A stretch of 64,000 bases of DNA from Thiothrix litoralis (GTDB lineage: Bacteria > Pseudomonadota > Gammaproteobacteria > Thiotrichales > Thiotrichaceae), in NCBI RefSeq assembly GCF_017901135.1, contig NZ_CP072801.1:62001-126000 (forward strand). Direction: 5' to 3'. A program made the position numbers and the translations under genes. This document shows positions 1-64,000 of this stretch, one piece after another. The first letter of the stretch is position 1; the number at the start of each line of letters is the position of its first letter. Under the pieces are notes generated by a model. That model was not told where the DNA came from and searched no databases. It was given only the letters and a program-made list of their open reading frames with translations.

Positions 1-1
1 C

Positions 2-871
2 CAATATTTACGCTGGCTCAACAACGTTTCCCCCGTCGGCCTTACGCAGGATGACGCAGGTAAATACACCGGCTTTTCCTTCACCAAGGGCATGGATTTG
101 GGCGATAGCCTGATGTATGGGCGGCCTGTCAGCGAAATCCTTGCCGAACGCATTCCCATCACTTTATTACTTAATCTGGTCACGTTGCCACTGATTTACG
201 TGATTGCGATTGTGGTCGGTGTGAAGGCGGCGACGGATCGGGGGGGGCGTTTCGATACGATTTCGAGTGTGTCGATGCTGGCGCTGTGGTCGATTCCTAC
301 CATGTTGGCGGGGGTGTTGCTGCTGGGTTTCTTTGCCAATACCCAGTATTGGCAATGGTTTCCGACGGCGGGGATTAGCAGCCGCGAGGCGCAGGATATG
401 CCCTTCCTGCCACATATGCTGGCGGGGGCATGGGTTCCCGGCTACTTGCTTGACCGGGTGTGGCATTTGGTATTGCCGGTGATTTGCCTGTCTTACGCTG
501 GGTTTGCGGGCTTGGCGAAGTTGACGCGTACTTCGGTGCTGGAAAACCTGCAAGCCGATTATGCGCGTACTGCCCGTGCCAAAGGCTTGGCGGAAGAGGA
601 TGTGTTGTGGAAACACGTGTTCCGTAACAGCTTGTTGCCACTGATTACCGTGTCTGCTGGATTGCTACCCAGCTTGTTGGCAGGTTCACTCATTGTGGAA
701 AACATTTTCAGTATTAATGGCATGGGGCAATTGGCAGTGGAGGCGGTGAAAGGCCGTGACCGTGAGCTAGTGCTGTCGATTACCTGGATCAGCGGTTTTT
801 TGACCCTGATTGGTTATCTGATTGCGGATTTCTGTTACACGCTGGTAGACCCAAGGGTGACGTATGACTGA
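2..871 (+). CDS. ABC transporter permease, OppB/YejB type (5' end missing)
   Basis: Inner-membrane permease subunit of a peptide/microcin-type ABC importer. The reading frame is open from base 2, and the residues before the first ATG (position 92) read as normal permease sequence, so the true start lies upstream of the window. Several hydrophobic segments are visible. The cytoplasmic EAA-type coupling loop is seen near the end (RTARAKGLAEEDVLWKHVF) followed by NSLLPLIT, as in OppB/DppB/YejB. It overlaps the next permease gene by 8 bases, and the order permease-permease-double ATPase matches yejB-yejE-yejF. The binding protein gene is presumably just upstream. Substrate cannot be read from sequence. 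Confidence 0.9.
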   Translation, partial: QYLRWLNNVSPVGLTQDDAGKYTGFSFTKGMDLGDSLMYGRPVSEILAERIPITLLLNLVTLPLIYVIAIVVGVKAATDRGGRFDTISSVSMLALWSIPTMLAGVLLLGFFANTQYWQWFPTAGISSREAQDMPFLPHMLAGAWVPGYLLDRVWHLVLPVICLSYAGFAGLAKLTRTSVLENLQADYARTARAKGLAEEDVLWKHVFRNSLLPLITVSAGLLPSLLAGSLIVENIFSINGMGQLAVEAVKGRDRELVLSITWISGFLTLIGYLIADFCYTLVDPRVTYD

Positions 872-2057
872 TATGACGGCACACACAGTCAGCCGCGAAA
901 CGTTTTTCCGGCGTGTCTGGCGAGCCATTTGGCCGCGTATTGGGGTGAAACTTGGCTTCGCGTGGGTGGGGCTGCTGGTCTTCATGGGAGTGTTCGCGCC
1001 GTTTTTAGCCAATTCGATGCCATTACTGATGAGTAAGGGCGGGCACATTTCTGCGCCTGTGTTGGAATACCTGACGGTCGAAGATGTGTTCGTATTGGCG
1101 GTGTTTGCCTTGGTTGTGGTGCTGGCATGGCTGCGCTTGAGTGGGGGTAAACGGGTGTTGCTGTTTCTGGCAGGAACGCTCGTTGCTGCCGTCTTGGCGA
1201 ATCTGCTGGTGAAGCCACCGGCGGTGAAAATTTACGATGATTTTCGTGCTCCAGCGTATACCGAGGCGGATTGGCGCATGATGCCACCCGTGCCGTATGC
1301 GCCGACCGATTACCTGCGTGATTACCCGGAACACGGGCTGGAGCAGCCGCTCAAGGCTACGGATGGGCGCTTTCACCTGATGGGTACGGAGGAAAATGGT
1401 GCGGATGTGTTTAGCCGCATGATTCATGCTTCGCGTATTGCGCTGAGCATTGGGTTGATTGCGACCAGTATTTCCATGGTGATCGGCGTAGTGCTGGGCG
1501 GGCTGATGGGGTATTTTTCCGGCGTGGTGGATATGATCGGGATGCGCTTAGTGGAAATTTTCGAGGCGATCCCGACGCTGTTTTTGCTGCTGACCTTCGT
1601 GGCGTTTTTCGGGCGCAGTTTGTACATGATGATGATCATTATCGGTGTCACCAGTTGGTCGGGGTATGCGCGGTATATTCGGGCGGAATTCCTCAAGTTG
1701 CGTAAGCAGGAGTTTGTGCAGGCGGCGGTAGCCAGTGGCTTGCCGTTGTCGTCGATTTTGTTCCGTCACATGCTGCCGAATGGGGTTGCGCCTTTGCTGG
1801 TGGCGGCGAGTTTCGGGGTGGCTTCGGCGATTTTGGCGGAAGCGACGCTGAGTTTCCTCGGCCTCGGTCTGGTGGGTGAGCCGTCGTGGGGGCAAATGCT
1901 GGATCAGGCGGTGAAATCGTCCACTTTCAACTGGTGGATGGCGGCATTCCCCGGCGGTGCGATTTTCTTCACGGTGTTTGCCTATAACCTGATCGGCGAA
2001 GCCTTCCGGGATGCGATTGACCCGAAGTTGTCACGCAATGCGGGGGTAGGCTCATGA
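864..2057 (+). CDS. ABC transporter permease, OppC/YejE type
   Basis: Second membrane subunit of the same importer, 397 aa. The C-terminal ~230 residues form the usual transport domain with the EAA loop (RAEFLKLRKQEFVQAAVASG) and the family's SFLGLGLVGEPSWGQML signature. The region between the first membrane helix and the transport domain (about residues 50-170) is longer than in many OppC proteins and contains extra hydrophobic stretches followed by a soluble loop, as in YejE-type proteins. Translationally coupled to its neighbours: 8-base overlap upstream and an ATGA overlap with the ATPase gene. Confidence 0.9.
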   Translation: MTDMTAHTVSRETFFRRVWRAIWPRIGVKLGFAWVGLLVFMGVFAPFLANSMPLLMSKGGHISAPVLEYLTVEDVFVLAVFALVVVLAWLRLSGGKRVLLFLAGTLVAAVLANLLVKPPAVKIYDDFRAPAYTEADWRMMPPVPYAPTDYLRDYPEHGLEQPLKATDGRFHLMGTEENGADVFSRMIHASRIALSIGLIATSISMVIGVVLGGLMGYFSGVVDMIGMRLVEIFEAIPTLFLLLTFVAFFGRSLYMMMIIIGVTSWSGYARYIRAEFLKLRKQEFVQAAVASGLPLSSILFRHMLPNGVAPLLVAASFGVASAILAEATLSFLGLGLVGEPSWGQMLDQAVKSSTFNWWMAAFPGGAIFFTVFAYNLIGEAFRDAIDPKLSRNAGVGS

Positions 2058-3691
2058 GTCAGCCATTGCTGGAAGTCAGGAACCTGCGCACTTACTTGAA
2101 CAGTGGCGGGCGTACCGTGAAAGCGGTCGATGATGTCAGTTTCAGTATTCCCAAGGGTGAAACCTTTTGTCTGGTGGGCGAATCGGGCAGTGGCAAGTCG
2201 ATTTCGGCGCTATCCGTGATCCGCTTGTTGCCGCAGGGCATTGCCTCGCATCCGGGCGGTGAAATCCTGTTTAACGGGCAAGATATACTCAAACTGCCGG
2301 AAGATGCATTGCGCGGCATTCGTGGTTCGCAAATAGCGATGATCTTTCAGGAGCCGATGACCTCGCTGAATCCGGTATTTTCGGTGGGGGAACAGATTAC
2401 CGAAGCCCTGCAATTGCACCACCCGACCATGAGCGATGAAGAGGCGCTGGAACGGGCATTATTGGCGTTGGAACAGGTGCAAATCCCCAAGGCGCGGGAA
2501 CGTTTCCACGATTACCCGCACCAGTTATCGGGTGGGCAACGGCAGCGGGTAATGATTGCGATGGCGCTGGCTTGTGAGCCGGAATTGCTGATTGCTGACG
2601 AGCCAACCACGGCGCTGGATGTGACGGTACAGGCTGAAATCCTGCGTTTGCTGCGTCAATTGCAGGACGATACTGGCATGAGCACGCTGTTCATTACCCA
2701 CGATTTTGGGGTAGTGGCGCAAATGGCGCAACAGGTTGGGGTGATGCAGCAGGGTAAGCTGGTGGAGGTGGGCAGTACCACGCAGGTGTTGCGGCATCCG
2801 CAACATGCTTATACGCAGCAATTGCTGGCGGCAGTGCCGGAGAATTTGGTGAGAGAGAGGAAAATCCCCCCCAGCCCCCCTTTTGCAAAGGGGGGAAAAG
2901 AGAGTCTCCTTTCTATTCGTAATCTCAACGTTTGGTTTCCCATCAAAAAAGGTCTGCTCCGCCGCACGGTCGATCATGTGAGGGCGGTGGATGATGTGTC
3001 GCTGGATATTCCGAAAGGCCAGATCGTGGCATTGGTGGGGGAGTCCGGTTGTGGCAAGACCACGTTGGGGCGAGCTATTTTGCAACTGGAAAAGCCAACG
3101 TCTGGCAGTATTCAGTTACACGGGCAGGAGCTGACCGGCTTATCGGCGCGGGAATTGCGCCCATTGCGTCCGAAAATGCAGATTGCTTTTCAGGACCCGC
3201 AATCGTCGCTTAACCCGCGTTTGCTGGTGGAAACCACTCTGACCGAGCCGCTCAAGGCACACGGTATTGGCGTAAATCAGGAAGAGCGCATCGAACGTGC
3301 TGCGCAGATTCTGGACGATATGCAGCTTCCACGGGATGCGCTGTGGCGTTACCCGCACGAATTTTCCGGTGGGCAACGCCAGCGTATCGGTTTGGCACGC
3401 GCTTTGGTGTTAAACCCCGAATTCATCGTTTGCGATGAAATCACCAGTGCGCTAGATGTGTCGGTACAGGCCGAAATCTTGCAATTACTGCTGAAAATTC
3501 GTGACGAACACAACCTGACGCTATTATTTATCACGCACAATATCGGGGTGGTGGAATACCTCAGCGACCAAACGATGGTGATGTACAAAGGCAAAATCGT
3601 GGAACGAGGGGCTACCGCTGAGGTATGCGGTAATCCGCAAGAAGATTACACGCAGAAGTTGCTGTCAGCCGTGCCACGTTTGCTCATTTGA
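2054..3691 (+). CDS. Fused double-ATPase ABC transporter subunit (YejF/DppDF type)
   Basis: Cytoplasmic energy subunit, 545 aa, with two complete ABC domains in one chain. Domain 1 has Walker A GESGSGKS, signature LSGGQRQR and Walker [13 protein letters not shown]. Domain 2 has [16 protein letters not shown] and [12 protein letters not shown]. Length is close to E. coli YejF. The linker between domains (around residues 270-285) reads [14 protein letters not shown] and is encoded by a GC-rich palindrome (see repeat at 2863-2900), so a small repeat appears to have been accepted in frame. Last gene of the importer operon; it starts with an ATGA overlap. Confidence 0.93.
2863..2900. repeat. REP-like palindrome inside the YejF-type linker
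   Basis: The core at 2875-2895 is an inverted repeat with 9-base arms (CCCCCCTTT/AAAGGGGGG) and a 3-base loop, preceded by AATCCCCCCCAG. It stays in frame, adds no stop and lies exactly between the two ATPase domains. Similar C-rich/G-rich motifs flank the IS110 element at 21490-21517 and 24262-24281, which suggests a dispersed genomic repeat family. That grouping is inference from a few motifs. Confidence 0.6.
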
Positions 3692-3698
3692 TCAGGAA

Positions 3699-3917
3699 TT
3701 AATCCTTCTTCCAGAATTTTTTACCGCAATCCTGACACCAGAATTTGTGCTGGCGGGTGAGCAGTTTTTCATACCAGGTTCGTCGTACTGCCATTACATA
3801 GGCGCTGCGGCAGGCAGGACAGCCCATGCGGCTTTTTTTCAGCCAATCGAACTGATGGACGCTGGAAAATGGACGCGGCGGCGACGTTACGACCAACGCT
3901 TTGGATGTACTTAACAT
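3699..3917 (-). CDS. Small zinc-ribbon protein
   Basis: Predicted 72-aa soluble protein with two Cys pairs (CPAC about residue 33 and CQDC about residue 63) separated by a basic stretch, ending in a lysine-rich tail. This is a four-cysteine zinc ribbon, so nucleic-acid or protein binding is plausible. I chose the ATG at 3917 because an AAGGG lies about 8 bases upstream; a longer frame extends to 3977. A possible promoter (TTGATT-17-TAGATT on the minus strand) lies just upstream. It follows ftsX, a position often held by rpoH in gammaproteobacteria. Specific function unknown. Confidence 0.6.
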   Translation of the reverse strand: MLSTSKALVVTSPPRPFSSVHQFDWLKKSRMGCPACRSAYVMAVRRTWYEKLLTRQHKFWCQDCGKKFWKKD

Positions 3918-4023
3918 AGCAAAAGCCCTTGACACTCGGGAAACCAATAATCTAATACAAGCCAGTGCAAAAATCAATCTACTTGATACTGGGGTATTTG
4001 CTTTATAATTAATCAGTTAAAGG

Positions 4024-5013
4024 TCAATTGATGGCATCGTCGCTTTGCCAGAGGTAGCGCCCCACCGCTAGCCATGAGCCAATGACCCCCAGAAGACTGC
4101 TGGCGAACAGGATTTTCAGGGTCATGAGCACATCAATACCGCTGAGTATGAAAGTGCTGCCATAAAGGCTGGCGAGTTTGGTGACCGGCGCAATCAGGAA
4201 TAACAGCGCGATATGCACGATCACCAGGCTCAATACTCCCCCAAATAACCCCAGCCAGATGCCGTTATAAATGAAGGGGCGGCGGATGTAGGCATTGGTT
4301 GCCCCAATCAATTGGGTGACGCGGATTTCTTCCTTACGGTTTTCGATGTCGAGGCGGATGGTATTGCCGACCACCAGCAGCACCGTCATCCCCAGCAAGA
4401 TAGAAACGACCAGCACGATGCGTTCCGCAATCCGCAGGATACCGCGTAGGCGTTGTACCCATTCCACGTCGATTTGTACGTCATCGACTTCGGGGTAGGT
4501 TCTGAGTTTTTTGGTGAGGCCATCCGCATCCATATCCAGATTACCGAGCAGGCTAAGGCGTGGGGTGAGGATCAACACATGGGGCAGGGGGTTTTCATCC
4601 AGCGTTTCCAGTGTTTGCGCAAAGCCGGTAATTTTGCGGAAATCAGCCAGCGCTTCCTCGCGGGTCACGACGCGCACATTGTCTATTTCGGGCAATTCGG
4701 AGAGCAATTCCGCGCGGTCTTTGGCCTGCTGTTCGGAAACAGATTGTTTCAGGAACAGGGTGACAGTGGGGACTTCACGCTTGTCAGCCGTCAAGGTCTG
4801 CATATTTTTTAGCAGCAAGTGCAAGCTGGTGGGCAGGGAGAGCGCAATCGCAATCGCCGCCAAGGTGATCCAAGTCGACACCGGGTTGAACCACAGGCGT
4901 TCCATGCTGAACTTGATGGCACCAGACTGTTGGTTCCACCAAGCGTTAAAAGGGGTGGCATAAAAGGATGCGTTGCGCTTGGGAGCCGCTTTTTTGTTTG
5001 CAGGGTTCGCCAT
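4024..5013 (-). CDS. ftsX: Cell division protein FtsX
   Basis: Membrane partner of FtsE. FtsEX couples ATP hydrolysis at the septum to activation of periplasmic peptidoglycan hydrolases. The 329-aa protein has a basic N-terminal tail, a first membrane helix near residue 50, a periplasmic domain (about 75-190) and three helices in the C-terminal third, the usual FtsX layout. The start codon overlaps the ftsE stop (TAATG), so the two are translationally coupled. Order ftsY-ftsE-ftsX is conserved in gammaproteobacteria. Confidence 0.95.
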   Translation of the reverse strand: MANPANKKAAPKRNASFYATPFNAWWNQQSGAIKFSMERLWFNPVSTWITLAAIAIALSLPTSLHLLLKNMQTLTADKREVPTVTLFLKQSVSEQQAKDRAELLSELPEIDNVRVVTREEALADFRKITGFAQTLETLDENPLPHVLILTPRLSLLGNLDMDADGLTKKLRTYPEVDDVQIDVEWVQRLRGILRIAERIVLVVSILLGMTVLLVVGNTIRLDIENRKEEIRVTQLIGATNAYIRRPFIYNGIWLGLFGGVLSLVIVHIALLFLIAPVTKLASLYGSTFILSGIDVLMTLKILFASSLLGVIGSWLAVGRYLWQSDDAIN

Positions 5014-5657
5014 TAGTCTACCTTTTGGAGCACGATGGTGCGTTTTTTCATGCGTTCTACCAGGGCGTGGTCGTGGCTGGCAATCATGACCGTGGCACCG
5101 AGTTCGTTGAATTGTGCGAAGGTAAACATGATGTCTTGTGCCAGTTCTGGGTCAAGGTTGCCGGTGGGTTCGTCCGCCAGAATAATGGTGGGTTTATTGA
5201 CCATCGCCCGTGCAATGCCCACCCGCTGTTTTTCCCCGGCGGACAGCATCAGCGGGAAGGTGCTTTCGCGGCCTGTCAGCCCGACCTTATCCAGCGCGGC
5301 TTGTACGCGGCGGCGGGTTTCGCTTTGCCCCATTCCGGCGATGCGCAAGGGCAGGGCGATATTGTCGAATACCGTGCGGTCATACAGCAGGTGCGGGTCC
5401 TGAAAGATGAAGCCAATGCGGCGGCGGTAATTGGGGATTTGGCTTCTGCCCAGCTTGCTCAGGGAACGCCCACCAATCAAAACATCGCCTTTGGTGGGGC
5501 GTTCCAGCATGGCTACCAGTTTCAGCAAGGTGCTTTTACCAGCGCCGGAATGCCCGGTGATGAACACCATTTCACCAGCTTCCAGCGTCAGGTTGATATT
5601 GTAAAGGGCTAGTTGCCCTGTTGGGTATTTTTTACTGACTTGCTTGAATTCAATCAT
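5013..5657 (-). CDS. ftsE: Cell division ATP-binding protein FtsE
   Basis: ABC-family ATPase of the FtsEX complex, 214 aa, close to the normal length (~222). Walker [10 protein letters not shown], signature [14 protein letters not shown] (LSAGE is a common FtsE form) and Walker [13 protein letters not shown] are present, followed by the H-loop ([11 protein letters not shown]). Begins 6 bases after ftsY and overlaps ftsX by one base, so it lies inside a three-gene operon. Confidence 0.96.
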
Positions 5658-5663
5658 GTAGTG

Positions 5664-6671
5664 TTAACTATTCCCGGTAAGCAGGGCGCTGGTGAATTCA
5701 TAGGCATCGAATTCCTGAAGGTCATCAATGCTTTCACCCACGCCGATAAAGCGTACCGGGACTTTAAGTTGTTGGGCAATAGCGAGCAGGATGCCACCTT
5801 TGGCAGTCCCGTCGAGTTTGGTGACGGTAATACCCGTCAGCCCTAATGCTTCGTTGAATTGTTTGGCTTGTACCAAAGCATTCTGGCCGATACTGGCGTC
5901 CACGATCAGCATGATTTCATGCGGGGCGGAACCGTCCAGTTTTTGGATGACGCGCTTCACTTTTTTCAGCTCATCCATCAAATTGGTTTGCGTGTGCAAG
6001 CGCCCGGCGGTATCCGCCAGCAGCACGTCGATTTTGCGGGCTTTGGCCGCTTGCACCGCATCGAAGATCACCGAAGCCGAATCAGCCCCGCTGCCTTGGG
6101 CAATCACCGGGATATGGTTGCGTTCGCCCCAGATGGTGAGCTGTTCCACGGCTGCGGCGCGGAAGGTGTCGCCTGCGGCTAGCATCACCGATTTGCCGTC
6201 TTGCTGGAATTTTTTCGCAAGCTTGCCAATGGTGGTGGTTTTACCCGCACCATTAATGCCGACCATCAGTAGCACAAACGGTTTGTGGCTGCTGTCGATT
6301 TTCAGCGGTTGTGCAGCCGAGCGCAGGATGTCGTGTACCTTATTGTACAGAGCCTGCATCATGGCATCCATATCTGCCAGTTCGGCGCGGTTGACCCGGC
6401 TGGTGAGGTCGTCCATGATTTCGCGGGTGGCCTCTATGCCGACATCTGCCATCAATAAACGGGTTTCCAATTCCTCCAGCACATCGTCGTCAATTTGCTT
6501 TTTGCCCATAACCAGCGTATCCATACCCATGATCAGGGCATTACTGGTTTTGGAGAGGCCGCGTTTCAGACGCGCGAACAAACCTTCCGCCGGAGCGGCT
6601 GGTGATTCTTGAGGCACCGCAGGGGTGTTTTCAGGCAATTCCTGGTTTTTTTTCTTTCCGAATCCAAACAT
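5664..6671 (-). CDS. ftsY: Signal recognition particle receptor FtsY
   Basis: GTPase that receives SRP-ribosome complexes at the inner membrane, 335 aa. An N domain (about residues 35-120) is followed by the G domain with G1 GINGAGKTTT, G2 DTFRAAA, G3 DTAGR and G4 TKLDGTAKGG. The A domain is short (~30 residues), starting MFGFGKKK. I set the start at 6671 because the longer open frame up to 6932 runs over the divergent peptidase gene and gives no FtsY-like sequence. First gene of ftsY-ftsE-ftsX; the promoter must lie in or near the 43-base gap to the divergent M16 gene. Confidence 0.95.
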   Translation of the reverse strand: MFGFGKKKNQELPENTPAVPQESPAAPAEGLFARLKRGLSKTSNALIMGMDTLVMGKKQIDDDVLEELETRLLMADVGIEATREIMDDLTSRVNRAELADMDAMMQALYNKVHDILRSAAQPLKIDSSHKPFVLLMVGINGAGKTTTIGKLAKKFQQDGKSVMLAAGDTFRAAAVEQLTIWGERNHIPVIAQGSGADSASVIFDAVQAAKARKIDVLLADTAGRLHTQTNLMDELKKVKRVIQKLDGSAPHEIMLIVDASIGQNALVQAKQFNEALGLTGITVTKLDGTAKGGILLAIAQQLKVPVRFIGVGESIDDLQEFDAYEFTSALLTGNS

Positions 6672-6714
6672 CGTACAATGACCGCCCAGCTTTTTACTAT
6701 CGTCAGGTGAAAGA

Positions 6715-8139
6715 ATGCGAAGAATACTACCATTTGCCGGACAAAACCGTAATATCAAAACAATTCTAGCGGTTTCTGTCGTGTTTGCAGGTTTTTTTAT
6801 GCCACCCGTGCAGGCTATTGAGCGCGTGAAGGTGGAAGTACCGGTACACGAATACAAGCTGGATAACGGTTTGAAGGTGTTGGTGAAACAGGATAAGCGT
6901 GCGCCGATTGCCGTGGTGCAGTTGTGGTACAAGGTGGGTTCGAGCTACGAACACGGTGGTCAAACCGGGCTGTCACACGTGGTCGAACACATGATGTTCA
7001 AGGGCACGACCAAGTATCCCACGGGCGAATTTAATCGCATCATTGCCGAAAACGGAGCACAAGATAATGCCTTCACTGGGCAGGATTACACCGCTTATTA
7101 CCAAATAATTGCCGCAGACCGACTGGAAGTGGCCTTTGAACTGGAATCTGACCGGGTGCGCAACCTCACCTTGCCGCCCGCCGAATTCAGAAAAGAAGTC
7201 GAGGTAGTAAAGGAAGAGCGTCGCTGGCGTACTGAAGACAAGCCGACGGCGCTGACCCGCGAACAGTTTGAGGCGGTCGCTTTCCTCAACAGCCCTTACC
7301 ATAACCCGGTGATTGGCTGGATGGCAGATCTGGATGCCATGCAAGTGGAAGACTTGCGGGCATGGTACGAGCGTTGGTACGCGCCCAACAATGCCACGCT
7401 GGTAGTGGTCGGCGATGTTGACCCCGCCGCCGTTTACGAATTGGCGAAAAAGTATTACGGCCCACTCAAGCCCACCGAGAATATTCCGAAGCCCAAGCCA
7501 CAGACCGAAGTGGAGCAAAAAGGCTTGCGCATGATCAAGGTCAAAGCGCCTGCTGAATTGCCGTACATTATGATGGGCTACAAAGTCCCCGGCATGATCA
7601 ATGCCAAGCAAAAGTGGGAGCCGTATGCACTGGAAATGCTTGCAGGTATTTTAGACGGTGGCAACAGTTCACGTTTATCCAAAGAGCTGATCCGGGGTAA
7701 GGAAATCGCCTCCAGCGCCAGTGCGTGGTACAGCGGTTCCGGGCGCTTGCCAGATTTGTTTAGCCTGAGCGGAATGCCGACCAAGGGCGAAAAGCTGGAA
7801 ACGGTCAAAACGGCCTTGCTGGAACAAGTCGAAAAACTCCGCAACGAGCCGGTGTCGGCGGAAGAATTGGATCGCGTTAAGGCACAAGTGATTGCCAGTG
7901 AAATCTACGAACGTGATTCCCAACAGAATCAGGCCATAACGCTGGGTTCGCTGGAAACGGTGGGTTTGGGTTATCAACTGTCGGATGAATACGTCGATAA
8001 TATTTTGGCGATTACGCCCGACCAGATTCAGGCCGTGGCGAAGAAATACCTGATTGAAGATACGCTGACGATTGCGGAACTTGACCCCCAACCCATTGAC
8101 CCGAACAAGCCGAAAAACGCGCCGAGTTTCGTGAGGTAA
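6715..8139 (+). CDS. M16 family zinc peptidase, catalytic member
   Basis: Insulinase/processing-peptidase family protein, 474 aa. A hydrophobic N-terminal segment ending near PVQA looks like a signal peptide, which would place it in the periplasm. The inverted zinc motif HxxEH is present as HVVEH, and the distal glutamate lies in EVVKEER about 75 residues later, so it should be catalytic. Immediately followed (5-base gap) by a second M16 gene lacking the zinc motif, the typical arrangement of a heterodimer of active and inactive subunits. Substrate unknown. Confidence 0.92.
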   Translation: MRRILPFAGQNRNIKTILAVSVVFAGFFMPPVQAIERVKVEVPVHEYKLDNGLKVLVKQDKRAPIAVVQLWYKVGSSYEHGGQTGLSHVVEHMMFKGTTKYPTGEFNRIIAENGAQDNAFTGQDYTAYYQIIAADRLEVAFELESDRVRNLTLPPAEFRKEVEVVKEERRWRTEDKPTALTREQFEAVAFLNSPYHNPVIGWMADLDAMQVEDLRAWYERWYAPNNATLVVVGDVDPAAVYELAKKYYGPLKPTENIPKPKPQTEVEQKGLRMIKVKAPAELPYIMMGYKVPGMINAKQKWEPYALEMLAGILDGGNSSRLSKELIRGKEIASSASAWYSGSGRLPDLFSLSGMPTKGEKLETVKTALLEQVEKLRNEPVSAEELDRVKAQVIASEIYERDSQQNQAITLGSLETVGLGYQLSDEYVDNILAITPDQIQAVAKKYLIEDTLTIAELDPQPIDPNKPKNAPSFVR

Positions 8140-8144
8140 ACACC

Positions 8145-9455
8145 ATGTTGAAAAAGATATTGTTAGCACCACTGGTGCTGTTGGTGGTGTTTGCACCCTT
8201 CGCACACGCCGCCCCTCAAATCGAGCACTGGACAACGGCTAACGGTTTACGGGTGTATTACGTTCCCGCACCTGAGTTGCCGATGATGGATTTGCGGCTG
8301 GTGTTTGACGCGGGCAGTGCGCGGGATGGCACAAAGCAAGGTCTGGCAATGCTGGCGAACGATATGTTGAACAAAGGCGCTGCTGGTTTGAGTGAAGACC
8401 AGCTTACCGAACAGTTTGAATCGATTGGTGCGGTGTTTTCTTCCAGCGCATCCAAGGATATGGGGGCAGTGGGCTTGCGCACCATTACGCTGGAAAAAGA
8501 GCAAAAGACTGCGGTCGATCTGTGGCTGAAGGTTTTGTCCAAACCCGATTTTCCACAAAAAGACTTCGAGCGGGTGCAAAAGCTGACGCTGGTCGGTTTG
8601 CAAGCGGAAAAGCAAGACCCGGAAAGTTTGGGGAGTAAAGCCTTCTACAAAGCCTTGTACGGTGATCACCCTTACGGGCAGTCCGAAAATGGTACGGAAG
8701 AGAGCATTCAAGCGCTGACAGTCGACGACCTAAAAGCGTTTTACCAACAGTATTATGTCGCTAAAAACGGCTTGCTAGCCATCGTGGGGGCGGTTGACCG
8801 TAAGCAGGCGGAAGCCTTGGCGGAACAGGTGTCGGCGGTGTTGCCAGCGGGTGAAGCGGCTGCGCCCATCCCTGAAGTAAAGCCATTGACGGAAGCCAAA
8901 ACCGTGAAGATTCCTTACCCTTCGGCTCAGTCACACATTTTGGTGGGGCAGATTGGTAACAAGCGTGGGGATGACGATTATTTCACCTTGTATATGGGTA
9001 ATCAGGTATTGGGGGGCAGCGGTTTTACCTCGCGCCTGATGAAAGAAGTGCGTAATGACCGGGGTTTGAGCTACAGCGTCTACAGTTACTTTGCACCGAT
9101 GGCGCAATTGGGTGCGTTTGAAATCGGCCTGCAAACCAAGCAGGAACAAACGGCCGAGGCGCTGAAAGTGGTGCGTGATGTGCTGGGCAAGTTCCAGAAA
9201 GAAGGCCCCACCGATGAGGAGTTGGAGGCTTCCAAAAAGGATATTACTGGCGGTTTCCCGCTGCGTACTGCGAATAACAGCCAGATTGTGGAATACGTCG
9301 GGGTGATCGGCTTTTACAAATTGCCATTGGATTATCTGGATACATTCACCGGCAAAATCAATGCGCTGACCCGCGAGCAGATTGCCGATGCGTTTACACG
9401 CCGGGTACAGCCAGACAAAATGGTAACGGTGATCGTGGGTGGCGATGAAAAATAA
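8145..9455 (+). CDS. M16 family peptidase-like protein, non-catalytic partner
   Basis: 436 aa with an N-terminal signal peptide (ends near AHAA). The position where HxxEH is expected reads LAMLANDML, so the zinc site is missing. The C-terminal domain keeps the R/Y pair region (NDRGLSYSVYSYF) that contacts substrate in M16 heterodimers. It therefore probably acts as the substrate-binding subunit beside the upstream catalytic protein. Its end overlaps the rsmD start by about 11 bases. Confidence 0.9.
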   Translation: MLKKILLAPLVLLVVFAPFAHAAPQIEHWTTANGLRVYYVPAPELPMMDLRLVFDAGSARDGTKQGLAMLANDMLNKGAAGLSEDQLTEQFESIGAVFSSSASKDMGAVGLRTITLEKEQKTAVDLWLKVLSKPDFPQKDFERVQKLTLVGLQAEKQDPESLGSKAFYKALYGDHPYGQSENGTEESIQALTVDDLKAFYQQYYVAKNGLLAIVGAVDRKQAEALAEQVSAVLPAGEAAAPIPEVKPLTEAKTVKIPYPSAQSHILVGQIGNKRGDDDYFTLYMGNQVLGGSGFTSRLMKEVRNDRGLSYSVYSYFAPMAQLGAFEIGLQTKQEQTAEALKVVRDVLGKFQKEGPTDEELEASKKDITGGFPLRTANNSQIVEYVGVIGFYKLPLDYLDTFTGKINALTREQIADAFTRRVQPDKMVTVIVGGDEK

Positions 9456-9996
9456 CCTGCTGCGTATCATTGGCGGCGAATGGCGCAGCCGCAAGCTGCG
9501 TTTCGCTGATGTACCCGGTTTGCGCCCGACGCCAGACCGGGTACGTGAAACCCTGTTTAACTGGCTGCAACAGCAAGTGCCAGGGGCGCGTTGCCTCGAC
9601 TTGTTTGCGGGCAGTGGCGCGTTGGGGCTGGAAGCCTTGTCGCGCGGGGCGGCTGAGGTGGTCATGGTGGAAAAACATCCTGCTGCTGCCAAAGCCTTGC
9701 GTGACAACATTGCCTTGTTGGGGGCGCAACAGGCCGTGCTGGTGAATGATGATGCCTTCCGTTACCTGCAACGGGAAACGGACGGTTTTGATTTGATTTT
9801 CCTTGATCCACCTTTTCGCAAGCATTTTCTGGAACCCGTTCTCGACACCCTGTTTGCTAAAACGCTGCTGAAATCGGGCGGCATGATCTATTTGGAGCAG
9901 GAAATGGGTGCTGCTACCGACTTCTCCCGCTTCAATCTAAATGTCCACCGCGAAACCACTGCCGGACAAGTGCAAAGTTTGTTACTTTTTCAGTGA
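9445..9996 (+). CDS. rsmD: 16S rRNA (guanine966-N2)-methyltransferase RsmD
   Basis: Methylates G966 of 16S rRNA using S-adenosylmethionine. About 183 aa. The N-terminus LRIIGGEWRSRKL is the RsmD hallmark, the SAM loop is LDLFAGSGALGLEALSRGA and the catalytic motif is LDPPF (N/DPPF class). An ATG at 9445 is used here; a GTG at 9439 in the same frame is an alternative. Overlaps the end of the M16-like gene. Confidence 0.95.
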   Translation: MKNNLLRIIGGEWRSRKLRFADVPGLRPTPDRVRETLFNWLQQQVPGARCLDLFAGSGALGLEALSRGAAEVVMVEKHPAAAKALRDNIALLGAQQAVLVNDDAFRYLQRETDGFDLIFLDPPFRKHFLEPVLDTLFAKTLLKSGGMIYLEQEMGAATDFSRFNLNVHRETTAGQVQSLLLFQ

Positions 9997-10076
9997 TTTT
10001 GTTCAGCAAAGATTCAGCTTGTGATCTAATCTTATTGAGTGTGTTGTGTCTTGTTGAAGTGTTGTGGAGGTCTCTC

Positions 10077-10640
10077 ATGTCTGGTGTGTTAGTGCAAGGA
10101 TGTGCAATTCTGTTAGCGTTTGCCGTGGTCGGTTGTAGTGCTGTTAATGAATCCCCTAAGCCGGTGAGTGTTGCGGGGGTAGTTACACCGATAGCGGTGG
10201 TAGCAACGTCAAAGTCGGCGTCAAAGTCGGCGTCAAAGTCGGTGACGTTGTTGGATAGAGTGGTGTGGAACGCGCAAAAGCAGCAGGGGAAAATGTACCG
10301 CTGGGGCGGCACCAGCCCAGTTAGCGGATTCGATTGCAGTGGTTTGACGCAATATGCCTTCAGAAATGGGGCGCAGGTGTCGATTCCGCGTACCGCCGCC
10401 GAGCAATACGCCGCCGCCGTGAAAGTGCCGAAAGAACAGAGCCAGAAGGGCGATCTGGTGTTTTTCAATACCAGTGGCAAGCGAGTGAGCCATGTGGGGA
10501 TTTATTTGGGAAACAATAAGTTCGTTCATGCGCCGCGCACCGGGAGAGCTATTGCTACTGATCAATTGAAAGGCTACTGGGCCAATCGGTTGGTTGGGTT
10601 TGGACGGATTCCGGGGGCGTGCCGCCCTAGTTATTCTTGA
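10077..10640 (+). CDS. NlpC/P60 lipoprotein, probable peptidoglycan endopeptidase (MepS/Spr type)
   Basis: 187-aa predicted lipoprotein: a hydrophobic segment ends in AVVGC, a lipobox. The C-terminal NlpC/P60 domain has the catalytic cysteine in FDCSGLTQ, the histidine in SHVGIYLG and a third polar site in FVHAPRTG. Such enzymes cut peptide cross-links in murein. The start at 10077 follows a strong GGAGG; the frame upstream has no signal-like sequence. Between the lipobox and the domain is a short linker with three tandem SKSA-type repeats encoded by a 12-base direct repeat (about 10207-10245). Confidence 0.9.
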   Translation: MSGVLVQGCAILLAFAVVGCSAVNESPKPVSVAGVVTPIAVVATSKSASKSASKSVTLLDRVVWNAQKQQGKMYRWGGTSPVSGFDCSGLTQYAFRNGAQVSIPRTAAEQYAAAVKVPKEQSQKGDLVFFNTSGKRVSHVGIYLGNNKFVHAPRTGRAIATDQLKGYWANRLVGFGRIPGACRPSYS

Positions 10641-10682
10641 GAGTAGCGCGAATTTTCCAGAGAGGGCATATTGCCAGAGAGA

Positions 10683-10697
10683 GCGTACAGTGTACGC
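10683..10697. terminator. Hairpin after the NlpC/P60 gene
   Basis: Perfect inverted repeat GCGTACA-G-TGTACGC, extended by imperfect GAG/CTC pairing and followed by a moderately T-rich stretch. It is in the right place to end the NlpC/P60 transcript before yheS, but the T-run is weak. Confidence 0.4.
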
Positions 10698-10775
10698 CCT
10701 CTTCGTTGGTTTCCATTTTGCGTTATACTCACGCGCTTTGAAGAAACCCCCGCTGGTACGGAGTCCCATTAGTCC

Positions 10776-12680
10776 ATGTTAGTTTTCTCCAATCTCGGCT
10801 TACGGCGCGGTAGCAAGGAATTGCTCGGCGGCGCTACATTAAACATCCACCCCGGCCAGCGGGTCGGTTTGACCGGCGCGAATGGCACGGGCAAATCCAG
10901 CCTGTTTTCACTGATTCGGGGCGATCTGTCACCGGATGTGGGCAATTTCAGCATTCCCGCCGGTTGGGTGATTGCGCATGTCAAACAGGAAACCCCCGCC
11001 ACCGAAGCCACGGCGCTGGATTACGCGTTGGAAGGCGATGCCGAATACGTCAGTCTGAAGGCGCAATTGGAACATGCGGACGGAATGCACATTGGCGATT
11101 TGTACGCCAAGCTGGATGCCATTGACGGTTATACCACCGAAAGCCGCGCCGCCACCTTGCTGCACGGGCTGGGTTTCAAGCCGGAAGACATCCGCAACCC
11201 GGTTTCCAGCTTTTCCGGCGGTTGGCGGATGCGTCTGAATCTGGTGCAAGCGCTGATGTGCCGTTCCGACCTGTTGCTGCTTGACGAACCCACCAACCAC
11301 CTTGACCTCGATGCGGTCATCTGGCTGCAAGACTGGCTGAAAGCTTATCGCGGCACGCTGCTGCTGATTTCGCATGACCGCGAATTTCTCGATGCGATTT
11401 GCACCCAGATTGCGCACATCGAACAAGGCCGCATCACCCTGTATACCGGCGACTACTCGACCTTCGAGATCACCCGTTCGGAACGGCTGGCGCAACAGCA
11501 ATCCGCCTATGTGAAACAGCAACTCGAACGGGCGCACATCCAAAGCTATGTCGACCGTTTCCGCGCCCAAGCCACCAAGGCACGCCAAGCGCAAAGCCGC
11601 TTGAAAGCGCTGGAACGCATGGAAACCATCGGTCCCGCCCACGTCGATTCCCCGTTCACCTTCAGTTTTAAGACGCCGCACAAGCTGCCCGACCGTCTGC
11701 TACACGTCGATAAAGTCAGCATCGGTTACGGCGAAAAGATCATCGTGGCAGGCATCGAACTGCAAATCATGCCGGGGGATCGCATCGGCTTGATCGGCCC
11801 CAATGGCGCGGGTAAATCTACCCTGATCAAGTTCATGGCTGGCCTATTGCCTGCCCAAGGCGGCGAAAGCTGGCAGGCGGCCGACATCAAAATCGGCTAC
11901 TTCGCCCAGCACCAGTTGGAACAACTGAAAATCGACCAGTCGCCGCTGCAACATTTACGCGAACTCGACAAGCAAGCCCGCGAGCAAGATTTACGTAACT
12001 ACCTCGGCGGCTTCGCCTTCCAAGGCGCACGGGTAGATGAAGCGATTGAGCCATTTTCCGGCGGTGAAAAAGCCCGTCTGGCACTGGCCTTGCTGATTTA
12101 CCAGAAGCCCAATCTGCTACTGCTCGACGAACCCACCAACCACCTTGACCTCGACATGCGCCTTGCTCTGAGCATGGCCTTGCAGGATTACGTCGGCGCC
12201 ATGGTTATCGTCTCGCATGACCGCCACATGCTGAAAATGGTGACGGACAAGCTGCTGCTGGTGGAAGGCGGCAAGGCGCAAGAGTTTGACGGCGACCTCG
12301 ACGATTATTCCGTGTGGCTACAAAAACGTTTCCGTGAGGAAGAGCAAGCCGCAGGGCAGGGTGAGATGCCTGCTCCGGCGGCCTCTCACAGCGCGGCAGG
12401 ACGTAAAGACCAGCGCCGTGAATCGGCCGAAAAGCGCAAACGCTTCCAGCCACTTAAGCAAAAAGCCGACAAGCTGGAAAAAGAGCTGGAAAAACTGGCG
12501 CAGCGCAAAACCGACTTAGAAGCAAAACTCGCCGAGCCAGATATGCACACCGAGGCCAACAAGCAAGTATTGAAGCAGTTGCTGCTGGATCAATTGGCGC
12601 TGGAAACGAAAATCAGCACTGCGGAAACCGCATGGATGGCAGCCAGCGAAGAGTACGACACGGCAATGGGAGGGGATTAA
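10776..12680 (+). CDS. yheS: ABC-F family ATPase YheS
   Basis: Soluble ABC-F protein, 634 aa, with two ABC domains and no membrane part; ABC-F proteins act on the ribosome. Walker A motifs are GANGTGKSS and GPNGAGKST, signatures FSGGWRMRLNL and FSGGEKARLALAL, and both Walker B motifs read LLLLDEPTNHLDLD. The inter-domain linker (RFRAQATKARQAQSRLKALE) and a charged C-terminal coiled coil (about 540-620) match YheS, whose length it shares. A TATACT-like -10 lies near 10720. Confidence 0.93.
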   Translation: MLVFSNLGLRRGSKELLGGATLNIHPGQRVGLTGANGTGKSSLFSLIRGDLSPDVGNFSIPAGWVIAHVKQETPATEATALDYALEGDAEYVSLKAQLEHADGMHIGDLYAKLDAIDGYTTESRAATLLHGLGFKPEDIRNPVSSFSGGWRMRLNLVQALMCRSDLLLLDEPTNHLDLDAVIWLQDWLKAYRGTLLLISHDREFLDAICTQIAHIEQGRITLYTGDYSTFEITRSERLAQQQSAYVKQQLERAHIQSYVDRFRAQATKARQAQSRLKALERMETIGPAHVDSPFTFSFKTPHKLPDRLLHVDKVSIGYGEKIIVAGIELQIMPGDRIGLIGPNGAGKSTLIKFMAGLLPAQGGESWQAADIKIGYFAQHQLEQLKIDQSPLQHLRELDKQAREQDLRNYLGGFAFQGARVDEAIEPFSGGEKARLALALLIYQKPNLLLLDEPTNHLDLDMRLALSMALQDYVGAMVIVSHDRHMLKMVTDKLLLVEGGKAQEFDGDLDDYSVWLQKRFREEEQAAGQGEMPAPAASHSAAGRKDQRRESAEKRKRFQPLKQKADKLEKELEKLAQRKTDLEAKLAEPDMHTEANKQVLKQLLLDQLALETKISTAETAWMAASEEYDTAMGGD

Positions 12681-12748
12681 CTATCCCTCCATTCAGCAAT
12701 TTCCCTCCCCACTAATCTCTCTAATTTCTCCATATTCGACGAAAAACA

Positions 12749-12786
12749 GTTCGCACGCTCGGCAGGGTATACCTTGTCGAGCGAAC
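12749..12786. promoter_or_regulatory. Imperfect inverted repeat, candidate activator site
   Basis: GTTCGC at 12749-12754 mirrors GCGAAC at 12781-12786, with further partial pairing (TCGGCAGG against CCTTGTCGA). It is 65 bases upstream of the sigma-54 promoter, a normal distance for an upstream activating sequence bound by an enhancer-binding protein. The alternative is a terminator for yheS, but no T-run follows. Assignment is by position only. Confidence 0.4.
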
Positions 12787-12850
12787 TTCATTTCGCCCCT
12801 CCAATACTCATTTTAAATCCAAGTATATGATAATCAATAAAAAATAGGAT

Positions 12851-12866
12851 TGGCACGTCAGTTGCA
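12851..12866 (+). promoter_or_regulatory. Sigma-54 (RpoN) promoter
   Basis: Reads TGGCACG-TCAG-TTGCA, a full match to the -24/-12 consensus with correct spacing (GG at 12852-12853, GC at 12864-12865). Transcription should begin near 12876, leaving a ~38-base leader with an AGGGAG ribosome site before the ATG at 12914. A sigma-54 activator gene lies at the far end of the same cluster (18430-19779), which supports the site being functional. Confidence 0.85.
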
Positions 12867-12913
12867 ATATCTCTAATGTGATTGGAAACGTATTTCGTTA
12901 GGGAGAAAACATC

Positions 12914-13537
12914 ATGTACACAGCAGAGTTCGAAAATTTTGAATTTGAAGACGAGTTCGAGAATGAATTCGAGGAACCTAGTCTGTCACGCCCGTTTAGC
13001 GAGCAGCAGGAAATGGAGTTGGCGGCTGAGTTATTGGAAGTGGGTTCGGATGAGGAGTTAGAGGAATTCCTCGGTAAATTGATTAAGAAAGCGGCTAAGG
13101 GTGTCGGCAGTTTTGTGCGTTCCCCAGCCGGTAAAGCGGTCGGTGGTTTTCTGAAAGGGTTGGCTAAAAAAGCATTGCCAGTAGCGGGTGCGGCTTTGGG
13201 CAATTTTGTTGTGCCGGGAGTGGGCGGGGCGATTGGCGGCAAATTGGGTTCGGTTGCCAGTTCCCTGTTTGAGCTGGAGATGGAGGGCATGAGCCCAGAA
13301 GACATGGAGTTTGAAGTGGCGCGTCGGTTTGTGCGTTTAGCAGGGGCTACCACGACTGCTGCTGCCCGCAATAACAAGCGTGGAACCCCGGATGTGGTGG
13401 TGAATCGTGCTATTCAGAATGCTGCCCGCCTGCACGCGCCGGGTTTGCTGCAAAATCGCCAGCCATCACGCAGTGGACGTGCCAGTTCCGGGCGTTGGGT
13501 CAGAAGTGGTAATCGCATCATTTTATTGGGTGTTTAA
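12914..13537 (+). CDS. Small protein with acidic N-terminus and amphipathic Gly-rich core (A)
   Basis: Unrecognised 207-aa protein, first gene after the sigma-54 promoter. Residues 5-20 are almost only E, D and F; an acidic helix-like stretch (32-52) leads to EEFLGKLIKKAAKG. Residues 55-112 alternate lysine-rich helices with hydrophobic Gly/Ala segments containing repeated GxxxG-type motifs (VPGVGGAIGGKLG), as in membrane-active peptides. A second acidic segment follows (119-135), then an Arg-rich tail ending GRWVRSGNRIILLGV. The same plan and end motif recur in the next gene. The layout resembles a leader plus membrane-active cargo, but no activity can be shown from sequence. Confidence 0.8.
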   Translation: MYTAEFENFEFEDEFENEFEEPSLSRPFSEQQEMELAAELLEVGSDEELEEFLGKLIKKAAKGVGSFVRSPAGKAVGGFLKGLAKKALPVAGAALGNFVVPGVGGAIGGKLGSVASSLFELEMEGMSPEDMEFEVARRFVRLAGATTTAAARNNKRGTPDVVVNRAIQNAARLHAPGLLQNRQPSRSGRASSGRWVRSGNRIILLGV

Positions 13538-13563
13538 ACAATTCAGGCAAAAGGAGAGATGTC

Positions 13564-14208
13564 ATGCACGATATTGATGGAACCCTGTTACGTGGGGTGC
13601 AAAGTGAATGGGAAAATGACGGCGAATCAGAATGGGGTGCAGAGAATGAATGGGAAACCCAAGATGAATTCGAGTTTGAAACCGCTGACGAGTTTGAAGC
13701 TGAGGCTGATCTGGACCCAGAAGACGCGCTAGCAAGCGAGATGCTGGAGTTGGAAAGCGAAGCGGAAATGGAGCAGTTCTTGGGAGGCTTGATCCGCCGC
13801 GCCGCGAAGCGGGCAGTGCCGTTAGCCAAACAAGCAGGACGCTTTTTGTACAAAACCGCCCAGCCGCATTTGAAACAAGCTTGGAAGGGAATTGGGAACG
13901 ATTTAGTGAACAAAGGTTCCGATGCCGCCCGTGGTTGGGTGGATCAAAGTGCCAGTCGTTTGTTTGGTGAAATGCCGAGTGCTGCCAAAAACCGGGCTGC
14001 ACTGAATGTTGCCCGCAAAGTGGTACAAGCAGCGCAGACAACCGGGAAACAGATGGCACGCTTACCACCAAGCTCGCCACCGGCTGCGGTCAAAACGATT
14101 GTCACCAAGGCTTGTCAGCAGTATTTCCCACCAATGGAGAGGGGAGTATCTGGTAAACGCGGTACGTGGGTACGGCAGGGTAATAAGATCATTCTGTTCG
14201 GCCTTTAG
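13564..14208 (+). CDS. Small protein with acidic N-terminus and amphipathic core (B), paralogue of A
   Basis: Unrecognised 214-aa protein. An N-terminal E/D/W/F-rich region (14-70) leads to EMEQFLGGLIRRAAKRAVP, aligning with EELEEFLGKLIKKAAKG of protein A. A basic amphipathic region follows (76-120), and the end GTWVRQGNKIILFGL matches A's end. A FLGG at 72-75 looks like a double-glycine leader junction, although the protein is much longer than a typical double-glycine peptide. Starts 26 bases after A with a good AGGAGAG site; co-transcribed. Confidence 0.8.
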   Translation: MHDIDGTLLRGVQSEWENDGESEWGAENEWETQDEFEFETADEFEAEADLDPEDALASEMLELESEAEMEQFLGGLIRRAAKRAVPLAKQAGRFLYKTAQPHLKQAWKGIGNDLVNKGSDAARGWVDQSASRLFGEMPSAAKNRAALNVARKVVQAAQTTGKQMARLPPSSPPAAVKTIVTKACQQYFPPMERGVSGKRGTWVRQGNKIILFGL

Positions 14209-14218
14209 GAGGTGTGTG

Positions 14219-15487
14219 ATGTCGGCTGCTCTGAATGCTTACCTGGATCAGGAGGCGAGTGCCTTGCTGAGCCGTCTGGAATCGGTCTTGCCGTTTTCCA
14301 GAACCATGCCGATGGTGGCCGCATCATCGCCGAGTCAGGAAATTTTACACACGATTGAAGTGCACATGCGTGAGCAATGTAACCAGCAACGCCAACGCAT
14401 TTTAGGGTTTCGCCAGTGGCTGCACAGTCCGACGGGTAGGGTGGCTAAGCCGACCGTGGTGCAACGCCAATTCACCGTGGTGAAGTTACGTTTCAATGCG
14501 GTACTGGATCAGTTGGACATCTTTGCGGATGTACTGACCCAGCGCGGTGAGTATGAGCACGGCGTGTGGATGTCGGCGTTGGATTATGCTGCGCAGGATG
14601 CTTTACGCAAGCCGGGGGGGGATTACGAGCCATTGCCGATGATCTGTTATTTGGAACGTGGGCATGGTGCGGCTATTCGGCGGGCGCGAACTAGGCTACC
14701 GGGTGGCGTTGCTAACCCTGTCAGTATTGTGCGGGTTCCACGTGAGCGCATGGTGGGTGGTGGGATTGCTTCATCCCTGTTTCATGAAGTGGGGCATCAG
14801 GGCGCTGCACAACTGGATTTGGTCAAAAATTTTGGTGAGACCTTGCAGGCGCAGCGTCAGCCGGGTCAGGTGTGGGACTTCTGGATACGTTGGCGTTCAG
14901 AAATTCTCGCCGACTTTTGGGCATTGGCACAGCTAGGGGTGACAGCAACGGCGGGGTTGATGCTGGTGGTTATGTTGCCACGGGCATTTGTGTTTCGTAT
15001 CAGTATGGATGCACCGCACCCGTTTCCGTGGATGCGGGTGCAGATCAGTTGCCACTTGGGTGAGCTGCTGTTTCCCGACCCGCAATGGCAACGCCTTCGG
15101 GAGCGTTGGGAGGCGATGTATCCGCTTCGCAGCGTGAGTCCGCCTGAGCGTGCAATAGTTGAGGCTTTATTGAAAAGTTTGCCCGAGTTTGCCCGTACCT
15201 TATTGGCGTTTAAACCGACCGCTATGGGGGGCAGACGCTTGGTGGAATTATTTCCTTTGGCGGCGCGGCAACCAGAACTATTGCGACGACGCTTCAGGCA
15301 ATGGCAGCAGAATCCACCCGTTATGTACAACCATCCACCCGGCGAGGTATTCGCGGTCTTCGGGCAAGCGCGTGAGGATGGCGCATTAGGTGCGGCCAAT
15401 GAAGCAGAACTATTGAAGCGCTTATTTAACCATTGGGCGCTGGAGAATTCGGGCATTGGCAAAGTCGATGCCGTTAGCAAATCGTAA
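14219..15487 (+). CDS. Putative HExxH zinc metalloprotease
   Basis: 422-aa predicted cytoplasmic protein. HEVGH at residues 189-193 is a zincin motif, and a downstream glutamate in SEILADFW (228) is well placed as third zinc ligand, as in gluzincins. Around residues 255-275 a DAPHPFPWMRVQ stretch resembles the DxHP loop seen in some membrane-linked metallopeptidases. I chose the ATG at 14219 behind AGGAGG; the longer frame from 14006 overlaps gene B. Its place right after two leader-like small proteins suggests, but does not prove, that it processes them. Confidence 0.75.
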   Translation: MSAALNAYLDQEASALLSRLESVLPFSRTMPMVAASSPSQEILHTIEVHMREQCNQQRQRILGFRQWLHSPTGRVAKPTVVQRQFTVVKLRFNAVLDQLDIFADVLTQRGEYEHGVWMSALDYAAQDALRKPGGDYEPLPMICYLERGHGAAIRRARTRLPGGVANPVSIVRVPRERMVGGGIASSLFHEVGHQGAAQLDLVKNFGETLQAQRQPGQVWDFWIRWRSEILADFWALAQLGVTATAGLMLVVMLPRAFVFRISMDAPHPFPWMRVQISCHLGELLFPDPQWQRLRERWEAMYPLRSVSPPERAIVEALLKSLPEFARTLLAFKPTAMGGRRLVELFPLAARQPELLRRRFRQWQQNPPVMYNHPPGEVFAVFGQAREDGALGAANEAELLKRLFNHWALENSGIGKVDAVSKS

Positions 15488-15489
15488 AC

Positions 15490-15505
15490 GCATACTGTGG
15501 TATGC
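15490..15505. promoter_or_regulatory. Small hairpin before the ribosome site of the 604-aa gene
   Basis: Perfect inverted repeat GCATAC-TGTG-GTATGC directly followed by AGGAG and the ATG at 15519. It could stabilise or attenuate the downstream message within the operon. No T-run, so not a classical terminator. Confidence 0.35.
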
Positions 15506-15518
15506 AGGAGAGTGAGTG

Positions 15519-17333
15519 ATGGGAACTACACAAAGCATCATAAGTTTCAGTGTTTTTAAGAAAGAATTATTGTTTTCAAACATAAAGAAACTAAATTTCA
15601 CTTATAGATCTAATGGTGTCTTTCATTCGGAGATACTTGATGTTAAACCGGATGAGTGTACTTTGGATGAGAAGGAGGTTGCCTTCTGTTTTTCTGCTAC
15701 ATATAAAGCAAAAGAAAATATAGATGACGATTCAGTAGTTCTACTTGTTTGGCTAGATCAGGGATTTGTTGAGGCATCTGTCAATAAGTCTCAGTCTATT
15801 GGGAAAAGTAGCTCTATCCTTTTTAAAGGAAAGGTTTTTCATATAGATGAAATAGAGGAGCTTGCAAAAGGCGTTGTGATTGATGCTTCCAGTTTTATTA
15901 AGAAGAGTAGTCGAGATGAGGCCGTTCCTGTTAGTTTGCAACCAGCAAGCAAGCGCCCTAGTTACGAAAGTGTTCTATGGGAGGTTGTGAAAGAGAGAAC
16001 GGGAGCTATTTCATTTGATGCTTATGGACAATACTTAAATGGTGTTTTTTGTTTGAATTCAGAGGAATCAAAAGCTTATAGACAAGCTAATGAGGTGACA
16101 GGAATTTCATTTCAAGGGTCTAATGCTTATGATGCGTTGAATATGGCAACCGACTGTTTTCTTAAAGAGGAGTGCGGTGTTGTTGAGGATGACAACATGC
16201 TCGAAAACTGGCTGAGATTTATTGATAAAGATGATCCTGGTACCAATCTGCTGGATAAGTGGCGTCAGAATGCACAAAAATTAAAAGATGATTACTTGTT
16301 GGGTATTAAACATGATGTGTCACAGCCTCTGCCTTTGCCGTATATGCAATTGATTCGGGAAAAACTGGGTGAATTACCCTTGAAAAGCGGTATGGCCTTG
16401 GGTTTTTCTATCAATACTAAAGAGAAAGAAGGTGAGTCTTGCTATGGTATTTCTACTGCGCGGGCTGCTTGTCCTACCATGATAGAGCTGATTTGGTCTT
16501 ATTGGATGGAAGAAAGCTTGCTAGTGCAAACGATGAATGCTATTACCCGCCGTTTCCAGAACGTGCGTGCCGGTAATGTGGACCCATTGGCACGGATGGA
16601 TATTGATCCCTTGCGTCCAATGAGTAATTTGTTATGGGGTTATATTCAAGATGAACCTTCGCGTCTTTCATTGATTCGCCGTGCTTATGAATACGATCAT
16701 CACTATGGTTTTTCCTTGGCAGGTAAAGCGGTGCCAAAAATCAAAACAGCCGATAGCCGTTCGCGTTTTCTGGGGGCATTCCACCAGTTGTTGAATTTGG
16801 CACATCGTTTCTTTCGTTCATACGATGATACAACCATCAAGGCGGATGCTTTTCCTTTGCTGAATGCGTTGCGTGAAGTGCATCTCATTTTGGCAGAAGG
16901 GGCGCATAACCAATACGGTGATTTGCCTTGGGTCGCGCGTAAGGAAATGCTGATGATGCAGTGGATGTTAGCTCGCCCAGAAATGCGTGAATTTATTGGT
17001 GGACGCACCATGGTTCCCCAAAAAGAGCGGTGGATGGATCGGGTCGATGGTATGAAACGGTTACAAGGTTGGTCAGGTACGGCAACTACTCATTTTGTGG
17101 ATTTGGCACAGACGGGTGAGCGTTTGTTGCTGTCTATTCGCTTTGCCTCTTGGAGTCAGATAGATAAAAGCGAAGTCGCATTGTCGTGGGCGGTTTTCTG
17201 GCGTGATGACATCCAGCGTTATGCACATGCTTACCGAGCGGTGACAGGTGTCGATCTGACAGAACCGATGGCGCAAACGGCGTTGGATACTAAACCACCT
17301 TCGTATTGGCTATTGCAACGTGAGGCATCCTGA
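15519..17333 (+). CDS. Protein of unknown family (604 aa)
   Basis: I do not recognise this protein. No signal peptide or clear membrane helix is visible. The N-terminal ~220 residues are encoded by markedly AT-rich DNA (15520-16250) unlike the flanking genes; from about 16300 base use returns to the local norm. The C-terminal part has long aromatic-rich helices, an YDHHYGF segment and a conserved-looking ARAACPTMIELIWSYWMEE stretch. The ATG at 15519 is used because AGGAG lies 8 bases upstream (a GTG directly precedes it). Co-directional with the sigma-54 operon, with short gaps both sides. Confidence 0.75.
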   Translation: MGTTQSIISFSVFKKELLFSNIKKLNFTYRSNGVFHSEILDVKPDECTLDEKEVAFCFSATYKAKENIDDDSVVLLVWLDQGFVEASVNKSQSIGKSSSILFKGKVFHIDEIEELAKGVVIDASSFIKKSSRDEAVPVSLQPASKRPSYESVLWEVVKERTGAISFDAYGQYLNGVFCLNSEESKAYRQANEVTGISFQGSNAYDALNMATDCFLKEECGVVEDDNMLENWLRFIDKDDPGTNLLDKWRQNAQKLKDDYLLGIKHDVSQPLPLPYMQLIREKLGELPLKSGMALGFSINTKEKEGESCYGISTARAACPTMIELIWSYWMEESLLVQTMNAITRRFQNVRAGNVDPLARMDIDPLRPMSNLLWGYIQDEPSRLSLIRRAYEYDHHYGFSLAGKAVPKIKTADSRSRFLGAFHQLLNLAHRFFRSYDDTTIKADAFPLLNALREVHLILAEGAHNQYGDLPWVARKEMLMMQWMLARPEMREFIGGRTMVPQKERWMDRVDGMKRLQGWSGTATTHFVDLAQTGERLLLSIRFASWSQIDKSEVALSWAVFWRDDIQRYAHAYRAVTGVDLTEPMAQTALDTKPPSYWLLQREAS

Positions 17334-17349
17334 GCCCTGAGGAGCCTGC

Positions 17350-18462
17350 ATGAATACGCCTGTGCTGCATTTTAATCGTGCGCATTACCTTGATCTGAGC
17401 CCTTATCCGCTCAGGGTAACGCAGCCAGTAGCGACCGGGATGCCTGCTGTATTGTTCGAGTCAAGTCAGGAACGCTTATTGGCTAAGCAAATGGCAGCCA
17501 TGCAGGGGCAAGCGGCAGCAGTGCTGGGTATGTCTACCTTGCATCTGTTCTGGGACTGGTTTGAGTTGGTGCGCCAAACGCCCGTGCAGGTATTCATGGC
17601 GCAGGATACCTACCCCTTCATCCAGTTATTGGCAAAGCGTGCGTTTACACCACAGCGGTTGCAGACGTTCCGGGATATGGCTGAATTGGCAAAACAATTG
17701 GCACAGGTGTCACCGGCAAGTCTAGTGATGGTGGTGGCAGATAGTTGGTCATTGCGCCGTAATCAGCCTTTCGCCGTTAAATCCTGCTTAAAGTTGTTGA
17801 GCGGTCGGCGCGGTTTGTTAGTGTTGGACGATACGCAAACCTGTGGCTTGTTGGGGCATAACCCGTCACGGCAATTACCGTTTGGGGGCGGTGGCGGTGG
17901 TATTTTGCCGTGGGTTGGTGTTGCCACAGAACAAGTGGTGCTGATTACCTCGCTTGCCAAGGCATTAGGTACGCCGGTGGCGGTGTTGTCGGGGAATGCA
18001 GCCGTGGTCGACTGTTTTCGGCAACAGTCGCATACCCGTACCTATTGCAGCCCGCCGTCGCCTTGGCTTGTGGAACATGCGCTGCACGCCCTTCAGCAGA
18101 ATGCACAAACAGGCGGAAGGCGACGCCGGTCGTTGGTCGGGCATATCCATTATTTTCAGGCGCAGTTACAGGGCGTAGGCATTCACTGGGAAGGTGGGAT
18201 CTTTCCAGTGCAGAAGCTGGTTTTCCCCTATGACTGGCAGTGTGTGGCGATCTACCGTTACCTGCGTCAGCGCCAGGTGGAAACCGTGGTGACCCGCAGC
18301 GACAGCGGTGCTTGTGCCTTGACGGTGGTGTTGCGGGCAGGGCATCGGCGGGAAGATATTCGGCACTTGGTGATATTGTTGACCCAAGCGGTGGCGCAGT
18401 TGCCAACACCCATGCGTGGGCGCGTCAGGTCAGGGTGTCCATTTAGCCCGGAACTGTTGTAG
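17350..18462 (+). CDS. Degenerate fold-type I PLP enzyme (AONS/KBL-like)
   Basis: 370 aa, resembling the alpha-oxoamine synthase group (8-amino-7-oxononanoate synthase, KBL). VLDDTQTCGLLG (residues 158-169) corresponds to the usual DDAHGxGxxG, so the cofactor-binding aspartate is kept but the catalytic-type histidine is replaced by Gln163. SLAKALG contains the probable Schiff-base lysine (Lys204). A run of glycines (179-184) follows the DD motif. Family members are near 400 aa, so the fold is roughly complete. Begins 16 bases after the unknown gene with GAGGAG, and its end overlaps the convergent regulator by 33 bases. Confidence 0.72.
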   Translation: MNTPVLHFNRAHYLDLSPYPLRVTQPVATGMPAVLFESSQERLLAKQMAAMQGQAAAVLGMSTLHLFWDWFELVRQTPVQVFMAQDTYPFIQLLAKRAFTPQRLQTFRDMAELAKQLAQVSPASLVMVVADSWSLRRNQPFAVKSCLKLLSGRRGLLVLDDTQTCGLLGHNPSRQLPFGGGGGGILPWVGVATEQVVLITSLAKALGTPVAVLSGNAAVVDCFRQQSHTRTYCSPPSPWLVEHALHALQQNAQTGGRRRRSLVGHIHYFQAQLQGVGIHWEGGIFPVQKLVFPYDWQCVAIYRYLRQRQVETVVTRSDSGACALTVVLRAGHRREDIRHLVILLTQAVAQLPTPMRGRVRSGCPFSPELL

Positions 18463-19779
18463 GGAGCGCACGGTTATTCCCAAGCGTTCGGCGGCTTTTG
18501 CCATATTGCCGTGTTCTTCCTGAAGGGTCAGGGTGCGGGCAATATCGGCAACGTATTCTTTGAGTGTTTTCAAATCCATACCGTGATGCAAGGCGGTGAG
18601 TACGGGTTGATGGAAACTTGCCTCATAATCGGCGAAATAGGTTGCTCCAATCTTTTGTAGGTAATCACGCGGAATATCATTGGTGGATAATGCGCCGTAG
18701 CCGTTATAACGCCCGCACATGGCTCTGACTAATTGCCGTAACTCGCGCACGTTGCCGGGAAAGTCATGGGCTTGCAGGGCGTAAATGAGTGTTGGATCGA
18801 CGGCGGGTGGTTCGGTAAATTCTTCGTGCAGGAATTTGTCGAGTAACAGCGGAATATCATCCTTACGCATTCGCAGCGGTGGCAGGCGAATGATATTGCT
18901 GGCAATGCGGTGGAAAAAGTCTTGGCGGAAGGTGCCGTGGCGCTGTTCTGTTTCCAGATCACGATTGGTGGCACTCACCAGTCGAAAATCGAGGGTTTGC
19001 CAGCGGTCGCCCCCTACCCGTTTATAGGCTTTTTCCTGAATCACGCGCAGTAAGGATGCTTGCAGAAATGCGGGAAGTTCGCCTACTTCATCCAGAAACA
19101 AGGTGCCGCCCGCCGCTTGCTCAAACATGCCTTCACGGGTGCGGATGGCATTGGTGAATGCGCCTTTTTCATGCCCAAAAAATTCACTGCCTGCCAGTTC
19201 GGGTACGACAGTGGTGCAGTCCAGTACCACCAGATCTTGTTTGTGTTCACGTTGATCGACGGTGTGTAATAAACGTGCAATCAATTCCTTGCCGGTACCA
19301 GGCTCGCCCAATAACAGGACATTCGCATGGGAGTAGCGCCCAATTTCAACGGTATTGCGCAAGACGTTTAGCCATGTTGGACTCTGACCGATGATCTGTT
19401 CACGAATGGCTCGCGCACTTAAAATACGGTCGATTTGCGCCCAGCGTTGCAATTGTCCTAGTACTGCTTGCAGCAAGCTGTTGGGGTTTTGCCAGCAAAA
19501 CAGGTGCGATACGCCAGCGGCAATCAGGTGAAGTTGTTGTTCCAGCGTGAGTTGAGGTTGGCAGCAAACCAGAATCATGCGGTGGCTGGCTTGTTCCGCA
19601 TAATGGGGTAATTTTTCCAGTAGTTCATTGTCGATGGTATTGGCGATCAATACACCCGGCTGTTCGCTGTGCTGTAGTGCCTGTGTGGGGGGGTGATGTG
19701 TTGCTTGGCAAAGTGCATTTACCCACGACGCACATTCGCGCGTTGCGGCATCTTTTTCTATGGATACCCAGCCCAACAT
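18430..19779 (-). CDS. Sigma-54-dependent transcriptional activator
   Basis: 449-aa enhancer-binding protein. Residues 1-120 look receiver-like but lack a clear phospho-acceptor aspartate pattern. The AAA+ domain has Walker A GEPGTGKE (158-165), GAFTNA at 206-211 in place of the canonical sigma-54 contact GAFTGA, and Walker B GGTLFLDE. The C-terminus is a Fis-type helix-turn-helix ([20 protein letters not shown]). Convergent with, and adjacent to, the cluster headed by a sigma-54 promoter at 12851, so it most likely controls that operon. The signal sensed is unknown. Confidence 0.93.
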
Positions 19780-19895
19780 GATGATCGCCCTCGCATTATG
19801 TGCCCAGTTTTCTGCGTGATATAATTTTCTTCTGCTTAATATATAGCTTATGAGAGTGGGTTTGTGGGGGAGAGTGTCATTGGTATTTTCTATGA

Positions 19896-20774
19896 CTAGG
19901 TGTCAGCCCAGAGTTTGAATTGTTGTTCGGTAAGTTGTAGCTTGTCGCACAGTGCTTGTAATTTTACCAAGTCTTTCTCCCCGCGCCGCAAATCCACCGG
20001 CACTTCCGGCACTTCGCAATGAATACCGGTCAACTGCCGTGCCAGCCGTAGCGTCGCCTGATGTTCTTCCACCAAACCTTGCAAGCGTTTCGCCCCACGG
20101 GTTTTCATTAGCCCGATTTCGGGGATGCGCGACAGCAACATTTCCACACTGCTGAATTTCTGCAACAGCTTGGCAGCGGTCGACATGCCAATGCCCGGAA
20201 TGCCGGGAATATTGTCGGCTATATCACCCGCGATGGCTAACTGATCGGGAATTTGCGCAGGCCATACCCCGAATTCTTTTTTCACCCCGCCGGGCGGTAG
20301 CGGTGTGCGCCTGCCGTAATCCCACCAGATGTCGTGTTCGCCGACCAGTTGGGTCAAATCTTTGTCGCCGCTGATGATCATGCAAGGCGTGCCGATGGCT
20401 TGTTGCTGTTTTGCCCAAGTGCCGATTACGTCGTCGGCTTCAAAGTGCTGGCTGGCGGTTTGCACAATGCCTAGCGCATCCAGAAAGTCGCGGCACAGTT
20501 GAAATTGATATTTGAGTTCGTCCGGGGTGGGGGAACGGTTGGCTTTATAAGCGGGGTAAATGGTCTTACGGGTGGACGTTTTCAGGCTGGTATCAAAAGC
20601 GAAGCCGATTTGCTGCGGCTGTTCGGTTTGTAGCAGGTTGTAAACGAAGCGCAGGAAACCCAGCACGGCGTTTACCGGATTGCCGTCGCGATCCAGCGGA
20701 ATGGGCTGGCGCACGAACCAGGGGCGGAATACGTAAATGCTGGCGTCAATTAGCCAGACAGGGTTTTCAGGCAT
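19896..20774 (-). CDS. 5'-3' exonuclease (ExoIX/Pol I N-domain family)
   Basis: Flap-endonuclease-type nuclease, 292 aa from the ATG at 20774. Metal-binding and DNA-binding signatures are WLIDASIYVFRPW, AFDTSLKTSTRK, FEADDVIGT, SGDKDLTQL and the helix-hairpin-helix-like GDIADNIPGIPGIG. Such free-standing enzymes match the 5' nuclease domain of DNA polymerase I and remove flaps or primers. The frame is open to 20834, but those extra residues do not look like the family, whose members begin close to VWLIDAS. Confidence 0.9.
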   Translation of the reverse strand: MPENPVWLIDASIYVFRPWFVRQPIPLDRDGNPVNAVLGFLRFVYNLLQTEQPQQIGFAFDTSLKTSTRKTIYPAYKANRSPTPDELKYQFQLCRDFLDALGIVQTASQHFEADDVIGTWAKQQQAIGTPCMIISGDKDLTQLVGEHDIWWDYGRRTPLPPGGVKKEFGVWPAQIPDQLAIAGDIADNIPGIPGIGMSTAAKLLQKFSSVEMLLSRIPEIGLMKTRGAKRLQGLVEEHQATLRLARQLTGIHCEVPEVPVDLRRGEKDLVKLQALCDKLQLTEQQFKLWADT

Positions 20775-20887
20775 GGTATTTTTCAGGTGGCGAATAAGTT
20801 TCTGGACTATAAACATAGAACTATAAAAATGCACGGCTAGGCTTTTTATGAAAGAATGAATTGATAGTGATTATTGAAGGAGAGGAC

Positions 20888-21478
20888 ATGCTGAATCTGC
20901 GTGCAATGGGATGGGTGCTACTGGCAACATCCACCCTGTTTGGGGTAGCCGCTTGTGATAAGCAATCCGCTGTAGTGATGCCACTAGCGGTGAAGCCACT
21001 AGAGATGCTCTCCGTGGATGGTATTGGGCCTATCAATGGTGAGACGCCATTTAATCTGCATGATATTACCATGGCTTTTCAAGGGCTTAACGTGGCGCAA
21101 CGTACCAATTATGCTGATGGTGAGGAATACCCGGTCATTACCGTGAGCAAGGGTATGAAGCCATTGTTGACGATTAACCCGGATGCAAAGCAAGAAAAAG
21201 TTTTCTCGGTGATGGTGGATGATAACCTGATTGGCAATCGCCTCGGTCATTCTATTGGCTCTAAATTCACCGATGTTTACACTTTTGGTGCAACGGAAGA
21301 ATGTGCAGCAGGTTCAGAAGAATTTTCTGGAAAAGTGCTGTGCTATGCGCCAAAAACCGGCAATGTGCTGTATTTGTTCGGCGGAACTTGGAATGGCCCG
21401 AATGGTTCCGTACCCCCTAAAGACGTGCTGGCCAAGTGGCAAATGGAAGCCATCATCTGGAAACCACCCGCGAAATAA
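20888..21478 (+). CDS. Hypothetical lipoprotein
   Basis: 196-aa protein of unknown function. An N-terminal hydrophobic segment ends in GVAAC, a lipobox, so the mature protein is probably membrane-anchored. The rest is soluble with a regular beta-rich look and two extra cysteines (around TEECAAGSEEF and KVLCYAPK) that could form a disulfide. The ATG at 20888 follows GGAGAGGA. Monocistronic; an IS110-type element lies directly downstream. Confidence 0.7.
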   Translation: MLNLRAMGWVLLATSTLFGVAACDKQSAVVMPLAVKPLEMLSVDGIGPINGETPFNLHDITMAFQGLNVAQRTNYADGEEYPVITVSKGMKPLLTINPDAKQEKVFSVMVDDNLIGNRLGHSIGSKFTDVYTFGATEECAAGSEEFSGKVLCYAPKTGNVLYLFGGTWNGPNGSVPPKDVLAKWQMEAIIWKPPAK

Positions 21479-21535
21479 GAAGCCTCTCTTGCTCCCTTCA
21501 CCCCTTGCGGGGGAAGCAACTGTCTTGATGTTATG

Positions 21536-23427
<1,892 letters not shown>

Positions 23428-23436
23428 GTCGAGCGT
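23428..23436. repeat. Target-site duplication of IS66 copy 1 (right)
   Basis: Second copy of GTCGAGCGT, matching 21833-21841. Confidence 0.85.
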
Positions 23437-24084
23437 CCCCAGTTCCGGTAGGGAGGCTAGCAAGGTGAAACTGGCAATACGTCCCACACCTTTGAAACTC
23501 TTCAGCAGGTCTTCCTTCGCTTTCCATACGGGGCTGGCCTGCACGAATTGCCCCAAGTCTTTGTCCACATCGTCAATGTGCTGCTTGAGCCATTCAAGGT
23601 GCTGTTCGATATTCCCACGGACGCTACCTTGTGCCATAAACCAACGGTTTTGTTCGGCAACTCGTATCTCCACCAACTGACGGCGACGTGCCAGCAATTG
23701 GCTAAAAAGTTGCTGCTCAGCATCTTTCAAAGGACGGACTTCGGGGCGGATACGTTCTCCGAATAAGGCCAGTAATCGCGCATCCACTTTGTCCGTCTTG
23801 GCGAGTTGCCCCATTGCTTTAGCAAAATCCCGTGCTTGCCGGGGATTCACTACGGCAACGGGTAAGCCAGCTTCCATCAAGGCACAGGCAATGGGCGTTT
23901 CCAATCCACCTGTCGCTTCCATGACAATCAGGCTGGCATTCCAAAGCAACAACTTTTCGACCAATCCGGTTATTCCGGTGCTGGTGTTATCTGCTTGCCA
24001 TGCTTCGCCAGAAGGCAAACCATGAACATCCAGATGTGCTTTGGAAACATCAATGCCGATAAATGTTTCTTGGGTTTGTTCCAT
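23428..24084 (-). pseudogene. IS110 transposase, N-terminal fragment
   Basis: About 219 codons of the DEDD (RuvC-like) domain: start MEQTQETFIGIDVSK with the first Asp, then VMEATGG with the Glu, and LAKTDKVDARLLA with the Asp pair. The frame runs on into the IS66 end and stops at 23272 as an artefact. I chose the ATG at 24084; upstream residues belong to the element's non-coding end. Interrupted by IS66, so not functional unless the insert is lost. Confidence 0.9.
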
Positions 24085-24262
24085 GTTCCTGTACTCCCAT
24101 CCTAGCCGATGATGCGGGTTGTTCCCTGGCAACTGTTCGGGTTCTTCAAGAATTGGATGTGGCGACCCAAGCTTCCCCACGGGGTTCACCCAAAGGGCTG
24201 GCGGCCTGCCACATCCTGAAAACTCCTTGTTTAGTACATCCGGGATGATTCTTCCCAGATAC
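24085..24262 (-). ncRNA. Candidate bridge RNA region of the IS110 element
   Basis: The 5' non-coding end upstream of an IS110-type transposase is where the guide (bridge) RNA of this family is encoded. Here it contains a strong stem: GGATGTGGC (24155-24163) pairs exactly with GCCACATCC (24208-24216) around a 44-base loop that holds further paired G/C blocks (CCCC against GGGG near 24176-24184). The overall plan fits a stem with large internal loops. RNA boundaries and guide bases cannot be assigned by eye. Confidence 0.55.
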
Positions 24263-24281
24263 TAGGGCTGGGGATGGGGGG

Positions 24282-24548
24282 TTAAACCGGCTTGAAATTA
24301 TCAATCGTGCTGGCGCCTTCGCCAAAGAAGAACTTTTCCATTTCTTCTTGCAGGAATTTGCGGTCTTTAGCGTTGATGGTGCTGAGGCGGTATTCGTTGA
24401 TGAACATGGTTTGTTGCTTCAACCACAGACCCCATGCTTCTTTGGAAATGTGTTCGTAAATACGCACGCCCAGTGCGCCGGGGTAGGTTGGGCGCTCCAG
24501 CCCTTCTGCTTCGCGGCCTAAATGTACGCAGTTCACCATTCGTGTCAT
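24282..24548 (-). CDS. yggX: Probable Fe(2+)-trafficking protein YggX
   Basis: 88-aa cytoplasmic protein involved in iron handling and protection of Fe-S enzymes. The sequence begins MTRMVNCVHLGREAEGLERP with the family's conserved cysteine and continues to LINEYRLS-like and FLQEEMEKFFFGE motifs. Full length. It follows mutY by 17 bases on the same strand, the E. coli mutY-yggX arrangement. Confidence 0.96.
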   Translation of the reverse strand: MTRMVNCVHLGREAEGLERPTYPGALGVRIYEHISKEAWGLWLKQQTMFINEYRLSTINAKDRKFLQEEMEKFFFGEGASTIDNFKPV

Positions 24549-24565
24549 GTTGTTTCCTCAGTCGT

Positions 24566-25609
24566 TTACTCAATGTTCTGGAAAAACTGCCGGACTGCGG
24601 CTGATAGCCCGCCAGTAAAATGTGTGTCTGCTTTATACCAGAGCCAGCCGTTGCCTTCCATTATCCGTGCAGGGTGCGCGTCTAAATCGACCTGTAAGGG
24701 CTGTAAATGCAGGCGGTAATGCGAAAAAGTGTGGGTCAGTGTTGGCAAACGTGCCGCTACTATGCAGGTTTGGGCGAAGTGCTGCGCTAGCCAGTCTGCC
24801 ATAGCCGTTTCATCGGCAAATTCGGGAAAGCTCCATAAGCCACCCCAAATGCCGGTAGGCGGGCGGTGCTGGAGTAGCAGCTCACCATCGCTATTACGTA
24901 GCAACAAGGCGAGCGCAGTTTTTTCGGGTAAGTCTTTTTTGGGGCGCTTGCCGGGGTAGTCTTGTGGTTTGCCTTGCTGGAAAGCCTTGCAGCCGTCTTG
25001 TAACGGACATAGCAGGCACAGCGGTTTGCTGCGGGTACACAAGGTTGCACCCATATCCATCATCGCCTGGGTGTAGTCGGCATTGCGCTGGGTGGGCAAG
25101 TGGTGTTCAGCATGTTCCCAGAGCTGTTTGAGGGTGCGGGGTTCGCCGCTCCAGCCTGCGACGGCGTGGTAACGTGCCAAGACGCGCTTGACGTTGCCGT
25201 CCAGAATGGCGTGTGCTTGCCCGTGGCTGAGGGAGAGGATGGCGGCAGCGGTGGAACGCCCGATACCCGATAAGGTTTCCATGTCAGCCCTATCGGTGGG
25301 GAATACGCAGGCGTACTCGTCGCGTACCCGCTGTGCGGTTTTGTGCAAGTTGCGGGCGCGGCTGTAATAGCCCAAGCCTTCCCACAGTTTCAGCACATCG
25401 TCTTGTGGTGCATCGGCTAAGGTCAGTACATCGGGGAAACGCTGCATGAAGCGCCCGTAATAGGGGATAACGGTGGCAACCTGAGTTTGTTGCAACATGA
25501 TTTCCGACACCCACACACGGTAAGGGGTAGGATGTTGCTGCCATGGCAAGTCTTTCCGCCCGTGCTGGTCGAACCAGATCAGCACTTTATTAGCAAATTC
25601 AGGAATCAT
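24566..25609 (-). CDS. mutY: A/G-specific adenine DNA glycosylase MutY
   Basis: Removes adenine mispaired with 8-oxoguanine. 347 aa, normal length. The helix-hairpin-helix region reads TLSGIGRSTAAAILS, with a catalytic-type aspartate in AILDGNVKRVLAR. The [4Fe-4S] cysteines are in CTRSKPLCLLCPLQDGC. A NUDIX-like 8-oxoG recognition domain occupies the C-terminal third. First gene of the mutY-yggX pair. Confidence 0.96.
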   Translation of the reverse strand: MIPEFANKVLIWFDQHGRKDLPWQQHPTPYRVWVSEIMLQQTQVATVIPYYGRFMQRFPDVLTLADAPQDDVLKLWEGLGYYSRARNLHKTAQRVRDEYACVFPTDRADMETLSGIGRSTAAAILSLSHGQAHAILDGNVKRVLARYHAVAGWSGEPRTLKQLWEHAEHHLPTQRNADYTQAMMDMGATLCTRSKPLCLLCPLQDGCKAFQQGKPQDYPGKRPKKDLPEKTALALLLRNSDGELLLQHRPPTGIWGGLWSFPEFADETAMADWLAQHFAQTCIVAARLPTLTHTFSHYRLHLQPLQVDLDAHPARIMEGNGWLWYKADTHFTGGLSAAVRQFFQNIE

Positions 25610-25611
25610 GA

Positions 25612-25640
25612 TTGTTGTCTCGGCAAAAACGCTCTACAAT
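25612..25640 (+). promoter_or_regulatory. Promoter of tRNA-Gly
   Basis: TTGTTG (25612-25617) and TACAAT (25635-25640) are separated by 17 bases, a good sigma-70 arrangement. Start would fall about 20 bases before the tRNA. It lies just outside the mutY start on the opposite strand. Confidence 0.55.
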
Positions 25641-25666
25641 AGCAGCCTGCTTACGGTATCCCATAG

Positions 25667-25740
25667 GCGGGTGTAGTTCAATGGTAGAACGGCAGCTTCC
25701 CAAGCTGCATACGAGGGTTCGATTCCCTTCACCCGCTCCA
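25667..25740 (+). tRNA. tRNA-Gly (anticodon CCC)
   Basis: Folds as a full cloverleaf. The acceptor GCGGGTG pairs with CACCCGC, and the anticodon stem GCAGC/GCTGC encloses loop TTCCCAA with anticodon CCC. The T-arm contains GGTTCGATTCC, and CCA is encoded (25738-25740). The 3' end adjoins a tyrosine recombinase gene, so it is the probable attachment site of the accessory region downstream. Confidence 0.96.
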
Positions 25741-25860
25741 AGAGTCAATTCTATAGCGTTCTGATTAGTTCTAAGTAGTCCGGTATTTCTTCCTAAGTTC
25801 CTTGATATTCCTTAGAATGTTGTCCGTTAGCGTTCGTTAGTGGATTGCTAAAGCCTTTTT

Positions 25861-25884
25861 TTCATGTATTAGATACTACATGAA
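25861..25884. promoter_or_regulatory. Inverted repeat between tRNA-Gly and integrase
   Basis: TTCATGTA (25861-25868) mirrors TACATGAA (25877-25884), and a third CATGTA occurs near 25930. Such repeats beside an int gene can be arm-type integrase sites or an operator for AlpA/integrase control. Nothing else coding is visible in 25741-25979. Confidence 0.4.
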
Positions 25885-25979
25885 GTTTTCTACAAAACGC
25901 CATGAAGCTGAAGCCGCGTGTAGTGGGTCATGTAGTAAACACCCTGAAACCCTTACGCTGATTAAGTTTGAGTTTTCCC

Positions 25980-27269
25980 ATGAGTGATACAGATTCAGAA
26001 CAAGCCCCAACCCCTGATAATGCACCAAAGCACACGGCAAGCACTGACAAAGAGGCGCAAACCGCCCCATCGAAAGATAAGCTTTACCGGCTGACCTATG
26101 GCGACGGCTTGCAACTGGAAGTTAGACCCAACGGTAAAAAGTACTGGATTCACCGCTACATTAACCCGACCACCAAAAAGCAGACTGTTTACACCATAGG
26201 GCAGTACCGCAACGACAAGAAACCGCCTCACGTTAGCTTGTTGCAGGCGCGTACCAAGCTGTACGAAATCAAGGGATTGATCAAGCAGGGCATAGACGCA
26301 AACACCCATAGACACCGCACCAAGATTCAGGAAACCGCCAACACCTTCAAAGAGGTGGCGCTTGAATGGCACGATAACCAGTTAAACCGCTGGACTGAGA
26401 GCAACGCGGCGCAAGTGTTGCGATGTTTGGAGGCGGATATATTCCCCAACATAGGCGGGCGGGCGATTGCCTCACTGGATGCGCTCGACTTCCTGCAAGT
26501 TATCCGCATCAAGGAAGGGAAGGGCGCATTAGACAAGGCGGCAAAGGTCAAGCAGCGTATGAGCGCGGTAATGCGCTATGCAGTCGCCACGGGCAAGGTT
26601 AAATACAACCCCATACCTGACTTGGGTGTAGCCATGAAAGCCAAACCCAAAGACAAGCACTTTAACGCTTTGAACCTGGGCAACTTGCCTGACTTTTTGC
26701 GGGAGTTGGCAGCATACCGACCTGAAGTAACCCGGCGGGCGTTACAGTTCACCTTGTTGACGTTTGCGCGAACTGGCACGATCAGAGCGGCGCAATGGCA
26801 GGAAATCGACTGGGATAACGCAATGTGGAACATTCCAGCCGAACACATGAAGATGCACCAAGCGCATATCATCCCGCTATCACGTCAAGCCTTGAAGTTG
26901 TTGGAAGAGGTGCGCGTGTTCACGGGTGATTCTGAATTTATCTTTTACGCCAACCCTAACGACATAACCAAAGGGCTAAGCGCTAATGCATTGCTGGCGG
27001 TGTTGCGTCACATGGGATGGAATGATCGAACCACCGTTCACGGTTTCCGGGCGCTTGCATCCAGTGTGTTGCATGAATCCGGTTATCCGCCTCACATCAT
27101 TGAAAAGCAACTGGCACACGCTGACCACAACAAGATAGCGGGCGCTTATCGCTACATGGCGCAATACATGCCAGAACGGGTAGCAATGATGCAGTTTTGG
27201 GCGGATTTCCTCGACTCACAGCAACACGGTGCAAAAGTAATCCCATTCCGCACCCATGCCGCCACCTAA
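25980..27269 (+). CDS. int: Tyrosine recombinase / P4-type integrase
   Basis: 429 aa. An N-terminal arm-binding region (residues 30-120) has the look of phage P4-type integrases. The catalytic domain shows an Arg in RTGTIRAAQW (269), HGFR (His354, Arg357), His380 in QLAHADHNK and a tyrosine at 390 or 392 in GAYRYM. I chose the ATG at 25980; a TTG four codons earlier is possible. Location next to tRNA-Gly identifies the likely target. Confidence 0.93.
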   Translation: MSDTDSEQAPTPDNAPKHTASTDKEAQTAPSKDKLYRLTYGDGLQLEVRPNGKKYWIHRYINPTTKKQTVYTIGQYRNDKKPPHVSLLQARTKLYEIKGLIKQGIDANTHRHRTKIQETANTFKEVALEWHDNQLNRWTESNAAQVLRCLEADIFPNIGGRAIASLDALDFLQVIRIKEGKGALDKAAKVKQRMSAVMRYAVATGKVKYNPIPDLGVAMKAKPKDKHFNALNLGNLPDFLRELAAYRPEVTRRALQFTLLTFARTGTIRAAQWQEIDWDNAMWNIPAEHMKMHQAHIIPLSRQALKLLEEVRVFTGDSEFIFYANPNDITKGLSANALLAVLRHMGWNDRTTVHGFRALASSVLHESGYPPHIIEKQLAHADHNKIAGAYRYMAQYMPERVAMMQFWADFLDSQQHGAKVIPFRTHAAT

Positions 27270-27370
27270 CCAACCCCACAAAACTTATTCCCGTTTTTGC
27301 CTAGTTTGGCACGGTGTCGCCCTAGTATTCTCTGTTGTGTCCAATCGGACTTAATCAAACGGAGACAAAG

Positions 27371-27571
27371 ATGCTAAATATCCATAAACCCGACCCCGCG
27401 ATAAATCTCGATGAAATCAAGCAATTAACGGGGTTTTCCAAAACGACGATTTACGACCACATAAAAAACGGCAAGTTCCCGGCTGGATTTTTGGTATCGA
27501 GTCGGGCGCGTCGCTGGATGCTTTCGGACGTGGAAGCTTGGCTAAAGTCCAAACGGGAGCAATCCGCATGA
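27371..27571 (+). CDS. AlpA-family excisionase/regulator
   Basis: 66-aa DNA-binding protein with a winged/MerR-like helix-turn-helix (LDEIKQLTGFSKTTIYDHIK) and the typical FPAGFLVSSRARRW and DVEAWL ends. AlpA proteins regulate integrase or act as excision factors. ATG at 27371 behind GGAGAC. Overlaps the next gene by ATGA. A second, different AlpA-type gene lies at 36432. Confidence 0.88.
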   Translation: MLNIHKPDPAINLDEIKQLTGFSKTTIYDHIKNGKFPAGFLVSSRARRWMLSDVEAWLKSKREQSA

Positions 27572-28143
27572 CAAAAAATGATAACCCCGTATGGGCAGCG
27601 CAAGTAATTGCCGCAATGCAAAAAACCCCGGCACATAGCCTGCACGTCCCCTATCGTGATGCACCATTAGCCCTATCCGATGGGCAACGGGCGCGGCTGG
27701 ATAGTGACTATTACCTACATGACCTAGTTGAGCACGCCAAGAAAGACGTAAAAACAATAAGTGTTACCAGCATTAACTTGTCACGGCGTTTTTCCAGCGT
27801 GCGGGCAGCAGGTTTTTTTGATTTTTTGACCGATGATCACGCGGTTATTCTGCATAGCGTCCCTGACGCATCCCCGGCGGCGGCAATAGCCAACCGTGAG
27901 GAGCTAACCATTTATGCGGCGCATTTGTTGGCAGTCAATGCCGACATAGAGTTAGTCAGTCATGTTTTTGTTGAGGTAAATCCGCCTTATGCGATGGGAA
28001 TTTACGAAATCAAAACGAGACAGCTAACACAGCGTCTTAAAGACAATTGGCAGCGCGGCTTTTTAGATTGTTTGAGCGCAATCGAAAACGGCGGGCAAAA
28101 CGCAAGCTATACAAACCCAACCTTCGATCTCACAAAAATTTAG
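27568..28143 (+). CDS. Hypothetical protein of the element
   Basis: 191 aa, no family recognised and no membrane segments. A central stretch with FFDFLTDDHAVILHSVPD and a later ELVSHVFVEVNPPY look like buried strands of a globular domain. Coupled to the AlpA-type gene by an ATGA overlap and followed by the primase gene, so it belongs to the early/replication operon. Confidence 0.65.
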   Translation: MTKNDNPVWAAQVIAAMQKTPAHSLHVPYRDAPLALSDGQRARLDSDYYLHDLVEHAKKDVKTISVTSINLSRRFSSVRAAGFFDFLTDDHAVILHSVPDASPAAAIANREELTIYAAHLLAVNADIELVSHVFVEVNPPYAMGIYEIKTRQLTQRLKDNWQRGFLDCLSAIENGGQNASYTNPTFDLTKI

Positions 28144-28151
28144 GCGGCAAA

Positions 28152-29150
28152 ATGTCAGAGACAAAAAAAAGCCCAACCAGCGGGCAAGCTGGCAGGGCTT
28201 CGGGGGCGTCAAGATTCACGACTGACCCCTCGAAGTATAGTACAAACACCATCATCGACGCATTCAGAAAAGCATTGATTGAACACATCGGAGTTGCGCC
28301 TGACCGGATCGAAGCCGACGGGAAAATTCACCGTTTCAGCACCAACGGCAAGAAAGACGATAAATCAGGCCGCTATGTTTTGCACATTGATAACGGTATC
28401 CCGGCGGGGTACTTCCAGTGCTACCGCCAAGACATTAAGCGGACGTGGCGGGCAGGCCGTGACCTTGTGCCAGACCTGACAGCCGAAGAGCGCCAAGCCA
28501 TGCGTGAACAGGCGGAACAGACAAAGGCAATCAAGCAACGCCAAGAAACCAAAAAGCAACAAGAGGCAGCTACCAGAGCCGTGAGTATCTGGCGTGCCTC
28601 TGGTTCAGCGCCATTTGATTACCCTTATCTGGAAAAGAAAAACATCAAACCAAACGGCGCAAGGATAGACGGGGCGTCGATCATAAACCCGATGTACGAC
28701 GTATCCGGGCGCTTGTGGAACTTGCAACGCATCTTCAGCGACGGATCCAAGCGTTTCCTTGCTGGTGGGCGCAAGCGTGGCTTGTTCACCGTGTTGGGTG
28801 GCGTGAAGCTGGCAACAGAGGCGCGGGCGCTGGTAGTGGAAGGGTGGGCGACGGGTTGCACCGTAGCCGCGATTGAACCGGGTACACCTGTCATCGTGGC
28901 GTTTGATGCGGGCAACCTTGCCCCTGTGGTCGGTGCAGTGCTGGGCAGGTTCCCCGGCCTGAAACTGGTAATCGTGGCGGATGATGACCGCAAAACCGAA
29001 AGGCTCAAGGGGAAAAACGTTGGCATTGAAAAGGCGCTGGCAGTAGCGGCGCAATACCCGGCGGTTTCTGTTGTCGTGCCTGACTTCCCCATTAATGCAC
29101 CGTTGGAGCTTTCCGACGTAAACGACCTTGTGTCGTGGCGCAACCAATAA
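28152..29150 (+). CDS. Toprim-domain DNA primase
   Basis: 332 aa. The C-terminal half holds a Toprim domain: EARALVVEGWATGCTVAA with the catalytic glutamate, VIVAFDAGNL, and the metal-binding DDD in LVIVADDDRKTER. The N-terminal third has a phage/plasmid primase-like region (YFQCYRQDIKRTWRAG) and a charged coiled coil (EQTKAIKQRQETKKQQEAA). Followed after 16 bases by an ATPase gene, the normal primase-helicase pairing for replication of integrated elements. The ATG at 28152 has only a weak ribosome site. Confidence 0.87.
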   Translation: MSETKKSPTSGQAGRASGASRFTTDPSKYSTNTIIDAFRKALIEHIGVAPDRIEADGKIHRFSTNGKKDDKSGRYVLHIDNGIPAGYFQCYRQDIKRTWRAGRDLVPDLTAEERQAMREQAEQTKAIKQRQETKKQQEAATRAVSIWRASGSAPFDYPYLEKKNIKPNGARIDGASIINPMYDVSGRLWNLQRIFSDGSKRFLAGGRKRGLFTVLGGVKLATEARALVVEGWATGCTVAAIEPGTPVIVAFDAGNLAPVVGAVLGRFPGLKLVIVADDDRKTERLKGKNVGIEKALAVAAQYPAVSVVVPDFPINAPLELSDVNDLVSWRNQ

Positions 29151-29166
29151 CAGGGAGGCGCTACCG

Positions 29167-30954
29167 ATGGGTATTGAGGACTACACCAAGCCACCACCAG
29201 ACACAGGCGCAAGCCCTACCAGCACCATTGAAACGGCGCTGGCACTGGCAGAACAGGGGGACTTTTCCGGCATCCTGACAAGCGCCTTTACTGAGGCCGT
29301 GCGCAAGGTTCGCGTGCAGGATAATGACTATTACGTGATGAAGATCAAGTCGCGCATCAAGAAGCTGAAAGCCGTACCTATCAGCCTGTCAGACCTTGAC
29401 AAGCTGACAGCACCACCCAAGCAACCCAAACAGCGTTACAGCGAACAGGCCGAAGACGGTAGCGACGGCGGGCAACCCCGCCAAGGCAAAGCCGACCTGT
29501 TCATTGAAATGGTGAGCCGTTGGGCGGATGAGTTGTTCAGCGATGAATCAGGCCGGGCGTATGCCAGTTTTATGTTAGAGCCAATTGACCCAGCAACCGG
29601 GGAACTGTTGCCAGCACATCGGGAAGTGTGGGCGCTCGAATCCAAACAGTTCAAGGGCAAAGCCAGTAAAGAATTCCGTAAACGTTTTGGAACAGTGGCA
29701 GGGGATACTGCCATAAAAGAAGCAACCGACATTATCAACGCAGAGGCCGACGAAGCACCCCGTCAAGTGGTGTACTTGCGCTATGCACCTATCCCCGACA
29801 AGGGCGGCGTGTATGTGGATTTGTGTAACGATCAGTGGGAAGTGGTGGAAGTGACCCCAAGCGGCTGGCGTGTGATACCGGGTCATGAATGCCAGGTGAA
29901 ATTCCGCAGGGTTCAGGGTTCCAAACCCTTGCCGACACCAGAGCGCGGCGGCGATATTGCCGACTTGTGGAAGCATGTAAACATTCAGGGGGAAGATTCG
30001 CGCCTGTTGGTGCTGGCGTGGTTGCTGGACGCTATGCGCGTGAATACCCATTACCCCGTGTTGGAACTGGTAGCGGGGCAGGGTTCCGCCAAGTCAACCA
30101 CACAAGAGCGTTTACGCGAACTGGTTGACCCTAATGCCGTCATGCTGAGGATAGAGCCGCGCAGTAATCAAGACTTGAGTGTATCCGCGATCAGCAACCA
30201 CGTTATCAGTCTGAACAACATGAGCCACCTTTCAACGTCAACACAGGACTTTATGTGTAGCATCAGCACGGGCGGCGGGGATGCGGCGCGTAAGCTGTAC
30301 ACCAACGACGATGAAGCGGCATGGGATACCAAGCGGCCTATTGTGATGAACGGCATCAACCAGCTTGTGACTCGCCCCGACCTTGCCGACCGCACCATTT
30401 GCATTGAATTGCAAAAGGTTGAATACAAGGATGACACCACCCTTAAGGCCGCATGGGAACAGGATTACCCGGCACTGGTGGGGGCGCTGTATTCGCTGCT
30501 TTCCGACACCTTGCGCGAATTGCCTGACGTGCAGCTTGCCAAGATTCCCCGGCTGGGGGACTTCGGAAAAATGGGCGTAGCGATGGTGCGGGCTATGGGG
30601 AAAGACGCTGATTTCCTCGCCGCATACGAACGCAACCGCGATGAAGTAGTAAGGCGCGGCGTGGATAGTTCCCCTGTAGCGCTGGCACTGGTAGCAAGAA
30701 TCCGTGCTAAGGGTACGTTTGAAGGTTCACTGACTGAGTTAATGGAAGCACTGGAAGATTTCAAGCCGCTGCACTACGACAAGGCTGTGTGGCCTAAATC
30801 GGCGTGTGGTTTGGGTGAGATGTTGCGACGGCTTGCCCCGGCGCTATTGGTGTACAGCATCGAAGTGGAAGCGTTAAAGCGTGCTGAAAATTCCATTCCC
30901 TACCGTATCCACAAGCTCGACAAACAGTCTGATACTGTTGTTACTGAACTATGA
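29167..30954 (+). CDS. Phage/plasmid-type ATPase, probable replicative helicase partner
   Basis: 595 aa. A Walker A variant GQGSAKST lies at 304-311, and a hydrophobic strand before ISLNNMSHL may hold the Walker B site. The N-terminal half is charged and linker-like, then a compact domain (about 200-290). This matches uncharacterised ATPases that sit beside Toprim primases in phages and integrative elements. Helicase activity is inferred from context. The start at 29167 follows GGGAGG; the stop overlaps the next start by ATGA. Confidence 0.78.
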   Translation: MGIEDYTKPPPDTGASPTSTIETALALAEQGDFSGILTSAFTEAVRKVRVQDNDYYVMKIKSRIKKLKAVPISLSDLDKLTAPPKQPKQRYSEQAEDGSDGGQPRQGKADLFIEMVSRWADELFSDESGRAYASFMLEPIDPATGELLPAHREVWALESKQFKGKASKEFRKRFGTVAGDTAIKEATDIINAEADEAPRQVVYLRYAPIPDKGGVYVDLCNDQWEVVEVTPSGWRVIPGHECQVKFRRVQGSKPLPTPERGGDIADLWKHVNIQGEDSRLLVLAWLLDAMRVNTHYPVLELVAGQGSAKSTTQERLRELVDPNAVMLRIEPRSNQDLSVSAISNHVISLNNMSHLSTSTQDFMCSISTGGGDAARKLYTNDDEAAWDTKRPIVMNGINQLVTRPDLADRTICIELQKVEYKDDTTLKAAWEQDYPALVGALYSLLSDTLRELPDVQLAKIPRLGDFGKMGVAMVRAMGKDADFLAAYERNRDEVVRRGVDSSPVALALVARIRAKGTFEGSLTELMEALEDFKPLHYDKAVWPKSACGLGEMLRRLAPALLVYSIEVEALKRAENSIPYRIHKLDKQSDTVVTEL

Positions 30955-31277
30955 CCTTAAGCGATTGTTTGCAAACCATGCAGGGTTTCGGCGTGACACT
31001 GCAACGGAACGGCGAAGGGCTGGCTATCCAGTCCAGCGCCTTCAAACCAACCGATCAGCAGAAAGCCATTCTCAAAGCCCACAAACCGCTATTGCTGGCA
31101 ATCCTACCCGATAGGGCAGGGCAACCCATTGGCGCGTTATTGGAAGCGTTGGAAGTCTATCAAGAGCGTGTCGCAATCCTCGCAGAATCCAACCTTGACC
31201 AGCTAACCACAGAACGCATCGCCTTAGATCAAGCGCAACGTGTGTTACTGCCCAACGGCAAAGCGCAACTCTGTTAG
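30951..31277 (+). CDS. Small protein with TubC-like docking fold
   Basis: 108 aa. Residues 1-52 follow the pattern of the TubC N-terminal docking domain: short helix, LQRNGEGLAIQSS beta hairpin, then KPTDQQKAILKAHKPLLLAIL. The C-terminal half is a predicted helix pair. Such domains mediate protein-protein contacts, so it may link primase and ATPase, but this is inference from a pattern. Last gene of the replication operon, before the iteron region. Confidence 0.6.
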   Translation: MTLSDCLQTMQGFGVTLQRNGEGLAIQSSAFKPTDQQKAILKAHKPLLLAILPDRAGQPIGALLEALEVYQERVAILAESNLDQLTTERIALDQAQRVLLPNGKAQLC

Positions 31278-31404
31278 TTTTTTTGTTTGCGCCTTCCCCA
31301 CACCCCAACCGCAAGGACGGGGACAACACCAGCAAGGGGATGTGTTCGTTGGGCGGTGCACTCTTTACTTATTCTTTTTTCTTGTTTCTTTAAGAAGCAC
31401 CTAA

Positions 31405-31425
31405 ACAACATACAGAACATACAGC
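31405..31425. repeat. Iterons, left part of the array
   Basis: ACAACATACAG (31405-31415) and AACATACAGC (31416-31425) match, in reverse orientation, the repeat array at 33300-33479 on the other side of the ISNCY-type element. They indicate that the IS landed inside one array. Confidence 0.7.
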
Positions 31426-31444
31426 ATTCGTTTTTTTCTATATA

Positions 31445-33277
31445 GTGTCTGACCGAAAAAGCCTTCCTGCCGCCACGAGTGCCCAATTTTAGTCCATGCA
31501 GCCGTTTTCCCCGCCACCTTCTGGCAAGCACGAGGGTAAAACGCTGGGTTTCAAGGCATGGCTGGCAGCGCAGGCTTGCCTTCGGTGCAGGGGCTGCCCT
31601 GCCTTCCCGGCATTTTCCCTCATCGGTCGGCGTTGTGGGGTGGTTCAGGCGGCTTGGCGCTGTCGTCGGCGTTCATCCTTCTGCAAGGCCTCCAACGCCC
31701 TGGCCTGTAAAATGGCCCCGACCTTTTGCAGGTTCCTGCCCACCACCGCCAGTGCCACATAGCGCTTGAAGCGTTCCAGCCCCCGGTCGGGGCAATAGTC
31801 CAGCCCATGGACTTCCAGTGCGTTGATGCCGGATTCCACCGCTGAGTGCTGGCGTCTGGCCTGGACAAACGCCGGGTCGGTTTCACGGGCAGTGTCCGCC
31901 TGGCTCCAGCGGCCCTTTTTCGGCAACACCACCCGGTCGAGCAGTTCGGCCAGTTCGCGCTGGTCTGGCCGGTGAGTGGAACCCCTTGTCAAAGCTGCAC
32001 GCGCTCAGGGAGGGGAACAGCGCTTTGGCTTGCTTAACCATGGTCACGGCAATCTCACTGTCGGGGCAGTGTTGCATCACTTGGTGGTGGAGGATGAAGC
32101 CGTCAGCCGATTCCATCACGCACACGTTCAGGCCCAGCTCCACCGGCACACCGGCTTTGCCCTTGCTGAGCCATTCGCTGTAATCCTCGAAGAGGGAGAA
32201 GATCTTGTCGCCGTGGGGGATGGTTTCCCCGTCCAGCACCCGCCGCCGCACCAGGTCAACCTGATGCCACCCGTACCCCAGCCAGCGCTGGAGGTCGTTG
32301 CCCGACCGGCTGTCCAGCAGGCTGAGGGGCAGGTCAGCCACCGTTTCCTCCACTTTCGACAACAGCGCGGCGCACAGGCCCAGGTAGGTGTGGTGGGCGT
32401 CACGGATGGCCTGTTGCCGGGTGGCCTGCTTGTCCGGGTCTTGGGAGCTGGAGTGCTTGAGCTTCTGCGCATGACGGCAGGCTTTCTTCACCTGGCGGAG
32501 ATTGTACTGCCATTGCCGCCAGCGGCTGTCGCCGTGCCCTTCACACCAATCGGCCACCGTGCGCACCGAACAACGCACCGCGTCGTACAACAGGTTGATG
32601 TCGGTCGGGTAGTGGATGTTGCTTTCCACCACGAAGGAGTCACAACGGGCGCTCAGCGGCGCGGCTTTTTTTTTAGCAGCTTGTGACCGGCCTCCACCAC
32701 CAACTGGTTGATGCGTTGCAGGCTGGCTTCGTCCACCAGAGCGGCGTTGTCCTTGACCGTTTGCAGCTTGTACTCATCGTCATCATCCCAGAAACCATGC
32801 CCCAGCATCTGACGGATGCTGCGGTGCTGGTTCGCCATCTCCAGCAGCCGGTCATAGTCCCAGTTCAGGTTCACCCGCAATGTCGCCAGCACCAGCGCAT
32901 TCCACAGATCCATGCCGGGGCGTCCACGGCTGGCGTCCACCTCCGCCGGAACCCGCTTTTCCAGCACCGCAAACACCGCCTCACGCAGTTCGTCTGTCAC
33001 ATAAATGTATTGCAGCCCTTGCAACACCTGCGGGATGTCGTCCCGCGAACGTGGGTTGAAGGTCAGCCTGCCGATGTCAGCGTGACCCAGGCGAAGTTGG
33101 CGGGCGATCACTTCACGCATCGTGTGTCTCCTGCGAAGTTTGGCGGATGGATGCCCTATTTTGCCCTATTTTGGGCGCTTTTGCAGCTTTCTGGCCTGCT
33201 TCCGGGAAATCTTAGGGCAAGGAAAACGGGCGTAGCATCTTGATCGGAAAAGGGTTTTAGGGTTTCCGGTCAGACAC
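31445..33277 (-). mobile_element. ISNCY-type insertion sequence (degenerate)
   Basis: 1833 bases between inverted ends GTGTCTGACCG and CGGTCAGACAC, each joined to TATATA(G), which looks like an A/T-rich target duplication (31438-31444 and 33278-33284). It contains one transposase gene on the minus strand, broken by two frame changes. It separates the iterons at 31405-31425 from those at 33300-33479. Confidence 0.8.
31645..33120 (-). pseudogene. ISNCY family transposase, frameshifted
   Basis: Three consecutive frames rebuild one transposase. 32653-33120 gives the N-terminus (MREVIARQLRLGHADIG, then DDIPQVLQGLQYIYVTDELR and GRPGMDLWNALVLATLR). 31883-32650 gives the middle (CDSFVVESNIHYPTDINLL, VMQHCPDSEIAV). 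31645-31992 gives the end (RELAELLDRVVLPKKGRW, SAVESGINALE). The first frame change is at a run of nine A (minus strand, near 32665-32675), the second near 31965-31975. The second looks like a simple indel, so the gene is probably dead. Confidence 0.82.
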
Positions 33278-33299
33278 TATATAGATTATTGGTTTACGG

Positions 33300-33479
33300 C
33301 TGTATGTTGTCCTGTATGTTGTCAGGGTAACGTACAGCACATACAGGACAACATACAGCGAAGGCGGGTAAGCGCTGTACGTTGCTGTATGTTGGCTGTA
33401 TGTCTTGCCAGACAACATACAGCCATATTTTCTATAGGAATCATTGTGTTATAGGTAGGCTGTATGTTCTGTACGTTGG
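33300..33479. repeat. Iteron array, probable replication origin of the element
   Basis: About ten copies of CTGTATGTTGT or close variants (CTGTACGTTG) in both orientations: for example 33300-33310, 33312-33322, 33348-33358 (reverse), 33375-33384, 33385-33394, 33412-33422 (reverse), 33460-33468 and 33469-33479. With the two at 31405-31425 this is an initiator-binding array next to primase/ATPase genes. Orientation changes and uneven spacing exclude a CRISPR. From 33480 to 34051 no gene is visible. Confidence 0.72.
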
Positions 33480-33577
33480 TTAGGTGCAAAGTTTTCCTGT
33501 GAAGAAAAAAATATTAAAAGGCCGTGGACTGTGGTGGGGTCAGGAAGGCAACGCGGGGCAACGGTTCCGGGTAAGGT

Positions 33578-33730
33578 AAAAGGTACTCCCAGTGGTGGGA
33601 ATGATGCGGGTCTGTGACTCGCAGGTTGTTTCTATGTTGAGTCGACCATGAGGGGGTTGACTTGACAGGGCAACCCGTAAGAAAAAAGGTACTCCCGAAC
33701 CTATGGCGGTACGGGTCTGTGACTCGCAGG
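33578..33730. repeat. Pair of ~106-base direct repeats in a non-coding stretch
   Basis: AAAAGGTACTCCC occurs at 33578-33590 and 33684-33696, and GGGTCTGTGACTCGCAGG at 33608-33625 and 33713-33730, with diverged sequence between. The unit repeats at ~106 bases. Lying between iterons and yefM, it may be part of the origin or a regulatory region. A REP-like C/G-rich stretch follows near 33850-33895. Confidence 0.6.
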
Positions 33731-34051
33731 CTTTCGTTAGTGAGTGGGCAAAAAAAACGGCGTTTCGTGTCGCTTTGGGGTGAGTTGTCAGTTTGTTGTA
33801 CAAGCCCCGTTTGCCGTGCAATTGTCGACAGTATTTCACCCCGGCGGTGAATCCCCTCCCTTGCTGGCGTGGGCTTGCCACCGGGGGAAGGGGGGAAGTG
33901 CTATTTGTGGCGTTTTCGCGGCTTTTGGTAGGGTTTGGGGTGCTTTACGCTGGAAAAAGGGCAATTTGTCAGGGAATCAACACGCTGCTGACACCACCGC
34001 GCAACGCTGGTATCTTGTCACTCACCTGTACAACAACAAAGGAACGAAACC

Positions 34052-34261
34052 ATGCAAGTAACCTACAGTGAAGCCCGCAATAACTTAGCAACCTTGTTAG
34101 ACAAGGCAGTGAATGAGCATCAACCAATTACCATCACCCGCAAAAATGGCAAAAGCGCGGTACTGGTAGACCTTGACGATTACAACGCCTTGGCTTCTTA
34201 TGACCCGAATTGGATTGAGAAAGAACTTGATAAAATCGCAATGGAAGAAGGGCGACGCTAA
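34052..34261 (+). CDS. YefM/Phd-type antitoxin (orphan)
   Basis: 69 aa. The N-terminal fold matches Phd/YefM: MQVTYSEARNNLATLLDKAV, then PITITRKNGKSAVLVDLDDY. Antitoxins of this kind bind their own promoter and a RelE/YoeB- or Doc-type toxin. No toxin gene follows: the next 147 bases are non-coding and then comes a ProQ-type gene. It could be a relic, control an unlinked toxin, or act as a regulator only. Confidence 0.85.
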   Translation: MQVTYSEARNNLATLLDKAVNEHQPITITRKNGKSAVLVDLDDYNALASYDPNWIEKELDKIAMEEGRR

Positions 34262-34338
34262 CGGCTTTCATCCGCAATCATCCGCGATTCATCCGCAATC
34301 AGCCGATCACTGGTACACTTGCCCCCATACAACACCTT

Positions 34339-34368
34339 GACCATATTGTTGACGCTAACAATATGGTC
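34339..34368 (+). promoter_or_regulatory. Strong hairpin in the leader of the ProQ-type gene
   Basis: GACCATATTGTT (34339-34350) and AACAATATGGTC (34357-34368) form perfect 12-base arms with a 6-base loop, extended by CCCCC/GGGGG blocks at 34322-34326 and 34368-34373. It ends about 40 bases before the ATG at 34409. Possibly an operator or an RNA stem bound by the ProQ/FinO-type product, which recognises such stems. Confidence 0.6.
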
Positions 34369-34408
34369 GGGGGAAACCTTGCCACCTTCCAGCGAGTAGC
34401 AGCACATC

Positions 34409-34966
34409 ATGGAAAAAACCACCGACAAGCCACGCCAAACCCTCAGCATTACGCGCAAACCCGCCAACATTGCCACCACTACCACCGACACCAACGCGGG
34501 TACTGTGAAGCGTACAGGCAAGCGCATCATTACCCGCGATCAACTGCCAGTAGCACGGGTATCTATCGGCAAGCCCACTTACAACAAGCCGGGGGCAAAG
34601 CCGAAACCAAAGGCCACCCGCAGGCCACGACAGCCACCACGACCACCCAAGACACCACCCAGCGAATTACGGGCGCGTGAGCTATCCGATAGCCTGAATA
34701 ACTTCACGGTCTGGCGTGACCGTCTGCCCCTTGCCATTGGCATTGAAAAGCAGCTATTCCGCCATATTGCTGACCTGCACCTGAGCGCAAGCAAGCGCGT
34801 GGTGAATAAGTTATTGCACTGGCACACCAACCACCGGGCGTACTTGCTGGCAGTAGGGCGGGGTGGGCCACGTTTCAACCTTGATGGCACTGAGGCCGGG
34901 GCGATCCTGCCAGCCGAACGGGAACACGCAGGCCGTATACTGGCAGCAATACCGCAAACGGCCTAG
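34409..34966 (+). CDS. ProQ/FinO-family RNA-binding protein
   Basis: 185 aa. Residues 1-90 are basic, Pro/Lys/Thr-rich and probably disordered. Residues 95-180 match the ProQ/FinO domain: RDRLPLAIGIEKQLFRHI, RVVNKLLHWHTNHRAYLLAV and GPRFNLDGTEAG. These proteins are RNA chaperones that bind structured RNAs; plasmid members control conjugation or copy number through antisense RNA. Here it may act on the candidate RNA at 35560-35671, which is inference. A strong hairpin lies in its leader. Confidence 0.88.
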   Translation: MEKTTDKPRQTLSITRKPANIATTTTDTNAGTVKRTGKRIITRDQLPVARVSIGKPTYNKPGAKPKPKATRRPRQPPRPPKTPPSELRARELSDSLNNFTVWRDRLPLAIGIEKQLFRHIADLHLSASKRVVNKLLHWHTNHRAYLLAVGRGGPRFNLDGTEAGAILPAEREHAGRILAAIPQTA

Positions 34967-35002
34967 AATCAAGCGACGAACCAACCAACGGAGGGCGCAC
35001 CA

Positions 35003-35440
35003 ATGGGCGCGGCAACCAAGTACGATACAGACTTTTATGGATGGGCAATGGAACAAGCCGACTTGCTGAAACATGGGCAGGTGGGCGCGTTAGACCTTGA
35101 GAATCTGATAGAGGAAATCGAAAGCATGGGCAAAAGTCAGGCCAACCAGTTACACAACCGGCTTGAACTGCTGCTGATGCACTTGCTTAAGTGGCAATAC
35201 CAGCCGAACTTTCAGGGGTCAAGCTGGCAGCGAACCATCAATGAACAGCGGCGGCGGATTGCCAAGCACATCAGCAAAAACCCAAGCCTGAAAGCCAAGC
35301 TGGACGAAACCTATCTGGATGCTTACGACGATGCGCGGAACAGTGCGGTGCTGGAAACCGGGCTGAATCTGGCAACCTTCCCGGAGGAATGCCCGTGGAC
35401 GTTTGAACAAGCCATGAATGCAGAATTCTGGCCTGAATAA
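35003..35440 (+). CDS. DUF29-family protein
   Basis: 145 aa, all-helical. The pattern YDTDFYGWAMEQADLLKHGQ, LDLENLIEEIESMGKSQ, LLMHLLKWQYQP and SWQRTINEQRR is diagnostic of DUF29, a family of unknown function common in cyanobacteria and gammaproteobacteria, often on mobile DNA. Start after GGAGGG. A hairpin (35456-35497) lies just after the stop. Confidence 0.92.
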   Translation: MGAATKYDTDFYGWAMEQADLLKHGQVGALDLENLIEEIESMGKSQANQLHNRLELLLMHLLKWQYQPNFQGSSWQRTINEQRRRIAKHISKNPSLKAKLDETYLDAYDDARNSAVLETGLNLATFPEECPWTFEQAMNAEFWPE

Positions 35441-35455
35441 CTGCACCATCCAGAA

Positions 35456-35497
35456 AACGCTACTTTCATCGCGCAATGTCACGCACAAAGTAGCGTT
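35456..35497. terminator. Hairpin downstream of the DUF29 gene
   Basis: AACGCTACTTT (35456-35466) and AAAGTAGCGTT (35487-35497) form an 11-base stem with a 20-base loop. No clean T-run follows, so it may be a weak or bidirectional terminator. Confidence 0.45.
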
Positions 35498-35559
35498 ATT
35501 CAATACTCTATAAAAAAACACCGCACTTTATCGGCAAGTCGCTTGCATCCGTCGCCATT

Positions 35560-35671
35560 CCGGGTTTAGGATTTATCAGCAGTCCGGGCAACCGGGCAGC
35601 AAACAGCAAAATTACGGGACTCTATCCCACAAACGGCGGCAACACCGCCCACACGCAAGGCGGTTTTTTTT
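35560..35671 (+). ncRNA. Candidate antisense leader RNA (C4-like)
   Basis: This non-coding stretch ends in a clear intrinsic terminator (35644-35671) and holds repeated CCGGG/CCCGG elements plus a GGGACTCTATCCC hairpin (35616-35628). CTCTATC at 35620-35626 is complementary to GATAGAG at 35764-35770, and CGGG at 35615-35618 to CCCG at 35774-35777, both shortly before the gene at 35819. A short terminated RNA that can pair with the downstream leader recalls phage C4 antisense RNAs. The assignment is by pattern only. Confidence 0.42.
35644..35671 (+). terminator. Intrinsic terminator upstream of the Rep operon
   Basis: ACCGCC (35644-35649) and GGCGGT (35659-35664) form a stem around a 9-base loop, followed by an eight-base T-run. 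It lies about 150 bases before the first gene of the overlapping chain, so it ends a short leader transcript or acts in attenuation. Confidence 0.85.
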
Positions 35672-35818
35672 CGCCTGTACGATGCGCAAACGCGGTTAAT
35701 GCCGGGTGTGCGTGGATTACAAAAGGAAGCAATTCCGAATAAGCGCGTCGTGCCCGTTTGGACGATAGAGACACCCGGCAACTTTTGCCAACCTCTAAAA
35801 TCAAACGAGTACGAAACG

Positions 35819-36184
35819 ATGAACGCAACCAACAGCATGGGCGTATCTGCCCAAAATCCCTTACAGGCACTTGCACGCCTGTTGCCTACTGGCACAGCCT
35901 CTTACGCACCCCTTGCCACTTCCCGGCGCAACCGCCTGAATAATCGCCTGCAATTGACCGTTACCGAAACGGGCTTGACCGCCTATTTGAACGGCGCACC
36001 GGTGGCGTGGATTGTTCCCGGCTTCCATGACGGGCAGGCCAACAATGAACCGCTACGCTGTGACTTTGTGGATGTGGCGTATTTCCGCCAACACCGTGAC
36101 GGCATCAACATGGAAACGGCGGATTTCCTCACCCTCGAAGACGCGATCAGCTACATCAGCAGCGTGTTTGGGGGTGCAGCATGA
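35819..36184 (+). CDS. Hypothetical protein, first gene of the overlapping chain
   Basis: 121 aa, no family recognised. The centre (LQLTVTETGLTAYLNGAPVAWIVPGFHDG) reads as a small beta-rich domain, and the end LTLEDAISYISSVFGGAA as a helix. The ATG at 35819 is used because the frame upstream overlaps the leader RNA region; the ribosome site is weak. It starts a run of genes linked by ATGA overlaps up to 40001. Confidence 0.65.
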   Translation: MNATNSMGVSAQNPLQALARLLPTGTASYAPLATSRRNRLNNRLQLTVTETGLTAYLNGAPVAWIVPGFHDGQANNEPLRCDFVDVAYFRQHRDGINMETADFLTLEDAISYISSVFGGAA

Positions 36185-36435
36185 AAACGCTAAACATCAA
36201 GGTTCACGCCTGCATAATGCTTCCCACACTGGCACACCCGCAAGCCTTGCCGGGATTGGTGGGTGAGGTGTCTACCTATCGCATCATTAACGTGCCTAGC
36301 GACGTGACAGCCGAGCAGGTGTTGCACCTGTTTGACCACACCATCGTTACCTTCCCTGACGAATTACCAACCCCGTACACCGTGGATTATTCACAGTTGG
36401 GCATGGGCAAGCTGGTAAAAGGCGGTGCAGCATGA
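36181..36435 (+). CDS. Small hypothetical protein (paralogue 1)
   Basis: 84 aa. Residues 30-84 (STYRIINVPSDVTAEQVLHL, then PTPYTVDYSQLGMGKLVKGG) closely match the product at 36877-37143, so the gene has been duplicated around an AlpA-type gene and another small gene. Soluble, no known domain. ATGA overlaps on both sides. Confidence 0.7.
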   Translation: MKTLNIKVHACIMLPTLAHPQALPGLVGEVSTYRIINVPSDVTAEQVLHLFDHTIVTFPDELPTPYTVDYSQLGMGKLVKGGAA

Positions 36436-36656
36436 GCACCAACCCTAACACTACCCAACCCCTGCCAATCGAAGAACGCTTTATCCGCCTGCCCGAAGTC
36501 ATGAAGACCGTAGGCATGGGCCGTACTGCCGTCTATGACCGCATCAAAAAAGGAACCTTCCCCAAGCAATACAAGATCAGCGCCCGCGTTTCCGCGTGGA
36601 AGCTAACCGAAGTCAAAGCATGGATGGATTCAATCCAGCAAGGCGGTGCAGCATGA
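36432..36656 (+). CDS. AlpA-family transcriptional regulator
   Basis: 74 aa with the helix-turn-helix LPEVMKTVGMGRTAVYDRIK, FPKQYKISARVSAW and EVKAWMDSI ends. It is clearly different from the AlpA-type protein at 27371, which supports the view that two elements are joined here. Within the overlapping chain leading to Rep, it may regulate this operon. Confidence 0.88.
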   Translation: MSTNPNTTQPLPIEERFIRLPEVMKTVGMGRTAVYDRIKKGTFPKQYKISARVSAWKLTEVKAWMDSIQQGGAA

Positions 36657-36880
36657 CCGCCAGCCAAGCATTCCAAAGCCTGAATGAACCGCTCGAAGGG
36701 TTATCCGCGCAAGTATCCGAACTCGAAGCCCTGCTGGAAACCATCCGTGATTCAGGTAGCCACGATGCACGCACCGGCGGGCTGGTAAGCATTGCCGAAC
36801 GTCTGGCACACCTGCTGCAAGCGGATGTTATCGCCCTGATCGTGTCTTGCAGCAAGCAAGCAAAGGAGGCGCAACCATGA
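36653..36880 (+). CDS. Small helical hypothetical protein
   Basis: 75 aa, mostly helical with a leucine-rich pattern (LEGLSAQVSELEALLETI) and a single cysteine near the end. No family recognised. ATGA overlaps on both sides. Confidence 0.62.
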   Translation: MTASQAFQSLNEPLEGLSAQVSELEALLETIRDSGSHDARTGGLVSIAERLAHLLQADVIALIVSCSKQAKEAQP

Positions 36881-37143
36881 GCGCAACCCGTCACGTCAAC
36901 ATCAAGTTCAGCGCATTAAGCCAGACTGTCGGTCTGGCGCATCCGGCGCTTGATACCGCAGGCATTCAGGGCGACGTATCCATTTACCGCGTAGAGAACG
37001 TGCCAGCCGATGTAAAGAACTGGCAGGTAATGGAGCTGTTCAGCCACACCGCCATACTCTTTCCTGACCAACTGCCAACCCCTTACACCGTGGACTTTAG
37101 CCAATTGGGTTACGGCAAAATCATCAAGGGGGCGAACTCATGA
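36877..37143 (+). CDS. Small hypothetical protein (paralogue 2)
   Basis: 88 aa, paralogue of the product at 36181. They share VSIYRVENVPADV-like, HTAILFPDQLPTPYTVDFSQ and LGYGKIIKG segments. N-termini differ. The start at 36877 follows AAAGGAGG. No known domain; coupled to neighbours. Confidence 0.7.
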   Translation: MSATRHVNIKFSALSQTVGLAHPALDTAGIQGDVSIYRVENVPADVKNWQVMELFSHTAILFPDQLPTPYTVDFSQLGYGKIIKGANS

Positions 37144-37334
37144 GTAAGCCAATCACCACCGGGGTGGAAATTTCCACCCTACCCTTTGAAAGCCGTCTAC
37201 AGCTTGTCACTGAAGCCGTAGAAGCCCGCATCAAGCAAACCCCTACCACTAACCCGTTTGAAATGCGGGCGCGTCTGTGGGTTCGCTGGATTAATGCCAA
37301 CATTCTCGACGTTCAAGCGGGGGTGTTGTCATGA
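37140..37334 (+). CDS. Small hypothetical protein
   Basis: 64 aa, no recognisable domain; helical with LQLVTEAVEARIKQ and a tryptophan-rich RARLWVRWINANIL. Supported mainly by its ATGA overlaps with both neighbours and normal codon use. Confidence 0.6.
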   Translation: MSKPITTGVEISTLPFESRLQLVTEAVEARIKQTPTTNPFEMRARLWVRWINANILDVQAGVLS

Positions 37335-37528
37335 GCAATGAAGTTGAAAACATCCTGAAGCAAATCAAGGGCAGCGCATCCAGCCTTGAAATCTTTGCGG
37401 ATATGGCAACCCGTGAAGACAACACCGCAGACCATAAGCGCGAAATGCTGGAAGGTGTGCTGATGATGTTGGGCGGGCTGGAAGAACTCCATACCGACCT
37501 GAAACAGGCAATGGAGGTGCAACCATGA
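37331..37528 (+). CDS. Small helical hypothetical protein
   Basis: 65 aa, a predicted helical hairpin (VENILKQIKGSASSLEIFAD and EMLEGVLMMLGGLEELHTDL). No family recognised. Directly precedes rep with an ATGA overlap; a role in replication control is only positional inference. Confidence 0.6.
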   Translation: MSNEVENILKQIKGSASSLEIFADMATREDNTADHKREMLEGVLMMLGGLEELHTDLKQAMEVQP

Positions 37529-39495
37529 TGCAAGCCACCCACAACCCGCTGGATGATTTTTGGATTTTCCAGCAACTCGCAGAAATCAACGAAGACTTTC
37601 ACGCAATGGCGCGGGCGGGCTATGCCAGCCGCTACCAGCAACCCGGTATCGAAAGCGAAAACCGCCGGACTGCCAATAACTGGTTACTGGATACCGTGGA
37701 AGAACTCAGGCTCGAATCAGGAAGTAAGCGTCTGGTATCCCATGAACGTCTGGCGCAACTGTCTGGGAAAATAATTCACCTTTTCGGGCTGGACGAAGCG
37801 GCTGAATGGGCGCGTGCAAAAGGTGTGCGTGTTCCACCCTGCCCCAAGGATGAAATTGACCCGCACCAGCCAAACAGCCGCGCGGCGCTAAAATCCCGCC
37901 TCTGTTCACCAGACTGGTGGGAAAAGCAACTGACCAAAAAACACCGCAAGGATGCAGAGGCCGCACAAATTCGCGCAGGCAATGTGTGTAAAGGTGAGTC
38001 GCCCTACGTGTCATCTGAGGCCGTGGCTAACTTCCAATGGCGTCAACAGCAATTAGAGGCATGGAAAAAGCAGGCCGTGCTGATTTCCAACGAAGGCGAC
38101 GAAGTGAGCCTAGACAGTGCCGACCATGAACACGCGGCGGCGTTTATCCGGTTCGCTGAATTCATGGTGCGGGTTAACGGTATGGCAGCCATCGCAGCCG
38201 AGAACTATGTCACTGATGACGTGCTCGCCACCCTGCCCGATACCCTCAAAATGGGCGACGGCGGCGCATTTGCCGACGTGCCACAACTCGCAGCACTGGA
38301 TGTAGCCGACCCAGAATCATGGGTGGGTATCGCCTTTACCCTCACCGTGCCATCGCGTTTCCATCGCTACACCACCCGTCAAGGTAAGTTACTGCTGAAC
38401 AAGCACTATGACGCCACCCAGACGCCAGCCGATGCGCGTGACTGGCTGCAAGAAACATGGAAGTTGACCCAAACGGGCTGGAAGCGCAAAACCAAGCACA
38501 TCCAGCCTATCAGTGGCTACGGTTTTCGCATGGATGAAGGTCATCACGACGGCGTGAGTCACTACCATTACGGGATATGGGTACAAGCCAAGGATGCGCA
38601 ACGCGCTACGCAAATGTTCTATGACAAAGCCCTGAGGGGCGAATTCACCGACCGGGTGAAGCAGCAAAGCACCTGCCAATTCGGCAAAGCGCGTGATGCA
38701 AAAGAAAACGGCGCGGCGGTTCGTCGCCTCAATTTCAAGGTCATGACCAGCGCGGCGGTCATGGTGAGCTACATGGTGAAATACATCACTAAAGGGCTGA
38801 CCGGGGCAGACTGGGAAGACCTCAAGGCAGGCGTGCCCGCCGATCAGACCATTCTCAACATCATGGCAAGGAAAAACGTATGGGGTTTGCGCCAGTATGC
38901 TTTTTGGAATGCCCCCTCAGTAATGGCATGGCGCGAACTACGCAGGCTCGACGATGAGCAGGCCAGCACCGTGCTAGAAGCCGCACGGCTCGCAGCCAAG
39001 GCGGGCGACTGGAAAGCCTACACCGAGGCCAACGGCGGCGCGGCCTGCCCTGCCCGTGCTCGACCCATCGGCATGATGCGCACCACCAAACAGGATGCAG
39101 AAACCGGGCAAGACGCGCTCAACCAGTACGGTGAAACCATCAACCAGATACGCGGATTGTTGGTGAATGGCGTAGAAATCCGCACCCGCCTAAAGGATTG
39201 GTATCTGCTGAACATCGGCTCGCTGGAAAAATTACTGGTAGAACAGTTTCTGCGTGAGTCCGACACCGCACGCAGCGACCTACAGCCAGCATTCAGCAGC
39301 GACCTGCAAGCCGTCATTGCGCAAGCCAAGGAACAAGGCAAGTTGCACCGACTGGCAGACCGGGCGGGCGTCGCCATGTTCCCCTCTTCCTCCTCCTCTT
39401 CGGGCGGTTCACCGCCCCTTGGACTTGTTGGATTAACTTCCCACGAAAAAAACCAACGGGCTTGGCAAGCCGACGAACGGGAGGTGAAGCTATGA
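37525..39495 (+). CDS. HUH-endonuclease replication initiator (phage gene A type)
   Basis: 656 aa. Resembles phage replication gene A proteins that nick DNA and start rolling-circle replication. The metal-binding HUH motif is HYH at 346-348 in DGVSHYHYGIWV. Two active-site tyrosines spaced YxxxY are at 416 and 420 (YMVKYITKG), as in gene A enzymes. The N-terminal 330 residues are a less conserved domain, and the end is Ser-rich. Linked by ATGA overlaps to small genes upstream and to the repeat-bearing gene downstream. Confidence 0.85.
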   Translation: MMQATHNPLDDFWIFQQLAEINEDFHAMARAGYASRYQQPGIESENRRTANNWLLDTVEELRLESGSKRLVSHERLAQLSGKIIHLFGLDEAAEWARAKGVRVPPCPKDEIDPHQPNSRAALKSRLCSPDWWEKQLTKKHRKDAEAAQIRAGNVCKGESPYVSSEAVANFQWRQQQLEAWKKQAVLISNEGDEVSLDSADHEHAAAFIRFAEFMVRVNGMAAIAAENYVTDDVLATLPDTLKMGDGGAFADVPQLAALDVADPESWVGIAFTLTVPSRFHRYTTRQGKLLLNKHYDATQTPADARDWLQETWKLTQTGWKRKTKHIQPISGYGFRMDEGHHDGVSHYHYGIWVQAKDAQRATQMFYDKALRGEFTDRVKQQSTCQFGKARDAKENGAAVRRLNFKVMTSAAVMVSYMVKYITKGLTGADWEDLKAGVPADQTILNIMARKNVWGLRQYAFWNAPSVMAWRELRRLDDEQASTVLEAARLAAKAGDWKAYTEANGGAACPARARPIGMMRTTKQDAETGQDALNQYGETINQIRGLLVNGVEIRTRLKDWYLLNIGSLEKLLVEQFLRESDTARSDLQPAFSSDLQAVIAQAKEQGKLHRLADRAGVAMFPSSSSSSGGSPPLGLVGLTSHEKNQRAWQADEREVKL

Positions 39496-40001
39496 GCAAT
39501 CTAAGCAAACCTTTCTCCCTGTCCGATCTTGTCGCCCTGCAAGCTGAAAACCAGACCGCGCAAGCCAACTTGAAAACTGTTACAGAAATCAAGTTAGACC
39601 AAATCCAGATGTTTGACCTACCCGCCCCACACGGCGGAAATCGTCAAGGCAGTGGGCGCAAATCCGCAGCGGAAAAAACGGCAGTTGTTCGCGTACCGGT
39701 GGGGTGTTTGGCAGCGGTTCAACAGTTGATTGCTGATTACCGTCATCCAGACTTGAAAACTGTTACAGAAATCAAGTTGCCCGATGATGACTTGAAAACT
39801 GTTACAGAAATCAAGTTGCCCGAAGGCTTGCCACACGCCAGAAGAGCACAGCCACGTTATCGCCTGATCGTGGGTGGCGTGGAATGCTTGTGGTCTGGTC
39901 GTGGGCGCTTGCCGATGGAATACCAGCAATATGCAGCAAAGCACGGCTATCAAGGTCGTGAGTATCTGGAAGCCCTGCTAATCGAAGGAGGCAAGTCATG
40001 A
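39492..40001 (+). CDS. Hypothetical protein with three copies of a DLKTVTEIKL repeat
   Basis: 169 aa, no family recognised. The decapeptide (N/D)LKTVTEIKL occurs three times: near residue 26, then twice in tandem near 87 and 100. It is encoded each time by the same 27 bases (39569-39595, 39752-39778, 39791-39817). Between them is a GGNRQGSGRKSAAEK segment like those of small DNA-binding proteins, and the C-terminus is a compact basic domain. Overlaps rep and the next membrane gene by ATGA. Confidence 0.72.
   Translation: MSNLSKPFSLSDLVALQAENQTAQANLKTVTEIKLDQIQMFDLPAPHGGNRQGSGRKSAAEKTAVVRVPVGCLAAVQQLIADYRHPDLKTVTEIKLPDDDLKTVTEIKLPEGLPHARRAQPRYRLIVGGVECLWSGRGRLPMEYQQYAAKHGYQGREYLEALLIEGGKS
39569..39817. 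repeat. Three 27-base near-palindromes within a coding sequence
   Basis: Identical CTTGAAAACTGTTACAGAAATCAAGTT units at 39569, 39752 and 39791. Each is a near-palindrome: CTTGA/TCAAG outer arms and CTG-TTA-CAG centre. Copies 2 and 3 are a 39-base tandem sharing ~35 bases. Nucleotide identity beyond what the peptide requires suggests a DNA- or RNA-level role, such as Rep or regulator binding. Confidence 0.8.
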
Positions 40002-40345
40002 GCAATCCACTCTTGAGCGCATCAGAACAGGCACACATCAACGCGGTACGCAGCTACCACCACCCCAGTTTGGATAGCACTGTATCCACCCTATCGGCGC
40101 TGGTCGATCGGGTTGACTGGAACAAGCTGTTCATCCGTGCGGCTATCGCCCTGAATGCGGCGGGCTTCCTGTACGTGTTGAGCACGTTTCTGTTCTATGC
40201 CCACTACTTCGGGGTTTCAGCGTTGGCATTCTTGGGGCAACTCATGATCGGGTTGTTCTTCCTAATGACCGTGTGGAGCACTACAGACGGCCTGAGGGTC
40301 ATGATTGCATCCATCGGCATGTACATTTTAGCGAATAGTTTCTAA
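39998..40345 (+). CDS. Small membrane protein
   Basis: 115 aa with two to three hydrophobic helices (about 48-70, 72-93 and 97-113) after a 45-residue soluble start. No family recognised. In phage-like elements a membrane protein after Rep can take part in assembly or exclusion; nothing here decides that. ATGA overlap with the repeat gene. Confidence 0.68.
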   Translation: MSNPLLSASEQAHINAVRSYHHPSLDSTVSTLSALVDRVDWNKLFIRAAIALNAAGFLYVLSTFLFYAHYFGVSALAFLGQLMIGLFFLMTVWSTTDGLRVMIASIGMYILANSF

Positions 40346-40355
40346 GGGGTAATTT

Positions 40356-40856
40356 ATGAAAATCCAACTTCCAAAATCCAGCGGCATGTTGCCAACCGAC
40401 CATCACCGCGCCATTAAAAACCATCGTCTGATGCAGTGGGCGAAAGTCGCCACCTTCGGGCTGTATATCGTCGCAGTGTTCATGCTGTACGTCTCTGACG
40501 TGTGGGGTATCGCCTCCTTCGTGGAGAAAAACAGCAATGAGTACATAGCCTTGGCTATCTTCTCCTTCATCAGCTTTGTGCTGGCATTCTTCCTCGCATC
40601 CAGCAAGGAGGCGGTATATGAAGACATTGCTATTCACCGATCAGAGGGCTGGAAGCTAAAGCCAAGCCAATACGCGGCTATGGGCTTGTTTCTGTCCAGC
40701 GGCATCCTGTTTGAAATGTTCAGCACTACCAACAATCAGCAGCACATTGCCAACACGGCGGCGGAACAATCCAGCATGATGCAATCCATCCAAGGTACGA
40801 ATGTATCCTTGATCGGTGGTAACTGTTCACGGAGCAGCCCCCTTAAGCGGCAATAA
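40356..40856 (+). pseudogene. Membrane protein gene truncated by IS66 copy 2
   Basis: Native sequence runs from 40356 to 40818 (154 codons), then the frame reads GNCSRSSPLKRQ from the IS end and stops. Three hydrophobic segments are visible (near 30-50, 64-86 and 108-126), then a polar Gln/Ser-rich stretch. The missing end lies beyond the IS junction and is not found elsewhere in the window. Confidence 0.8.
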
Positions 40857-42404
40857 GTCCAGTCACCGGATTCAATACTCGCGGAGGGGGAATAGGCAAA
40901 CGCACCGTCACCGGCTTTTTAGCCAATGCCTGCTGACACGCTTGGCGGATAATTCGGTAAGCGCTGATACCTAGGCGTTTGCAGGTTTCCACGATAGTCA
41001 GTATTAACGGGCGGAATTGATCACCTCGGAAAGATTGGCTAAAAAAGCTGGTCTTACGCCAGATGACATAGGGGCGGATAGCCCGTTCGGCAGCATTGTT
41101 GGTCAGAGGAACACCGGAATGACGCAAAAATGTCCATAACATCAGGTCATCATCCCGTAAGCGTTGGCACTGGTTGGCGGTTTTAGTCGGCTTATCAGGA
41201 TGTTGTGCTTGACGTAAGCCGCTACCTGCTACCAATGTCTGGCGGAAGGCTTCGCGGAGTTTATCCATGCGTTGCCGGTACAACCTGTCCGAGTAAGCAC
41301 CTGCGAGCTTGCGGTTATGCAAGTGGACAATCAGGCGTGCCAGACGCAGCAAACGCTTCCCTAAGATGCCTGCACGCCCGTAACGTTGTGCTATTTTTTT
41401 GAACTTACGGATAATGTGCGCCCAGCACAGTTGCCGTCGTTCATTGGGGTGGTGATTATAGCCGCCGTGCTGGTCGGTCACGAGTACGCCATTGAATTTT
41501 CCCAGCAATTCGTCCGCTGCACCTTTGCCGCGTGAGTAATGCGTCATGAAGTACACCACCTGTGGCGAACACATCACCCATAACCATTCACGTTCGCGCC
41601 CACGGTAGTGACTGGTTTCATCCGCGTTTACCACCGGGCTGCTACGCACCGCATCACCCGCCTGAGCATATAAGGGTGCTAACCAACGGCTGACGGGGGC
41701 AGTAGCCTCACTGATCGCACCGCTACTGAAGGATAACTGCCATTGTTCTTCCAGCAGTAACTGGATTTGCCGCGTGGACAGGCGGCACGCCCCGTTCATC
41801 AGGGTGATCCAACTGATCAAGCCAGCACCCATCTGCCCGCTGGGGATGTCTTCGGGTAACTCGGCTACCTGACGTTTCCCGCAGCAACTACACGTACCCG
41901 CATACAGGCGGTGTTCCGTTACTTGATAAGCAACTTCCGGTAGGTCAAATACCTGATGACGCTGGCTCGGCGTGGTTTCCAGCACCAGATGACCACCACA
42001 ACGGCAACAGCCTTCGGGATAGTAATGCTGGATAGCATCCAGGCGTGATTCCTCCACCAAGGCGCGTTCATGTTTGCTGTGTCCTGGCTGACCGCCGCGT
42101 TTTAACGGGCTTTTCGGTTTGCGCTCGCGTTGGGCGCGTTGTTCGGGCGTGTCACGTGACGGTGGGTTAGAGGAGTTCGCGGAGGAGTCATTCAGGCGTT
42201 CTTTCAGTTCTGTCAGTTCCGCTTCCAGTTGTTTTACCCGTGCCTGCAACGCAACCACCAACGTCAGCAGATCACGGTTAAGCTGCTGAGAAGCTGCCAA
42301 ATCGGTTGGCAACGCAATATCAGTAAAATCGGTGGTGATCGTTAGCTCGTTCATCTTTCAAGCATAGCTCAGACTCTGGCAGTTGCAAGCCCGTGAACAG
42401 TTAC
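40819..42404 (-). mobile_element. IS66-family insertion sequence, copy 2
   Basis: Same 1586 bases and ends (GTAACTGTTCACGG/CCGTGAACAGTTAC) as copy 1, opposite orientation. Flanks differ (GATCGGTG before, AATGCCGA after), so no target duplication remains. A truncated gene sits on each side, which points to an adjacent deletion or recombination after insertion. Confidence 0.93.
40843..42354 (-). CDS. tnpC: IS66 family transposase (TnpC type), copy 2
   Basis: 503 aa, intact, near-identical to the product at 21892-23403. Differences seen: SANSS for SATSS, ERA for ERT, VAGSG for VVGSG and PPPRVL for PPPQVL. DDE core and coiled coil as in copy 1. The high identity means recent transposition. Confidence 0.95.
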   Translation of the reverse strand: MNELTITTDFTDIALPTDLAASQQLNRDLLTLVVALQARVKQLEAELTELKERLNDSSANSSNPPSRDTPEQRAQRERKPKSPLKRGGQPGHSKHERALVEESRLDAIQHYYPEGCCRCGGHLVLETTPSQRHQVFDLPEVAYQVTEHRLYAGTCSCCGKRQVAELPEDIPSGQMGAGLISWITLMNGACRLSTRQIQLLLEEQWQLSFSSGAISEATAPVSRWLAPLYAQAGDAVRSSPVVNADETSHYRGREREWLWVMCSPQVVYFMTHYSRGKGAADELLGKFNGVLVTDQHGGYNHHPNERRQLCWAHIIRKFKKIAQRYGRAGILGKRLLRLARLIVHLHNRKLAGAYSDRLYRQRMDKLREAFRQTLVAGSGLRQAQHPDKPTKTANQCQRLRDDDLMLWTFLRHSGVPLTNNAAERAIRPYVIWRKTSFFSQSFRGDQFRPLILTIVETCKRLGISAYRIIRQACQQALAKKPVTVRLPIPPPRVLNPVTGLIAA

Positions 42405-44960
42405 AATGCCGAGAATGTGGCGGATGAACTGGATGAAACGCGCCTTGCGGTTCTTGTAGGCTTGACGTAGCAAGTCTTCAGTAATGTGTGGGTGTTCGGC
42501 GTGTAACAATTCCGCCAGTTCACTGGCTTCCTGCGGGCTGATGTCTGCACCGTTGCGGATTTTCAGCAGGATGGGGTTGTGTCCGGTCAGTTCGGCAATC
42601 AGCGTTTCGACCATTTCGCGGTAACGGCTGATGCTGACGGCTTCGTTCTGTGGGCCAAATTCTACCCATTCCTTGTGTACGACCTCATCCCTGAAATCCA
42701 GTTGCACCGGCGGCAGGGTGGTGTCCCCTTCGCGGTGGCGCATCAGGGGCGCAAGCCGGGCAACCAGATTGTCAAGCGTGTCTTCGCGAGTGCGGGCATC
42801 GTCCAGATTCCAGTAATGGCTGGTTTGCGTCGCGCGGATCAGGAGTTCCTCCTGTTGCACAAAGCTGATGCTCAAGGGCAGTTCGCTTATTTGTTCAACG
42901 ATACCAGTCTGAAGGGTTTCGGCCTGTGCTTTCTCGTTACTCAATACCGCCAGTGAATATTCCAGCACGTCACGCTCAAACCGCATGGCTTTAAAGTCGG
43001 CATCTGACACAGTGCGGAACAGTGGCTTGATTTCATTGCGCAGGAATTCCAGTTTCTGGTGATTGAGCGCTACCCAGAAGTTTTCTTCCACTACCCGCTG
43101 CAAGGCCGATGCTGCTTCGATGATGACGACGGAATTCTGTGGCAACCCGGTAATTTGCTGGCGCAGCTTGCGGCTTTCACGCTCGGCAATCTCAGGCTCG
43201 CCACTATCAATGGCCTTTTCGATCTTGTCCAGCCGCAACCCGGCCAGTTTGACCGGCAACGGTATCTGGCTTTTCAATTCCTTGCCTTTGGGGTTGAGTT
43301 TGAAATACTCAAAGTTGTCCCAGCAGTCCAGCACCAGAAACACGTCTTTCTCGGTACACCACGGTTTGATTTTCTTCGGCTCCAACAGGCGAGTGCCACG
43401 CCCGATCATCTGCCAGAATTTGGTGTAAGAATACACTGGCTTGGCAAATACCAGATTGACCAGTTCACGCACGTCGATGCCGGTGTCGAGCATGTCCACG
43501 CTGATGGCGATGCGCGGCATGTCGTTATTGGTGAACTGGTCGAGCAAGCCGCCTTTGCCGTACACACGCGGATCATCCGACACCAGCACCTTGGCCAGTT
43601 CGCCATGGTATTCGGGATAGAGCTTGTCGAACACTTCCTCCACCCGCCGTGCATGGGCTTTGGATACGCAGAAGAAAATAGTCTTGCCGGGCAGCACACC
43701 ATTGGCGTCCTTGATACACTCCTCCATGAATTCGCGCACGATCAGGGTGTTGGTTCCCTTGTTGATGACCTGCTTTTCCAGTTGCGAGCCTTCAAAGTTG
43801 ATTTCCTCGACTTCCTTGCCTTCCAGCATCAGGCGTTTCTGGTCTTCCAGCGAAATGGTGCGCTTACTGATACCTTCCTTCTGGAATTTGCTCTGGATTT
43901 TCATCACCTGAAAGTTGCTCAAGTACGGTGGTGTATTGTTTACCGCCTCCTCGAAGGTATAGGCAAAGGTTGGCAGGCCATCTTCACAATGGAATAGCCT
44001 GAAGGTGTTGTGGTCGATGATGTCGGTCGGTGTCGCTGTCAAACCTAGGGTAATGGCTTTGAAGTAGTCGAGAATCTCGCCGTAAGTGTTGTAAATCGAG
44101 CGGTGACTTTCGTCGATGACCACGAAATCAAAGAAATGCGGCGACAGAAACTGCGACTCATCACGGATGATGTTGAGCATGGTGGGGTAAGTGGCGATGT
44201 AGATGCGGCGGTCTTTGGCTAGCAGCTTTTCGCCCCGGTTTGGCCAGCGCGGTTCATTCGGCAGGTGTTCCTTGAAAGCATCCAGTGCCTGTTCGCGCAA
44301 AGCAATCCGATCCACCAGAAATAGCACCTTTTCGGTATGGCTGGAACGTATCAGAGCATCAACCATCGCAATGCAGGTGCGGGTTTTGCCCGTGCCGGTC
44401 GCCATCACCAGCAGGAAATCGCGTTTCTTCTGTTCAATTCCTTCCAGTACGGCGCGGATAGCGCGAATCTGGTAATCTCGCCCGGCAATGTGGGTGTTGA
44501 TCAGTTCCTGAGTCAGCCGCTTGCGGTTGCGGCGGATGTATTGAAAACGTTCTAGATCGTCGCGGGTCGGGAAGCCAACGACTTTACGCGGTGGGTAGTT
44601 TTCCAAATCCCAATAGTAGGTTTCATGCCCATTGGTGTAGAAACAGAAAGGCAGTTCACCGCCTGCCTGTTTCTGGATGTTGTAGCAGTATTGTTTGGCC
44701 TGTTCGCGCCCGAGTGCGGCATCTTTACTGGTTTTCTTGGCTTCGATAACGGCCAGTGGTTTGCCATCCTTGCCCAGCAATACATAGTCACTGAACTGGT
44801 GGCCTTCGTAAGGGGTGCGGGGTTCGTTAATGCCTTCAGGAAGATCAGTCAGGATGTCATATTCTGCAACGACCTGTGTGGGGTCTTTGGTATTCCAGCC
44901 TGATTGAGCGAGTTGTTTGTCGATGATTTCTGAACGGATTTGAGCCTCAGATTTCGACAT
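42369..44960 (-). pseudogene. hsdR: Type I restriction endonuclease subunit R, 3' end cut by IS66
   Basis: Native codons run from 44960 to 42405 (852 aa); the frame then reads 11 residues of IS66 end and stops. A PD-ExK nuclease core is at the N-terminus (Asp58 and EAK at 73-75). Helicase motifs follow: MATGTGKT about 187-193, IDESHRS, GLTATP and QMIGRGTRL. The C-terminal region normally contacting the methylase/specificity subunits is shortened. No hsdM or hsdS is in the window, so it is orphaned and probably inactive as a restriction enzyme. Confidence 0.88.
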
Positions 44961-45089
44961 TTCAATGCTTCCCCATTTTTTGACATGAATAGGGGAAAAT
45001 ATAACATCTGGTTAGCCGCAGAGCCATGTTGTCGAGAAATAGGAGAGCCGGACACAGCAATATGCTGTAAATATGTCTACGGCTCACCC

Positions 45090-45776
45090 TCACTCTTCCA
45101 TGTAATCGCCCATCTTCGGCGCAAACGGATCCATTACCACAATCGTGCCGTCTTTGACGCGTTTCATCAGGTTGTCGCCGTGCAAATCCCAACTGAGGTA
45201 TTTTTCATGTTCACGGTAATACTGGCAGAGTTTGCGGATGTCTTCGGCGAGTGCTTCGTTATAGCGCTCTGCGATGTAATTCCACACTTTGGCTCGATCT
45301 ACCTGTTCCATCCAGTCGATTTCATGGACGTGTTCAGTGAAAAATTCCGCATCGGCTTCATCCAAGTGTTCCAGCCGTTCCATGACGTAGATGATGCGGT
45401 AATCGGGTTCTTCAAAGCTGAACATGTGAATGCAGGAGGGATCCAGTGACTGTCCCTCTTCGTCTAGAACGCCGACTCGGCGGGCAAAGGGTACATTTTT
45501 CAGGTCATGGTGCTGAATGGCATCCAGAAAATACTCCAACCCCAGCGACTGCTTTTCGAGTAAAACGTAGTTTTTCCAAGCATTATCGGCGGTATCGGCG
45601 GTGAAAATGCGTTTGCATTCGGCGCATTTCAGGTTGAGTTTCTTGCCGCTGTCGAAGCATTTCATCTCGTAGACTTTGGTGAGGAAGGTATTCTCACATT
45701 GCGGGCAATCCATACGTTTGAATTTCCCGCTGAGAAAGCATTCGAGGATTTCTTTGCTGGCGTCCAGTTGTTCCAT
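45090..45776 (-). CDS. Kinase-like protein with N-terminal zinc ribbon
   Basis: 228 aa. Cysteine pairs CPQC (24-27) and CAEC (51-54) form a probable zinc ribbon. The C-terminus carries WDLHGDNLM (196-204) and VVMDPF (214-218), the catalytic-loop and metal-binding motifs of the protein kinase/aminoglycoside phosphotransferase fold. The glycine-rich loop of a normal N-lobe is not obvious, so the kinase domain is small or atypical. Three bases downstream of a HAD phosphatase-like gene on the same strand, so the two are probably one operon. Substrate unknown. Confidence 0.7.
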   Translation of the reverse strand: MEQLDASKEILECFLSGKFKRMDCPQCENTFLTKVYEMKCFDSGKKLNLKCAECKRIFTADTADNAWKNYVLLEKQSLGLEYFLDAIQHHDLKNVPFARRVGVLDEEGQSLDPSCIHMFSFEEPDYRIIYVMERLEHLDEADAEFFTEHVHEIDWMEQVDRAKVWNYIAERYNEALAEDIRKLCQYYREHEKYLSWDLHGDNLMKRVKDGTIVVMDPFAPKMGDYMEE

Positions 45777-45779
45777 AAT

Positions 45780-46250
45780 TCAATACTCTATTCCGTTTCT
45801 GACGAGGAGCGGGGTTCCGAACTGGGTAATGGCTGGGAAGTAATCGTCTATCCACATACCCACGCTGATCCCTTCGTGAAGCATGAAGGCGCGTTTTTTC
45901 TTACCATCCGTCGTGTAAACCCGAATACCTGCATCGTGCAGTTTGTCGTGAATTTCGACCAGATTTTCATTGTGATTATCGCGTAAGGTACACACGACCG
46001 GTTCCCAGTCGCGGCTACGGTAAGCGTCGATCAGATCAAGGTAAAAATCCACATCGGCGGTAATGGTGTTGTCAAAGTCAATGGCCACAATACGCGAGGT
46101 AGGGGAGTCTGCCAATACATAAGCGTCAATGGAAAATTCATCAAATTTTGTGATGATCTTGTGTTTACCGTGTAGTTTGATGGCGGCTTCCAAGACACCA
46201 AACGCGGCACAAGGCAATTTATTCTGATAGTAAAAAACGAGTCCAGTCAT
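45780..46250 (-). CDS. HAD-superfamily phosphatase-like protein
   Basis: 156 aa. Motif I is AIDFDNTIT (Asp58, Asp60), motif II CTLRDN (Thr88), a lysine cluster GKKKR follows, and motif IV is WIDDYFP (Asp135, Asp136), so all HAD catalytic positions are present. The size and compact form resemble small phage or repair-related HAD phosphatases. Paired with the kinase-like gene directly downstream. Specific role unknown. Confidence 0.8.
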   Translation of the reverse strand: MTGLVFYYQNKLPCAAFGVLEAAIKLHGKHKIITKFDEFSIDAYVLADSPTSRIVAIDFDNTITADVDFYLDLIDAYRSRDWEPVVCTLRDNHNENLVEIHDKLHDAGIRVYTTDGKKKRAFMLHEGISVGMWIDDYFPAITQFGTPLLVRNGIEY

Positions 46251-46343
46251 GCAAGGTTCTCTCTAGCGCTATGATCATTCATGGTTATAAGCGCTTAGCA
46301 TAGGGGCTGGATACAAGGCAGGCAATGATCTAAGGCAAGAAAA

Positions 46344-46357
46344 GGCCCCGCAGGGCC
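46344..46357 (-). terminator. Intrinsic terminator
   Basis: On the minus strand GGCCC-TGCG-GGGCC is followed by TTTTCTT. It ends the 157-aa gene just upstream. The rest of 46251-46363 shows no gene. Confidence 0.75.
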
Positions 46358-46363
46358 ATCTCC

Positions 46364-46837
46364 TTAAAAATGTGGGGGAATTTCTGCATAGGAAACGCGT
46401 CCGAACTGCGCTAAGGCTATCCGCAATACAGAGGGGGATGGGGTTAGCAATTTCTCAGGGAATTCTGCATACCAAACTTCTGCGCCTCTCATGGGCTCAA
46501 TCACCAGTTGGTGTTCAGTGTCCGCTTGTACCAGAGACATCTGGATGCCACGGACGCTAACATTAGGGGTGATTTCCAGCCGCACGATGCCCGGCTTGCC
46601 GGATTCTAGGCGTACCATTGAGACTTGCATGGTTGCGTGTTGTAATTTGCACTGGTTGGTTGCCAACAGGCATTCGCCCTGTAATTGCAAGGGCTGCATG
46701 GCGACAGGCTTGTCCTGTTTGGGTTGGTCTTTCGTGACCCACAGATCCATTAAGCCATAGCCACCAATTAACATAAAGGGAGCAAAGATAATGGCAATGC
46801 GCATGTGGAGGCTTTGCTTAAAAAACCATCGTAACAT
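46364..46837 (-). CDS. Hypothetical membrane-anchored protein
   Basis: 157 aa. One N-terminal membrane helix (about 12-32) then a soluble, probably periplasmic domain with a CLLATNQC motif whose two cysteines could form a disulfide. Divergent from the SulP gene and followed by an intrinsic terminator, so monocistronic. Family not recognised with certainty; the topology resembles small respiratory-chain or FixH-like proteins. Confidence 0.65.
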   Translation of the reverse strand: MLRWFFKQSLHMRIAIIFAPFMLIGGYGLMDLWVTKDQPKQDKPVAMQPLQLQGECLLATNQCKLQHATMQVSMVRLESGKPGIVRLEITPNVSVRGIQMSLVQADTEHQLVIEPMRGAEVWYAEFPEKLLTPSPSVLRIALAQFGRVSYAEIPPHF

Positions 46838-46973
46838 TGAAAACTCCAGCTAAAAAACAGGAAGTAGCATACACGACGACTGTGCTTATTGCTTTATTTT
46901 GCGTGCGGGTTTGCCTAGAATGCTGCTTCTGCCTTTTTGCCTCGCGCATTTACCTCATATAACGGATAACACC

Positions 46974-48449
46974 ATGAATTCCCTGCACCAGGATTGGTTC
47001 GCCAATGTCAAAAATGATCTATTGGCTGGCCTTGTCGTTGCTTTGGCGCTGATTCCCGAAGCCATTGCTTTTTCCATTATCGCGGGTGTTGACCCGAAAG
47101 TCGGGCTGTATGCGTCGTTCAGTATGGCGGTGGTGATTGCCTTTGCAGGTGGTCGCCCCGGCATGATTTCGGCTGCCACCGGCGCGATGGCGCTGGTCAT
47201 GGTCACGCTGGTAAAAGATCACGGCTTGCAATACTTGTTTGCGGCGACTTTGTTGACCGGGGTGTTGCAGATTGTCGCGGGAATGCTGCGGCTGGATTTG
47301 CTGATGCGCTTTGTATCGCGGGCGGTGATTGTCGGCTTTGTGAATGCGCTGGCTATCCTGATTTTCATGGCGCAATTGCCAGAATTGCTGGGCAGGGGCT
47401 GGATGGTGTACGCAATGGTAGCGGCGGGGCTGGGCATTATTTACCTGTTTCCGTATATCACTAAAGCAGTGCCGTCACCGTTGGTGGCGATTATTGCCTT
47501 GAGTGCGGTGGCGATCCTGTTTGGGTTGGACATTCGCACCGTGGGTGACATGGGGGCGTTGCCGGATAGTTTGCCAGTATTCTTGCTGCCGGATGTGCCG
47601 TTGAACTGGGAAACCTTGCGTATTATTTTTCCGGTAGCGGTGACGCTGGCGGTGGTGGGGTTGCTGGAATCCTTGATGACGGCGACGATTGTCGATGACT
47701 TGACCGATTCCACCAGCAGCAAGCAGCGCGAATGCGTGGGGCAGGGTGCTGCCAATATTGCGACAGGTTTCCTCGGCGGTATGGCGGGTTGTGCGATGAT
47801 CGGGCAGTCGGTGATCAATGTGAAATCTGGCGGGCGTGGGCGTTTGTCTACCTTGGTGGCGGGGGTGTTTTTGTTGCTGATGATTGTGTTCATGGGCGAC
47901 TGGGTGGCGCAAATCCCGATGGCGGCTTTGGTGGCGGTGATGATCATGGTGTCGATCGGCACCTTCAATTGGGATTCCTTACGCAAGTTTCGCGAGCACC
48001 CGAAAAGTTTCAATGCCACCATGATTGCCACGGTGGCGGTGGTAGTGGCTACTCACGATCTGGCGCAAGGCGTGTTGGTCGGGGTATTGCTCTCCGGTTT
48101 CTTCTTCGCCAACAAGGTGGGGCGGATGCTGTATGTCAGCGCCAGTTCCGAAGACGAGGGACGGATGCGGGCATATCAGGTGGTGGGGCAAGTGTTTTTC
48201 GCTTCGGCGGATTATTTCGTGGCCTCCTTCGACTTCAAGGATGTGGTGGAACGGGTGCGTATTGATGTCAGCCGCGCCCATTTCTGGGATTTGACGGCTG
48301 TGGGGGCGCTCGACAAGGTGGTGGTGAAATTCCGCCGCGAGGGTACGGAGGTGGAAGTAGTTGGCCTCAACGAAGCCAGCGCCACCCTCATCGACCGTTT
48401 CGGGGTACACGACAAACCTGAAGCCATTGAACAACTGTTGAATCACTGA
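46974..48449 (+). CDS. SulP-family anion transporter
   Basis: 491-aa inner membrane protein with about 10-12 hydrophobic segments, the SulP start region ([19 protein letters not shown]) and a C-terminal STAS domain (about 390-490). SulP members carry sulfate, bicarbonate or other anions; the substrate cannot be read here. The ATG at 46974 matches the family start; the longer frame to 46899 is not supported. Followed after 11 bases by a UspA-type gene, probably one operon. Confidence 0.92.
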
Positions 48450-48460
48450 GGAGCTTGCCC

Positions 48461-49327
48461 ATGAAACCGGACAATAAAATCCTTGCCTGCGTGGATCAGT
48501 CGCATTTCGCCGAACATGTCGCCGATTACGCCGCGTGGGTCGCCACCCGTATGGAGTTGCCGCTGGAATTCCTGCACATCCTCGACCGCCACCCCGAACG
48601 CGCTCGCAACACCCACGACCACAGTGGCGCGATTGGCTTTGATGCGCAGCAAGCCTTGCTCGAAGAACTTTCACAGGAGGATGCAGCCCTCAGCAAACAA
48701 GCGCGTGAACAGGGGCGACTTTTCCTCAACCGTTTGCGCGAACGGGCGATGGCGGCCGGGGTGGAAGCCCCCGATGTACGCCAACGTCACGGCGCACTGG
48801 TAGAAACGCTGGCAGAACAGGAAGATGGCGTGCGCATGTTCATCCTTGGTCGGCGCGGGCAAGCGGCGGAAACCACCCCGCGTGAGTTGGGGCGTAATGT
48901 CGAACGGGTGATCCGTTCCTTGCACCACCCCATCCTGACCGTGACCGCCGCTTTCACGGCACCGCAGCAAGTGATGATTGCATTTGATGGCAGCAGCATT
49001 GCCCGCAAGGGGGTGGAATTGATTGCTGCTTGTCCGCTGTTTGTGGGCTTGCCGATTCACGTCATCACCTCCGGCGAACCGGGCAAGGGCGCACGGCGGC
49101 AACTCGAATGGGCGAAAATCACGCTGGAAGGCGCGGGTTTCACCACCCACACCGCCTTGCTGGCTGGCGACCCGGAAAGTGTGATTGCGGCACAAGTACG
49201 TGAGCGCGACATTGATATGCTAGTCATGGGGGCGTACACGCATTCGGCATGGCGTAGCTTGCTGTTTGGCAGCAAGACCACGGATTTGTTAAGAGCGTCG
49301 AAGATCCCGACGCTGTTACTGCGCTAG
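48461..49327 (+). CDS. Tandem universal stress protein (UspA family)
   Basis: 288 aa with two Usp domains. The first is KILACVDQSHFAEHVADYAA; the second starts near QQVMIAFDGSSIARKGVE and keeps the nucleotide-binding end pattern (GAYTHSAWRSLLFGSKTTDL). SulP-UspA pairs are common and suggest a role in regulating transport or stress response. ATG at 48461 behind GAGGAG. Confidence 0.92.
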   Translation: MKPDNKILACVDQSHFAEHVADYAAWVATRMELPLEFLHILDRHPERARNTHDHSGAIGFDAQQALLEELSQEDAALSKQAREQGRLFLNRLRERAMAAGVEAPDVRQRHGALVETLAEQEDGVRMFILGRRGQAAETTPRELGRNVERVIRSLHHPILTVTAAFTAPQQVMIAFDGSSIARKGVELIAACPLFVGLPIHVITSGEPGKGARRQLEWAKITLEGAGFTTHTALLAGDPESVIAAQVRERDIDMLVMGAYTHSAWRSLLFGSKTTDLLRASKIPTLLLR

Positions 49328-49334
49328 CCGCGCC

Positions 49335-51290
49335 TTACTGATCGGTCAGCCAGTAAAACCGGAAGGGTGGAATCACCAACTCGCCATTGAATAGGGCGGG
49401 GCGCTCGCCGGAATACAAATCCCGCACCGAGGCATGGCGGAAAAATGCCTTGCGCCCCAAATCTTCCATATTCAGGTGTTGCGGGTGGGCGTCGAAGTTG
49501 GCCACCACCAGTACCTTGTTCATCGGTTGGGTGGTGTCGAAACGCGCAAACACGAACAAATGCGGGTTGCCTACATCCAGCAGCTCGCGATTGTTGAAAT
49601 CGGCGAATGCTGCCACTTCCTTGCGCACCGCAATCATCTTTTTCAGGGCGGAAAACAGGCGATACTCAACCGTTCCGGGGGTTTTGCGCAATTCGGCGCG
49701 TTCCCAGTCGATGCGCGGGCGATGCGCCCAGCGGCTGTCGTTGGCTTTGGCGGGGTCGTCCAGATAAGTACGGTCATTCAAGGTGCCGATGGCATCGCCG
49801 TAGTACAGCAGCGGAATGCCACCAAACGCCATGATCATGCCGTGCATGAGTACGATGGTTTTAATGGCAACGTCAATCCGCTCCGGGTTGTTGGCTTCCA
49901 GCGCACTTTCCAGCCCTGCCAATGAGGCCAATGAACCGGAAATGCGCGTGTCGCCCGTTTTGTCATTGTGTCCGAAGGGCAGGCCGCGAGCCGGAGAATC
50001 TTCATACTTGCCGGTGAAATAGTCGATCAAAAACTGGCGGTGTGCATACGGGTCATAGCCGACGGCGCGAATGTCGTTATCATCAAAGCCCAAACCAATG
50101 TCATCGTGGCAGCGCAGGTAATTCAACCACGTGGCGCGTTCCAGCTTGTCGGGCAGGCTTTTGATGCCTTGAGTTAGCAGTTTGGCGTTTTTGGTGGCTG
50201 CGGCATCCCATAGCAGCGCCATGAAGGTGGCGTTGTAGGCGATTTCGCATTCTTTGGCGTTGATCGCGTCTTCCCCGAAATACTTGATGATTTCCACCGG
50301 GGCAACAATCGCTTCGGCAATGAACAGCACGCCGGGCGCAGTTACTTGGCAACAATCCTTCAATAGTTGCAGTATTAGATGGGCTTCGCGCTCGTTCTGG
50401 GAAACACTGCCGATCTTTTTCCACAGGAAGGCCACCGCATCCAGCCGCAGGATGTCCGCACCCTGATTCGCCCAGTACAGGATAATGTCGAGAATTTCGA
50501 TGAAGACTGCCGGGTTGCTGTAGTTCAAGTCCCATTGGTAGCTGTTGAAGACCGTCATGACCCACTTTTGCATGTCCTCATCCCAGGTGAAATTGCCGGG
50601 GGCATTTTCGGGGAAGATTTCCGGCATGGTGGCTTCAAACATGTCCGGCACTTCGCGGTTGGCGAAGATGTAGTAGTAATCTTGATGCGTCGGGCTGCCT
50701 GCTTTGGCTTGTTGCGCCCAAGCGTGTTCGTTGGAGGTGTGGTTGAGCACCACGTCCAGCGTTAGCAAGGTGTCGCGTTTGCGTAATTCGCCCGCCAATG
50801 CCTGTAAATCCTTCAACGTGCCGAAACGCTCATCAATCTGGCGGAAATCGCTGACGGCATAGCCGCCGTCACTCGCGCCTTTGGGGCATTGCATCATTGG
50901 CATCAGATGCACCAGGTTGACGCCCAGTTCCTGAAAGTAATTGACCCGTTGGGTCAGGTCGGGCAGGTCTTTGGCGAAACCGTCGGCATACAGCGCCATA
51001 CCCACCCATTGCTGGTTTAAAAACCAGTTGTGGTCTTTTTCGCGCTCAAGGTCGGAATGGCGCAAGTGTTCCGGGCGTAACACGTATTGCCGCGCCATGG
51101 TTTCGACCAGCCCTTGCATGTGCTCGCGGAAGTCTTCGCGCTTACCGTACAGCACGCTGAACAAGGCGTGGATGGAGTAAAAATTTGCCCCCAAGCGCGT
51201 GTAGAAATGCCGCAAACCCTCACCACGAATGCTGGGGTCGAGTTCGATCAGGATGTCGTTGAGAAGGGAGTGAGAGACTTGTTCGTACAT
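49335..51290 (-). CDS. Amylosucrase-type GH13 glucosyltransferase
   Basis: About 651 aa. A GH13 barrel with the amylosucrase layout: FQELGVNLVHLMPMMQCP, VLNHTSNEHAWAQQA, the nucleophile region ILRLDAVAFLWK, the acid/base region LFIAEAIVAP and CHDDIG. Amylosucrase makes alpha-1,4-glucan from sucrose, releasing fructose. The N-terminal helical domain (HFYTRLGANFYSIHALFSVL) also fits. The start at 51290 suits the family, with AAAGG upstream; frames to 51353 and 51443 are open. Confidence 0.85.
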   Translation of the reverse strand: MYEQVSHSLLNDILIELDPSIRGEGLRHFYTRLGANFYSIHALFSVLYGKREDFREHMQGLVETMARQYVLRPEHLRHSDLEREKDHNWFLNQQWVGMALYADGFAKDLPDLTQRVNYFQELGVNLVHLMPMMQCPKGASDGGYAVSDFRQIDERFGTLKDLQALAGELRKRDTLLTLDVVLNHTSNEHAWAQQAKAGSPTHQDYYYIFANREVPDMFEATMPEIFPENAPGNFTWDEDMQKWVMTVFNSYQWDLNYSNPAVFIEILDIILYWANQGADILRLDAVAFLWKKIGSVSQNEREAHLILQLLKDCCQVTAPGVLFIAEAIVAPVEIIKYFGEDAINAKECEIAYNATFMALLWDAAATKNAKLLTQGIKSLPDKLERATWLNYLRCHDDIGLGFDDNDIRAVGYDPYAHRQFLIDYFTGKYEDSPARGLPFGHNDKTGDTRISGSLASLAGLESALEANNPERIDVAIKTIVLMHGMIMAFGGIPLLYYGDAIGTLNDRTYLDDPAKANDSRWAHRPRIDWERAELRKTPGTVEYRLFSALKKMIAVRKEVAAFADFNNRELLDVGNPHLFVFARFDTTQPMNKVLVVANFDAHPQHLNMEDLGRKAFFRHASVRDLYSGERPALFNGELVIPPFRFYWLTDQ

Positions 51291-51456
51291 GTTTGGCCTT
51301 TGGTTCCGTGCTGCTGCGTTATTTTGTGACTGGTCGCGTTGCAAAGTCTGCATTATTCCCCGCCGATTTTCCAGCGTTGCCCTGTTTTGTGCAAAAACAT
51401 TGAGATTCTTTTGACTTTTCGTCAGGATGAGCCGTCCTACCAAGGAGGGATGTTTT

Positions 51457-52041
51457 ATGGGTGACGTTCTTCATGATTTGGACGAAGAAAGTCTGGTGGC
51501 ACGTTGCCGTACTGAATTGCCCTATGTCATGGATGCCTTCAGTGAAGTGGTACGCCGCCACGAGCGTTATGTGTTTAATCTGTGCCGCCGCTATCTGGGC
51601 ACGGAAGAGGAGGCAGAGGATGTCACGCAAGATGTATTCATGCGAGTGTTTCATGCTCTGCCCCAGTTTGAAGGCCGTGCACAGTTCAAAACCTGGCTGT
51701 ACCGCATTGCCATGAACCAATGCCACAGCGCGGTGGAAAAGCGTAAACACTTTGTGCGCGACACGGATGACGGCGATGGTGGCAGCCTGTTTGACAACCT
51801 GTTGGTGGATGAACACACTCCGCAGGATGATTACAGCGCCACGCAAGAACAGGACTGTGTACAAAAGACGCTGGGTGAAATGCGCCCTGCCGAAAGCGAA
51901 ATCCTCAGCCTGCGCTTTATGGGCGAATTGTCGCTGGAAGACATTGCCAGCACGCTGGATACCAAACTGAGCGCCACCAAAATGCGGTTTTACCGTGCAA
52001 TGGAGCAATTCAAGAAACTGTATGAAAAATTGTGCCTGTAA
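51457..52041 (+). CDS. ECF-type RNA polymerase sigma factor
   Basis: 194 aa. Region 2 reads YVFNLCRRYLGTEEEAEDVTQDVFMRVF and region 4 ILSLRFMGELSLEDIASTLD, with no region 3, so this is an extracytoplasmic-function sigma factor. ATG at 51457 behind GGAGGG. Followed by a small membrane gene (5 bases) and a mechanosensitive-channel-like gene, all likely co-transcribed. The small protein may be its regulator. Confidence 0.92.
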   Translation: MGDVLHDLDEESLVARCRTELPYVMDAFSEVVRRHERYVFNLCRRYLGTEEEAEDVTQDVFMRVFHALPQFEGRAQFKTWLYRIAMNQCHSAVEKRKHFVRDTDDGDGGSLFDNLLVDEHTPQDDYSATQEQDCVQKTLGEMRPAESEILSLRFMGELSLEDIASTLDTKLSATKMRFYRAMEQFKKLYEKLCL

Positions 52042-52046
52042 TCATT

Positions 52047-52292
52047 ATGAATGACCCACACGAACAACTCGAACAGGAATTGCGTACCCTGTGGCAACAA
52101 GCGGCGAATACCCGTAAAGCCACTTCAACGCAGCGTATCAGCCGCATCCTGAAGCGGTCACGGGCGGAATTGTCGTTGCGTGATCTGTTTCAGTTTGCTG
52201 GCTTCTTGTCACTTGCCTTTTTTCAACTGTTTGGTGCGGTAGTGCACGCAGCGGTCGCTAACCCGAAGGACAATAACCATGAATCCAAGTGA
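52047..52292 (+). CDS. Small one-helix membrane protein, possible anti-sigma partner
   Basis: 81 aa with a charged N-terminal half (EQELRTLWQQAANTRKATS) and one hydrophobic helix (about 51-70). An anti-sigma or sigma-partner role is inferred only from its place after the sigma gene. Overlaps the next gene by 14 bases. Confidence 0.65.
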   Translation: MNDPHEQLEQELRTLWQQAANTRKATSTQRISRILKRSRAELSLRDLFQFAGFLSLAFFQLFGAVVHAAVANPKDNNHESK

Positions 52293-53169
52293 ACCTAGCC
52301 AGTTTAGCGACTTGCTCAAGTTTGATGAGCTGTTCAATAAACGCTTGTTGGAGCCGCTGTTTTCACAGTGGGATTTGCTGGTAGCCTTTTTGCCGAAAGC
52401 GATTGCTGCTGTACTGATTTTGTTCGTCGGCTTGCTGATTGGGATCGTGCTGTCGATGATTACCCGTTCGGTGCTGCACAAAATGGGCATAGACAAACTC
52501 AGTCGCAATGCCGGGGTCGATGCGATGATGTCGGAAGGTGGTTTGACCAGCACACCTTCGCGCTTGATTGGTAAAGTGGTGTTCTGGCTGGTATTTTTTG
52601 CTACGTTGATGCCTGCTTCTGAATTGCTGGGGATCCGTGAGTTGACTCAGCTCATGGCCAGTTTTGTCAATTTCCTGCCCAAAATTATTGCGGCGATCAT
52701 TATTGTGGTGTTCGGTTTTGTGGTCGCCAATTTCTTGCGTCAGGCAGTGCAGGGTAGCAGTGGCAGTCTTGGGTTAACGTCAACCAAAACCATTGGCGGT
52801 TTGGTGTATGGCCTGACCGTGGCGATTACCATCGTGGTGGCGCTGGGGCAGATGGGGATGGACACGCAATTGCTCTACACCGTGTTGATCACCATTATTG
52901 CGTCGATGGGGCTGGCGATTGCCTTGGCGGTAGGGTTGGGGGGGCGTGAGATGGCGCATAATCTGGTCGCCGGTTTTTATGCGCGTGAAAGTTTTACGCC
53001 GGGGCAGGAGATCGGTTTCAGTGAATACAACGGTGTTTTACGTGAAGTGCAGGCACAGAGTACGCTGCTGGAAATGGCTGATGGTAAACTCATTTCCATT
53101 CCCAACAGCCATTTGTTCCAGCATCTGGTGCGGGTGACGCAACCAGAGGCTAGTGCTGAACAGGATTAA
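52279..53169 (+). CDS. Mechanosensitive-channel-type membrane protein
   Basis: 296 aa with five or so membrane helices. Two copies of a conserved helix motif (LPKAIAAVLILFVGLLIG and LPKIIAAIIIVVFGFVVA) and the pore-like helix SMGLAIALAVGLGGREMAHN are followed by a short beta domain (FTPGQEIGFSEYNGVLREV), as in small MscS-related proteins. Co-directional with the ECF sigma gene, so possibly under envelope or osmotic stress control. Ends overlap the convergent pqiC by 4 bases. Confidence 0.85.
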   Translation: MNPSEPSQFSDLLKFDELFNKRLLEPLFSQWDLLVAFLPKAIAAVLILFVGLLIGIVLSMITRSVLHKMGIDKLSRNAGVDAMMSEGGLTSTPSRLIGKVVFWLVFFATLMPASELLGIRELTQLMASFVNFLPKIIAAIIIVVFGFVVANFLRQAVQGSSGSLGLTSTKTIGGLVYGLTVAITIVVALGQMGMDTQLLYTVLITIIASMGLAIALAVGLGGREMAHNLVAGFYARESFTPGQEIGFSEYNGVLREVQAQSTLLEMADGKLISIPNSHLFQHLVRVTQPEASAEQD

Positions 53170-53756
53170 GGTGCTGCTGCCAGCCCCCGCACGATCTGGT
53201 TGGCGAGATCGGCAACCAAGGTGCTTTGCGCCTTGACCACGGCATCGACACCGGGTTCGGTGACTTTACGTTCCAGCGCGACTGGCTCGGTGGTCAGGAT
53301 CTTGCCATCATCACCCGCTTGAAGTTGCCATAGCCCGCGTAAGGCGGCTTTGTCGCCGGGCATTCCATCAAACTGATCGAGTTTGACCACTACCTGATAT
53401 TGCGGCGTTTGGCTGATTTCCCACGGGATGGTTTGCACCCGCGTGGCAGGCAGGCGTAATTGCAATTGCTGCGACAGCGCACTCAGGAACTCGTCTTCGA
53501 GTTGCCCACCCCATAGATGATCGTCGGAGACTTCCACCGTGGTGGTATCCTTGCGGATCACCATGCCTTCGCGGTCCAGCAGGGTAGGCAGGTTGATGGG
53601 GCCTACCCCCAGGCTTTTGATGCGTTGGGAAGTGGCGCTGGCGACTTCCGCCCCTGCGGAACCTGCCGCCAGCGTGTGGTACAGCGTCGGGGTGCTGGAG
53701 CAGGCAGCCAAGGTCAATGACAAGGCTAGCAACAATACCGTTTTCTTGTTCAACAT
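53166..53756 (-). CDS. pqiC: PqiC-type lipoprotein
   Basis: 196 aa with a lipobox (LTLAACSS). The pattern of an outer-membrane-anchored lipoprotein that completes the Pqi lipid-transport bridge: LYHTLAAGS, VGPINLPTLLDREGMVIRK and WGGQLEDEFLSALS. It follows pqiB directly. Two in-frame Met codons upstream (to 53765) are alternatives. Confidence 0.88.
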   Translation of the reverse strand: MLNKKTVLLLALSLTLAACSSTPTLYHTLAAGSAGAEVASATSQRIKSLGVGPINLPTLLDREGMVIRKDTTTVEVSDDHLWGGQLEDEFLSALSQQLQLRLPATRVQTIPWEISQTPQYQVVVKLDQFDGMPGDKAALRGLWQLQAGDDGKILTTEPVALERKVTEPGVDAVVKAQSTLVADLANQIVRGLAAAP

Positions 53757-53771
53757 AATCATCATGTTCCT

Positions 53772-55448
53772 TTACTTGCCCCGGATCAGCGAGGATGGGT
53801 TCCGTTGCAGGGTTTCGGTCAGGCTACGCACTGAGCGGGAAGCCGAAGTCACTTCTTCCAGCATTTCCTTTAACTGGAACTGGGTGGGTGAGTTCTGTGC
53901 AGTCATGCGGTCAACCTGTGCCATTGACCCCTGAATTTTTTGCAGGGTTTTACCCAAATCAATGGTGATCTGGTTCACGTCTTTGGTGACGCTGGGTAAG
54001 GTGTTTTTGTCGACCGTTTTGATCGCTTGTTCGGCAGCTTTGATGGCATCCTTGGCTGCATTGATGGTTTTTTCGGCTTCTGTCAGTACGCCGTTGACGT
54101 TATCCACGGTTTTGTCGAGTTTGCCGCTTTTGACCAGTTTCTGGATGCTATCCAGTGTTTCTTGCAAGCTGGCCATGATGTCGGTTGCCATCAGGGGCAG
54201 ATTATCAAACGCAGAACCCGCCGTCGGGAATTCGCTGTAGAACTGGGTTTTGACGATTTTTTCCGGTTTTACATCTGGTTCTATGCTTAAGGTGATGAGC
54301 TTTTGGCCTGTGAGCAAGCTGCCGGTTTCCAGTTTGGCGCGTAACCCTTTTTCTACCAATTTATTCATGGCTGTTTCAGCTTCGCCTTGACCAATCTCGG
54401 GGTCAAAGTTTTGTGGCTGGATGGATACCAATATCGGGACTTTTACATCCAATGATTTCCTGTCCATTCTGATGTCGATATTTTCGACTTGCCCCACTGG
54501 GATGCCTTGGAATTCCAGAGGTGCGCCGACGCTTAAGCCGCGTACTGATCCTTTGAAATACATCACGTAATACAGGCGTTGGGTAAACTGCTTTTCCTGC
54601 GTATCGGAGTACTTGTTGTACAGTGGAAACGTGTCCCCATCCTTGCTGATTTCTCCAGTAGACAGGGAGGTGGGGGTTTCAAAGGCAATCCCCCCAATCA
54701 GTAAGGAGGCCAGTGATTCCATGCGGAATTCTGCCCCGGCAGCACTCATTTTGAATTCGGCACCGCTGGCGTTCCAGAAACGGCTCGTGGTGCGCACGAA
54801 ATCGAAGTATGGGTCACGCACAAAAACTTCCATGCGTACCTGACTGGTATCTTGCAACAATTGGTAGTCGATGACCTCACCAACCTGTAATTGCTTGTAG
54901 AAAACCGGTGCACCCACATCCATCGAACCCAAGGAGTCGGACAACAGGAAGAAGCGTTTGCCACTTTCAGAAGGAGCAATCACGGGTGGGCGGTCTTCCC
55001 CGACATAGAAACTTTGGTCATCGGTATTCGTGCCGGGGTTCATGCCAACGTAAGTGCCTGAAAAGAAAGTGCTTAAGCCAGAAACCCCCGAACGGTTGAC
55101 GCGGGGGCTGACAACCCAGAAACGCGCATCACTACCCAGATGCCGACCAATTTCCTTATTAAGTTCTAACGTGGCTTCAATGGTTTGTAGATCATCGCTC
55201 AGGCGCAGTGTACGTAGTTTACCAACGGTAACGGCCTTGTAGCGCACTTCGGTTTTACCGGCCTCGATGCCCTCGGCACTGGGGAATTGCACCGTAATGC
55301 TGGGGCCCTTCTCATTCCAGGTCTGGAACATTAGCCACGCGCCAATCAATACCGCCGCCAGCGGAATCAGCCAGACGGGCGATAGGCCACGTTCTTCACG
55401 TACCTCGACATCAGGCAAGGTATCAGGTTGTCCGACAGGGTTGCTCAT
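53772..55448 (-). CDS. pqiB: PqiB-type MCE-domain protein
   Basis: 558 aa. One N-terminal membrane helix (about 22-42), then three MCE domains (the first begins PSITVQFPSAEGIEAGKTEV, others near 155 and 285) and a long C-terminal coiled coil (about 440-540). MCE proteins form rings and tunnels for phospholipid transport across the periplasm. Overlaps the upstream pqiA-type gene by ATGA. Confidence 0.93.
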   Translation of the reverse strand: MSNPVGQPDTLPDVEVREERGLSPVWLIPLAAVLIGAWLMFQTWNEKGPSITVQFPSAEGIEAGKTEVRYKAVTVGKLRTLRLSDDLQTIEATLELNKEIGRHLGSDARFWVVSPRVNRSGVSGLSTFFSGTYVGMNPGTNTDDQSFYVGEDRPPVIAPSESGKRFFLLSDSLGSMDVGAPVFYKQLQVGEVIDYQLLQDTSQVRMEVFVRDPYFDFVRTTSRFWNASGAEFKMSAAGAEFRMESLASLLIGGIAFETPTSLSTGEISKDGDTFPLYNKYSDTQEKQFTQRLYYVMYFKGSVRGLSVGAPLEFQGIPVGQVENIDIRMDRKSLDVKVPILVSIQPQNFDPEIGQGEAETAMNKLVEKGLRAKLETGSLLTGQKLITLSIEPDVKPEKIVKTQFYSEFPTAGSAFDNLPLMATDIMASLQETLDSIQKLVKSGKLDKTVDNVNGVLTEAEKTINAAKDAIKAAEQAIKTVDKNTLPSVTKDVNQITIDLGKTLQKIQGSMAQVDRMTAQNSPTQFQLKEMLEEVTSASRSVRSLTETLQRNPSSLIRGK

Positions 55449-56101
55449 GCAACAGGCTCCTCTTTGCGGGAAATATCCCAGATCAAATGTTCATCCAGCA
55501 TCCGCGCCGCAAACATGGTCAGAACCACCACTGCTGCAAACGAAAAAGCCCCAGCATTCGCCTCAATACGGGCGAGATTGCCAAACTGCACCAGCCCGGC
55601 GAGAATGGCAATCACGAATACGTCGACCATTGACCAACGCCCCACGTATTCGGTAATTTTGTATAAGCGCATCCGGTCATGCTGACGCCAGCGTGACTTA
55701 CGCTGGATGCTGATCAACAGGAATGCGATGGAAAACAGTTTCAGTAAGGGTACAAACACACTGGCAACAAACACGATCAGTGCCAACGGCCACTGCCCGG
55801 CTTCCAGCAAATGCAATACGCCACTGATAATGGTGTCAGGCTGCCCTTGCCCCAGCATGTAAACACTCATCACGGGCAGCATGTTGGCGGGAATATACAG
55901 GATGATGGAAGCAATCAGTAATGCCCACGTCACTTCCACGCTGTTATTGTGTTCCCGCCGCTGGATGCGAGCGCCGCAACGGGGGCAGGACATAACCTCA
56001 TACTTGCCCAAGTGTGCAGGTTGTTTGCTCAGGTTGCCACAAACCTGGCACTGCACCAATCCCGCTTCACGGGCGGTATGTAACTCAGATGCGTTGCTCA
56101 T
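55445..56101 (-). CDS. pqiA: PqiA-type membrane protein, second half
   Basis: 218 aa with a zinc-ribbon start (CQVCGNL, CPRCGARI) and four membrane helices. E. coli PqiA is one ~417-aa chain with two such units; here each is a separate gene. Overlaps pqiB by ATGA and the first half by 17 bases, so translation is coupled. Confidence 0.92.
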   Translation of the reverse strand: MSNASELHTAREAGLVQCQVCGNLSKQPAHLGKYEVMSCPRCGARIQRREHNNSVEVTWALLIASIILYIPANMLPVMSVYMLGQGQPDTIISGVLHLLEAGQWPLALIVFVASVFVPLLKLFSIAFLLISIQRKSRWRQHDRMRLYKITEYVGRWSMVDVFVIAILAGLVQFGNLARIEANAGAFSFAAVVVLTMFAARMLDEHLIWDISRKEEPVA

Positions 56102-56744
56102 GCGGCTTTACCTTGCGGGTTTTGTCCAGCTCACGCCAGACGGTGAAGGGGTCGAGCATGGCGCTTGCCGCCGCCATTGTGAAAATCAGCCCTGCAAACG
56201 ACCACAATGACGTACCAATAATCAGGGTTGCTACGTCGCCCAGCTTGACGACGGAAACCAGCACCCCCAGCATGAAAATTTCCAGCATTCCCCACGGCTT
56301 GATCTCGCGCATCCAGCGGTACAGAAAAATGGCGAATGACGATTCCCAGCGGTTGCGGATGGTCAGTGTCACCACCAATAGCGCCAGCAACTCAAACAAG
56401 GGGAATACGATAATATTCAGCACGATCAACACTGCCACAAGCCGGTATTCCTGATTCCAGAACGCCACGCTGGCGCCAAACAGGTGCATTTCCTGCTCCT
56501 GGCCTTGTGCTCGCAGCCCCAGCAGGGGAAACAGATTAGTCAACGCAAACAGAATCAGCCCTGCCAGCGTCAATGCCATGACGGCATCAACCATGTTGGG
56601 GCGGTTACGGTACAGGGTTTCGCCGCAAAAAGTGCAATAGGCTGTTTTACCCGCTGCAATAGGGCGATAACGGTGTAACTGGCCGCATTCGGGGCAGGCA
56701 ACATCAGGAAGATCACTCATGAAAAAATTTGGGCATATAGCCAT
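56085..56744 (-). CDS. pqiA: PqiA-type membrane protein, first half
   Basis: 219 aa with a zinc-ribbon start (CPECGQL, CTFCGETL) and four membrane helices, homologous to the next gene. First gene of the pqiA-pqiA-pqiB-pqiC operon, which is thought to move lipids between the two membranes. A shorter start at MSDLPDVACPEC (codon 9) is also possible. Confidence 0.92.
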   Translation of the reverse strand: MAICPNFFMSDLPDVACPECGQLHRYRPIAAGKTAYCTFCGETLYRNRPNMVDAVMALTLAGLILFALTNLFPLLGLRAQGQEQEMHLFGASVAFWNQEYRLVAVLIVLNIIVFPLFELLALLVVTLTIRNRWESSFAIFLYRWMREIKPWGMLEIFMLGVLVSVVKLGDVATLIIGTSLWSFAGLIFTMAAASAMLDPFTVWRELDKTRKVKPHEQRI

Positions 56745-56812
56745 CCATTTAAAACTTGAATCAGTGTAATAGAATTCGGGGTAATAAAATATAGCAGTGG
56801 GAGAATCAAAAT

Positions 56813-56830
56813 GGGGGAGCCTAAGCCCCC
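56813..56830 (-). terminator. Hairpin terminator after the outer membrane protein gene
   Basis: GGGGG and CCCCC arms around AGCCTAAG; on the minus strand the stem is followed by ATTTTG. Suitably placed to end the 56898-58079 transcript. Confidence 0.55.
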
Positions 56831-56897
56831 CCAGCCGACGCTGGCTCTTGACAGGAAACCATAACGTCAGACGAACAAAACGTGATGAAAAATGTGG

Positions 56898-58079
56898 TTA
56901 TTTCAGGCGGTAAGTGACACCCATGAACAAGGACTTGTCCACTTCGTCGTTACCATTGCCGCCGATGTCATCATCTACCTTGGTCAGTGCTGCTACGGTG
57001 TCAAACGCTAGCTTGTTGCTGAGGTAGTAACGGTAAGTAGAGCTTGCTGCGTTGGTGGTAGTGTCCTGACCTGTGGTGTCATTGTGGTCATAATTCACTG
57101 CCCAGCTATTCAGCCAGTCAATCCGGTCAGATACTTCATGCGTCAAGCTCATGTTGTTGTTCGCGGTGTAGCTTTTGTCGTTATCACGCAAAATGGCGGA
57201 GGCAGACGCTTCATTGGAGAACTGGGTACGGTTGCTCAAAGGCTTATGGTATTCCGCAGCAACATCAAGTGCTGGCTTGGTATTGCCACCGTCATAGTCC
57301 TTGAGCACTTCGCTCAGGCCAGCTTTGACCAGCCAGCCGTATTTACGGGTGGAAATGCGTTCGTTGACCAGCACGTCGTAGGACTTCAGGATACCGACTG
57401 CCCCCAGCTCGCCATTGGTTTTACCGGAAGCTTTCATGACTGCTTCCATATCGGCAATCCAGTTTTGCTGGTAATCGGCAGCCCCGTACTTGGCGCGGTA
57501 TTCGCTTTCTTTGGCAATGATGTTGGCAATTTGGTTGTATTCAGCCTTGCTCAGGTCGCCGCTCAGCTTGTTTTTGTCACGCAGGGCTTCTACCAGACGC
57601 ATAGCCTGTGCCATTGGGGTGACATTCACAACCCGACCATAACCGACACCTGCGCCGACTTTGACACGTGGATCATCCGCGCCTTTTTTGACGCCGATTT
57701 CACCGTCGGTATACCAGAATGCGCCTTTACTGTTTGGCTGGAAATATTTGTTCATGCCAACCGCGCCAGTGCCAATGTAGTTTTCTTGGGTATCATCGCC
57801 TGCATTAGAGCCGCGCTTGGAAGAACCTTGCAAATCGCCAGTGATATTGATGTCGCGATCAGGCGAGCTGAAAACGCGATCGTAGTTCATGTCAATGTTC
57901 AGATCGTGGCTGGTTTGATCTTGGTTGCCGCTGTTGACGTTCAGGCGGCCTGATACATAGGCATCTTCATAGGCGCTGGTTGGCTGTTCATAGTCATACA
58001 GGGTAACATCAGCCATTGCAGGGGCAGTTACGCCCAAAACCGCAGCGGCAACGCTTAATGTCAGAATGTGCTTTTTCAT
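56898..58079 (-). CDS. Outer membrane beta-barrel (porin-like) protein
   Basis: 393 aa. Signal peptide with cleavage after APAMA. Alternating short strands and the C-terminal SLFMGVTYRLK are typical of barrel proteins, with a helical insert (about 150-215) that is unusual. Family not recognised. A long leader and a palindrome over its -10 box (58132-58148) suggest regulation. Monocistronic with its own terminator. Confidence 0.75.
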   Translation of the reverse strand: MKKHILTLSVAAAVLGVTAPAMADVTLYDYEQPTSAYEDAYVSGRLNVNSGNQDQTSHDLNIDMNYDRVFSSPDRDINITGDLQGSSKRGSNAGDDTQENYIGTGAVGMNKYFQPNSKGAFWYTDGEIGVKKGADDPRVKVGAGVGYGRVVNVTPMAQAMRLVEALRDKNKLSGDLSKAEYNQIANIIAKESEYRAKYGAADYQQNWIADMEAVMKASGKTNGELGAVGILKSYDVLVNERISTRKYGWLVKAGLSEVLKDYDGGNTKPALDVAAEYHKPLSNRTQFSNEASASAILRDNDKSYTANNNMSLTHEVSDRIDWLNSWAVNYDHNDTTGQDTTTNAASSTYRYYLSNKLAFDTVAALTKVDDDIGGNGNDEVDKSLFMGVTYRLK

Positions 58080-58131
58080 GTTCTAATCTCCATAAATTTT
58101 CATAAAACTTACCGAAAAATGTTTCGTAGTT

Positions 58132-58148
58132 ACCACTATTATAGTGGT
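58132..58148 (-). promoter_or_regulatory. Palindromic operator overlapping a -10 box
   Basis: On the minus strand ACCACTATAATAGTGGT is a perfect inverted repeat with 8-base arms and holds a consensus TATAAT. It lies 53 bases or more upstream of the outer membrane protein start. A repressor binding here would cover the promoter. On the plus strand the stem is followed by a short T-run, so a terminator is the alternative reading. Confidence 0.5.
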
Positions 58149-58304
58149 TTTTCTGCGTCACTTGTAGGTAAGACGCACCATGTTGTAATAAAGTCACAAC
58201 TTTTTTCAAAAAAATGTAAGTTACGGGCTGCATTGTCTACGGTGTGACTTTACTGCTGCTGAATTTGTCGAACTACTTTTGCTCACTTATGCTGGAAAAA
58301 ACAA

Positions 58305-59639
58305 ATGGATAATCCGCTGACAAGCCTGACCATTGCGGTCTTGTTACTCATAATTAATGGTTTTTTTGTCGCTGCTGAATTTGCGCTCGTCAAGGCTAAA
58401 AGCGTGCGTATTGACCAACTGGCCAATCAGGGCATCCGCTCGGCAGTGCTGATCCGCAAGATTCTGGGGAATCTGGAATCCTACCTCGCCGCCTGCCAGT
58501 TGGGTATTACCATGGCCTCCCTCGGGTTGGGCTGGGTCGGTGAGCCTGCCATTGCTGCCTTGCTGGAACCCTTGTTCCGTGAATGGGGAATGTCGGAAGA
58601 TACTTTGCATACCAGTTCCTTCCTGTTGGGCTTTTTGCTGTTCTCGTCGCTGCATATTGTGGTGGGTGAGCAAGTGCCGAAAACCTTTGCGATCCGCAAG
58701 CCGGAGCCGATGTCCTTGTGGGTGGCTTACCCGTTACAGGGATTTTATCTGATGGCTTGGCCGCTGAATCGCCTGCTGAGCCTGACGACCTCTTTCATCC
58801 TGAATCGTTTTGGGGTGGAAGAAGCTTCCCACGCCGATGTCATGACGGGGGAAGAGCTGCGGGACATGATTGGGGTGTCCGGCGAACATGGTGCTATCGA
58901 AACCGGACAGGCTGAAATGCTGCACAACCTGTTCAAATTCGACGAACGCACGGTGCAAGAAGTCATGGTGTCCACGCAGGAGACCGATATGCTGAATATC
59001 CAGCATACGCCAGAGGAAAACATGGCGATGATTCGACGCACCTCGCACTCACGCTTCCCGGTGGTGGATGGTGATACCGATAATCTGCTCGGCTTATTGC
59101 TGACCAAAGACCTGTTCAATGCCATGCTGGATGGCAAGGAAAAGCCGTGGGAACACCTGCATGACTACATCCGTCCCCCGCTGGTAGTGCCAGAAACCCT
59201 GCCGGTGGCGCGTTTGTTCGACACCATGCGCAGCCAGCAAGATCACATGGCCTTTGTGGTGGACGAGTACGGCGCGTTTGTCGGTCAACTGACGCTGGAA
59301 GACTTGCTGGAAGAAATCGTCGGTGAAATCGCTGATGAAATGGATGAAAACGAATCCGAATACCCGATTACCCAGATTGAAGAGGGCGTATGGGAAGCGC
59401 ATGGCCTCTTGCCTGTCAGTGATATGGAAAAAGCTTTGGGTGTGGATGTCCCCGACGATCTGGATGCCAATACCCTGTCTGGCCTGTTCATGTTGAAGCT
59501 GCAACGCATCCCGGAGGCTGGAGACACGATTGATTGCTGTGGTTTCCAACTCAAGGTGATGTCCTTGAATGGGCATCGCGTCGATAAAGTACGCTTGGAA
59601 GCCATTAACGCTGATACTTTTTCACCAACGGATATTTGA
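58305..59639 (+). CDS. CNNM/CorC-type membrane protein (DUF21-CBS-CorC)
   Basis: 444 aa. N-terminal DUF21 membrane domain (LLLIINGFFVAAEFALVKAK, LAACQLGITMASLGLGW), a CBS pair (about 200-335) containing VMVSTQETDM, and a C-terminal CorC_HlyC domain. This family takes part in magnesium or cobalt efflux and resistance. Four bases before an mgtE gene, so the two probably work together in Mg2+ balance. Confidence 0.92.
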   Translation: MDNPLTSLTIAVLLLIINGFFVAAEFALVKAKSVRIDQLANQGIRSAVLIRKILGNLESYLAACQLGITMASLGLGWVGEPAIAALLEPLFREWGMSEDTLHTSSFLLGFLLFSSLHIVVGEQVPKTFAIRKPEPMSLWVAYPLQGFYLMAWPLNRLLSLTTSFILNRFGVEEASHADVMTGEELRDMIGVSGEHGAIETGQAEMLHNLFKFDERTVQEVMVSTQETDMLNIQHTPEENMAMIRRTSHSRFPVVDGDTDNLLGLLLTKDLFNAMLDGKEKPWEHLHDYIRPPLVVPETLPVARLFDTMRSQQDHMAFVVDEYGAFVGQLTLEDLLEEIVGEIADEMDENESEYPITQIEEGVWEAHGLLPVSDMEKALGVDVPDDLDANTLSGLFMLKLQRIPEAGDTIDCCGFQLKVMSLNGHRVDKVRLEAINADTFSPTDI

Positions 59640-59642
59640 TTC

Positions 59643-61007
59643 ATGACGAGCAGCACGCCCACCCGAAACCATGCCGAATTCGACCCGATTGCGTTGGTGA
59701 TTGATTTACACGAGCGCAATGAACCGCAAGGCATCCGCGATTTTTTACAGGCACAGGATGAAGTAGAGGTTGCCCACCTGCTGGAATCGCTGCCACCCCG
59801 CGAACGCCGTTACATCTGGGAGTTCATCCCGGCTACCTGTCAGGCCGACGTGCTGGAAGAACTCGATGATGGGGTACGCAACAACCTGCTGGAAACCTTG
59901 CCAGAGGAAAGCGTTATCCACGCCATCCGGGAAATGGAAGTGGCGGAGCAAGTGGATTTGCTGGAATCCGTTTCTGATCGCTTGGCTGGGGTTATCCTCA
60001 AATCCCTGACCGAAGGCGAACGCAGCGCCATCCAGCAGCGCCGCCAGTACCCGGAAGAATCCGCCGGGCGTTACATGGATACCGAATGGATTGCCATCCG
60101 CGCCGACATCACGCTGGATGTGGTGGCGCGTTACCTCAAACGGCTGGATGCCTTGCCCCCGCACACCGACGGCCTGATGGTGATTGACCGGGAAGGCTAT
60201 TACCAAGGCAAGCTTTCCCTCAGCAGCCTGCTGACCGGGGATGGTAGCAAGCGCGTGGCCGATGTCATGCAAGCGGATGCTGACAAAGTAGGCGTGCTGG
60301 ATTTGAGCGAAGACTGGGTGAATTTGTTTGAGGAACGCGAAACCGAATCCATTGCCGTGGTGGATGACGACGGTAAATTGGTCGGGCGCATTGCGGTTGA
60401 CGATGCCCTCGATATTATTCGCGAACTGGCTGACCATCAGGTCATGCACATGGCAGGTCTGAATGAGGATGAAGATCTGTTTGCCCCGATTATTCCTTCC
60501 GCCAAACGCCGCATGTTTTGGCTGGGGATTAATCTGCTCACCGCGTTTCTGGCTTCCTCAGTAATTGGCTTGTTTGCTGCCACGCTGGAAAAACTGGTGG
60601 CGCTGGCGGTGCTGATGCCGATTGTGGCCAGCATGGGTGGCATTGCGGGTAGTCAAACCCTGACACTTGCGATTCGGGGTTTGGCGCTGGGTCAAATCAG
60701 TGTGGCTAATACCCGCTGGCTGGCGATCAAGGAGGTGGTGATTGCAGGTATTAACGGGGTAGTGTGGGCAATGGTGGTCGGGCTGATTGCTTGGCTGTGG
60801 TTCCATGACCCCAAGCTCGCGGGTGTGTTGGCGGCGGCGATGATCATCAATCAATTTGCCGCTGCTATCGCTGGGCTGTCGGTGCCTTTGGTACTGGAAC
60901 GTATGGGTATTGACCCTGCCTTATCGGGGTCGGTTATCCTTACTACCGTGACGGATGTGGTAGGCTTTATGAGCTTTCTCGGCTTGGCAACGTGGCTGTT
61001 GCTATGA
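59643..61007 (+). CDS. mgtE: Magnesium transporter MgtE
   Basis: 454 aa, complete. Cytosolic N domain with MgtE repeats (about 20-135), CBS pair (about 140-260), then five membrane helices with PIVASMGGIAGSQTLTLAIRG and SVILTTVTDVVGF. MgtE is a channel gated by internal Mg2+ through the N and CBS domains. Follows the CNNM/CorC gene by 3 bases. No Mg2+ riboswitch was seen upstream. Confidence 0.96.
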   Translation: MTSSTPTRNHAEFDPIALVIDLHERNEPQGIRDFLQAQDEVEVAHLLESLPPRERRYIWEFIPATCQADVLEELDDGVRNNLLETLPEESVIHAIREMEVAEQVDLLESVSDRLAGVILKSLTEGERSAIQQRRQYPEESAGRYMDTEWIAIRADITLDVVARYLKRLDALPPHTDGLMVIDREGYYQGKLSLSSLLTGDGSKRVADVMQADADKVGVLDLSEDWVNLFEERETESIAVVDDDGKLVGRIAVDDALDIIRELADHQVMHMAGLNEDEDLFAPIIPSAKRRMFWLGINLLTAFLASSVIGLFAATLEKLVALAVLMPIVASMGGIAGSQTLTLAIRGLALGQISVANTRWLAIKEVVIAGINGVVWAMVVGLIAWLWFHDPKLAGVLAAAMIINQFAAAIAGLSVPLVLERMGIDPALSGSVILTTVTDVVGFMSFLGLATWLLL

Positions 61008-61057
61008 GGTGGCGGGCTAACATCCCGCGATTGGCTAACAAAAATTAGGGGAAAAAC

Positions 61058-62386
61058 ATGGCAGAGTCCAAAGAGCTCTTGGAAGCCAGTAAAGAAGATC
61101 TACTGCAAACCACCGATATAGTACAGGACTGGGTTATTGCTAACCTGTTTAGTCTTGATCGCCTGATTCAGTATGGTATCGCCATTCTGGGGCTGGTGGT
61201 GGCGTTTTATATCAGCCAGTGGGTGCGTAAACGTTTTCCGGCACCACTGGAAGGTAAGTACCTGCCGCTGAAACAATTGCTGTATCGGCTGTTACGCCGC
61301 CTTTCTTTTCCGCTGATTCTCGTGCTGTGGACGCGTCTGGCGATGTTTGTCTATCATGAGCTAAAAATACCCTACGTGATCATGAATACGATCAATGATC
61401 TGGCCTTTGCTTGGGCAATGATTCGCTTGGTTTCGGCGTTTATCACCAATCCAACGGTGAGCCGTTCCGTGGCAACCTTGATCTGGGGGATTGCGGCGCT
61501 CGACATCCTCGGCTACTTATCCAAAATCGTTGATTGGCTGGAAAGCATCAAGCTGGGGTCTGACAAGGATGCCTTCACCTTGTATGACGTGGTGTCTTCG
61601 AGTTTGTCCGTGGCGGCGTTTGTGTGGTTGGCCTTGGTGACAGCCAATCTGATTGAACGCTCGCTGTACAATAATCCCAACCTGAGCGTTTCCACCCAAG
61701 CCTTGCTGGGGAAAGTCTCCAAATTCATGTTGCTGATGCTGGCGTTCTTGGTCGGTTTGAACATGGTGGGGGTAGACCTAACGACCTTTGCATTCTTTGG
61801 CGGTGCAGTGGGTATCGGGATCGGGCTGGGCTTGCAGAAAGTCTTTTCCAACCTGATTGCGGGCATTATTTTGTTGATGGATAAATCCATCAAGCCGGGG
61901 GATACCATTGTGGTCGGTGGACGTTATGGGCGGGTAAACCTGCTGAGCGCCCGTTACGTGTCGATGATCACGCGGGATGGCACGGAGCATCTGATCCCTA
62001 ATGATGAGCTGATCAATAATCAGGTGGAAAACTGGTCGTACAGCGATACCAATGTGCGCCTGAGAATCCCGGTGGGTGTGCATTACAATACCGATGTCAA
62101 AAAAGCGATGGCCTTGTGTGTCGAGGCCGCTTTAGAAACCCCTCGGATACTCAAACATCCGGGGCCGGTTTGCCTGCTGAAAGGCTTCGGTGACAACTCG
62201 GTGGACTTGGAACAACGTATTTGGGTCAGCGATCCCATGAATGGTTGTGCTAATGTTAAGAGTGCCGTGATGTTACGCATTTGGGAGAAATTCCACGAGC
62301 ACGGCATCGAAATTCCTTACCCGCAGCGTGATTTGCATGTGCGTAGTGTGGATGAGGCGGTGGTGAAACAATTCGTGTCAAAATAA
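61058..62386 (+). CDS. MscS-family mechanosensitive channel
   Basis: 442 aa. Several N-terminal helices, then the MscS core: FAFFGGAVGIGIGLGLQKVF (pore helix), KSIKPGDTIVVGGRYGRVNL and LIPNDELINNQVENWSYSD. Opens under membrane tension to release solutes after osmotic down-shock. ATG at 61058 follows a GGGGAAAA-type site; 50 bases after mgtE. Confidence 0.93.
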   Translation: MAESKELLEASKEDLLQTTDIVQDWVIANLFSLDRLIQYGIAILGLVVAFYISQWVRKRFPAPLEGKYLPLKQLLYRLLRRLSFPLILVLWTRLAMFVYHELKIPYVIMNTINDLAFAWAMIRLVSAFITNPTVSRSVATLIWGIAALDILGYLSKIVDWLESIKLGSDKDAFTLYDVVSSSLSVAAFVWLALVTANLIERSLYNNPNLSVSTQALLGKVSKFMLLMLAFLVGLNMVGVDLTTFAFFGGAVGIGIGLGLQKVFSNLIAGIILLMDKSIKPGDTIVVGGRYGRVNLLSARYVSMITRDGTEHLIPNDELINNQVENWSYSDTNVRLRIPVGVHYNTDVKKAMALCVEAALETPRILKHPGPVCLLKGFGDNSVDLEQRIWVSDPMNGCANVKSAVMLRIWEKFHEHGIEIPYPQRDLHVRSVDEAVVKQFVSK

Positions 62387-62408
62387 GTGAGGGATTAGCG
62401 AGGTATCT

Positions 62409-63530
62409 ATGTACCATCCTGAACAACGATTGTTTGGTGGCTGGTTACTGGCATTTACGCTGGTTTTATTGTTGATGCTGCCTTTTCCCGTGGCGGCAGG
62501 GGTAAGTGCCGTGAAAACCGTTGATGGCCTCAAGCAACCGTGGGGCATGGCGTTTCTGCCTGATGGTGAAATCCTCATCAGCGAACGTTCCGGCACTTTG
62601 CGCCGCATCCACAACGGCAAGTTGCTGGCTGCACCCGTTAGCGGCTTGCCCGCCATTGAAGAACACGGGCAAGGCGGCTTGCTGGGTCTTGCCCTTCACC
62701 CCCAGTTTGCTAAAAACCACTGGCTGTATGTTGCCTATGCTGGTAAGGGTAAAGGGGGTTACAGCACCCATTTGGCGCGTGGGCAGTATCAGGATGGCGC
62801 ACTCACCCAGTGGCAAGTGCTGTTTGAAGCCACGCCAAAATCAGACCCAGGGCAGCATTTCGGTGGAAGGATTGTGTTTGATCGTGCCGGTTATGTCTAT
62901 CTCAGTCTAGGCGACCGGGGAGAGCGTGATAGTGCGCAAGACCTTTCCAGCCATGCGGGCAGCGTGATTCGCCTGCATGATGATGGGCGGATTCCTGCCG
63001 ATAATCCTTTCGTTAATACACCCGGCGCGAAACCAGAAATCTACAGCTATGGCCACCGCAATATGCAGTGTATGGCGCTGCACCCCGTTAGTGGACAGGT
63101 CTGGACGTGTGAACATGGGCCGCAAGGTGGCGATGAGGTCAATATCGAAGGCGCCGGAGCCAACTACGGCTGGCCTGTCATTACTTACGGCGAGGAATAC
63201 GGTGGCGGTGCTGTCGGGAAAGGGGCAACGCAACAGGAGGGCATGGAACAGCCCGTACTTTACTGGAAGCCATCCATCGCGCCTTCCGGCATGGCTTTTT
63301 ATACGGGGGATAAATACCCTGCTTGGCGCGGTAATCTATTTGTTGGCGCACTCAAGTCTGAGCTGGTTTCCCGCGTGACACTGGATGGCAACCGCTACGT
63401 CAGTGAGGAGCGTTTGCTGGAAAATGCCATCGGGCGCATCCGTGATATTCAGCAAGCGCCGGATGGTTATTTGTATGTGTTAACCGATGAGGATGAGGGC
63501 GGCTTGTATCGACTGGAAGCGTCGGATTAG
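62409..63530 (+). CDS. PQQ-type soluble aldose/sorbosone dehydrogenase-like protein
   Basis: 373 aa with an N-terminal signal peptide (ends near PVAAG), so periplasmic. Beta-propeller motifs are LKQPWGMAFLPDGEILISER, GQGGLLGLALHPQF, YGHRNMQCMALHP and EHGPQGGDEVNIEGAGANYG, as in E. coli YliI. These enzymes oxidise aldoses using PQQ. Starts 22 bases after mscS. Confidence 0.92.
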   Translation: MYHPEQRLFGGWLLAFTLVLLLMLPFPVAAGVSAVKTVDGLKQPWGMAFLPDGEILISERSGTLRRIHNGKLLAAPVSGLPAIEEHGQGGLLGLALHPQFAKNHWLYVAYAGKGKGGYSTHLARGQYQDGALTQWQVLFEATPKSDPGQHFGGRIVFDRAGYVYLSLGDRGERDSAQDLSSHAGSVIRLHDDGRIPADNPFVNTPGAKPEIYSYGHRNMQCMALHPVSGQVWTCEHGPQGGDEVNIEGAGANYGWPVITYGEEYGGGAVGKGATQQEGMEQPVLYWKPSIAPSGMAFYTGDKYPAWRGNLFVGALKSELVSRVTLDGNRYVSEERLLENAIGRIRDIQQAPDGYLYVLTDEDEGGLYRLEASD

Positions 63531-63610
63531 GAAATACAGCTCAGATGTTGCGGCGGGCGTAGGCAAGGGGTAATGTCTAAGCATTTTACCAGTCAAATGA
63601 GGAATGTCCT

Positions 63611-64000
63611 ATGCTCGACAACCATACCCTTGCAGTGCTCATTCTGACGGTGGTGGCGTTGTTCCTGTTCAGTCGCGAACGTATCCCGCTGGCAACGTCC
63701 TGTTTGCTGATCCTTGCTGCGTTGGCGGTGGGCTTTGCGTTATTTCCTTACCAAGGCTCTGACGGCGTGGTGGAACCCGTCGATTTTTTCTACGGTTTCG
63801 GGCATGAGGCGCTGATCGCGGTGTGCGCCTTGATGGTGGCGGGGCAAGGGCTGGTACGTACCGGGGCGCTCGAACCGGTTGGCTATATGCTTGCCAAACT
63901 TTGGGGCAAGCACCCGATGCTTTCCCTGTTGGCAACCCTGATCATTTCAGCGGTGTTGAGCGCTTTCATCAATAACACGCCGATTGTGGTATTGCTGATC
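63611..64000 (+). CDS. SLC13/DASS-type membrane permease (3' end beyond window)
   Basis: The first 130 codons are visible, starting at the ATG at 63611 behind AGGAAT. They include hydrophobic helices and the AFINNTPIVVLLI motif near the window end, which holds the SNNT-like signature of Na+/anion (SLC13/DASS) transporters. The substrate cannot be told from this part. Confidence 0.8.
   Translation, partial: MLDNHTLAVLILTVVALFLFSRERIPLATSCLLILAALAVGFALFPYQGSDGVVEPVDFFYGFGHEALIAVCALMVAGQGLVRTGALEPVGYMLAKLWGKHPMLSLLATLIISAVLSAFINNTPIVVLLI

Follow-up and report, generated by a model that had tools for sequence, protein, structure and literature searches.

In RiPP and bacteriocin clusters with leader peptidases, an acidic leader precedes a cationic amphipathic core and the peptidase is encoded next to it. 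In polymorphic toxin systems, according to the part of Zhang et al. (2012, PMC3482391) accessible to us, variable enzymes stand behind a shared N-terminal region with a peptidase adjacent, and the same portion of that paper gives the motif of PVC metallopeptidases in the form HExxHxxQ-E. Sigma-54 regulons with a dedicated enhancer-binding protein combine a -24/-12 site with an AAA+ activator carrying a Fis-type HTH, and Actinobacteria are without a sigma-54 system, both as given in the accessible part of the survey PMC3162934.

The locus described here lies in the genome of Thiothrix litoralis (4.28 Mb), within a stretch of 64,000 nucleotides that was analysed as a whole and is referred to as the window. 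Its parts and flanks are the following.

10776-12680, + strand, ABC-F gene, upstream flank
12851-12866, + strand, sigma-54-type -24/-12 site TGGCACGTCAGTTGCA, an exact consensus match that starts 63 nt 5' of gene A
12914-13537, + strand, gene A, no family above the cut-offs of Pfam and NCBIfam, C-terminal GRWVRSGNRIILLGV
13564-14208, + strand, gene B, divergent paralogue of A with an MHDIDxT N-terminus and a C-terminal motif as in A
14219-15487, + strand, gene M, predicted zinc metallopeptidase, HEVGHQ and downstream SEI-ADF (alignment of 6)
15516-17333, + strand, gene U, variable N-terminus and a strongly conserved C-terminal region of ~450 aa
17350-18462, + strand, gene PLP, short fold-type-I, BioF-like, with the Lys motif
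18430-19779, - strand, gene E, sigma-54 activator with AAA+ and Fis-type HTH, GAFTNA loop, convergent
19896-20834, - strand, 5'-3' exonuclease gene, downstream flank

Genes A, B, M, U and PLP are closely spaced on the + strand, and E, on the opposite strand, overlaps PLP convergently by 33 nt. The full ORF of M spans 14006-15487, with a probable start at 14219; U comprises 605 aa if read from GTG and 604 from the next ATG. Downstream of the block, at 21892-24189, there are two ORFs which we take to resemble IS66- and IS110-type transposases.

The acidic leader-like N-terminus, the cationic amphipathic core and the adjacent M recall RiPP and bacteriocin clusters; unlike in those, A is large and fully conserved, has no GG site and is not accompanied by a recurrent exporter, and no C39 peptidase-transporter was found in the window block or in the most frequent neighbour clusters. 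Likeness to polymorphic toxins may lie in the arrangement of variable enzymes, some of which share a short N-terminal pattern, in the vicinity of a peptidase, and in enzyme types common to both (amidase, glucosaminidase, trypsin-like, PLD, deaminase-like and nuclease-like). In contrast to them, Pfam scans of the cassette detected no T2SS, T5SS, T6SS, T7SS, PrsW or MuF trafficking domain, and by description the A-M-U core and sigma-54 control set it apart from the systems presented in the accessible part of PMC3482391. An HExxH peptidase, cargo with OmpA and peptidoglycan-binding domains, and some co-location in Actinobacteria are shared with PVC/eCIS toxins, but the cassette is without contractile-tail genes, and its M belongs to another sequence family and stands as a protein on its own. 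The -24/-12 site, the AAA+ activator and the Fis-type HTH correspond to sigma-54 regulons with a dedicated enhancer-binding protein, while the cassette differs in bearing a sigma-54 gene in Actinobacteria, which the accessible part of PMC3162934 describes as being without that system.

Searches of Pfam, NCBIfam, PADLOC, PHROGs and PDB sequences for a known family of A, M or U returned nothing above threshold, and none of the six cassette proteins matched PADLOC anti-phage defence models at E 0.1. Judged by sequence, the gene set appears to be new, with A, M and U outside named families, defence models and solved structures above threshold. A published description of the cassette was not found in the literature searched, whose coverage left out most subscription journals, so that a printed account may exist. 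A phage origin was rejected, as 64 pattern matches in IMG/VR, followed up by tblastn, yielded no relative of A.

Empty site in the genus and recurrence across bacteria

The block is a discrete cassette that genomes either have in full or lack. A and U are present in 4 of the 16 genomes of the genus, and the three carriers other than the window genome have the full A-B-M-U-PLP-E set between homologous flanks. In 8 of the 12 non-carriers, the ABC-F and exonuclease genes are convergent neighbours with 8-116 nt between the matches. This gap is filled by the cassette in three of the four carriers, and measures 7221 nt in the window genome (G000), 6960 nt in G004 and 7169 nt in G013. In G003, G009 and G011, three of the remaining four non-carriers, the flank genes are widely separated, and in the fourth, G015, each sits on a contig of its own. 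The segment singled out in the earlier note, 12749-19779, nearly coincides with the one that genomes of the genus either have or lack in full. The two cassette ends share no direct or inverted repeats of at least 9 nt. In the fourth carrier, G012, whose U is 98% identical to that of the window, the exonuclease gene is placed on another contig (C44:2220-3152), with one TAG within the match.

To follow the cassette beyond the genus, about 85,000 species genomes were scanned with a U profile, yielding 200 loci, of which 80 were kept. Together with three plasmids and the window they make up a set of 84 loci that was chosen by U and includes near relatives, many of them Oxalobacteraceae. By profile, 82 of these loci have M, 78 have A, 73 PLP, 69 E and 60 AH, an amidohydrolase of the Pfam family Amidohydro_2; all 84 have U by construction. 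Some of the absences concern short contigs. The genes are thus found together elsewhere, in agreement with the earlier view of the block as one system. Homologous cassettes mostly keep the same order, with the general layout A(-A)-M-U-PLP-(variable)-AH-<E, and occur in about nine bacterial phyla; a six- to eight-gene module of this spread, built on three unnamed core families, marks a gap in the map of bacterial physiology. In Actinomadura (L059) and Streptomyces (L087), the stretch examined contains neither PLP nor E nor AH. Four plasmid records were retrieved with A as query, from Ensifer, two Rhizobium and Paraburkholderia. The three plasmids examined have A followed by M and U, with PLP next in two of them, and a convergent activator downstream.

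In a phylum sample of 398 genomes that was not chosen by U, we found U in four and M in six. M adjoins U in all four U genomes, and the three of them other than the window genome all have A, AH and a convergent E, with PLP in two. Chance grouping of the genes was rejected on the grounds of recurrence, the 398-genome sample and the empty site. The two genomes of this sample with M only carry a second variant (L102:4439-7469 and L103:6178-8563), in which a very acidic A-like protein and an HExxH protein M are accompanied by several unknown genes, without U, PLP and E.

A tree of U was built by a quick method from 49 of the 84 rows, the 35 left out being near relatives or fragments. Pseudomonadota do not come together in it, and at least four changes are forced by starred branches. 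The window U groups with Pontibacter and Actinobacteria, apart from most other Pseudomonadota. For a tree made by a quick method, this topology points to horizontal spread without proving it.

Sigma-54 control

The exact site in the window, taken alone, is weak: with up to two mismatches, the RpoN-type consensus has 58 matches in the window against 55 expected, and the other of the two exact matches falls inside the upstream ABC-F gene. The site gains weight from sites of the same type before A in relatives. These were assessed in 76 loci, over 300 nt 5' of the first A, with the reverse strand of the same stretches as control and with a score whose maximum is 22 and whose weights were chosen by us; the loci are not independent. 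The full score was reached in 16 of the 76 loci on the sense strand and in one on the reverse strand, a score of at least 20 in 34 versus 2, and a score of at least 18 in 48 versus 13. The mean best score was 18.8 for sense, 16.2 for reverse and 15.9 for shuffled sequences. The consensus RpoN promoter proposed from the window is retained, given its exact match and the enrichment before A in relatives. The accompanying expectation of such promoters before homologous clusters holds for the majority of loci (48/76 at 18 or above) and fails for the other 28, where no site of this score was found in the 300 nt before A.

The convergent gene had been taken for a sigma-54 activator, and E indeed matches Sigma54_activat (E 4.1e-53) on the - strand. 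No receiver family was found in its N-terminal 120 aa. Of 70 relatives, 60 have the activator loop GAFTGA and 3 have GAYTGA. In place of GAFTGA, the loop GAFTNA appears in the window E, in L021 and in Pontibacter (L033), and GAFTSA in L096.

The window genome has one PF04552 sigma-54 match, outside the cassette. In five actinobacterial loci and one Chloroflexi locus, a sigma-54 gene is located beside E, at the following positions.

L022:4861-6372, cassette sigma-54 gene, actinobacterial
L026:4866-6377, cassette sigma-54 gene, actinobacterial
L043:5274-6722, cassette sigma-54 gene, actinobacterial
L050:5542-6729, cassette sigma-54 gene, actinobacterial
L082:4884-6692, cassette sigma-54 gene, actinobacterial
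L095:16025-17443, cassette sigma-54 gene, Chloroflexi bin

Pfam domains were confirmed in five of these genes, all except L026. Each of the six genomes has exactly one PF04552 match, and its coordinates agree with the cassette copy; one of the six matches has a TGA inside the wider frame. The C-terminal box is SRRAVNKYR/SRSAVRKYR-like in the actinobacterial genes and ARRTVAKYR in L095. Two other actinobacterial carriers, in which E was not detected, lack both a PF04552 match anywhere in the genome and a good promoter. Combined with the accessible part of PMC3162934, the actinobacterial pattern suggests that the cassette brings its own sigma-54, or seems to have lost this control, where the host is expected to be without one. 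It offers a clean test case for a regulatory circuit moving with its target operon.

Cassette proteins and variable genes

The description of A and B as two paralogous small proteins with acidic and amphipathic parts is supported, the two being about 36% identical. The N-terminus of A is acidic and FE-rich, with a net charge of -16 over residues 1-60. The protein also has a cationic amphipathic stretch; its net charge is +6 over residues 61-90, and a neutral Gly-rich hydrophobic stretch follows. The helix is modest when compared with shuffles, which are equally amphipathic in 2% of cases for the best stretch and in 8% and 16% for the others. In 75 of 77 loci, one or more of the upstream copies start with MH(D/N/E)xD, and 145 of the 184 matches to A have the C-terminal motif GRWxRxGxxIIL (also written GxW...G..I..). 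The residue next to the conserved G of A differs among 27 aligned rows (K, G, S, D, N or R), and no conserved cleavage site was identified in A. Weak matches link A to TRI4_N (E 0.0093) and to a phage tape-measure PHROG (E 0.0012), and B to a histone model (E 0.017). With no named family matched above a curated cut-off, the small proteins could not be assigned to a known housekeeping family.

M contains HEVGHQ, and so answers to the HExxH protein noticed earlier. Among relatives, HExGH is kept in 82 of 83 matches, the single miss being a fragment, and a second motif, W-SE[IVL]-D[FY], a downstream Glu pattern of our own definition, in 58 of 83. One PDB chain is weakly similar to M (E 0.94). U was rightly called an unrecognised large protein, since neither Pfam nor NCBIfam gave a family for the window copy at E values up to 1. 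Its C-terminal region has no family or PDB sequence match, and the N-terminus carries prealbumin- or carboxypeptidase-regulatory-like domains in a few members. PLP matches Aminotran_1_2 (E 7.7e-7) and the BioF model (E 1.2e-14), yet stays far under the BioF cut-off. The fold assigned to it in the earlier note is supported, but PLP is better called short than clearly dead, as it keeps the Lys-containing SLAKALG stretch, with the Lys motif present in 70 of 74 matches among relatives.

In many relatives, additional genes stand between PLP and E, and their products begin with acidic-aromatic N-termini, e.g. MNNPFAFEAEPFE or MNDTFELLPF. This N-terminal cargo pattern, written after the sequences had been inspected, fits 46 of 141 candidate genes, and 34 of the 680 ORFs taken as controls from outside the cassette; delimitation of the variable genes is approximate, because the ORFs of the loci were picked by our own calling. 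Inspected cargo N-termini have no obvious Sec signal peptides. Pfam domains were surveyed in 56 ORFs, and since these were hand-picked (55 of the 141 candidates and L077:8822), the counts are not frequencies: PG_binding_1 15, OmpA 6, Amidase_2 4, trypsin 4, VanY 3, M20 3 and GIY-YIG 3, with glucosaminidase, M23, NlpC/P60, PLD, papain and an APOBEC-like deaminase occurring once each. In one protein (L077:8822-11122), an A-like region is fused to an OmpA domain. The cassette of the window itself has no cargo-like gene, and a PG_binding_1 search of the window genome gave four proteins, none with the N-terminal cargo pattern.

Proposed working and alternative explanations

Gene set and order, spread, presence or absence as a unit, the link to sigma-54 and the domains of variable genes are most compatible with a cassette that is self-contained, has spread horizontally and is controlled by a sigma-54 switch of its own. 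It would make and mature membrane-active proteins, and in many relatives would do so for lytic or toxic cargo as well. We put this forward tentatively, as a reading with a good chance of being right that still falls short of probable. A signal would lead E to open the sigma-54 promoter. The acidic, aromatic N-terminus of A and B may keep the cationic amphipathic, glycine-rich core soluble, and M would remove this N-terminal part or trim the cargo. Mature A would insert in the membrane or assemble on it, and the shared N-termini could be recognised by U as its conserved partner. Cargo enzymes, with putative targets in the cell wall, proteins, lipids and nucleic acids, would leave the cell or act by way of A and the membrane, while PLP and AH may provide a small modification or a ligand. 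The charge and helix layout of A, its Gly-rich stretch and weak likeness to tape-measure profiles, the HExGH of M, the N-terminal cargo pattern, the lytic and toxin domains and the fusion of an A-like region to OmpA also speak for this reading. Against it stand the modest helix of A, the 28 loci with no site of 18 or above, the second M motif found in 58 of 83 matches, and the window cassette with no cargo-like gene; moreover, neither a PLP enzyme nor an amidohydrolase would be expected if the cassette served delivery alone. Should wall-attacking or toxic proteins be released in this manner, they would add a new mode of competition or lysis among bacteria. The system for membrane-active proteins proposed in the earlier note is partly supported, in that its gene set exists and recurs. 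A strict double-glycine leader is not supported, as the residue after the conserved G varies.

A more far-reaching form of this reading is doubtful. It holds that the cassette belongs to an undescribed class of export or delivery systems on the new core A, M and U, in which glycine-rich amphipathic proteins matured by M open a membrane route for cargo with an acidic-aromatic N-terminal tag, and which carries a dedicated sigma-54 into phyla lacking one.

An alternative is that the cassette makes a modified peptide or a small molecule, with A and B as precursors, M as leader peptidase, PLP, AH and, in some loci, M20 as tailoring enzymes, U as a new modifying enzyme, and the wall enzymes serving self-release or an accessory role. 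PLP is of the BioF/AOS type, AH is present in 60 of the 84 loci, M20 peptidases were found in 3 of the 56 hand-picked neighbours scanned, and in A a cationic core comes after the acidic, leader-like N-terminus. However, A is conserved through its C-terminal motif (145/184), unlike a variable core peptide, it has no double-glycine site, recurrent neighbour genes include no C39-type or other peptide exporter, and the variable genes bear wall-binding, protease and nuclease domains. We consider biosynthesis unlikely.

Acidic N-termini similar in style in A and in cargo, the latter inspected without obvious signal peptides, could also be packing signals of a scaffold or compartment. The glycine-rich helices of A would coat a lipid or protein body, U would act as a shell or sorting protein, and M as a maturation protease, as in prohead assembly. 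The gene layout does resemble protease-coupled assembly, but no shell-like or capsid family was recognised, and we regard such a structure as quite unlikely.

It is very unlikely that the cassette, preferentially read as a producer of membrane-active proteins, instead serves extracellular contractile injection systems (eCIS/PVC) as an accessory or cargo unit: although its cargo domains overlap the OmpA, PGB1, glucosaminidase and HExxH peptidase domains of PVC toxins in the accessible part of PMC3482391, and Pvc16_N is found in 8 of 19 hand-chosen carriers, the other 11 are without it, the window genome (no matches to PF14065 and PF04984, the Pvc16-type protein and contractile sheath) and two other carriers of the genus Thiothrix have neither Pvc16_N nor the sheath, and M reads HEVGHQ instead of the PVC peptidase form HExxHxxQ given in that part of the paper. 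In the genomes of L022, L043 and L082 (G451, G453 and G455), two of which are near-identical at the locus, eCIS genes share a contig with the cassette at a distance of 34-49 kb, but in the fourth actinobacterial genome tested (G454) the distance is 379 kb.

As a separate observation, U in the Rhodococcus rhodnii record (L043) is almost the same as in two Kibdelosporangium species (L050 and L082). The genome in this record is about 12.4 Mb, and either the record may be misnamed or the transfer may be recent.
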